Assembly: GCA_023150775.1 (NCBI GenBank)
Contig: JAKLKE010000021.1
Location: 250 to 35,588, forward strand
Direction of reading: 5' to 3'
Source: Myxococcota bacterium
GTDB taxonomy: Bacteria; Myxococcota_A; UBA796; CAJQPC01
Length of the DNA stretch: 35,339 nucleotides
The notes under the pieces were generated by a model. The model did no database searches. It was not told the DNA's origin and saw only the letters and a program-made list of their open reading frames with translations. Of this stretch, positions 1 through 35,339 are shown piece after piece. Both the position numbers and the translations under genes were made by a program. Position 1 is the first letter of the stretch. Each line of letters begins with the position of its first letter.

Positions 1-388
1 GGCGCACCGACACTTTGAGGCCGTCGGACAGCGGCATCGCCGTGGTGACCTTGGCCCGCACCCGGCCCGACTGGGCGTCGGCGAGGCGCAGGTAGGCGTC
101 GAGCACCATCGGCAACATCCCGGCGCGGCCCTTCTCCAGGACGACCCGGAGGAAGTTCGCGACGGTGACGCGCAGGTTGAGGATCGCCAGCACGTCGTTG
201 AGCACCGCCATCCGCTCCTCAGGGGAGAAGCCGGGGTGGGCCAGCGCTGGGAGCAGGGGGCTCTCGCGGTCGGTCAGCAGGGCGTAGACGCGGAGCACGT
301 CGGAGGAGGTGTGCTCGATGGAGCCCTCTTCAGCGGCCAGCTCGACGAGGGCCCGGGCGTAACGCTCGGCGGTGGTGATGTCAGCCAT
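1..388 (-). CDS. atpH: F0F1 ATP synthase delta subunit (partial, runs off window start)
   Basis: Minus-strand translation from CAT at 386-388: MADITTAERYARALVELAAEEGSIEHTSSDVLRVYALLTDRESPLLPALAHPGFSPEERMAVLNDVLAILNLRVTVANFLRVVLEKGRAGMLPMVLDAY...; overlaps the atpF stop (381-383); operon context. Confidence 0.9.
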   Translation of the reverse strand, partial: MADITTAERYARALVELAAEEGSIEHTSSDVLRVYALLTDRESPLLPALAHPGFSPEERMAVLNDVLAILNLRVTVANFLRVVLEKGRAGMLPMVLDAYLRLADAQSGRVRAKVTTAMPLSDGLKVSVR

Positions 389-965
389 GAGCGACGGTCT
401 CCTTCTTCGCGTCTTGGTTGACGACGTCGAGGAACTCGCGGGCGAGGCGGGACTGATCGTCGCCGGTCATGCGGCCCTTGAGCAGCTCCTCGGCGAGGCG
501 CACGGCGAGCTCGGCGGCGTCTTGCTGGAGGCGGACCCGGGCGCGGGCGGTCTCGTCGCGGATGATGCGCTCGGTGTTGCTCTTGGTGAGCTCGACGTCA
601 CGTTTGGTGCGCTCGGCGATGTGCTCCGCCTCACGCTCGGACTCGGCGACGCCTTCAGCGCGAAGGGTGGCGAGCTCGGCCACGAAGCCGTCGAGGCGGG
701 CCTGGAGCACGTCGAACTGGGCCTGGGCCTCAGCCTTCGCCCGCACGGCGTCGTCAAGCTCGGTGCGGATGGCGAGGGTGCGGTTGCGCACGGCGTCGTT
801 GATCGCCGTGCGGCCGACGAAGTACAGGCCGCCGACGAGGATGACGAAGTTGACCGCGTGCAGGGCGATCTTGTCCCAGGGGACGCCGCCGTGCTCACCG
901 CCGGCCGCGAAGGCCACGGAGGGGAGCAAGAGAGAGCAGATAAGGGCGCTGGCGAGGCGGTTCAT
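381..965 (-). CDS. atpF: F0F1 ATP synthase subunit b
   Basis: 194 aa; N-terminal hydrophobic segment(s), then a long charged helical region typical of subunit b; lies between b' and delta. Confidence 0.88.
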   Translation of the reverse strand: MNRLASALICSLLLPSVAFAAGGEHGGVPWDKIALHAVNFVILVGGLYFVGRTAINDAVRNRTLAIRTELDDAVRAKAEAQAQFDVLQARLDGFVAELATLRAEGVAESEREAEHIAERTKRDVELTKSNTERIIRDETARARVRLQQDAAELAVRLAEELLKGRMTGDDQSRLAREFLDVVNQDAKKETVAHG

Positions 966-974
966 GGTTCCTCC

Positions 975-1463
975 TCAAGCCGAGATGGTGCGGCCGAGCA
1001 CCTTGCTCGCCGCGTCGTTCGCGATGATGCGGGAGAGGCGCTCAAGCTCTTGGCCGGCCAGCTCGGCCTCACCAGAGATGACCTCCACGGCGTCGTGAAG
1101 GCGCTTGTCGTTCTCTTTGCGGGCCTGGGCGATGCGCTCTTCGCGCTCGGCCAAGGCGGCCTTACGACGGGTGGAGCGGATGTCCGCGAGCTCGCCGCGG
1201 GCGACGTTCAGCCGGTTCTCGACCTCTTGAGCGGCGCGCTCAGCGCTCTGAACGAGGCGAGCCGCCTCCTCCTTCGCGCCCGTCGTCGCCTGATGCCGGT
1301 CCTCTAAGTAGGCCAACATCGGCTTGAACAGCAGGGCGTTCAACATCGCCAGCGTGGCCAAGAAGGGCACGAGCTGGATGAGGATGAGGGTTGGGTCGGG
1401 GGTGAGGGACATCCCCGAGGCGGCGTGGGCCGCGGGGATGATGAGCAGAAGAGCCAAGGTCAT
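975..1463 (-). CDS. F0F1 ATP synthase subunit b' (second b-type subunit)
   Basis: 162 aa; ...FLATLAMLNALLFKPMLAYLEDRHQATTGAKEEAARLVQSAERAAQEVENRLNVARGELADIRS..., b-type stalk signature; directly upstream of atpF. Confidence 0.85.
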   Translation of the reverse strand: MTLALLLIIPAAHAASGMSLTPDPTLILIQLVPFLATLAMLNALLFKPMLAYLEDRHQATTGAKEEAARLVQSAERAAQEVENRLNVARGELADIRSTRRKAALAEREERIAQARKENDKRLHDAVEVISGEAELAGQELERLSRIIANDAASKVLGRTISA

Positions 1464-1640
1464 GCTGCGCTCGTGGAGGGGGGCAGACTGCGCTGGGCAA
1501 GCTCAGCGTGGGGCTCGGCTCTACCCCTCACGAGATGTGAGGAAGCGGGCTCGTTGGGCCACCTGAGCGGAGATTTCGAGGGGCGACGGTCGTAACCCAC
1601 CCCCTCCCCCGAGGCAACCGTTGGCAGCGGCGGGATCTTT

Positions 1641-2342
1641 TTACAGCTCGATCTGAAGGCGCAGGCCGGCGTCGGCCCAGATCCAAGTGGCCACCCGCAA
1701 GGCGTCTTCGTCTAAGGTCTGGCCGCGGTGGGCGTTGACGTGGGTGCGTAGGCCCAGGGTGATCCCCGGGCTCAGGAGCACCTCGCCGCCGAGGCCGATC
1801 CGCCCGCCGACGCCGCCGATGCGGCTGCGGGTGGCCCGGGCCTCTTCAGCGGCGTCTTCAGCCTCTTGTTCACCGAAGGCGGCGCTGCGCACGCTCGCCA
1901 GGGGGATCACGCCGCTGACGCCGACGCCAAACCACGCCGTCGTCGCGCCGGTCTGCCGGGGCAAGAGGTATCGTTGCATGTCCAGCGCCGGGCGCACGCC
2001 GCCCATGGCGGTCGTCTCTCGGGACTCCAGCGTCCAGCTCACGTCGGTCGAGCGGGCCACCCCCAAGGAGAGGAGCCAGGCGGTCTTGTCGCCCTGGAGG
2101 CCACCGTAGGCCGTGAGCGCCGGGCGCAGCGCCCCGTCAAACTCCCCGGCGAGGGTGCCCGTGAGCTGGTCTTCAGCGATCCACACGAGGTCTGCCCGGG
2201 AGGCGGGCACCCAGTCCACGCCGAGGACGTAGTGGCGATCCGCCTGTGCGGCGGGCGCGGCGGGCGCGGCGGGAGGATCAGCGGCGTAGGCGGGGTTGAC
2301 CAGCCCGAAGGAGAGGAGGAAGGATCCGGCGGCGAAGAGCAT
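1641..2342 (-). CDS. Exported, possibly outer-membrane beta-barrel-like protein of unknown function
   Basis: 233 aa; signal peptide MLFAAGSFLLSFGLVNPAYAA, Ala-Pro linker, Gly-rich alternating pattern ending LRLQIEL. Confidence 0.6.
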   Translation of the reverse strand: MLFAAGSFLLSFGLVNPAYAADPPAAPAAPAAQADRHYVLGVDWVPASRADLVWIAEDQLTGTLAGEFDGALRPALTAYGGLQGDKTAWLLSLGVARSTDVSWTLESRETTAMGGVRPALDMQRYLLPRQTGATTAWFGVGVSGVIPLASVRSAAFGEQEAEDAAEEARATRSRIGGVGGRIGLGGEVLLSPGITLGLRTHVNAHRGQTLDEDALRVATWIWADAGLRLQIEL

Positions 2343-2408
2343 AGGGCATCATACCCTAGCCGGGACGCCTGGGCGCGGCGGGCTACATTGCCGCAAAGTG
2401 AGGCGCGT

Positions 2409-3416
2409 ATGGTCATCCTCTCCGTCACCGCTGAGGGCTTCGCTGAGCTGGCCCCGACGCCGATCACCGGCCTGGGTCGTGTGGTCGTCGTCGGCGGGCC
2501 GCCCCGATCCCGAGAGGCCTTGGCTTTGGCCGTCGAGCTCGGCCTGGGCGCGCTCGACGCCGAGACCTGCCGCCTCACCTTCGCCCGCCTGGGCACGGCG
2601 CCCTCGGTGGAGCCCGACGCCGCCGGCGCCCCGGCCTCGGTGTCTCTGGGTGAGCCCGCCCGCCTCAAGCCGCTCCTCTCTAGCCACGGCCAGGCCACCC
2701 TGAAGATCAGCCTCACCCTGTCGGTGGACCCGCCGCTCTTCGGCCTCCTGCGGGAGCTCGCCGCGCGTGACCCCCGCCTCGTCACCGCCTTGGCCGACGA
2801 GGACGCCCGCCTCACCCTGCGCGTTGGCTACGCCTTCTCCGCCGACCTCGCCTCGGTGAGCCCGGCCCTGTTCTCGATTCACCTGGGCGAGCTGAGCCTG
2901 CGCCCGAACGAGGACAAGAGCCCCGCCTTTGACGCCTTGCTGCGCGCGCTCCGTGGCCGCGTCCGGGGACGTGGCCCCCTGGAGCTCGACCTCGCCGCCC
3001 TCGCCCGGGCCGAGCGCGCCGCCGAGCCCCGACAACGGGAGGGGGTCCGCCAGCTCCGCGCCGCCTTGGCCGCCCCGCCCTTCTCGTTGGGTGAGCTGGC
3101 CCTGATCGCTCAAGACGAGCTGCTCTGGGCGGGCTTCGGGCCGACCTTGTGCCCCGCCGAGGCCCACGGCCCCGGCGCCCTCGACGCCTTGGGCCTCGCC
3201 GCGGCCCTGCTCGTGGACCCGGCGGAGATCCTCGTGCTGCGCCGCCCCGAGGCCCTCGCTGATGACCCCGCCGCGCTGCTCGTCTGGCTCGTCGCCCAGG
3301 CCGAGGGGGCTGGCGGCGTCGAGCAGCTCTTCTTGATCGGCAGCCCTGAGCCCACGGTCCTCGTCGGCCCGCCCGCCCCGGCGTCGGATCGTGCCTTACG
3401 CTGGGCGGCCCGTTGA
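2409..3416 (+). CDS. Hypothetical protein
   Basis: ATG at 2409 (MVILSVTAEGFAELAPTPITGLGRVVVVGGPP...) inside the longer track ORF; ends at 3416 and overlaps the next start. Confidence 0.6.
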   Translation: MVILSVTAEGFAELAPTPITGLGRVVVVGGPPRSREALALAVELGLGALDAETCRLTFARLGTAPSVEPDAAGAPASVSLGEPARLKPLLSSHGQATLKISLTLSVDPPLFGLLRELAARDPRLVTALADEDARLTLRVGYAFSADLASVSPALFSIHLGELSLRPNEDKSPAFDALLRALRGRVRGRGPLELDLAALARAERAAEPRQREGVRQLRAALAAPPFSLGELALIAQDELLWAGFGPTLCPAEAHGPGALDALGLAAALLVDPAEILVLRRPEALADDPAALLVWLVAQAEGAGGVEQLFLIGSPEPTVLVGPPAPASDRALRWAAR

Positions 3417-3925
3417 GGCCCGACCCGCCGAGCCTACGCCCCGCCCGCGGGGTGTGCCTGCGCTGCGGCTCCTTCAAAGATCGTGCGATGGGCTCTTGCC
3501 CGGCCTGCGGACACCGCCCCGAGGGTGACGAGCGCCTGCACGCCTGGCTCGTGAGCCGCCACCACCTCAGCGACGACGAGATGGCCGCCGCCGCCGAGCG
3601 CATCGGCGCCGGGGAGGAGCTGCGCCCGCCGCCTGAGCTCCTCGACCTCGCTGAACGAAACCTCTACCCCGCCGGCCGCGCCGTCCCCCGGCCCAGCGCC
3701 CCTGAAGATCCCGACCCGCTGTTCATCGACCAGCCCCTCGACGGCGAGACCCAGGTGCTTCTGGGCCTGGGCAACGTCGCCCTGAGCCCGCTCATCGGCT
3801 TCGTCACCTGGTGGAGCCTCCGCGACCGCCGCCCCCGGGCCGCCGCCCAGGCCCTCACCATCACCGCGCCGACCGCGCTCATCTCTTTGACCATCTGGGT
3901 CGCGGTGTGGTGGGCCGCCGGGTAG
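3413..3925 (+). CDS. Small zinc-ribbon plus C-terminal transmembrane protein, unknown function
   Basis: 170 aa with two CxxC pairs (CLRCGSFKDRAMGSCPACGHRP) and a hydrophobic C-terminus; TTG start overlaps the upstream stop. Confidence 0.6.
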   Translation: MRPDPPSLRPARGVCLRCGSFKDRAMGSCPACGHRPEGDERLHAWLVSRHHLSDDEMAAAAERIGAGEELRPPPELLDLAERNLYPAGRAVPRPSAPEDPDPLFIDQPLDGETQVLLGLGNVALSPLIGFVTWWSLRDRRPRAAAQALTITAPTALISLTIWVAVWWAAG

Positions 3926-3980
3926 ACAAGTCGAGTTCCTTGCGCCATCCTAAAGCTAGCTTCAGCACCCCAAGCCAAGG

Positions 3981-5981
3981 ATGGCCCCCATGCGACTCTC
4001 GCCCCTCCTCGCCCTCACCTTGTTCTCTCTCGCCTGTCGCTCTGACGACAAAGACGTCGTGATCGACACGAACGTCGACACCGCCCCCCAGACCGTCGAT
4101 GAAGACGGCGACGGCTTCACCGGCGAAGAGGACTGCGACGACACCGACCCCGCCGTGAACGCCGGGGCGGCGGAGACCTGCGACGGCCTCGACAACGACT
4201 GTGACGGGGAGGCCGACGAGGACGCCACCGACGCCGCCACCTTCTACGCCGACGCCGACGGCGACGGCTTTGGTGTCGAGGCCTACACCGAGACCGCCTG
4301 CGAGGCCCCCGCCGGCTACGCCAGCGAGATCGGCGACTGTGATGACCAAGACGCGGCGATCTACCCCGGCGCCGTTGAGGACGACTGCCTCGACCCCACG
4401 GACTACAACTGTGACGGGTCTTCTGGCCTCACCGACGGCGACGGCGACGGCTTCGCGGCCTGCGAGGAGTGCGACGACACCAACCGCGCGGTGAACCCCT
4501 CGGCCACGGAGATCTGCGACGATCTCGACAACAACTGCGACGGTGAGGCCGACGTCGGCGCCGTAGACGCCGGCACCTGGTACCAAGACGCCGACACCGA
4601 CGGCTATGGAGACCTGGACTTCTCCGTAGAGTCCTGCGAGATCGACAACGACTGTAATGGATCCGTAGACGACGACGCCACCGACGCCGCCACCTACTAC
4701 AGCGACCGCGATCAAGACGGCTACGGCGACCCCGCCACGGGCAAGGCGAGCTGTGAGCAGCCCACGGGCACCGTAGACAACGACGGCGACTGCAACGACA
4801 AAGAGGAGCTCGCCTGGGACGGCGCCACCGAGGTCTGTGATGAGGTGGACAACAACTGCGACGGCAGCGTCGATGAGGGCCTCACCTCCACCTATTACCT
4901 CGACAGCGACGAGGACGGCTACGGCAACCCCAAACGGTCAGTGACCGCCTGCAGCGCCCCGGACGGCTACGTCGAGAACACCGACGACTGTGACGACAGC
5001 GAGGAGGCCGCCTATACCGGGGCGTCCGAGATCTGCGATGAGATCGACAACAACTGCGATGGCCGCGTCGATGAGGGCGTCGAGAGCACCTGGTACCTCG
5101 ACGTAGACGGCGACGGCTACGGCGGCAGCCGCTCCACCGACGCCTGCTCCCCGCCCACGAGCGACTACGTCGCCGCCGATGGTGACTGTGACGACGGCGA
5201 CACCGACGCCTACCCCGGCGCCACCTTGGGCTGTGACGGCGGCGACTACGACTGTGACGGCGACGTAGACAACGACGCCGACGGCGACGGCTACGCCGAC
5301 GCGACCTGCGGCGGCGACGACTGTGATGACAGCGACGCCGTGGTGCTGCCCGAGCTCGGCGGCGGCTGCGCCTTGGGCACGACCTGCCTCGACGTGCTCG
5401 CGAACGGCTACAGCGCCGGTGACGGCATCTACACCATCGACCCTGACGGCTTCGGCGTCGGCCTCGACCCCTTCGACGTCGAGTGTGACATGACCACGGA
5501 CGGCGGCGGCTGGACGGTGATCGAGTACGCCGCCGACCTCACCTTCCAGCAGCAGTTCACCGGCGGCGACCGCTACCGCTTCTTGGGCACCGACTTCACC
5601 CTCGACCTCTCCGACGCCCAGATCACCGCGATCCAGGCGCTCTCGACCGAGGGCAACCAGACCTACGTCGGCCTCTGTGAGCACGTCATCCACTACTACT
5701 ACAACGCCGGCGCCAGCTACGCCTACTCCTTCGGCTTCCGCTTCTTCGACGGCACTGAGACCCCTTACGGCATCTCTAGCTACAGCCCCTACGACATCAC
5801 CGTGACCGCCGACGGCTGCGCCGGGAACGGCGGCGAGGCCGGGGCGCTCTCCAAGGCCACGACGTTTGAGATCAACAGCGTGAGGGTGCCCGTGGTGAAC
5901 GTGCAGTGCAATGACTGTGGGGACACCACGCCGGAGAAGTTCGGCAGCCCCCTGATGTCGTACCCGGCTTACCTTCGTTAA
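3981..5981 (+). CDS. MopE-like metal-binding-repeat lipoprotein with C-terminal fibrinogen-like domain
   Basis: Lipobox-like FSLACRSDD; many repeats of DxDGDGY...DCDD...PGA.E.CD..DN(D/N)CDG..DE; C-terminal DGIYTIDPDGFGVGLDPFDVECDMTTDGGGWTV. In-frame alternative ATG at 3990. Confidence 0.85.
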   Translation: MAPMRLSPLLALTLFSLACRSDDKDVVIDTNVDTAPQTVDEDGDGFTGEEDCDDTDPAVNAGAAETCDGLDNDCDGEADEDATDAATFYADADGDGFGVEAYTETACEAPAGYASEIGDCDDQDAAIYPGAVEDDCLDPTDYNCDGSSGLTDGDGDGFAACEECDDTNRAVNPSATEICDDLDNNCDGEADVGAVDAGTWYQDADTDGYGDLDFSVESCEIDNDCNGSVDDDATDAATYYSDRDQDGYGDPATGKASCEQPTGTVDNDGDCNDKEELAWDGATEVCDEVDNNCDGSVDEGLTSTYYLDSDEDGYGNPKRSVTACSAPDGYVENTDDCDDSEEAAYTGASEICDEIDNNCDGRVDEGVESTWYLDVDGDGYGGSRSTDACSPPTSDYVAADGDCDDGDTDAYPGATLGCDGGDYDCDGDVDNDADGDGYADATCGGDDCDDSDAVVLPELGGGCALGTTCLDVLANGYSAGDGIYTIDPDGFGVGLDPFDVECDMTTDGGGWTVIEYAADLTFQQQFTGGDRYRFLGTDFTLDLSDAQITAIQALSTEGNQTYVGLCEHVIHYYYNAGASYAYSFGFRFFDGTETPYGISSYSPYDITVTADGCAGNGGEAGALSKATTFEINSVRVPVVNVQCNDCGDTTPEKFGSPLMSYPAYLR

Positions 5982-6047
5982 GCTCCGGCGATGAGAGGCT
6001 TTACAAGCGCGTGAACCTCAGCCATCCTGGAGGCTCCCCCCGCCAGG

Positions 6048-8060
6048 ATGGCCCCCGTGCTTCGCCCTGCTACGCTGCTCACGCCGCTCTTCGCCCTGTT
6101 TGTGCTCGCCTGTGACGACAGCAAAGACGCCACCACCGAGACGGGCATCTCGCTGGGCCAACACGACGAGGACGGCGACGGCTACCCCGATGAGGAGGAC
6201 TGCGACGACAACGACGCCGCGGTGAACCCCGGCGCTGAGGAACAATGTGACGGCCTCGACAACGACTGTGACGGGGAGGTAGACCAAGACGCCGCCGACG
6301 CGAGCGTCGTCTACGCCGATGAAGACGGCGACGGCTACGGCGCCGGTGCGCCTGTGCTGGCCTGCGAGCCGCCTGAAGGCTTCGTGACCCAAGACGGCGA
6401 CTGCGATGACACGGACTCGGCCTTCTTCCCCGGCGCCACGGAGACCGACTGCGCCGACCCCAACGACTACAACTGCGACGGCTCCGTAGGGTTTGAGGAC
6501 AACGACGCCGACGGCTTCCCGGCCTGCCTGGAGTGCGACGACTCCGCCCGCGCCGTGAACCCCCTGGCCGTCGAGATCTGTGATGAGATCGACAACGACT
6601 GCGACGGGCAGATCGACGCTGACGCCATCGACACGACCCGATACCACCAAGACGTAGACGGCGACGGCTTCGGCGACCCTGACTTTTTCACCGACACCTG
6701 CGCCGCGCCCGAGGGCTACACTGAAGACGACAACGACTGTGACGACAGCCGCGCGGCGGTGAACCCCGACGCTGAAGAGCTCTGTGATGAGCTGGACAAC
6801 GATTGTGACGGCGAGATCGACCCGCCGAGCGCTGTAGACGCCCAGACCTGGTACGGCGACGGCGACGGCGACGGCGTGGGGGTCAGCCGCCTCGCCGTGC
6901 GCGCCTGCGTGGCGCCGGACGGCTTCGTCGCCACCACTGAAGACTGTGACGATGGCGACGACTCGGCGTATCCCGGCGCCACGGAGGTCTGTGACGACGT
7001 AGACAACGACTGCGACGGCGAGACCGATGAGGGCGTGCAGACCGGCTGGTATGCCGATCTGGACGGTGACGGATACGGCCAAGACGCCACGGCGCTCATG
7101 GCCTGTGAGGCGCCGACGAGCCTCTACATCGCCACGGGCGGCGACTGTGACGACGGCGCGGACGACGTGAACCCCGGCGAGGCCCTGGGCTGTGACGGCC
7201 TCGACCACGACTGTGACGGGCTCATCGACAACGACGCCGACTTAGACGGCTACTCCGATCAGGCCTGCGGCGGCGACGACTGTGACGACAGCGACGGCGC
7301 CATCACCCCCGAGGTGGACGGGGCCTGCGCCTTGGGCGCCGACTGCCTCAGCATCCTCAACGCCGGGCGCTCCACCGGGGACGGGACCTATACGATTGAC
7401 CCCGATGGCTTCGGCGTCGGCGCCGACCCGATCGAGGTGGAGTGTGACATGAGCACCGATGGTGGGGGTTGGACGCAGCTCGCCGATGAGGACTACAGCG
7501 CCCAGAGCTGCCCCGGCGCCTGGGCGAAAGACGCCAGCTCTGGCTATTGCCATCGGGGCACCGCCCGAGGCAGCGCCGCCTCCGCCGAGTTTGACAGCCT
7601 CGGCGTCACCTACGGCGAGGTGCGCGGCGCGCTCACGGCGTATCAGTACGCGAGCATGAACGGCTTCTGGTACACGAGCGGCCGCACCGTCGAGGACTAT
7701 TATGTCGATGGCATCTCCATCACCCACGGCGTGAGCGGCGCCCGCACCCACATCTGGACCTACGCCGTGGGCATGACCTACAATGGGCGTTACGCCTACG
7801 ACTGCCCCGACCGTGGCGGCACCGCCGCGCCCAGCTTCGTCGGCGCCAACTACACCTGCGACACAGGCAACCTCAGCACGACCACCTGGGGCTATCAGTG
7901 GTACAGCACCCCGGCCTTCGCTGGGGACAGCTTCCAGCGCACGCTCCCATCCTCTACAGACGACGCCATCGAGCTGCGCCTGATCGCCGACGAGGAGTCC
8001 TCAGCCCACACCTACAGCGAAGACGTCGGGGTGAGCGCCGTCGAGCTGTGGGTGCGTTAG
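6048..8060 (+). CDS. MopE-like metal-binding-repeat lipoprotein with C-terminal fibrinogen-like domain (tandem paralogue)
   Basis: Lipobox-like FVLACDDSKD; same repeat architecture and same YTIDPDGFGVGADPIEVECDMSTDGGGWT motif; divergent C-terminus. Confidence 0.85.
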   Translation: MAPVLRPATLLTPLFALFVLACDDSKDATTETGISLGQHDEDGDGYPDEEDCDDNDAAVNPGAEEQCDGLDNDCDGEVDQDAADASVVYADEDGDGYGAGAPVLACEPPEGFVTQDGDCDDTDSAFFPGATETDCADPNDYNCDGSVGFEDNDADGFPACLECDDSARAVNPLAVEICDEIDNDCDGQIDADAIDTTRYHQDVDGDGFGDPDFFTDTCAAPEGYTEDDNDCDDSRAAVNPDAEELCDELDNDCDGEIDPPSAVDAQTWYGDGDGDGVGVSRLAVRACVAPDGFVATTEDCDDGDDSAYPGATEVCDDVDNDCDGETDEGVQTGWYADLDGDGYGQDATALMACEAPTSLYIATGGDCDDGADDVNPGEALGCDGLDHDCDGLIDNDADLDGYSDQACGGDDCDDSDGAITPEVDGACALGADCLSILNAGRSTGDGTYTIDPDGFGVGADPIEVECDMSTDGGGWTQLADEDYSAQSCPGAWAKDASSGYCHRGTARGSAASAEFDSLGVTYGEVRGALTAYQYASMNGFWYTSGRTVEDYYVDGISITHGVSGARTHIWTYAVGMTYNGRYAYDCPDRGGTAAPSFVGANYTCDTGNLSTTTWGYQWYSTPAFAGDSFQRTLPSSTDDAIELRLIADEESSAHTYSEDVGVSAVELWVR

Positions 8061-8617
8061 CCCCGAATCCAGCGCGCCGCCCGCCACAGGCCGAGCAGCG
8101 CGAGGCCGAAGAGCGCGATGTCCGCCGTGATCCACTTCACGGCGTTCGCCGCGCAGGCGAGGCCGAGCACGGCGGGCGTCCTCGGCCAGACCTCGGCGGC
8201 GAGGCCCACAAAGAGCAGGTTCTCCGTGAGGTCTGCGGCGACGGTCACCGGCAAGAGCCACGGCAGCCAGCCCATCCGCGACGGCGCGAGCCGGGCCAAG
8301 GCGCCGGAGATCGCCACCCCATAGGCCAAGGGGTAGAGCACATCCAAGAAGGACGTCTTCACATAGGCCGCGCGGCCTTCAGGCCCCAAGGCCTCCAAGG
8401 TGGCCAGCAGCGTCTCGGGGGTGGCGGGGTGCAGGAGATCGGGCACCGGATCGACGCCGAACACCCCGACGACGACGACGTTGAGGGCGATCGACAGGCC
8501 CAGGGCGGCGGCGACGGCGGCGGGCAGCGCCCAGGCCGGGCGCCAGGTCCCCGAGAGCCAGCCGATAGCGCGGTCTCTCGGGGTCATCGGGTCAGAGCTC
8601 GGAGCGGACAGAGGCAC
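8057..8617 (-). CDS. Multi-pass membrane protein, unknown function
   Basis: 186 aa with several hydrophobic segments; alternative in-frame start MTPRDRAIGWL; ends convergently with the MopE-like gene. Confidence 0.6.
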   Translation of the reverse strand: MPLSAPSSDPMTPRDRAIGWLSGTWRPAWALPAAVAAALGLSIALNVVVVGVFGVDPVPDLLHPATPETLLATLEALGPEGRAAYVKTSFLDVLYPLAYGVAISGALARLAPSRMGWLPWLLPVTVAADLTENLLFVGLAAEVWPRTPAVLGLACAANAVKWITADIALFGLALLGLWRAARWIRG

Positions 8618-8644
8618 CTCCTCGCCGCAGTGTAGCGCCTCCGC

Positions 8645-9442
8645 TCAGCGGTCCCCCTCAGCCATCTGGCGGAGCTGGGCGTCGCTCGCCTCATCCGCCG
8701 GGAAGAAGGTCTCGATGGTGAGCTCTTGGGCGGTCACGTCCAGCGGGGTGCCGAACGCCGTGAGCACGGTGAACAAGCGCAGATCGTAGGGTGGGCGGCG
8801 CAGGTGAACGGTCAGAAATGGCTGGGGCGCGAGGTCACGCAGGCTCCCCCGGCTGGGCACGTCGGGGTATCGGGAGAGCTCGGCGAGCAGGGCCGCGTGG
8901 CCCCGCCCTTCGGGGGCGAGCTCGGTCTCGCGGTGAAGCCGGGCGATGAAGCTCCAGCAGAGCTCCTCCCAGTTCACGATCACCGGTCGCAGGCCCTCGG
9001 GGTGGAACATCGCGTGAATGAGGTTCTGGGCGATGATCGGGTCGGGGAGGGGGTCGGGCATAAACGCCGCGAACAGTCGCGCCGCGCCTTGGTTGAGGCT
9101 GATCACCTCCCAGCGGCGGCTCAGGGCGATGGCGCCGTAGGGCTCTTGCTGCTGGAGCACGAGCGCCATCGCTCGGCGCACGGGGCTCATCGCCTCATCG
9201 TCCAGAGGCGTCTCGCCGTACATCGGCGCGAAGCCCGCGCTCAAGAGCATGGTGTTCCGATCCCGCAGCTCTAAATCCAAGGCGCTGGAGAGCAAGAGCA
9301 CCATCTGGCGGCTGGGCCGGGCCTTGCCCGACTCCAAGAAGCTCAGGTGGCGGGTGGAGATCTCGGCCTCGGCGGCGAGCTGGGCCTGGGTGGTGGCGCG
9401 GGCGGCGCGCCAGCGGCGAAGGACGGTGGGGAAGCTGGTCAT
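8645..9442 (-). CDS. XRE-family helix-turn-helix regulator with MmyB-like ligand-binding C-terminus
   Basis: 265 aa; LRRWRAARATTQAQLAAEAEISTRHLSFLESGKARPSRQMVLLLSSALDL (HTH_XRE) followed by WEVISLNQGAARLFAAFMPD-type domain. Confidence 0.85.
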   Translation of the reverse strand: MTSFPTVLRRWRAARATTQAQLAAEAEISTRHLSFLESGKARPSRQMVLLLSSALDLELRDRNTMLLSAGFAPMYGETPLDDEAMSPVRRAMALVLQQQEPYGAIALSRRWEVISLNQGAARLFAAFMPDPLPDPIIAQNLIHAMFHPEGLRPVIVNWEELCWSFIARLHRETELAPEGRGHAALLAELSRYPDVPSRGSLRDLAPQPFLTVHLRRPPYDLRLFTVLTAFGTPLDVTAQELTIETFFPADEASDAQLRQMAEGDR

Positions 9443-9543
9443 GCCCCGATCTTACCCCGGGGCGTCGGCGGACAACATTACCTCCGAGGTCATGGTGAGG
9501 TCAGGTCGCCTAGGGCATAAACAGGGCAGGAGGTAAAACGAAC

Positions 9544-9843
9544 ATGCGCTTCATCATCCCCCTCGTGGTGTTTATCCCGTTCACGATCTTCTCGGTGTTT
9601 GTCGTCGCCGACCAGGGCCTCTGGGCGCTGGTCGAGGCGCACAAGGCGGGCTGGGGCCTGCAGGTCTTCTTGGACCTGGTGATCTCGGCGACGATCTGCC
9701 TCACCTACATCGTGCCCGAGGCGCGGCAGAAGGGCATCAACCCCTGGCCCTACGTCGTCGGCACGGTGCTCTTGGGCTCGATCTCGCTGCTCGCGTATCT
9801 GTTGCACCGCGCCGTCGTCGAGCGCCGGGCGGCGGCCGCTTGA
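9544..9843 (+). CDS. Small membrane protein, DUF2834-like
   Basis: 99 aa with about three hydrophobic segments (MRFIIPLVVFIPFTIFSVFVVADQG...); GGAGG upstream; divergent from the XRE regulator. Confidence 0.65.
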   Translation: MRFIIPLVVFIPFTIFSVFVVADQGLWALVEAHKAGWGLQVFLDLVISATICLTYIVPEARQKGINPWPYVVGTVLLGSISLLAYLLHRAVVERRAAAA

Positions 9844-9856
9844 GCCAAAATAACAG

Positions 9857-9883
9857 CGCCCCCGGTGGGTCTCACCGGGGGCG
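9857..9883 (-). terminator. Rho-independent terminator of precursor 1 (minus strand)
   Basis: Perfect 11-bp stem cgcccccggtg/caccgggggcg, 5-nt loop; on the minus strand followed by a T-rich tract (CTGTTATTTTGG). Confidence 0.75.
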
Positions 9884-9920
9884 TCTGTGTCACCTCACCG
9901 CCTCAAGAGGCGGCTGGGGC

Positions 9921-10115
9921 TTACCACTTCTCGTCGTACTCGGTGCCGCCCTTGTAGGTGCCCATGGTGTCATCCCCATCCGAGGGGTACTTCAGGGTCT
10001 GGGGGGGCCAGGTGGTGCCGCCGCCGTCGGCGCCAGCGCGGACGTTGGTGTCGACCTGGGGGGCCTCGGTCTCGATGAAGCGGGCGAAGAACGGGACGCG
10101 GGTGGGCTTGCTCAT
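9921..10115 (-). CDS. Microviridin-type graspetide precursor peptide 1
   Basis: 64 aa MSKPTRVPFFARFIETEAPQVDTNVRAGADGGGTTWPPQTLKYPSDGDDTMGTYKGGTEYDEKW; PFFARF leader motif and TxKYPSD core motif of microviridins; AAGGAG RBS; nearly identical tandem copy downstream. Confidence 0.92.
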   Translation of the reverse strand: MSKPTRVPFFARFIETEAPQVDTNVRAGADGGGTTWPPQTLKYPSDGDDTMGTYKGGTEYDEKW

Positions 10116-10253
10116 GGTGGGCTCCTTTGGCGAGTCACACTGAGCCGCGGGCGTGCGCTCAGCTTGAACATCACCTTATCGGGCCTCAACACGTTTGTGA
10201 CCCTACGCCGACCCTTCACAGGCGCTCGATGTGGCGTGGTGATCCAAAATCAA

Positions 10254-10282
10254 ACGCCCCCGGTGGGGCTCACCAGGGGCGT
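10254..10282 (-). terminator. Rho-independent terminator of precursor 2 (minus strand)
   Basis: acgccccCggtg ... caccAggggcgt stem with one mismatch; minus-strand tail TTTGATTTTGG; paralogous to the 9857-9883 hairpin. Confidence 0.65.
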
Positions 10283-10315
10283 CTGTTTGTCCTCACCGCC
10301 GGGGCGGTCGGGGGC

Positions 10316-10510
10316 TTACCACTTCTCGTCGTACTCGGTGCCGCCCTTGAAGGTGCTGGCGGTGTCTTCGCCGTCGGAGGGGTACTTCATGGTGTAGGGG
10401 GGCCAGGTGGTGCCGCCGCCGTCAGCGCCAGCGCGGACGTTGGTGTCGATCGCGGGGGCCTCGGTCTCGATGAAGCGGGCGAAGAACGGGACGCGGGTGG
10501 ACTTGCTCAT
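10316..10510 (-). CDS. Microviridin-type graspetide precursor peptide 2
   Basis: 64 aa MSKSTRVPFFARFIETEAPAIDTNVRAGADGGGTTWPPYTMKYPSDGEDTASTFKGGTEYDEKW; same length, leader and core layout as precursor 1. Confidence 0.92.
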   Translation of the reverse strand: MSKSTRVPFFARFIETEAPAIDTNVRAGADGGGTTWPPYTMKYPSDGEDTASTFKGGTEYDEKW

Positions 10511-10639
10511 GGTGGCTCCTTGCGGGGTTCGCTGAGCACTTCGTGTGTCCAGCTTGTTCGAGAGGTTATCCGCGCCTCGCGCCCCTGTGTCCCTCCCTCA
10601 ACCCTACATGAGCCTGCGCCTGGGCGCCCCCGGCCTCGC

Positions 10640-10840
10640 TCAGTCGTCGTGGTCGCCGCGGGGCTTGATCGTGACGCCCCGGCGCTCGATGAAGCCGCCC
10701 TCGTCGCTGTCCGACGGGTACTTCATCGTCTCGACCTTGACCTCGGGAAAGTTGATCCCCGCCCGCAGGTTCGTCGAGATCGGGGTCGGGTCCAGCTCGA
10801 CGAAGCGGGCGAAGAAGGGGACACGATCGTGGTGTTTCAT
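10640..10840 (-). CDS. Microviridin-type graspetide precursor peptide 3 (divergent)
   Basis: 66 aa MKHHDRVPFFARFVELDPTPISTNLRAGINFPEVKVETMKYPSDSDEGGFIERRGVTIKPRGDHDD; conserved RVPFFARF leader and TMKYPSDSDE core; divergent from the ATP-grasp gene. Confidence 0.92.
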   Translation of the reverse strand: MKHHDRVPFFARFVELDPTPISTNLRAGINFPEVKVETMKYPSDSDEGGFIERRGVTIKPRGDHDD

Positions 10841-11006
10841 GGTTTGTTCCTGGGCTCTGCGGAGGTTCTTGAGGCGAGGTGCCCCGGGCGCGGGGATCGT
10901 TAAGGGCCGTCCTGCCTCAACCCTTCACCCGCGCCTTCGCCTGCCCGACGCGCCCACCAGACCCCAACGAAGGGGATAATGGGGCGGACCACCCGTGGAG
11001 CCGCCG

Positions 11007-11981
11007 ATGCCTGCAGCCCTCCTCATCAGCAACACGACGGACCCCTGGACCGCCTGGGTCGCCCGGGCGATCACGGCCCGAGGCGGCACGCCGCTCACGC
11101 TGAACCTCGACCGTTACCCCGAGGCCTTCCAGCTCGGCCTCGGCGCGGACGGCGCCACGATCCGCATCGACGGGCGCCTCTGGCGTGAGCACGAGCTGAG
11201 CGCGGTCTGGGGTCGTCGCCCTGACCTGCCCCGGGCGGTCTCGATGGACCTCCCCGAGCTCACCCGCCGCTTTATGCTCGCCGAGTGTGAGCGCGCCGTG
11301 ATGGACTGGCTCGCCGCCCTGCATGTGCCCCACGTCGATGACAACTTCGTGGCCCGCGTCGCCGCGAACAAGCCCCGGCAGCTCCGCGACGCCCCCGGCT
11401 TCGGCTTCACCCTGCGCCCGACCTGGCTGGGCAACGACCCTGAGGAGGCCCGGGCCTTCATCCAGCGCCAGCCGGGCTCGGTCATCGCCAAGCCCTTCAC
11501 CCCGGCCTCCGCCCCCGATGGCGCGGTGTTCGCCAACCGGCTCTCCGCGGACGACATCGAGGCCATCGACACCCTCGACACCTGCCCGATGATCTTCCAG
11601 GGCGAGGTGGTCGGTCGGCGCTGGGAGGCCCGGGTCACCCTCATCGGCGACCGGGTGATCCCCGTGGCCCTGGACGCGGTGATCACCAAAGACAAGCCCG
11701 ACTTCCGCCGCACCTTCGACCAAGACTGGAAGCCGATCGAGCCCCCCCAGGCCATCGTGCGGAGCTGCATCAAGATGGCGGACGCCTACGGCCTGCAGTA
11801 CGCCGCGTATGACTTCATCGTCACCGAAGACGGCGAGTGGGTGTTCTTGGAGCTGAACCCCGTCGGCGAGTGCTTCTGGCTCGACGAGATCGGCCTCGAC
11901 GCCTCAGGCGCCATCGCCGAGCTGCTGTTGAACCCGGCGGAGCGGTGCCGGCCTGGGGCGAAGTGGGCGGGGATGCGGTGA
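11007..11981 (+). CDS. ATP-grasp ribosomal peptide maturase (MvdC/MvdD-like graspetide ligase)
   Basis: ATG at 11007 (MPAALLISNTTDPWTAWVARAITARGG...; GTG at 10995 possible); CPMIFQGEVVGRRWEARVTLIGDRVIPVAL and YDFIVTEDGEWVFLELNPVGECFWL ATP-grasp motifs; adjacent to three precursors. Confidence 0.88.
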   Translation: MPAALLISNTTDPWTAWVARAITARGGTPLTLNLDRYPEAFQLGLGADGATIRIDGRLWREHELSAVWGRRPDLPRAVSMDLPELTRRFMLAECERAVMDWLAALHVPHVDDNFVARVAANKPRQLRDAPGFGFTLRPTWLGNDPEEARAFIQRQPGSVIAKPFTPASAPDGAVFANRLSADDIEAIDTLDTCPMIFQGEVVGRRWEARVTLIGDRVIPVALDAVITKDKPDFRRTFDQDWKPIEPPQAIVRSCIKMADAYGLQYAAYDFIVTEDGEWVFLELNPVGECFWLDEIGLDASGAIAELLLNPAERCRPGAKWAGMR

Positions 11982-11982
11982 G

Positions 11983-13029
11983 CTAAAGGCGCAGCGCCAC
12001 CGCCCCCCAGGTGTTCGCCGCGCCGCCCGCGGTCAAGAGCGCCTGGGCGCCGTCCTTGGCCTGCCCCGAGCGCCGCGCGAGCGCCAAGGCCAGGGGCAGG
12101 TTGCAGGCGCCGAGGCTGCCGTGGTCGCTGAAGGTGTCGATGGTCACCGCGGCGTCGAGGCCTAAGCCCTCTCGCACCACCTCCTGCATCCACCCGGTCG
12201 GCTGGTGGCTCACGAAGAGCTCAACGTCGCCAGGTGACCAGACCGCTCGGTCTAGTGTCTCCGCGCAGGCCTGGATGAGCAGGTCGGCGTTCTGTAAGAG
12301 GTGCCGCGCCATGCCCGCCGGGTTCAGCACCCGCAGGCCGATAGGCCCCGAGCGCCACCACGGCGCCTCCTCGGCGGACACCACATAGTCGAGGTGCGCC
12401 GCGCCTTCGGTGCGGGTGACGCTGGCCACGACCCCCGCGCATGGGTCCGCCCGCACGACGACGGCCACGGCGCCGTCGCCGACCAAGGCCGAGAACGGCG
12501 AGGCTTTGGGCAACATCGCCGCGCGCTGGCTTGAGACGATGAGCAGGCCCGCCGGGCCCAGGCCGGTCATGAGCAGGCCCGCGGCGAGCTGGAGCTGGGT
12601 CAAGAAGCTCGCGTTCTCGGTGTCGATGTTGCTCACCAGGCACTCTCGGCGAAGGCCCAGCGCGCGGTGCGCGGCGAAGACGTTCTTGGGCACCAGGTGC
12701 CGATCGCCGCTGGAGTGCTGGAGCACAAAGCCGATCTCGTCAGCAGACACCCCGGCGTCTTCGATCGCGGCGGCGGCGGCGGCGATCTCTAACGTGTCGG
12801 TGCCCTGATCTGGCGGCATCACCGGCCTAGAGCGGCAGCCCTGAAACGGATCCTCCAGAGCGCGGAGCATCGCCACGTAGGCACGTCGCCCCGCGGGGGT
12901 GTCCGGCGCGAAGGACGGCGGCGGCGGTGGTCGCACCCAGCCCGCGAGGTCCTCTGCGGTCCAGGTCTCGGGGCCGTGGCGCGGCGGCAATGACAAGCCA
13001 AAGCCTAGGAGCTTCATCGGGAGCAGCAT
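11983..13029 (-). CDS. KAS III (FabH)-like thiolase-fold protein
   Basis: 348 aa; ...LEIAAAAAAIEDAGVSADEIGFVLQHSSGDRHLVP..., SALVGDGAVAVVV, VELFVSHQPTGWMQ, SDHGSLGACNLPLALALA resemble KAS III motifs. Confidence 0.75.
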   Translation of the reverse strand: MLLPMKLLGFGLSLPPRHGPETWTAEDLAGWVRPPPPPSFAPDTPAGRRAYVAMLRALEDPFQGCRSRPVMPPDQGTDTLEIAAAAAAIEDAGVSADEIGFVLQHSSGDRHLVPKNVFAAHRALGLRRECLVSNIDTENASFLTQLQLAAGLLMTGLGPAGLLIVSSQRAAMLPKASPFSALVGDGAVAVVVRADPCAGVVASVTRTEGAAHLDYVVSAEEAPWWRSGPIGLRVLNPAGMARHLLQNADLLIQACAETLDRAVWSPGDVELFVSHQPTGWMQEVVREGLGLDAAVTIDTFSDHGSLGACNLPLALALARRSGQAKDGAQALLTAGGAANTWGAVALRL

Positions 13030-13032
13030 GGC

Positions 13033-14715
13033 TCAACCTCTTCCAGTGAAGGTGCCGAGGGTCTGATCACGCCCGGACTGGGCGAAGGCGGCGGACGGGT
13101 CGACGCGCAGATCGACGACGACCGGGCGGTCACCCCCGATCAGCGCAGGGCTGAGGGCCTCAAGGTCGGCCACGGTGTTCACCCGCAGCCCCACCGCGCC
13201 GCAGGACTCGGCCACACGCACGAAGTCTACGGCGGGGCCTGGCGCGCCGAGGGGCCGTTTGTACACCCGGCGAAACCCGGCCTCGACCATGTTCATCACG
13301 CCGTCGTTGAGCACGACAAACACGACGCCGAGGCGCTCCTGAACGCAGGTCGTGAGGTCCATGCCCGACATCCGAAAGCCCCAGTCGCCGCAGATGACGA
13401 CCACCGGGCGCCCTGGCGTGGCGAGCTTGAGGCCGAGCCCCGCGCCGACGCCCGAGCCCATCGAGCCGAGGCCCAGCGCGGCGTAGAAGCCGTCCGACGC
13501 GTCGATGTGCAGGTGGTGCAGGGTGAACAGCAGGTGCTCGCCGATGTCGCAGGCGTAGCGGGTGTCTTTGGGGAGCGCCGCCTGGAGCGCCGCGAGGGCC
13601 GTGGCGGGGTGCAGCAGGCCACGCGGCTCCTCCGTCGGCGTCTCGCGGCGCTCGACCCCAAAGACCTGGGGCGGGGCCTGGGGCAGCCCTTCGGTGAGCA
13701 ACGGCGCGAGCTCCTCCAGCGCGCCGACGAGGCCCAGCTCGACGGCGCGGTTACGGCCCAGGCGCCCGAGGTCCACGTCGAGCTGCACGAGGCTGGCGTT
13801 GGGGGCGAGGCTCGGGGCCCAGCCGTTCGTGCCGGTCTCGGAGAAGCCGCAGCCCAAGGCGAGGAGCAGGTCTACGTCTTCGCCGAGGGCCCGGGCCGCG
13901 CTCGTGTGACCGCCGTAGCCGCAGATGCCGACGGCGAGGGGGTGTGACTCGGGGAAGAGGCCTTTGCCTTTCGCGGTGGTGGCGACAGGCCACTGCAGCC
14001 GCTCGGCCAGGGCGAGGGCGGCCGCGGCGCCTGCCCCAGCGCGGGCCCCAGCGCCGATGACGATCGCCCCTCGGCGCGCGGCGACGAGGCTGGCCCGGGC
14101 CTCCGCCACGAGCGCGTCGTTCTCGCGCCAAACGCTCCGAAGCGGCCGACCGAGCCGGGGAAGGCGCACAGGCTGGTTCACCACGTCCAGGGGCAGGGTG
14201 AGCACGACCGGCCCGGCGACGGGGCCGCGGGCGGCGTCGAGCGCCTCGCTCAACAGGGCGCAGGCGTTGTCGGGCCGGGTGATCATCGCCGCGTAGCGGG
14301 TGACGCTGCGGCACATGCTGAGCAGGTCGAGGCCGAAGGCGCTGCCCTCTTGCAGCGCCCCCCGTCCATGCTGGCTGCGGGCGACCTCCCCCACGAGCAC
14401 GACGATCGGCAGGCCCTCGGCGTAGGCCGACGCGATCCCCGTCAGCGCGTTCGTGAGGCCAGGGCCCGAGGTCACGAGCACGCAGGCGAGCTCCCCGCTC
14501 AGGCCAAACGCCGCCGCCGCGAAGGCCGCGTTGCTCTCCTGGGCGCTGTAGACGATCCGCGCCTCGGGCCGCTCCAGGAGCGCGTCGTAGATCGGCGAGA
14601 TCGCCCCGCCGGGCATCCCGATGAAGGTGCGCACCCCTTGAGTGATGAGCACATCGACGAGCTGATCCGCGACACGCCGGGCGGGCGCCGCGACGACCTC
14701 TGCTGGCTGAATCAT
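13033..14715 (-). CDS. Thiamine-diphosphate-dependent enzyme, acetolactate-synthase-like
   Basis: Start MIQPAEVVAAPARRVADQLVDVLITQGVRTFIGMPGGAISPIYDALL...; AAGGAG upstream; QESNAAFAAAAFG, SGPGLTNALTGIASAYAEGLPIVVLVGE, GDWGFRMSGMDLTT...VVLNDG. Confidence 0.85.
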   Translation of the reverse strand: MIQPAEVVAAPARRVADQLVDVLITQGVRTFIGMPGGAISPIYDALLERPEARIVYSAQESNAAFAAAAFGLSGELACVLVTSGPGLTNALTGIASAYAEGLPIVVLVGEVARSQHGRGALQEGSAFGLDLLSMCRSVTRYAAMITRPDNACALLSEALDAARGPVAGPVVLTLPLDVVNQPVRLPRLGRPLRSVWRENDALVAEARASLVAARRGAIVIGAGARAGAGAAAALALAERLQWPVATTAKGKGLFPESHPLAVGICGYGGHTSAARALGEDVDLLLALGCGFSETGTNGWAPSLAPNASLVQLDVDLGRLGRNRAVELGLVGALEELAPLLTEGLPQAPPQVFGVERRETPTEEPRGLLHPATALAALQAALPKDTRYACDIGEHLLFTLHHLHIDASDGFYAALGLGSMGSGVGAGLGLKLATPGRPVVVICGDWGFRMSGMDLTTCVQERLGVVFVVLNDGVMNMVEAGFRRVYKRPLGAPGPAVDFVRVAESCGAVGLRVNTVADLEALSPALIGGDRPVVVDLRVDPSAAFAQSGRDQTLGTFTGRG

Positions 14716-14784
14716 CTTGACTCCTTGGGACCACGCCGCATCGATCCGGGAGCGCCGAGCCAAACGCTCGACGTCCCCGCCCCC

Positions 14785-14797
14785 GTCACGGCGTGAC
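14785..14797. promoter_or_regulatory. 13-nt palindrome gtcacg-g-cgtgac upstream of the ThDP/KAS III operon (candidate operator)
   Basis: Perfect palindrome in the 5' region of the minus-strand operon next to an AT-rich patch (atgtgtagtaaacatg...ttaattatc). Confidence 0.4.
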
Positions 14798-14975
14798 AAT
14801 GTGTAGTAAACATGCTTGGAACCTTAATTATCAGGCGTTTATGGCCTGCCACGACATCCTGTCTTCGCTGCTGAGCGCCTCTGTACGGCGCTCGGCCTTA
14901 GCATAGCACCGCCTGTCTCCGCTGAGGCCGCCCCGAGGCTCCACGCCCCCCGCCCCCCAAGCTCCACCCCTCAAC

Positions 14976-14999
14976 CGATTTGATCCTCGATTTGATCCT
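14976..14999. repeat. Perfect tandem duplication of cgatttgatcct
   Basis: cgatttgatcct at 14976-14987 and 14988-14999 in the divergent intergenic region. Confidence 0.8.
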
Positions 15000-15089
15000 G
15001 ACAGGGGAGGTGGATAGGGTGCGTGGGACCTCGGGTCCGCCCCTTCCCTCGCGCGATCCAGCGCCGCGAACCCTGTCCGAGAGAACCCC

Positions 15090-15980
15090 ATGCGCACCCT
15101 CCCTATGCTGCTCGCGCTGACCTTCGCCGCCTGCCAGCCCGCCGCCCCCGAGCGTATCCCCGGCGACATGCCCCGCGACGGCGTCGCCTTAGAGACCGTC
15201 AACGGCAAGCCCGTCACCCAAGGAATGCTCGACGCGCTCTTGGGCACGATCCCCGAGGCCACCCGCAAGCAGCTTGAAGAGGCCGGGCAGATCGACCGCG
15301 TGAAGGAGGAGCTGATCACCACCGACGCGCTCTACCAGGAGGCCCTCGCCAAGAACCTCCACAAAGACGCCAAGGTCCAGACCCAGCTCCTCATGGCGGA
15401 GCGCACGGTCCTCGTGAACCACCTCGTCCGCACCGAGGTTGACGCCCGCACGACGGACGAGGCGATGAAGAAGTGGTACGACGAGCACCTCGTGCAGTTC
15501 CGCAACGAGCAGGTCCAGGCCGCCCACATCCTCGCCAAGACCGAAGAGGAGGCCAAGGCCATCAAGGCCGAGCTCGACGCCGGGGCCGACTTCGGCGCTG
15601 TCGCCGCCGCCAAGTCCCAAGACACCAAGACCGCCCCCACCGGCGGCGTCATCGGCTGGCTCGGCAAACGTGAGCTGCCCCCTACCCTCTCCCAGCCGCT
15701 CTACGCCGCCGAGAAGGGCGCTGTGCTCGACCCCATCCAGTCGCCCTCGGGTTGGCACGTCTTCAAGGTGATGGACAAGCGTGAGGTCGTCCCCTTCGAG
15801 GAGACCAAGGATCAGATCAAGGGCAAGATGCAGTCCGAGATCGCTGAAGCCTACGTCAAGGAGATCGTGGAGAAGTCCAAGCCCGCGGCGGGCGCCACGG
15901 TGACCCCGGCGGCGGACGGCGCGGCGGCTCCTGCGGCCCCGGCGGCCCCGGCGGCCCCCGCGGCCCCCGCGGCCCACTGA
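15090..15980 (+). CDS. Peptidyl-prolyl cis-trans isomerase, parvulin type, lipoprotein
   Basis: 296 aa; LTFAACQ lipobox; VQAAHILAKTEEEAKAIKAELDAGADFGAVAAAKSQD...GGVIGWLGKRELPPTLSQPLYAAEKGAVLDPIQSPSGWHVFKV; C-terminal (AAP)n tail. Confidence 0.9.
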   Translation: MRTLPMLLALTFAACQPAAPERIPGDMPRDGVALETVNGKPVTQGMLDALLGTIPEATRKQLEEAGQIDRVKEELITTDALYQEALAKNLHKDAKVQTQLLMAERTVLVNHLVRTEVDARTTDEAMKKWYDEHLVQFRNEQVQAAHILAKTEEEAKAIKAELDAGADFGAVAAAKSQDTKTAPTGGVIGWLGKRELPPTLSQPLYAAEKGAVLDPIQSPSGWHVFKVMDKREVVPFEETKDQIKGKMQSEIAEAYVKEIVEKSKPAAGATVTPAADGAAAPAAPAAPAAPAAPAAH

Positions 15981-15981
15981 C

Positions 15982-16767
15982 ATGAGCCGCCGGTGGGCGC
16001 TCATCCTCGGCGCCTCCTCGGGCTTCGGCGCGGCGGCTTGCCGCGCCTTGGCCCAGGCGGGCTACGACGTGATCGGCGTCCACCTCGACCGCCGGGCCAC
16101 GCTCCCCCTCGCGGAGGCCGTGGCCCGGGACGTTGAGGCCGCCGGTCGGCGCTGCGTGCTCTACAACCGCAACGCCGCCGATGAGGAGGCCCTCAGCCTC
16201 ACCCTCGACGAGGTCCAGGCCCTCCTCCAGGCCGAAGGGGGTCAGGTCGAGCTCCTCCTGCACTCCTTGGCCTTCGGCACCTTACAGCCCTTGGCCTGGC
16301 CCCCCGAGCGCCAGCTCCGCCCCAACCAGCTCCAGATGACGATGGAGGTGATGGCGCACAGCCTCGTGTGGTGGTCCCGGGGGCTCATCCAGCGGGGCCT
16401 CATGGGGCGCGGCGGTCGCATCTTCGCGATGACCTCCGCCGGCAGCCGCTCGGTCTTGCCGTCGTATGGCGCGGTGAGCGCGGCGAAGGCCGCCTTAGAG
16501 AGCCACGTCCGCCAGCTCGCCGTGGAGTTGGCGCCCTTGGGCGTCACCGCCAACGCCATCCTCGCCGGGGTCACCGACACCCCGGCCCTGCGGCGTATCC
16601 CCGGCCACGAGCGCCTCATTGAGCGCGCCTTGGCGGGCAACCCCCACGGGCGGCTCACCACCCCCGAAGACGTCGCCGCGGCCTTGGTCGAGCTGGCGCG
16701 CCCGGGCCTGTACTGGCTCACGGGCAACGTCCTGCAGATCGACGGCGGCGAGGCCATCGTCGGCTGA
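15982..16767 (+). CDS. SDR-family oxidoreductase, enoyl-ACP-reductase-like
   Basis: 261 aa; GASSGFGAAACRALA nucleotide-binding motif, YGAVSAAKAALE catalytic Tyr-Lys, C-terminal TGNVLQIDGGEAIVG. Confidence 0.8.
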   Translation: MSRRWALILGASSGFGAAACRALAQAGYDVIGVHLDRRATLPLAEAVARDVEAAGRRCVLYNRNAADEEALSLTLDEVQALLQAEGGQVELLLHSLAFGTLQPLAWPPERQLRPNQLQMTMEVMAHSLVWWSRGLIQRGLMGRGGRIFAMTSAGSRSVLPSYGAVSAAKAALESHVRQLAVELAPLGVTANAILAGVTDTPALRRIPGHERLIERALAGNPHGRLTTPEDVAAALVELARPGLYWLTGNVLQIDGGEAIVG

Positions 16768-16820
16768 TCCAGCGCGCGTTTTTTTGTGCCGCCGCGCCGG
16801 GCTGGTGGCACACTGAGCCG

Positions 16821-18158
16821 ATGCGCACGCCCCACCTCGCTCTGACCGCTCTGCTCCTCAACGCCTGCAACGAGTACGAGCTCGTCGAGAAGGACGACAA
16901 CGGCGTCGTCGAGGACACGGGCACGCCCATCGACCCGCCGCTTCAGACGCCGGAGCTCCAGGTGAGCCCCACGGCGGTGGCCTTGGGCGCGGTCTGCGGC
17001 GAGGAGTCCGTCGAGGTCACCCTGACGAACGCCGGGGAGGGCGCCTTGACCATCACCGCGCTCACGCCCAGCGGCGCCTGGACCTTCACCCCGCCGAGCC
17101 TGCCCCTGGTGCTCAACCAAGGCGAGCAGCACAGCCTCACCGTGACCGGCGGCCCGGGCTCCGGCGCGCTGACGATCCTGAGCGACGACCCCAGCGCGCC
17201 CACCCTAGAGGTGCCCTTGGCCTCCGACGCCAACGCCCCGCCGGTGCTCACGTTCTTGGCGCCGACGGACGGCAGCGTGCTCCCGGTGAGCGCCATCACC
17301 GAGCTCATCGCCACCTTAGAGGACGACCGCGACGCCCCGGAGTCCATCACGCTCTCCTGGGCGAGCGACGTCGAGGGGGTGCTCTCCACCGACCCGGCGA
17401 GCACCTCCGGCCTCGCCCGCTACGAGTGGGACGCGGCCACCCGGGCGAGCGGCGCCCACCTCGTCACGCTGACCGGCACCGACTCCTGCGGGGCGTCGGC
17501 GGAGGTGCAGGTCAACCTCTGCCAAGACGCGGGCTACACCGCCGACTCTCTGGACCTCGCGACCTGGTACTTCGCGGGCTACGCCAACTACGACAGCGCC
17601 AACGGCTGGGTCGAGCTGACCAAACCCCTCACCAGCCAGTCCGGCACGGCCTTCCAGACCGCGAGCACGGCGAGCGGCGACAACGTCGTGATCCAGTTCA
17701 GCTTCTTCGCCAGCGGCGGCAGCGGCGCCGACGGGCTCTCCTTGACCGCGCTGGACTCCTCCCGCATGACCGGCTTCGTCGGCGAGCTCGGCGGGGGCCT
17801 GGGCTACAAGGGCCTGCCCGGCTGGAGCGTCGAGATCGACACCTACTACAACAGCGAGTACTCCGACCCCACGCCGATGGATCACGTCTCCTTCCACCTC
17901 AACGGCGACGTCTACAACCCGCTCCTGTGGGCGACCTTGCCCGAGATGGAGGACGGCAAGTGGCACGAGATGTCGGTGTCTGTCTCCGGCACCACCGTCG
18001 TCGTCGATGTAGACGGCGTGAACTACATCAACGGCACGGTCTCGGGGATCACGGCGTTCCCGGCCTACGTCGGCTTCTCGGCGAGCACCGGTGCGCTGAC
18101 AAACTCGCACCTCATCGACGCCCTGGAGGTCACGCGGTCGGTGTGTGAGGGGGACTGA
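16821..18158 (+). CDS. Lipoprotein with ASH/choice-of-anchor-like, Ig-like and L-type lectin-like domains
   Basis: 445 aa; lipobox LLLNACNEY; PELQVSPTAVALGAVCGEESVEVTLTNAGEGALTITALT; lectin-like C-terminus (SGGSGADGLSLTAL...GLGYKGLPGWSVEIDTYYNSEYSDPTPMDHVSFHLNGD...WHEMSVSVSGTTVVVDVDG). Confidence 0.72.
   Translation: MRTPHLALTALLLNACNEYELVEKDDNGVVEDTGTPIDPPLQTPELQVSPTAVALGAVCGEESVEVTLTNAGEGALTITALTPSGAWTFTPPSLPLVLNQGEQHSLTVTGGPGSGALTILSDDPSAPTLEVPLASDANAPPVLTFLAPTDGSVLPVSAITELIATLEDDRDAPESITLSWASDVEGVLSTDPASTSGLARYEWDAATRASGAHLVTLTGTDSCGASAEVQVNLCQDAGYTADSLDLATWYFAGYANYDSANGWVELTKPLTSQSGTAFQTASTASGDNVVIQFSFFASGGSGADGLSLTALDSSRMTGFVGELGGGLGYKGLPGWSVEIDTYYNSEYSDPTPMDHVSFHLNGDVYNPLLWATLPEMEDGKWHEMSVSVSGTTVVVDVDGVNYINGTVSGITAFPAYVGFSASTGALTNSHLIDALEVTRSVCEGD
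18114..18152 (+). repeat. 39-bp direct repeat, copy 1 (3' end of lectin-like gene)
   Basis: atcgacgccctggaggtcacgcggtcggtgtgtgagggg; 2 mismatches to 20355-20393. Confidence 0.9.
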
Positions 18159-18175
18159 GCGCCGCTGCCGAGCCG

Positions 18176-18607
18176 TCAGAGCTCCAAGGTCAGCGGCGCC
18201 TCCGCGCCGAGCTGCGCGGCGAGGCCCATGATGTCGGCGTAGTTCCAGATCTCCCGGATCTTGCCGTCAACGACATGCAGCAGCTCGATCCCCTCCAGAT
18301 GCACCATGCGGTGCCGGGCGGGGATCCCGAGGAACGGGCCCCGCTGCACGGCGTCGAAGTGGTACCGCAAGACCGCCCTGTCTGGGGTGACCACCAGCTC
18401 ATCCATCTCCCAGATGACGCCGGGGAAGGCCTCGTAGGCCATCTGCATCACGCCCCGGAACGCCTCGATCCCGACGATGTCGCCCACCCGCAGGTGGCTC
18501 ACGAGCGCGTCGTCAAACACCTCACCGAGCGCGTCGAGGCGCCGGGCGTTGAGCAGCTCGACGTAGGTCAAGGCGAGGCGGCGGGCCTCGGCGACGGGAT
18601 CGCTCAT
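18176..18607 (-). CDS. SnoaL-like / NTF2-fold protein
   Basis: 143 aa; LALTYVELLNARRLDALGEVFDDALVSH...GIEAFRGVMQMAYEAFPGVIWEMDELVVTPDRAVLRYHFDAVQRGPFLGIPA...IELLHVVDGKIREIWNYADIMGLAAQLG. Confidence 0.85.
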   Translation of the reverse strand: MSDPVAEARRLALTYVELLNARRLDALGEVFDDALVSHLRVGDIVGIEAFRGVMQMAYEAFPGVIWEMDELVVTPDRAVLRYHFDAVQRGPFLGIPARHRMVHLEGIELLHVVDGKIREIWNYADIMGLAAQLGAEAPLTLEL

Positions 18608-19716
18608 GGGCTTCCTCGGGACGGGGTAGGCGCGGGGAACGCGGCGGCCGCGATGGCGGCCAAGGAGACGAAGACGGCCTCGTGACGCGGGCCGTGGTGG
18701 CCCGGCGTGGGGTCTTCGCTGTCGATGACCCCGACCACCCGCCCGAACGCGCAGATGGGCACGGCGAGCTCGGAGCGGGCGGGGGTGAGGTCTTGAAGGT
18801 AACGGGGGTCTCCCAGCACGTCGGCCACCCGCAGCGGGCGGCCCGTGGCCGCGGCGACGCCGACGAGGCCCTCGCCGATGGCCTGGCGCAGCGGCGCGCG
18901 CACGGCGCCGTCGGGGCCGAGCTTGGGGCCAAAGGCCGCCACCTGCACGAGGGTGTCGCCGTCGCGTAGGTACACCACACAGTCGCTCACGCCCCCGGCG
19001 AGGCCGAGGTGCCGCGCCACAGAGCCCAAGGCCTCGACGTGGGCCCCCGGCGGGCTCGGCGGCGGACGGGCCGTGAGGCGATAGCCCAGCGCGCGCTTGG
19101 ACTCCAAGAGGCGCGGCCGTGTGGGGTCGGGCTCAAGCTTCAGGCGCAGCCGGTAGATGAGGTTGTGCAGGGCGCCCGGGCGCTGGCGCAGGCCCAAGGC
19201 GACGCCGAGGCGCTCGGCGCTCACCCAGCCCCCCTCGGCCCGCAAGAGCCGCTCCAGCGCCAGGCGCTCCAAGGCCGTGAGCAGGGCGCCGTCGTCTAAG
19301 GCCCCGGTGGCGAGGTCCACGGTGCGCGCGCCGAGGATCAGCGGCGGGCGGGCAGGGGCCGCGGCGCGGGCGCGCTCGGCCTCGTCCACCTGGGCGTCGG
19401 GCACGAGGCGATACCCCGTGCCGTGCACCGTGAGCAGCACCCTCGGCGCGGCGGGATCCTGCTCGATCTTGCGCCGCAGCCGCCGCACCGTGGCGTCCAC
19501 GGCCCGGGAGAGGCTCACGCCGCGGTGCCCCCAGACCTCGACGAGCAGGCGGTCGCGGTCGATGTCTTCGCCGGGCCGCGCGCCGAGGTAGGCCAAGAGC
19601 CGCGCCTCTTGGGTGGTGAGGCGAACCGTCCCGCCCTCGGCGCGGGCGAAGCTCTGCCGCGTGAGGTTCGCGGTGCCGGTCGCGAGGCGCAGCAGGGGGG
19701 CGGCGGCGGAGGTCAT
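18604..19716 (-). CDS. Transcriptional regulator: two winged-helix (OmpR/PhoB-type) domains plus GAF domain
   Basis: Start MTSAAAPLLRLATGTANL...; LTTQEARLLAYL...SRAVDATVRRLRRKIEQDP...LLTVHGTGYRL and a second LHNLIYRLRLKLEPDPTRPRLLESKRALGYRL; GAF-like C-terminus (GEGLVGVAAATGRPLRVADVLGDPRY...ELAVPICAFGRVVGVIDSED). Stop overlaps the SnoaL start (ATGA). Confidence 0.8.
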   Translation of the reverse strand: MTSAAAPLLRLATGTANLTRQSFARAEGGTVRLTTQEARLLAYLGARPGEDIDRDRLLVEVWGHRGVSLSRAVDATVRRLRRKIEQDPAAPRVLLTVHGTGYRLVPDAQVDEAERARAAAPARPPLILGARTVDLATGALDDGALLTALERLALERLLRAEGGWVSAERLGVALGLRQRPGALHNLIYRLRLKLEPDPTRPRLLESKRALGYRLTARPPPSPPGAHVEALGSVARHLGLAGGVSDCVVYLRDGDTLVQVAAFGPKLGPDGAVRAPLRQAIGEGLVGVAAATGRPLRVADVLGDPRYLQDLTPARSELAVPICAFGRVVGVIDSEDPTPGHHGPRHEAVFVSLAAIAAAAFPAPTPSRGSP

Positions 19717-19753
19717 CGGCGGGGAGTGTAGCGCGTCGCGCGTCGTTGTGGGC

Positions 19754-20233
19754 TCACTGGAGCTGCGCGAAGAAGCCAAACGCGTCGGAGTAGTTCCAGG
19801 TGCGGGTGATGCGGCACTCCTTGAGGTCAAGCTCGTGCAGCTCCATGCCCCGGCCCACCACCGCCTGACCCTTCGCGACGTAGCCCATGAAGTCCTGCTG
19901 AAAGGTGCCGGTGAAGCTGTACTCCAGCGCCACGCGGTCCCCCTCGATCACCACACGCTCCGTCGCCCACTGGACGTCGGGCATCGCCGTCCAGGCCCCC
20001 GTGGTGAGGGTCTGCCAGCCCGCCAGATCATAGGCGCCGTAGGGGCTCTCGACGGCGTAGTCGGGGTGCAGCACGCTGGTCCAGTCGGCCTGCCGCTCGT
20101 TGAACAGGCTGAGGTAGTCGTCCAGGAGCGTGTCGATGTCGCAGCCCTTGTGATCACCTTTGTGGCCCCCTTTGGAGCCCGCCAAGGCGACAGGAGAGAG
20201 CACGAGCGACGCGGCGATGAGGAGCGTGAGCAT
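19754..20233 (-). CDS. Exported SnoaL-like / NTF2-fold protein
   Basis: Start MLTLLIAASLVLSPVALAG (signal peptide); IDTLLDDYLSLFNERQADWTSVLHPDYAVES...VALEYSFTGTFQ...ITRTWNYSDAFGFFAQLQ. Confidence 0.7.
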   Translation of the reverse strand: MLTLLIAASLVLSPVALAGSKGGHKGDHKGCDIDTLLDDYLSLFNERQADWTSVLHPDYAVESPYGAYDLAGWQTLTTGAWTAMPDVQWATERVVIEGDRVALEYSFTGTFQQDFMGYVAKGQAVVGRGMELHELDLKECRITRTWNYSDAFGFFAQLQ

Positions 20234-20354
20234 AAGAGACCTCCAGGGAGGGCCGTCCATCGACCCCAACACCCCTTAGGGCGTCGCCACCGCGCGCTCC
20301 CGAGGCTGTGACGAGCTGTCACAGGTGAGAGCCTGGCGCGACCTAAGGTCAAGG

Positions 20355-20393
20355 ATCGATGCCCTGGAGGTCACGCGGTCGGTGGGTGAGGGG
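20355..20393 (+). pseudogene. 39-bp direct repeat, copy 2: relic of the lectin-like gene 3' end
   Basis: atcgatgccctggaggtcacgcggtcggtgggtgagggg, followed by TGA; in frame IDALEVTRSVGEG* versus IDALEVTRSVCEGD* at 18114-18158. Confidence 0.75.
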
Positions 20394-20429
20394 TGAGAGG
20401 CGCTCAACCGATCGTGGGAGACGCTGACA

Positions 20430-20524
20430 CCACAGGTGTTGGCCTATCCCCCGATGTTGAGGAGGCGCTGCTACCACAGGTGTTGGCCTATCCCCCGATG
20501 TTGAGGAGGCGCTGCCACCACAGG
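20430..20524. repeat. Tandem repeat, 44-bp unit, two full copies plus partial
   Basis: ccacaggtgttggcctatcccccgatgttgaggaggcgctgc(t/c)a at 20430-20473 and 20474-20517; partial ccacagg at 20518. Confidence 0.9.
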
Positions 20525-20577
20525 GGGAAGCCACCATAACGCTCTGAATGTTCGCTGGTGTCACCGGTGGAGGTGCC

Positions 20578-22980
20578 TCAACCCCGCGCCCCCCGCACCA
20601 GCTTCGTCACCTCCAAGATCGTCACCGGGATCAAGCCCAAGGCGAAGCACAGCCCCAGCTCACCCCAGCTCAGCGGGTGCAGGCCGAAGACGCTGCGTAG
20701 GCCGGGCACAAAGTGCATCCCCACCTGGGCCGCGCCGGTGAGCACGACCACGGCCAGAAGCCGCAGGTTGGACGCCGCGCCGAGCTGGGGCAGGGTGCGG
20801 GTGTCGCTGCGGGCGGCGAAGGAGCGCATCAGCTCGGAGAAGACGAGCGTGGTGAAGGCGAGGTCTCTCGCGGCCTCGACGGGGCCGTGATCGAGGGCCC
20901 AGAGGTAGACGCCTAAGGTGAGCGCGGCCTCGAAGGCCCCGATGACGCCCACCCGGATCCACTGCGCGCGGCCCAACATCGGCTCGGCGGCGTCGCGGGG
21001 TGGGCGCTTGAGCACGTCGTCTTGGGTGGGGTCCAAGGAGAGCGCCAGGGCGGGCAGACCGTCGGTGACGAGGTTGATCCAGAGGAGGTGAATCGGCAGA
21101 AGCGGCACGGGCAGGCCCGCGATGGCCGCGATGAGCATCAGGAGCAGCTCGGCGGCGTTGCCCGTGAGCAGGTACACGAGCGTCTTGCGGATGTTGTCGA
21201 AGATCGCCCGGCCTTCACGCACCCCGGCGATGATCGACGCGAAGTTGTCGTCGGCGAGCACGATGTCGGCGGCCTCACGGGTGACCTCCGTGCCCGCGAT
21301 GCCCATGGCGACGCCGACGTGGGCCTCTTTCAGGGCGGGGGCGTCGTTCACGCCGTCGCCGGTCATCGCCACGATGGCGCCCTTGGCCTTCCACTCCCGC
21401 ACGATGTTGAGCTTCTGCTCAGGGCTCACCCGGGCGTGAACACGCTCCTCAGCGCGCTCGCCCTCGGCCACGATGCCCATCTCTTTGGCGATGGCCAAGG
21501 CTGTGACCTTCTGGTCGCCGGTGATCATCACCGTGATAATGCCCGCGCCCCGGGCCTCGGCGACGGCGGCGACGGCCTCGGGGCGCGGCGGGTCGGCCAG
21601 GCCGATGAGGCCCACCAAGGTGAGCCCAGCCTCGTCCGGGCCCTCTCCTTGGGCGACGGCCAAGACACGCAGGCCCCGGGCGGCCAAGGCGTCGTTCTCG
21701 GCCTGGGCGCGCTCGGCGCCGCGCGCACACAGCGGCAGCACGCTCTCGATGCCGCCCTTCATGTACAGTCGGCCGCTCTGGCGGTAGATGGACATGCGGC
21801 GGAGGTTTGTGTCGAATGGGCGCTCAAACTCCCGGGGCTCGGCGGCCTCGATGGCCTCGCGGGTGACGCCACGCTCGGCGGCGAGCTGCAGGATCGCCAG
21901 CTCCGTCGTGTCGCCTCCACGCGCGCTCAGCTCGGCGTCACAGCAGGCGGCGGCGGCCCACAAAAGCGCGCGCTCGTCCTCGGCGACCAAGGCCCGGGCG
22001 GTCATCTGCCCGGTGGTGAGGGTGCCCGTCTTGTCGGTGCAGACCACCGACGTCGCGCCCAAGGTCTCGACCGCCATCAACTTTCGCACGAGCACATGGC
22101 GGGCGGCGAGGCGCTGCACCCCCACGGCCAAGGCGAGGCTCACGACGACGGGCAGGCCTTCAGGCACCGCCGCCACGGCCAAGGACACCGAGCTGAGCAG
22201 CACGTCGAGCCAAGGCTGGGCGCGGTACACACCGAGCGCGGCGACCAAGGCGACCACGACGAGGCAGGCCTTGATGAGCGCGCTGGTGACGTGGTTGAGC
22301 TGGATCTGCAGCGGCGTGAGGCCCTCGTCGGCGTCGCCCAAGAGCTTGGCGATGCGGCCGATCTCCGTGCCCATGCCCGTCTGGAGCACCTCGGCCACGC
22401 CGACCCCGGCGGTGATCGACGTGCCCGCGAAGACCTGGTCCCTGCGCTCGGCGATGGGCGCGTCGGCGGCGACGGGCGCCGTGCCCTTCTCGACGGACTC
22501 GCTCTCGCCGGTGAGCGCGGCCTCGTCCACCTTGAGCGCGTGGGCCTCGATGAGCCGGGCGTCGGCGGCGACCTTGTCCCCGGCCTCCAACACCAGCAGA
22601 TCCCCGACGACGATCTCCGCGGCGGGGAGCTTCTTGAGCTGGCCGTCGCGGCGCACCGTGGCCCGGGGGGCGGTCATGGCGCGCAGGGCCCGCACGGCGT
22701 CTTCAGCCCGGGACTCTTGGGAGTAGCCGATCACCGCGTTCAGGAGCACGATGGTGAGGATCGCGATGGCGTCCACCCACTCCTTGAGCACCCCCGCGGC
22801 GATGGCGGCGGCGACGAGCAGGCCGATCACCGGGCTCATGAGCTGTCGGGCGAAGAGGCGCCAGCGGGGCGTCGGGTCAGCGCGGTGCAGCTCGTTGGGG
22901 CCGCCGTCTTGGAGGCGGCGGGCGGCCTCTTGGGCGGAGAGTCCTTGGGCGGAGGACGAGGCGGCGGGGACGATCGGCAT
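20578..22980 (-). CDS. P-type cation (Ca2+-type, P2) ATPase
   Basis: 800 aa; VVCTDKTGTLTTGQMTARAL phosphorylation site, LTGESESVEKGT, MTGDGVNDAPALKEAHVGVAMGIAGTEV, C-terminal multi-TM. Confidence 0.93.
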   Translation of the reverse strand: MPIVPAASSSAQGLSAQEAARRLQDGGPNELHRADPTPRWRLFARQLMSPVIGLLVAAAIAAGVLKEWVDAIAILTIVLLNAVIGYSQESRAEDAVRALRAMTAPRATVRRDGQLKKLPAAEIVVGDLLVLEAGDKVAADARLIEAHALKVDEAALTGESESVEKGTAPVAADAPIAERRDQVFAGTSITAGVGVAEVLQTGMGTEIGRIAKLLGDADEGLTPLQIQLNHVTSALIKACLVVVALVAALGVYRAQPWLDVLLSSVSLAVAAVPEGLPVVVSLALAVGVQRLAARHVLVRKLMAVETLGATSVVCTDKTGTLTTGQMTARALVAEDERALLWAAAACCDAELSARGGDTTELAILQLAAERGVTREAIEAAEPREFERPFDTNLRRMSIYRQSGRLYMKGGIESVLPLCARGAERAQAENDALAARGLRVLAVAQGEGPDEAGLTLVGLIGLADPPRPEAVAAVAEARGAGIITVMITGDQKVTALAIAKEMGIVAEGERAEERVHARVSPEQKLNIVREWKAKGAIVAMTGDGVNDAPALKEAHVGVAMGIAGTEVTREAADIVLADDNFASIIAGVREGRAIFDNIRKTLVYLLTGNAAELLLMLIAAIAGLPVPLLPIHLLWINLVTDGLPALALSLDPTQDDVLKRPPRDAAEPMLGRAQWIRVGVIGAFEAALTLGVYLWALDHGPVEAARDLAFTTLVFSELMRSFAARSDTRTLPQLGAASNLRLLAVVVLTGAAQVGMHFVPGLRSVFGLHPLSWGELGLCFALGLIPVTILEVTKLVRGARG

Positions 22981-22983
22981 GGT

Positions 22984-23667
22984 TTAGACCAGGGGGTGAC
23001 GGCTCACGGGCTGCACTCGGGGGTGGTCCCCAAGGTTAAGCACATAGCGCACCATCTTCTTGCCATAGAAGTTAAACTCTCCTTTTGGCTCAAATCCCCA
23101 GGAGCGGAGCTGGCGGTTGGCGCCCTCGTTGTCGACCTCGGTCGTGATCTTCACCTGGCGGTGGCCTCGGGCGAGGAGATCATCGAACAAGACCTTGTTG
23201 ATGTGCCCGGAGACCCGTTTTCCCCGAAGCTCCGGCGCGAAGGAACAAAACAGCGACTCCGCCGGTACGGGGTCTTGGTCGGCGTCGCTCACCTTGAAGT
23301 AGCGGAGCGTCTGGGAGAGCCGGCCGAGCACCTGGGGGCGCTTGAGAACGCCAGTCGCGGCGGCGGCGCCCAAGACGAGGGCCCGGGAGCGCATGAGCGT
23401 GCGCATCATGGCCTCGGCGTCGATGGACCCGGCGATGAAACCTTTGACCACGCCGTCCTCCTCATAGACGAAGCCCAGAAAGTAGGGGCTGTCGACGAGG
23501 CCGCGGTAGAGCTCGACCAGAAAGCGCCGCCCGAGCTGGGCCCACAAGGACGCGCCCATGGCGGCCTCGTGGAGCGCGGCGACGGGCTCGGCGTCGCGGT
23601 TCTGCATCGGGCGGATCGCGGCGAGCACCGCGGGGTCTACGGGGAAGGGCGAGAGGTCCGTGGGCAT
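22984..23667 (-). CDS. GNAT-family N-acetyltransferase
   Basis: 227 aa; IRPMQNRDAEPVAALHEAAMG...GFVYEEDGVVKGFIAG...SFAPELRGKRVSGHINKVLFDDLLARGHRQVKITTEVDNEGANRQLRSWGFEPKGEF. Confidence 0.75.
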   Translation of the reverse strand: MPTDLSPFPVDPAVLAAIRPMQNRDAEPVAALHEAAMGASLWAQLGRRFLVELYRGLVDSPYFLGFVYEEDGVVKGFIAGSIDAEAMMRTLMRSRALVLGAAAATGVLKRPQVLGRLSQTLRYFKVSDADQDPVPAESLFCSFAPELRGKRVSGHINKVLFDDLLARGHRQVKITTEVDNEGANRQLRSWGFEPKGEFNFYGKKMVRYVLNLGDHPRVQPVSRHPLV

Positions 23668-23757
23668 GGCCCCTTCTACCTTGTGCGCCTGCGCGGCGCT
23701 CGCAGGTTACGTCTCTGATCTCCCGCTGATCACCCCTCCGCTCTGGACAATCGCCTC

Positions 23758-24423
23758 ATGCGCACCCCCTCCGAGACGCGCCTCTCCGAGCTCTTCATCG
23801 GCATCGCCGGGCTCATCGGCGCAGGCAAATCCACCCTCGCCACGGCGCTCGGCGAGCACCTCGGCCTGCCGGTGTATTACGAGCCCGTCGCCGACAACGA
23901 GTACCTCGCCGACTTCTACCGCGACACCGCACGTTACTCCTTCGCCACGCAGATCTACCTGCTTAATCGGCGCTTCGCCCAACACCAAGAGATCATCTGG
24001 CGCGGCGGCGGCGGCGTACAAGACCGCACGATCTACGAGGACGCGGTCTTCGCGAAGATGCTCTCCGAGTCTGGCCTCATGGACGCCCGGGACTACCGCA
24101 CCTACCTCCAGCTCTTCCGGCACATGTCGAACTTCATGTGCCGCCCCAACGTGATCATCTACCTCGACGTGAAGCCCGAGCGCTCCATGGAGCGTGTGCG
24201 CAGCCGCAACCGCGAGGTCGAGAGCGGCCTCACCCTGGAGTACCTCACGGCCCTGCACGCCGAGTACGAGCGCTTCATCGGCGAGATCAGCCGCACCATC
24301 CCCGTGATCCGCGTGGACTGGGACTCCTTCCGCGACGTACAAGAGATGGCCCAGGTCATCGAGCGCGAGTACCTCACCGGCAACTTCTTGCGTGAGGTGC
24401 AGTGGAGCCCGGCGCGGGGGTGA
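23758..24423 (+). CDS. Deoxynucleoside kinase family protein
   Basis: 221 aa; IGIAGLIGAGKSTLATALGEHLG P-loop, QDRTIYEDAVFAKML, IIYLDVKPERSMERVRSRNREVE. Confidence 0.88.
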   Translation: MRTPSETRLSELFIGIAGLIGAGKSTLATALGEHLGLPVYYEPVADNEYLADFYRDTARYSFATQIYLLNRRFAQHQEIIWRGGGGVQDRTIYEDAVFAKMLSESGLMDARDYRTYLQLFRHMSNFMCRPNVIIYLDVKPERSMERVRSRNREVESGLTLEYLTALHAEYERFIGEISRTIPVIRVDWDSFRDVQEMAQVIEREYLTGNFLREVQWSPARG

Positions 24424-24477
24424 GGGCCGTCTCCCGCTGTATCGTTTGCCCCCCACCCAACCCCGACGCGGGCAGCC

Positions 24478-25863
24478 ATGTACCTCAAGCGCCTCACGCT
24501 CAAGAACATCAAGTGTTTCGCTGACGCGACGTTGAGCTTGCCCGGTGAGGGCGGCTACGCCGGATGGAACGTGCTGCTCGGCGTGAACAGCACCGGGAAG
24601 TCGACGGTGTTGCAAGCGGCGGCCCTGGCGCTGTTGGGGCCGGTGAGCGGGGGGCGACTGCTCCAGCAGCCCGCGTCTTGGGTTCGTCAGGGGCAAGCCT
24701 TTGGTGAGATCCAGGCGGAGATCGCCCACAACCCTGAGCTTGACTATGTGAGCGCCGGGCAGCAGCGTCGCCGATCGCCCTACCGGGCGCGCCTCATCGT
24801 GAGCGGCCATGGGCGGGTAGAGCTGGAGGACCTGGAGCTCGTGCAGCCGCAGCTCGCGCTCCTCCCCGCGGTGCAGAAGCGTCTCAACGCCGGCCCCTAC
24901 TCCGGTCGCGCCGGGTGGTTCTCCACAGGCTACGGCCCCTTTCGGCGTCTCACCGGGGGCGGCGGCGAAGAGAACCTGAGCATCCTCTACGGCGGCGGCC
25001 GGGACGCGCGGCACCTCACCCTGTTTCGAGAGAGCGCGGCGCTCACCAACGTCGAGCGCTGGCTCACGGATCTGCACAGCCGCGCCGTAGACCCGGCCCT
25101 GCCCGAGCCCGTGAAGCTGGCCGCGCAGCGTGATCTGGACGTGACAAGAGAGCTCCTGCGCACGCTCTTGCCTCAAGGGGTCGTGGTGGAGGAGGTCTCT
25201 AGCCTCGGCGTCACCTTCCGCTCACCGCTGGGCGCGCGGGTGGGGCTCAACCAGCTCAGCGACGGCTATCGCAGCTTCTTGGCGCTCGTGATCGACCTGC
25301 TCAAGCAGCTCGCGGACTCCCGCAGCCTCGGCGTGACCCACGACGCCAACGGCGCCCCGGTGATCCCCGCCGAGGGGGTGGTGCTCATCGACGAGGCCGA
25401 CACCCACCTGCACCCCTCTTGGCAGCGGGATCTGGGGTTCCGACTGTGCGCGGTCTTCCCCAAGCTCCAGTTCATCGTCACCAGCCACAGCCCCTTCGTC
25501 GCCCAAGCCGCCCGCCCCGACGGCCTGTTCTTGGTGCGTCAGGACGCCGACGGCGCGGTGACGATTACGCCCTCCGATCGTTCCGTGCGTGGCTGGCGAG
25601 CGGATCAAATCTTGCTCAGCGACCTCTTCGGCTTAGAGTCGACCCGCGACCCCGAGACCGAGGCCTTACTTGCCGAGCACGACAGCTTGGCCAGCATGGT
25701 GTCGCCAGACGTCGCCGCTCTCGCACGGCGGGAGGTCGTGCGCGCGCTCTTGGCCGAGCGTTTGACCGCGCCCGGGGACAGCCTCGCCGAGCGGGAACGC
25801 TCACGAGAGATGGCCGCGCTGGTGGAGGCGCGCCTCCGACGCTTGCGTGGCGACACGCCATGA
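24478..25863 (+). CDS. AAA/ABC-like ATPase, PtuA-like (candidate Septu system)
   Basis: 461 aa; LTLKNIKCFADATLSL, Walker A GVNSTGKST, signature-like LNQLSDGYRSFL, Walker B GVVLIDEADTHLHPSWQ, IVTSHSPFVAQAA; overlaps the HNH gene start (ATGA). Confidence 0.75.
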   Translation: MYLKRLTLKNIKCFADATLSLPGEGGYAGWNVLLGVNSTGKSTVLQAAALALLGPVSGGRLLQQPASWVRQGQAFGEIQAEIAHNPELDYVSAGQQRRRSPYRARLIVSGHGRVELEDLELVQPQLALLPAVQKRLNAGPYSGRAGWFSTGYGPFRRLTGGGGEENLSILYGGGRDARHLTLFRESAALTNVERWLTDLHSRAVDPALPEPVKLAAQRDLDVTRELLRTLLPQGVVVEEVSSLGVTFRSPLGARVGLNQLSDGYRSFLALVIDLLKQLADSRSLGVTHDANGAPVIPAEGVVLIDEADTHLHPSWQRDLGFRLCAVFPKLQFIVTSHSPFVAQAARPDGLFLVRQDADGAVTITPSDRSVRGWRADQILLSDLFGLESTRDPETEALLAEHDSLASMVSPDVAALARREVVRALLAERLTAPGDSLAERERSREMAALVEARLRRLRGDTP

Positions 25864-26675
25864 TGCCGCTGTCGCGCCTGCACGAGGAGCAGGCCTTGAG
25901 CGCCGAGGCTCGCGCCGAACTTAGCCTACGTCAGACGGAGGCGAGCCGACTGTCGCCGGGAAGTGTTCAGATCGACGCGCTGTGGAAGGTCCTAAAAGAT
26001 ACGTCCACTCGGGCCGAGCTGGTGAGCGCCCTGCGCGCTCTGTCCCATGACAAGTGCGCCTACTGCGAATGTGTTGATCCTCGCGACATAGAGCATTTTT
26101 ACCCCAAGAATAGGTATCCCGAGCGGATGTTTCTATGGGTCAATCTGCTCTTCGTCTGCAAGACCTGCAACCTGGACAAGGGCAGGCGTTTCCCATTGGA
26201 AGGCACCCAGGCCCTCTTGATCGAGCCCAGCGCCGAGGATCCCGCCCGCTTCTTCTGGTGGGATCCCGTCACCGGGCGACCCCTCCTGGACAGCGAGCCG
26301 ACGCGCCGCCGACGCGCTGCGGAGACGATCAAAATCCTCCCTCGGCTCAAGCACCAGGACCTCGCGGAGGAGCGACGCAAGCTGCGTTCGGACGTTTTGT
26401 TCTTGTTGACCGAGGTGCTGCAGGAGGTGCCCCGGCCTCCAGATGTCGTCGCGCGCCTTGCCACGGAGTTGTCCCCAACCCAACCACGGCGCAGCGTGCT
26501 CCGCCAGCTCGTGAGCGAGGAGCCCGCCCTCATCGCGGCGGTGCGCGCCCGAGCGCCCGAGCTCGCGCCCCTCCTCGACGCGCTGCCTCCGATGCCCCTC
26601 AGGCCCACCGCCCCCCCTTCCCCCGCCCCCCCGAGGTGTGAACCTTCCCCCGATGAGCCTCTTCCGCCCCGGTGA
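25860..26675 (+). CDS. HNH endonuclease, PtuB-like (candidate Septu system)
   Basis: Start MMPLSRLHEEQALSAEA...; CAYCECVDPRDIEHFYPKNRYPERMFLWVNLLFVCKTCNLDKG HNH/zinc motif; ATGA overlap with the ATPase gene. Confidence 0.78.
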   Translation: MMPLSRLHEEQALSAEARAELSLRQTEASRLSPGSVQIDALWKVLKDTSTRAELVSALRALSHDKCAYCECVDPRDIEHFYPKNRYPERMFLWVNLLFVCKTCNLDKGRRFPLEGTQALLIEPSAEDPARFFWWDPVTGRPLLDSEPTRRRRAAETIKILPRLKHQDLAEERRKLRSDVLFLLTEVLQEVPRPPDVVARLATELSPTQPRRSVLRQLVSEEPALIAAVRARAPELAPLLDALPPMPLRPTAPPSPAPPRCEPSPDEPLPPR

Positions 26676-28764
26676 GAACGTCGAGCGGGTCGCCGAGGGC
26701 GTCCGGGCGCGGGTGATCATCGACGGGGAGGCCTACTTTCAGGCCCTCGCCGCCGCCGCCGCCGTGGCCGAAGAGCAGCTCCTCATCTCGGCCTGGGCCC
26801 TTGACCCCGACGCGGTGATCTTGTTTGACGCCGCCGGGCCGGTGCGGGTGGTGGACCTCTTCGCCCGGGTGCTGGAGCTGCACCCTCGGCTGCGCATCAA
26901 CGTCTTGGCCTGGGACATGGCCCGCACGATGGCCTGGGGCCAGGGTGGGGCGCTGGCGCTGGACGATCCACGCCTCGCCGGGCGGCTGCGGGTGGTCTAC
27001 GACGGCGGCACCCCCTTGGGCGGCAGCCACCACCAGAAGCTCGTCGTCGTCGATGACGTCGTGGCCTTCTGTGGTGGGCTCGACCTCGCCGCCGGGCGCT
27101 TTGACACCCCCGCGCACCGCGTGCTCGACACCCGCCGGGTGAGCGCCCGCGGCGGGCCTCTGCCGCCGTTTCACGACGTGATGATGATGGTGGACGGCTC
27201 GGCCGCCGCCGCCTTGGGCCAGCTCCTGCGCGAGCGGTGGTGGCGGGCGACGGGGGAGGCCCTGCCCACGCCGGGCCCTCGGGCGCCGATCTGGCCTGAG
27301 GGGGAGGGGATTGAGTGGGTTGACGTGCGGGTGGGCATCAGCCTGACCGATCCCAAGGCGAGCCCGCCCCGGCGCCAGGTGCAGGCGCTCTATGCAGACC
27401 TCATCCGCGCCGCCCAAGATCGTCTGTACGTCGAGAACCAGTACCTCACCTCCCGAGACCTCGCCTTGGTCATGGAGGCCCAGCTCAAGGCGACGGAGGG
27501 CCCGGAGCTGCTCATCGTCGGCCCGGAGCACCCCCGGGGCCCCCTGGCCGGGGTCACCGTGGGCCTCGCCCGCTGGCGGCTGTTTGATCGCCTGCGCCGC
27601 GCCGACCGACACAATCGACTGCGCCTGATGTGGCCCGTGGTCTCCCGAGCCCGGGGGGTGGCGCTCTACGTTCACAGCAAGGTGATGATCGTCGATGATC
27701 GGTATGTTCGTGTGGGATCGGCGAACCTCGCCGCCCGCAGCCTACGCGCCGACACCGAGGCCGATCTGTGTCTGGAGCTGACCCGGCCTGAAGACCGCGC
27801 CTCGGCCACGGCCCTGCGGCGGCGCCTCATCGCCGAGCACCTGAACCTGCCCGTGGAGCGTCTCGTTGAGGCCGAGGACCGCCTGGGATCCATGGTGCGC
27901 GCCATGGACGGCCTGCTCGGCGGAGATCGTACCCTGGTGCCCTTTGGTGTGGCCCCCGAGGCCCTGCGGGGGAGCTTCGCTGAAGAGGCGGAGCTGCTCT
28001 ACGACCCGCCCGAGCCCTTCCAGCTCCCGGCGCTGATCGAGGCCGTGCTCGGGCGCGGCGCGCGGGAGCGCCTCACCGCGCGCCTGCCCCGGGGTCTGTG
28101 GACCGTGCTCGCCTTGAGCGTCGGCTTTGGACTGTGGCGGGTGGGGGTGCTGCGCCCCGACGACACGATCCGCCTCGCCGGGGCCACCGTCGAGGCCATC
28201 GCCACCACCTGGGACGGCTGGCTCCTCCTCGCGTTGTTGTGCGGCCTGGCCCTGAGCGTTGGTCTGCCCGTGGCCTTGGTGGTCACCTTGGCGGCCCTAG
28301 AGCTCGGCGTGCGGAGCGGCGGGGCCTTGGCGGCGGTGAGCCTCACCCTGGCGATGAGCGCCACCTGGGGCGTCGGCTACACCTTGGGGCGTCGTCGGGT
28401 GCAGCGCCTCGTGGGCAGCGCGCTCAACCCCATCGCCCAGGCCATCCAGCGCCGGGGCCGGGTGGCCTTCTTCTCATTGCGTCTCTTGCCTGTGGCGCCC
28501 TTCGCGCTGGTGGGCCTCGTCGGCGGCGCGGCGGGGGCGCCGCTGTGGGGGATGCTCTTGGGCTCGTGGCTGGGGCTTCTGCCCTACGTCGCGCTGTTTC
28601 TGGGCTTGGGCGCGTCGCTGCGGCGCTTCTCGATCTCCCCCGACCCCCTGGCCTTCGCCCTGGTGCTCGGCGCCGTCGCGCTCATCCGCGCCGCCCAGGC
28701 CGCGCTCTCCGCCGCCTTGGACCGGGCCGCCGCGAGTTATGGGACACCCCCGGAGGCCCGATGA
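26653..28764 (+). CDS. Phospholipase D / cardiolipin-synthase-like protein fused to C-terminal VTT (DedA/TVP38-like) membrane domain
   Basis: ATG at 26653 (GTG at 26638 possible); two HKD motifs (GGSHHQKLVVVDDVVAFCGGLDL; YVHSKVMIVDDRYVRVGSANL); C-terminal multi-TM LRLLPVAPFALVGLVGGAAGAPLWGMLLGSWLGLLPYVALF. Confidence 0.82.
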   Translation: MSLFRPGENVERVAEGVRARVIIDGEAYFQALAAAAAVAEEQLLISAWALDPDAVILFDAAGPVRVVDLFARVLELHPRLRINVLAWDMARTMAWGQGGALALDDPRLAGRLRVVYDGGTPLGGSHHQKLVVVDDVVAFCGGLDLAAGRFDTPAHRVLDTRRVSARGGPLPPFHDVMMMVDGSAAAALGQLLRERWWRATGEALPTPGPRAPIWPEGEGIEWVDVRVGISLTDPKASPPRRQVQALYADLIRAAQDRLYVENQYLTSRDLALVMEAQLKATEGPELLIVGPEHPRGPLAGVTVGLARWRLFDRLRRADRHNRLRLMWPVVSRARGVALYVHSKVMIVDDRYVRVGSANLAARSLRADTEADLCLELTRPEDRASATALRRRLIAEHLNLPVERLVEAEDRLGSMVRAMDGLLGGDRTLVPFGVAPEALRGSFAEEAELLYDPPEPFQLPALIEAVLGRGARERLTARLPRGLWTVLALSVGFGLWRVGVLRPDDTIRLAGATVEAIATTWDGWLLLALLCGLALSVGLPVALVVTLAALELGVRSGGALAAVSLTLAMSATWGVGYTLGRRRVQRLVGSALNPIAQAIQRRGRVAFFSLRLLPVAPFALVGLVGGAAGAPLWGMLLGSWLGLLPYVALFLGLGASLRRFSISPDPLAFALVLGAVALIRAAQAALSAALDRAAASYGTPPEAR

Positions 28765-30221
28765 TCTTCACCCTCACGCTCCTGTCCTGCGCCGGGGGCG
28801 ACAAAGCCCCCAACGACGACTCCCGGGCCGACAGCGATCCCGTCGATAGCCGCGCCGACGACAGCGCCCCCGTCGACAGCCGCGCCGACGACAGCGCCCC
28901 TGAGGACACGGGCGTGCCGGACCTGCCCTGGACAGACGACCCCTGCGCCCTCGTGGACGTGGGCGACGACCCCTTCGCCGCCCAGATCGCCGTGTGGAGC
29001 GCGCAGGACGACGCCGCGCCGCCGCCCAAGGGGGGCCTCGTGCTCGTGGGCTCCTCGACGATCCGCCGCTGGCGCACGGCCCAGCGGGCTTTGGGGCCAT
29101 ATGCGCCTCTGCAGCGCGGCGTCGGCGGCGCCCGCTCGGCGGACGTGGCCCGACACCTCCCCGAGCTGGCTATCCGCCACGCGCCCTCCGCCGTGCTCAT
29201 GTTCGCCGGCACCAACGACCTCGCCGACGGGCGAAGCGTGCAGTCTGTGGTGGATAACGTGCGCTGCGTGGTGCAGCAGCTCCATGAGGCCCAGCCCGGG
29301 GCCAAGCTCTTCTTCGCGGGTATCACGCCGACGCCGTCGCGCTGGTCGATCTGGGCCGATCAAGACGCCGTGAACCAGGCCATCCAGAGCCTCGCTGCCC
29401 AGCACCCCTCCATCGTTTATATCGACACGGTGAGCGCCCTCCTCGCCACGGGCAGCCCGCCCGACGAGGCGTATTTTGTGGACGGCCTGCACCTCAACGC
29501 CGCGGGCTACGCGCTGTGGGACGCGGCGGTGATCTCGACGGTGCGCCCCAACATGCCCGACGTCGTCGCCGCCGCGCCGGTCGGCCCGCCCTCGGGGAGC
29601 TACCTGCGGGTAGACCTCGGCCCGTCAAACAGCGAGGACGGCGCCCAGACACCGAGCGTTGATGGTTTTGGCATCCGCTGGAACACCTGGCATGGCCTCC
29701 AAGGCGGCGCCCAGGCCCTCGCTGGGGAGGCGCTGCGGGGCCTCGTCACCACCACCGGGGCGGTCACGGGGGTTGACCTCGTGCTCTCCGGCGGCTTTCG
29801 CGCGAACGGCCTGCGCAACGGCGGCCTCACGAGCCCCTCCGGCGACAAGCTCGGCACCTTGGCCGTGTGGCAGGCCACGGCGGACTTCTTCTACACCGGC
29901 GACCCCGACGACCCCGGCGGCCTCATGCTCAGCGGCCTGAGCCCCGACGCCCGGCACACCCTGCGCCTCTTCGCCAGCCGCGCCACAGACGAGGAGACCC
30001 GCATCACCCGCTTCACCGTCGAGGGCGGCGAGGAGGCCGTCTCCGCCGAGGTCACCACCACGGGCCCCGACATCGGCGAGGGCGGCTATGACGGCAATGA
30101 GGGCGCCTTGGTCGTGTTCACCGGCCTCGTGCCCGACGCCTATGGCCGCCTGCACCTCGACGTGGACCGCGCCGCAGGGGCCTTCGCGTACCTGAACCTG
30201 CTGGAGCTAGAGGTCGAGTAG
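28761..30221 (+). CDS. SGNH/GDSL-type hydrolase lipoprotein
   Basis: ATG at 28761 overlaps the PLD stop; LTLLSCAGGD lipobox; LVLVGSSTIRRW, GVGGARSADV, FAGTNDLADG, DGLHLNAAGY (SGNH blocks). Confidence 0.75.
   Translation: MIFTLTLLSCAGGDKAPNDDSRADSDPVDSRADDSAPVDSRADDSAPEDTGVPDLPWTDDPCALVDVGDDPFAAQIAVWSAQDDAAPPPKGGLVLVGSSTIRRWRTAQRALGPYAPLQRGVGGARSADVARHLPELAIRHAPSAVLMFAGTNDLADGRSVQSVVDNVRCVVQQLHEAQPGAKLFFAGITPTPSRWSIWADQDAVNQAIQSLAAQHPSIVYIDTVSALLATGSPPDEAYFVDGLHLNAAGYALWDAAVISTVRPNMPDVVAAAPVGPPSGSYLRVDLGPSNSEDGAQTPSVDGFGIRWNTWHGLQGGAQALAGEALRGLVTTTGAVTGVDLVLSGGFRANGLRNGGLTSPSGDKLGTLAVWQATADFFYTGDPDDPGGLMLSGLSPDARHTLRLFASRATDEETRITRFTVEGGEEAVSAEVTTTGPDIGEGGYDGNEGALVVFTGLVPDAYGRLHLDVDRAAGAFAYLNLLELEVE
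28842..28901 (+). repeat. 30-bp tandem repeat (two copies) coding VDSRADDSAP
   Basis: gtcgatagccgcgccgacgacagcgccccc / gtcgacagccgcgccgacgacagcgcccct. Confidence 0.85.
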
Positions 30222-30308
30222 TTGGCCCTCTCTCAACCCTTCGCCGCCCTGGCCGGGGGGCGCTGCCGGGGATAGCCACGCCCCCAGACCCAACGCCCGA
30301 GGCCTCTG

Positions 30309-31310
30309 ATGGACGTGCTCGCCGTCACCCACACCCAAGAGCCCAGCGCGGCCTGGGTCGCCCAAGCCATCGCCAGGCGCGGTCACCGCCTGATCCGCCT
30401 CGACACCGACCTCTTCCCCAACGCGCCGATGCTGCGCCGCACCCAGCGCGGGACGGAGCTCCTCTCGGCGATTCAGGTGGACGGCGTGTGGGTGCCGCTG
30501 GACGCCAGCACGTCGATCTGGTGGCGGCGGGTGAACCTCTCCTCCAAGATCGATCCCGCCATGGGCCAAGACGCCCACGCCGCGGCGGTCGAGGAGTCGC
30601 GGGTGACGATCCGGGGCCTCGCCAGCGCCCACACCGGCCTCGTCGTCGATCGCCCCCACCACATCCGCCTCGTCGGCGACAAGGCCCTGCAGCTCGGCAT
30701 CGCCGCCCAGGTGGGCCTCGACGTGCTGCCCACCCTCGTGACCAACGACCCTGAGTCCGCCCGGGCGTTTTTCCATGAGCACAACGGCCAGGTGATCACC
30801 AAGATGGAGCACGCCTTCGCGCTCAAGACGGAGGACGGCACCGGCGCCGTGCACACCTCCGTGGTCAAAGAGGAGGATCTCGACGGCCTGGACGGCCTCA
30901 CCGCCTGCCCGATGATCTTCCAGCCCCGGGTACACACCCGCCGGGAGTACCGCATCACCATCGTCGGTCAGCAGGTGATGGTGGGCGCCTTGGACTACAG
31001 CTCCGGGGAGTACGGCACCGACTGGCGCCTCGCCAGCCTGCGCGACAAGGGGGTGGTGCACGCCTGGAAGAAGGCCAGCCTGCCGGACTCTGTGTGCCAG
31101 GCGATGCTGCGCATGATGGACCGCCTCGGCCTCAACTACGGCGCCGCCGACATTCTGGAGGACGAGGCGGGCCGCCTGTGGTTCTTGGAGGTCAACCCCG
31201 CCGGGGAGTGGGCCTGGATGAACCACGCCGGGCTGCCCATCATCGACGCCCTCGCCGACCTGCTCACCGGGGCCGCGCCCGCCCGAGACTGCGTCGTCCC
31301 CAGGGTCTAG
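30309..31310 (+). CDS. ATP-grasp ribosomal peptide maturase, MvdD/MdnC-like
   Basis: 333 aa; MDVLAVTHTQEPSAAWVAQAIARRGHRLIRLDTDLFPN, VTIRGLASAHTGLVVDRPHHIRLVGDKALQLGIAAQVGLDVLPTLVTNDPESARAF, CPMIFQPRVHTRREYRITIVGQQVMVGAL, LGLNYGAADILEDEAGRLWFLEVNPAGEWAW. Confidence 0.88.
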   Translation: MDVLAVTHTQEPSAAWVAQAIARRGHRLIRLDTDLFPNAPMLRRTQRGTELLSAIQVDGVWVPLDASTSIWWRRVNLSSKIDPAMGQDAHAAAVEESRVTIRGLASAHTGLVVDRPHHIRLVGDKALQLGIAAQVGLDVLPTLVTNDPESARAFFHEHNGQVITKMEHAFALKTEDGTGAVHTSVVKEEDLDGLDGLTACPMIFQPRVHTRREYRITIVGQQVMVGALDYSSGEYGTDWRLASLRDKGVVHAWKKASLPDSVCQAMLRMMDRLGLNYGAADILEDEAGRLWFLEVNPAGEWAWMNHAGLPIIDALADLLTGAAPARDCVVPRV

Positions 31311-31330
31311 GGCTCAGGCTGTGAGGCCGC

Positions 31331-32173
31331 TCAGTAGAGCTCCTCGTCGTCCCCCTCGGTGGCGGTGACGATGAGGATGGCGTCGCCGCGCAGCTCAGCG
31401 TCTAAGCTCAGCCAGCTCTCCTCGATGAGCGCCGCGTGCTCCGGGGTGTAGGCGAGGATCGACAGGAGCTGCTTCACCCAGGCGTCTTCAGGGGCGACGT
31501 TCGCCGTAGAGAGCGGCAGATCCCCGAGCTTCTTCGTGAGCAGCTCTGTGGCCAGATCGAGGGTGTAGGGGTCGTCGGGCGGGTAGTGGTAGGCCCGGGT
31601 GACGCTCACGCCGAGCTTGAGGCCGTCGATCTCCACCAGCAGATCGGTCTTTTTTCCGCCGGTGTCGGTGTAGACGATCTCCGCCTCGGTCTTGAGCAGG
31701 GTGGCCAGCTCGCAGCGGTAGAGCACCTCATACGCGAAGACCTCGGAGAGCAGGCTTGAGCCGCCGAGGTTGCCCGCCTCGTAGATGATCTGGCCGCCCT
31801 CGCTGAGCAGGCTGGCGTCGAAGGTCTCCGTGCCGAAGTCTAAGGTGTTGACGTAGAGCCCCGGCGCCGCGTCGCTGAGCAGGGCCTCGGTCAACACGCC
31901 GCAGTCACCGCTGAGCGCGCCGAAGCCGTCGAGGGGCTCGAAGCTGGGCTCGCCGGTGTCGCTGTCTTGGGTGTCGTCGGTGTCGCCGCTGTCTTGGGAG
32001 TCGCCCGTGTCGTCGGGATCGCTGTCGTCGCCGCCGCTGTCGCCGCCGCTGTCTTGGGAGCCTTGGCTGTCGTCCGTCGTCAGCGCGGAGTCGTCGCCCT
32101 CGTCTTTGGCGCCGGAGCAGGCGGCGAGGGGGGTCAGCAGGGCGAGCAGGGCGGTCAGGGTGGGGTGGCGCAT
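31331..32173 (-). CDS. Lipoprotein with Asp/Ser/Gly-rich linker, unknown function
   Basis: Start MRHPTLTALLALLTPLAACSGAKDEGDDSAL...; linker GGDSGGDDSDPDDTGDSQDSGDTDDTQDSDTGEP; globular C-terminus. Confidence 0.7.
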   Translation of the reverse strand: MRHPTLTALLALLTPLAACSGAKDEGDDSALTTDDSQGSQDSGGDSGGDDSDPDDTGDSQDSGDTDDTQDSDTGEPSFEPLDGFGALSGDCGVLTEALLSDAAPGLYVNTLDFGTETFDASLLSEGGQIIYEAGNLGGSSLLSEVFAYEVLYRCELATLLKTEAEIVYTDTGGKKTDLLVEIDGLKLGVSVTRAYHYPPDDPYTLDLATELLTKKLGDLPLSTANVAPEDAWVKQLLSILAYTPEHAALIEESWLSLDAELRGDAILIVTATEGDDEELY

Positions 32174-32311
32174 GGCCGCAAGTCTAACGAGAAAACGGCC
32201 GCGTGGGCCTCGCAACTTTTAGGCCCGATGAAACCAAAGGTCAGAGGCGCGCTTGCGCCCGTCCCCTCCTCTCGTGTAGACTTCAAGCCCCTCCAACACC
32301 CAGGAAGATGC

Positions 32312-34096
32312 ATGGCCTACGACAGCATCCCGTCCAAGATCATCTCGAACGGTCAGAAGTTCGCCGACAAGCCCGCCTACTTCGTGCGCGGCGCCACCGC
32401 CTGGGAGCCCACGAGCTGGAAGACCTACGCCGCCGAGTGTGTGCAGGCGGCGCGTGCGCTGATCAGCCTCGGGTTTCAGCCCGGCGGGACCGTCTCGATC
32501 CTCGGCTTCAACCGGCCGGAGTGGGTGATCCTCGACGTCGCCGCCATGTGCGCGGGCGGCGCCCCGGCGGGCATCTACACGACCTGCTCCCCCACGGAGG
32601 TGCAGTACATCGTCAACCACGCCGAGTCTTCAGTGGTGCTTGTCGAGAACAAGGCCCAGTGGGAGAAGATCCTCGCCAAGATTGACGAGCTGCCCCTGCT
32701 CAAGCACGTCATCCTGATGAAGGGCGCGGAGAAGGTCGAGCACCCCATCGTGCTCACCTGGGAGCAGTTCATGGCGAAGGCCGAGGGCACCCCCGAGAAG
32801 GAGGTCCACGACCGCATCGCCAAGCTGGAGCCCCAGGGCCTCGCCACCTTCATCTACACCTCGGGCACCACCGGGCCGCCCAAAGGCGTGATGTTGTCCC
32901 ACGAGAACCTCTCCTGGACGGCCAACCTCGCCATCAACGACATCGTCGGCGGCGCGGGCCCCGAAGACTGCTCGGTGAGCTACCTGCCGCTCTCGCACAT
33001 CGCCGAGCAGATGTTCTCTATCCACGCCCCGGCCTGCTCGGGCTACGCGGTCTACTTCGCCCAAGGCATCGAGAAGCTCGGCGACAACCTCAAAGAGGTC
33101 CAGCCGACCATCTTCTTCGGCGTGCCCCGCATCTGGGAGAAGTTCCACGCCGGTGTGTCCGGCAAGCTCAAGGAGGCCACGGGCGTCAAGGCCAAGCTCG
33201 TCGAGTGGGCGCGCGGCGTGGCGATTCAGGCCAACGCCCTGAACATGCGCGGCGAGAAGCCCTCGGGCTTCTTGGCCTTCCAGTACGCCTTGGCGAACAA
33301 GCTCATCTACTCGAAGCTCAAGCCCGCCGTAGGCTTAGGCCGCGCCCGGGTCTGTGTCTCTGGCGCCGCGCCCATCGGCAAAGACGTGCTGGAGTTCTTC
33401 TCTTCCCTCGACCTCACCGTGCTAGAGGTCTACGGCCAGTCCGAGGGCTCGGGCCCGACCACCATCAACCGCCCCGGCCGCACCAAACTCGGCACAGTCG
33501 GCCCGGCCCTGCCCGGCGTGACGGTGAAGATCGCTGAGGACGGCGAGATCCTCGTCAAGGGCCCGAACATCTTCTTGGGCTACTACAAAGAGCCCCAAGC
33601 CACCGCCGAGACCCTGGTGGACGGCTGGTTGTGCTCCGGCGACCTGGGCGCGTTTGACAGCGACCAGTTCTTGAGCATCACCGGCCGCAAGAAAGAGATC
33701 ATCATCACCGCCGGCGGCAAAAACATCGCCCCCAAGAACCTAGAGGCGGCGATCAAACAGCACGAGCTGGTGAACGAGGCCGTCGTCATCGGCGACCGCC
33801 GCAAGTTCCTCATCGCGCTCGTCACCATCGACCCCGAGAAGGGGCCGGCCTGGGCCAACGCGAACGGCGTGAAGCCTGAGGAGCTGGCCAACAGCCCGGC
33901 CTTACAGAAAGAGATTCAGCGTCACATCGACGAGATGAACCGCGAGTTCGCCCAGGTGGAGCAGATCAAGAAGTTCAAGATCTTGCCCCGCAACTTCACC
34001 ATCGCCGACAACGAGCTGACCCCGACGCTCAAGGTCAAGCGCAAGAAGGTGAACGAGAGCTGGTCGAAGGAGATCGAGGCGTTGTACGCGGAGTGA
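32312..34096 (+). CDS. Long-chain fatty acid--CoA ligase (AMP-forming)
   Basis: Start MAYDSIPSKIISNGQKF...; AMP-binding motif IYTSGTTGPPKGVMLSH, VYGQSEGSGPTT, DGWLCSGDLGAFD, GRKKEIIITAGGKNIAPKNLE. Confidence 0.93.
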   Translation: MAYDSIPSKIISNGQKFADKPAYFVRGATAWEPTSWKTYAAECVQAARALISLGFQPGGTVSILGFNRPEWVILDVAAMCAGGAPAGIYTTCSPTEVQYIVNHAESSVVLVENKAQWEKILAKIDELPLLKHVILMKGAEKVEHPIVLTWEQFMAKAEGTPEKEVHDRIAKLEPQGLATFIYTSGTTGPPKGVMLSHENLSWTANLAINDIVGGAGPEDCSVSYLPLSHIAEQMFSIHAPACSGYAVYFAQGIEKLGDNLKEVQPTIFFGVPRIWEKFHAGVSGKLKEATGVKAKLVEWARGVAIQANALNMRGEKPSGFLAFQYALANKLIYSKLKPAVGLGRARVCVSGAAPIGKDVLEFFSSLDLTVLEVYGQSEGSGPTTINRPGRTKLGTVGPALPGVTVKIAEDGEILVKGPNIFLGYYKEPQATAETLVDGWLCSGDLGAFDSDQFLSITGRKKEIIITAGGKNIAPKNLEAAIKQHELVNEAVVIGDRRKFLIALVTIDPEKGPAWANANGVKPEELANSPALQKEIQRHIDEMNREFAQVEQIKKFKILPRNFTIADNELTPTLKVKRKKVNESWSKEIEALYAE

Positions 34097-34112
34097 GCCG
34101 CGTGGTGTGAGA

Positions 34113-34156
34113 CCGCCGCCGTCGCCTTCACCCGGGTTGGGTGGGGGTGGCGGCGG
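34113..34156 (+). terminator. GC-rich hairpin downstream of acyl-CoA ligase (possible terminator)
   Basis: ccgccgcc (34113-34120) complementary to ggcggcgg (34149-34156); no U-tract. Confidence 0.35.
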
Positions 34157-34175
34157 GTGGGTGAGGGGACCTCTT

Positions 34176-34742
34176 ATGATTTGGATGTGGTTGCTCATCG
34201 GTTGCGCGACGGAGGAGGAGGCCAAGGCGGAGGTCGAGCTCTTCCGCGCGGTGCCATCTCGCTGCGACGTGGCGCAGTACTTTTACGGCGAGCCCCCTGC
34301 GGGTGACGATCTGACGCACAGCAAATTCTGGATCACGCGGTCGTGCCTTTGGAGACGCGGTGGGTCCGAGTGCGAGACGCTGCGTGAATCTCCGATCGGG
34401 GATTATTCCTGGCTGCTCGATCCGTTCTCTGAGCAGGGCACCTATTTTGCCCACCTCCAGTCCCCTTACGACCCACTCCAGCTCTTCGAGACCTGCAAAC
34501 TCGTCGCTGGGGAGCCCATGACCCCTGTTCTTGTGGTGGAGCCCACAACCTTTGTCGGCGAGTCGCCTGTTCGTGCGCAGATTCACAACGTCCGCTGGAT
34601 CTCGGACACCTCCGTCCTGATGTGGATGCACGCCGGCGAAGAGACCGAAGGCAAAAGAATCCTCTGTGTGCTGGGAGACCCCAACGCCGACGCATCAAGC
34701 GCCTGCCGCGAGGTCTCCGAGGCCTGGACGCGCGGGGAGTGA
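34176..34742 (+). CDS. Small lipoprotein, unknown function
   Basis: Start MIWMWLLIGCATEEEAKAEVE (short signal and lipobox); 188 aa. Confidence 0.55.
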   Translation: MIWMWLLIGCATEEEAKAEVELFRAVPSRCDVAQYFYGEPPAGDDLTHSKFWITRSCLWRRGGSECETLRESPIGDYSWLLDPFSEQGTYFAHLQSPYDPLQLFETCKLVAGEPMTPVLVVEPTTFVGESPVRAQIHNVRWISDTSVLMWMHAGEETEGKRILCVLGDPNADASSACREVSEAWTRGE

Positions 34743-34848
34743 CGCCTGCAGATGGTGGCGGTTGAGGTTCAGGAGGGCGCGGGAAGGCTGTGGCGGTGTG
34801 GTTTGCGGCGTTGTTGTCCTTGGTGGGGATGGCGACGTAGCTCAGAAG

Positions 34849-34969
34849 GGCGCGCAAAGCCGCAAAGAAGCCGGCTCTGTGATCGGTCGGTGCTGCTTGG
34901 CGCGGAGACGGCTTGGTGTAGGCCGTGGCGTTGAGGTTGGGCCTTTGCGGCTTTGCGGCTTTGCGCGCC
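34849..34969. repeat. Inverted-repeat element with perfect 19-bp termini
   Basis: ggcgcgcaaagccgcaaag (34849-34867) and its exact reverse complement ctttgcggctttgcgcgcc (34951-34969); extra ctttgcgg at 34943-34950. Confidence 0.85.
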
Positions 34970-34979
34970 ATGCTCGGGC

Positions 34980-35324
34980 TCAGAGGGGGGCGGTGGTGGG
35001 GTTCGCGAGCAGGTGGGCGTGGAAGAAGAGTTTGAGGGCGCGCTCGTCGTCGGGGAGGTTGGCGAGGGCGGTGAGCTCTTCGGGGGTGAGTGGCGCGGGG
35101 AGCGGGTTGGGGCCGAGGGCCTCGGCGATGAGGCTGGGGTCGATGAACTCGCCGAGCTGGGTGTGGCGGGAATGCTTCCCCTTCGACTCAGGACGCGCGT
35201 CGGCGAAGAAGATGTGGAGGATGCGGCGATAGCCCGCGTGCACGTCGTCGGGGTCGAACCTCCAGATTCGGCTCAGCACCAAGCGCTTCTTGCTTTCGTC
35301 CATCGCAGACGTGTTCCAGCCCAT
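34980..35324 (-). CDS. Hypothetical protein
   Basis: 114 aa (alternative start MDESKKRLVLSRIWRFDPDDVHAGYRRILHIFFADARPE...); codon composition plausible. Confidence 0.5.
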   Translation of the reverse strand: MGWNTSAMDESKKRLVLSRIWRFDPDDVHAGYRRILHIFFADARPESKGKHSRHTQLGEFIDPSLIAEALGPNPLPAPLTPEELTALANLPDDERALKLFFHAHLLANPTTAPL

Positions 35325-35339
35325 GAGGCTTAATGCGTC

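Follow-up and report, generated by a model that had tools for sequence, protein, structure and literature searches.

Microviridin-type precursors of a Myxococcota bacterium in which a canonical core is followed by a divergent second core unit

The Pro-Ser-Asp segment is treated as a hallmark of microviridin cores. Counted from the core threonine, microviridin connectivity consists of T1-D7 and S6-E9 esters and a K3-E/D10 amide (PMC9826346). Precursors with more than one such core are already known, as class II microviridins have multi-core precursors with up to five cores (PMC13039773). One of these, AMdnA from Anabaena PCC 7120, carries, besides three cores, a degenerate one called the quasi core (TGKLRDE), and the enzyme AMdnC lactonises several of the cores and, it is thought, the quasi core as well (PMC5934393). 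The AMdnA quasi core is a precedent for a degenerate core that can be partly lactonised (PMC5934393). Class III precursors, the chitinoviridins, have a long mature region ahead of the ring unit, and only their C-terminus is microviridin-like (PMC13039773).

Here we describe small precursors from a metagenome-type assembly of a Myxococcota bacterium, in which a normal microviridin ring site is followed by an altered copy. They lie in a stretch of 35,339 nucleotides, which we call the window, with the following features:

9921-10115, minus strand: precursor P1, 64 aa, leader RVPFFARF, two cores (PF12559 E 1.2e-7; NF033738 3.1e-9)
9969-9998, minus strand: P1 core 1, TLKYPSDGDD, canonical (from sequence)
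9930-9959, minus strand: P1 divergent core 2, TYKGGTEYDE (ring-pattern shuffle p 1.2e-4)
9857-9883, minus strand: terminator-like hairpin 3' of P1 (resembles an intrinsic terminator)
10316-10510, minus strand: precursor P2, 64 aa, layout as in P1 (PF12559 8.4e-9; NF033738 9.4e-9)
10364-10393, minus strand: P2 core 1, TMKYPSDGED (from sequence)
10325-10354, minus strand: P2 divergent core 2, TFKGGTEYDE (ring-pattern shuffle p 1.7e-4)
10251-10285, minus strand: terminator-like hairpin 3' of P2 (resembles an intrinsic terminator)
10640-10840, minus strand: precursor P3, 66 aa, with a different linker and its own degenerate second core (PF12559 8.7e-5; NF033738 3.7e-7)
10700-10729, minus strand: P3 core 1, TMKYPSDSDE (from sequence)
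10643-10672, minus strand: P3 degenerate core 2, TIKPRGDHDD, whose position 6 is not Ser/Thr (shuffle p 1.8e-4; TLKPTGDRDE in the sister species)

The open reading frame at 9921-10115 encodes MSKPTRVPFFARFIETEAPQVDTNVRAGADGGGTTWPPQTLKYPSDGDDTMGTYKGGTEYDEKW. All three products score above the cut-offs of PF12559 (Pfam) and NF033738 (NCBIfam, microviridin/marinostatin), all three carry the leader helix motif PFFARF in the form RVPFFARF, and each has a TxKxPSDx[DE][DE] core as its core 1. A GGAG Shine-Dalgarno-like site precedes P1 and P2, and the core serine codons in this genome are TCN rather than AGY. The first-pass annotation had located two cores in P1 at 9930-9998, residues 40-62 of the 64-residue frame on the minus strand, and the same layout in P2, with sequences and coordinates that proved exact for both precursors; it overlooked the degenerate second core of P3. 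Elsewhere in the window, two tandem plus-strand genes (3981-5981 and 6048-8060), whose order is kept in the sister genome, encode proteins with DGDGDG/CDxxDNxCDG repeats that are putatively calcium-binding and lipoprotein-like.

Like the class II precursors of Anabaena (AMdnA) and Nostoc sp. UHCC 0870 (NZ_CP091915.1), P1-P3 combine a PFFARF leader with several T-x-K-x-x-S/T-D/E-x-D/E-D/E units, and the source genome, as in class II, encodes ATP-grasp ligases, HlyD and C39 proteins (PMC13039773). The four-core Nostoc precursor advances in three 13-residue steps (TKKYPSDKED-IAV-TLKFPSDRED-GVV-...), which is the 10+3 layout of P1 and P2, whose cores are likewise 13 residues apart from start to start. 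What sets P1-P3 apart from class II is a second unit without Pro-Ser-Asp (KGGT[ED]) or without Ser/Thr (KPxGD), together with the divergence of the adjoining ligase, L1; moreover, the ligase, HlyD and C39 kinds form one cluster at the Nostoc plasmid locus, whereas the ligases of our source genome are scattered over loci. The AMdnA quasi core resembles the second unit of P1-P3 in being a degenerate core within a multi-core precursor that keeps Thr, Lys and acids, but it is a shorter unit, sits between cores and is believed to carry a single lactone, whereas the unit in P1-P3 is C-terminal and full length and, in P1 and P2, has six ring-type residues. In class III, as in P1-P3, the ring unit comes after a long mature region, although the C-terminus, microviridin-like there, is the divergent unit here. 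Two-core precursors also occur in two Myxococcota genomes of another family (G058 and G214; locus L017 8852-9043, locus L018 7315-7515 and 7775-7975). They have the phylum, the leader and the AG motif in common with P1-P3 and also carry two cores, 12 residues apart; in contrast to P1-P3, both cores are canonical (TQKAPSDFDE and TMKYPSD[DSN]DE) and three ligases sit in one cluster. The first-pass suggestion of a two-core architecture is partly supported by a motif present in 5/5 P1-type precursors from two species; the architecture itself is not new, being known from class II (PMC13039773). Yet another type of Myxococcota precursor was seen on the minus strand near 9.3-9.5 kb of three loci (L088, L090 and L091), with a TPLFA[HY]LL leader and conserved cysteines around a microviridin core (YHCLDSECTKKYPSDxDDC..YKPxCDY).

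Whether the second unit is a core at all was judged against a ring pattern fixed in advance from microviridin connectivity, in a strict form, T.K..[ST][DE].[DE][DE], and a relaxed form, T.K...[DE].[DE][DE]. The strict pattern arose in 0.012-0.019% of shuffles of the 15-residue P1-type tails (p 1.2e-4 to 1.9e-4), so that the retention of T-x-K-x-x-[ST]-[DE]-x-[DE]-[DE] noted at first pass is non-random, at p ~1e-4. The P3 tail, GGFIERRGVTIKPRGDHDD, matches the relaxed pattern (shuffle p 1.8e-4), as does its counterpart in the sister species, GGLVERVRVTLKPTGDRDE (p 3.6e-4). P1 and P2 keep all six ring-type positions in the second unit and P3 five of the six, and none of them keeps Pro-Ser-Asp; as Gly replaces Ser/Thr in P3, at most one ester and one amide are possible there. 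The ring pattern occurs exactly twice in every one of the seven precursors of the genus, each carrying one canonical and one degenerate core. In BLOSUM62 terms, the tail resembles core 1 significantly in P3 (p 0.0015 and 1.5e-4) but not in P1 and P2 (p 0.07 and 0.17). Core 2 of P1 and P2 has therefore retained the ring residues and little else, and what argues for it is the placing of these residues, the 13-residue spacing and the comparable second unit of P3.

The sister species (G171) has three P1-type precursors and one P3-type precursor (locus L016 9202-9402), the latter with TLKPTGDRDE as its second unit. TFKGGT[ED]YDEKW is kept in 3/3 of its P1-type copies, one of which has Asp at acid position 59 (TDYDE), the canonical residue at that place. 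Across the two species, none of the five P1-type copies has lost either hydroxyl, the Lys or any of the three acids of core 2. This conservation is weak evidence, because the copies are close, partly homogenised and drawn from two species only: they are 84-91% identical to P1 over the full length, a codon comparison found nearly no synonymous change in the tail and likewise in the leader, and core-1 haplotypes are common to both species (P1 with sister copy c), which suggests concerted evolution. A codon-level proof of selection on core 2 of the P1-type copies was dropped, as synonymous changes were too few. The same closeness of the copies and the scarcity of synonymous tail changes, together with the non-significant BLOSUM likeness of P1 and P2 to core 1, would suit a simpler account, in which TxKGGTEYDEKW is a charged tail for solubility, transport or degradation and its ring-like pattern is a coincidence preserved by recent duplication. 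We consider this account very unlikely, as it is at odds with the shuffle p of ~1e-4, with the independent match of P3 to the pattern and with a 13-residue spacing like that of a class II precursor.

The P3 pair is far more diverged than the P1-type copies, and in it the core-2 ring-type positions are kept by class in 5/5 cases versus 8/15 of the other tail positions (Fisher p 0.08), a suggestive hint, though not proof, of selection on core 2. What such a unit would be kept for is where the main rival to ring formation comes in, namely a quasi-core or follower role, which has this standing because AMdnA, the nearest precedent, has a quasi core of this kind. The tail would then derive from a core repeat and be kept for ligase engagement or export, either unmodified or with at most one inefficient lactone, as in AMdnA, whose quasi core TGKLRDE is believed to form one lactone and whose engineered substrates are not processed without it (PMC5934393). 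Loss of Pro-Ser-Asp in P1 and P2 and of Ser/Thr in P3 is also the direction expected from decay toward a quasi core. Relaxed decay, however, would not be expected to spare both hydroxyls, the Lys and the three acids in 5/5 P1-type copies, nor does it sit easily with a P3 in which neighbouring residues change around retained amide and first-ester positions. We regard a quasi-core role as a serious possibility, albeit a somewhat unlikely one.

Beyond the two species, the second unit was not encountered again. While TxKGGTExDE, whose conservation had been put forward as a test of the second core, recurs in the three sister copies, once with Asp in place of the first Glu, no leader-joined TxKGGT[ED]xDE was found outside the genus, either in a pattern-based scan of GTDB r220 (~85,000 species) or by PF12559/NF033738 in genomes of the Myxococcota (379), the order (63) and the class (71). 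The class-level search (71 genomes) revealed no further genome with precursors, viral contigs gave no precursor match and the plasmid search gave one match, the Nostoc sp. UHCC 0870 record. Other members of the order (G049, G210 and G262) have a single canonical core and a short tail. In the sets searched, the KGGT[ED] and KPxGD core forms appear new and restricted to this genus. We found no description of KGGT[ED]xDE or KPxGDxD[DE] units in the open-access papers examined, which does not prove their absence. At first pass the second core had not been recognised as a described graspetide motif; a degenerate core as such is known from AMdnA (PMC5934393).

Maturation would require removal of the leader, for which the precursors share a candidate site:

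10032-10055, minus strand: predicted leader cleavage motif VDTNVRAG in P1 (equivalents at 10427-10450 in P2 and 10757-10780 in P3)

The general form, [VIL]xTx[VL][KR]AG, lies ahead of the core region in 13/13 precursors compared and looks like a double-glycine-type site, with hydrophobic residues at -4 and -7. Cleavage at this predicted site would leave 36 residues in P1 and P2 or 38 in P3, both units included. One could instead read the KGG of core 2 as a second double-glycine site, cut by a C39 peptidase, which would cost the peptide residues 58-64 and with them a second ring; a C39 peptidase is indeed encoded, position -4 is Phe/Tyr and graspetide precursors often contain double-glycine motifs (PMC8939145). 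Since the second core of P3 has no GG, and the motif upstream of core 1 is a better candidate that is universal in these precursors, we find this reading highly improbable.

Two ligase genes lie in the window:

10995-11981, plus strand: ligase L1, a divergent ATP-grasp enzyme of the graspetide kind, transcribed away from the precursors (ATG 11007 the probable start; PF21068 2.7e-9)
30309-31310, plus strand: ligase L2, graspetide-type ATP-grasp, ~19 kb from the precursors (PF21068 3.9e-16; TIGR04184 272 bits, below the equivalog cut-off)

The best solved-structure match of L1 is MdnC (5ig9, E 2.2e-34), and leader-bound MdnC is also the structure nearest to its AlphaFold2 model (pLDDT 88.5; TM 0.83). 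In an alignment of 24 ligases the invariant columns include K162, D269 and E282 of L1, with N284 nearly invariant; AMdnC cannot do without a Lys and an Asp (PMC5934393) that, judging by the alignment, appear to correspond to conserved L1 positions. In the tree, L1 forms its own long branch, drawn beside PsnB with low supports, and supports are similarly low for L2, so that neither can be assigned to the ester or amide type. A third ligase, L3, belongs to the MdnB (amide) clade (UFBoot 100) and is encoded on a 3.7 kb contig (C462 of the source genome, locus L022, 1059-3695), followed by HlyD and a C39 peptidase, with no precursor. This contig amounts to half of a microviridin export cassette that may serve P1-P3, and its C39 peptidase is the only one detected in the genome. 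Leader and core patterns revealed no precursor beside L2 (within the window) or L3. L1, L2 and L3 make up the three graspetide-type ligases of the genome, none of which reaches the TIGR04184 equivalog cut-off. The sister species also has all three; its L2 lies at 30417-31388 of contig C353, and the linkage of L1 and L2 on a shared strand is kept, with L2 15-19 kb from the precursor locus in both species. No C39 peptidase was found in the sister genome, whose L3 contig is only 4 kb long.

A fourth, weak ATP-grasp match in the source genome (contig C444, 56725-57597, locus L004; 29% identity, one in-frame TGA) may represent a pseudogene, or else a fortuitous alignment spanning the end of a gene. 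The idea that ligase number tracks core number gave no clean rule, with four ligases and a single core in G049 and three ligases and two cores in G058 and G214. Next to L1, on the minus strand at 11983-14799, are genes for KAS III-like and ALS-like TPP enzymes; these do not form a conserved part of the cluster, as the sister species has an SDR-adenylate cyclase-like gene beside L1.

Taken together, we favour, with moderate confidence, the view that P1-P3 are class II-type precursors with a canonical core 1 and a core 2 that has decayed or been re-tuned and is nonetheless ringed, the trimmed product being a two-headed inhibitor. In this scheme, the PFFARF leader would dock on microviridin-type ATP-grasp ligases, core 1 would receive T1-D7 and S6-D/E9 esters and a K3-D/E10 amide, and core 2 would receive at least one further ring from the same or a second ligase. 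Core 2 of P1 and P2 could hold two esters (T53-E59 and T58-D61) and one amide (K55-E62), that of P3 one ester (T57-D63) and one amide (K59-D66). Cleavage of the leader after [KR]AG, plausibly by the C39 peptidase encoded on the other contig beside the MdnB-type ligase and HlyD, would then release a double-headed inhibitor of serine proteases, ~36-38 residues long. Position 2 of a microviridin unit is the residue entering the protease S1 pocket (Arg5 in microviridin J, PMC7823629); it is Leu/Met in core 1, Phe/Tyr in P1-type core 2 and Ile/Leu in P3-type core 2 (Ile in P3 itself), and such conservative variation would fit a two-headed inhibitor. Two points speak against ring formation on core 2 of P1 and P2: it lacks the KYPSD segment, on which MdnC-type enzymes are said to depend (PMC7823629), and Glu at position 7 would enlarge the first ring by one carbon. 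Ring formation on core 2, the roles of the ligases, the cleavage site and the protease target are all inferred from sequence, with which three, five or six rings would be compatible.

A bolder version, in which a specialised L1 builds a full tricyclic cage on core 2 without Pro-Ser-Asp, giving a 36-residue two-headed inhibitor with different specificities and a bicyclic unit in P3, seems to us unlikely.

Our analysis bears on how microviridins are defined and sought. If KGGT[ED]xDE or KPxGDxDE can be cyclised by a ligase, the core motif as now accepted, like the patterns used in genome mining, would need to be widened, and microviridin cages on new sequences could be developed from the divergent ligase L1. 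Should the unit turn out to be only a quasi core, it would add a C-terminal case to that of AMdnA and help to test why AMdnA depends on its own.
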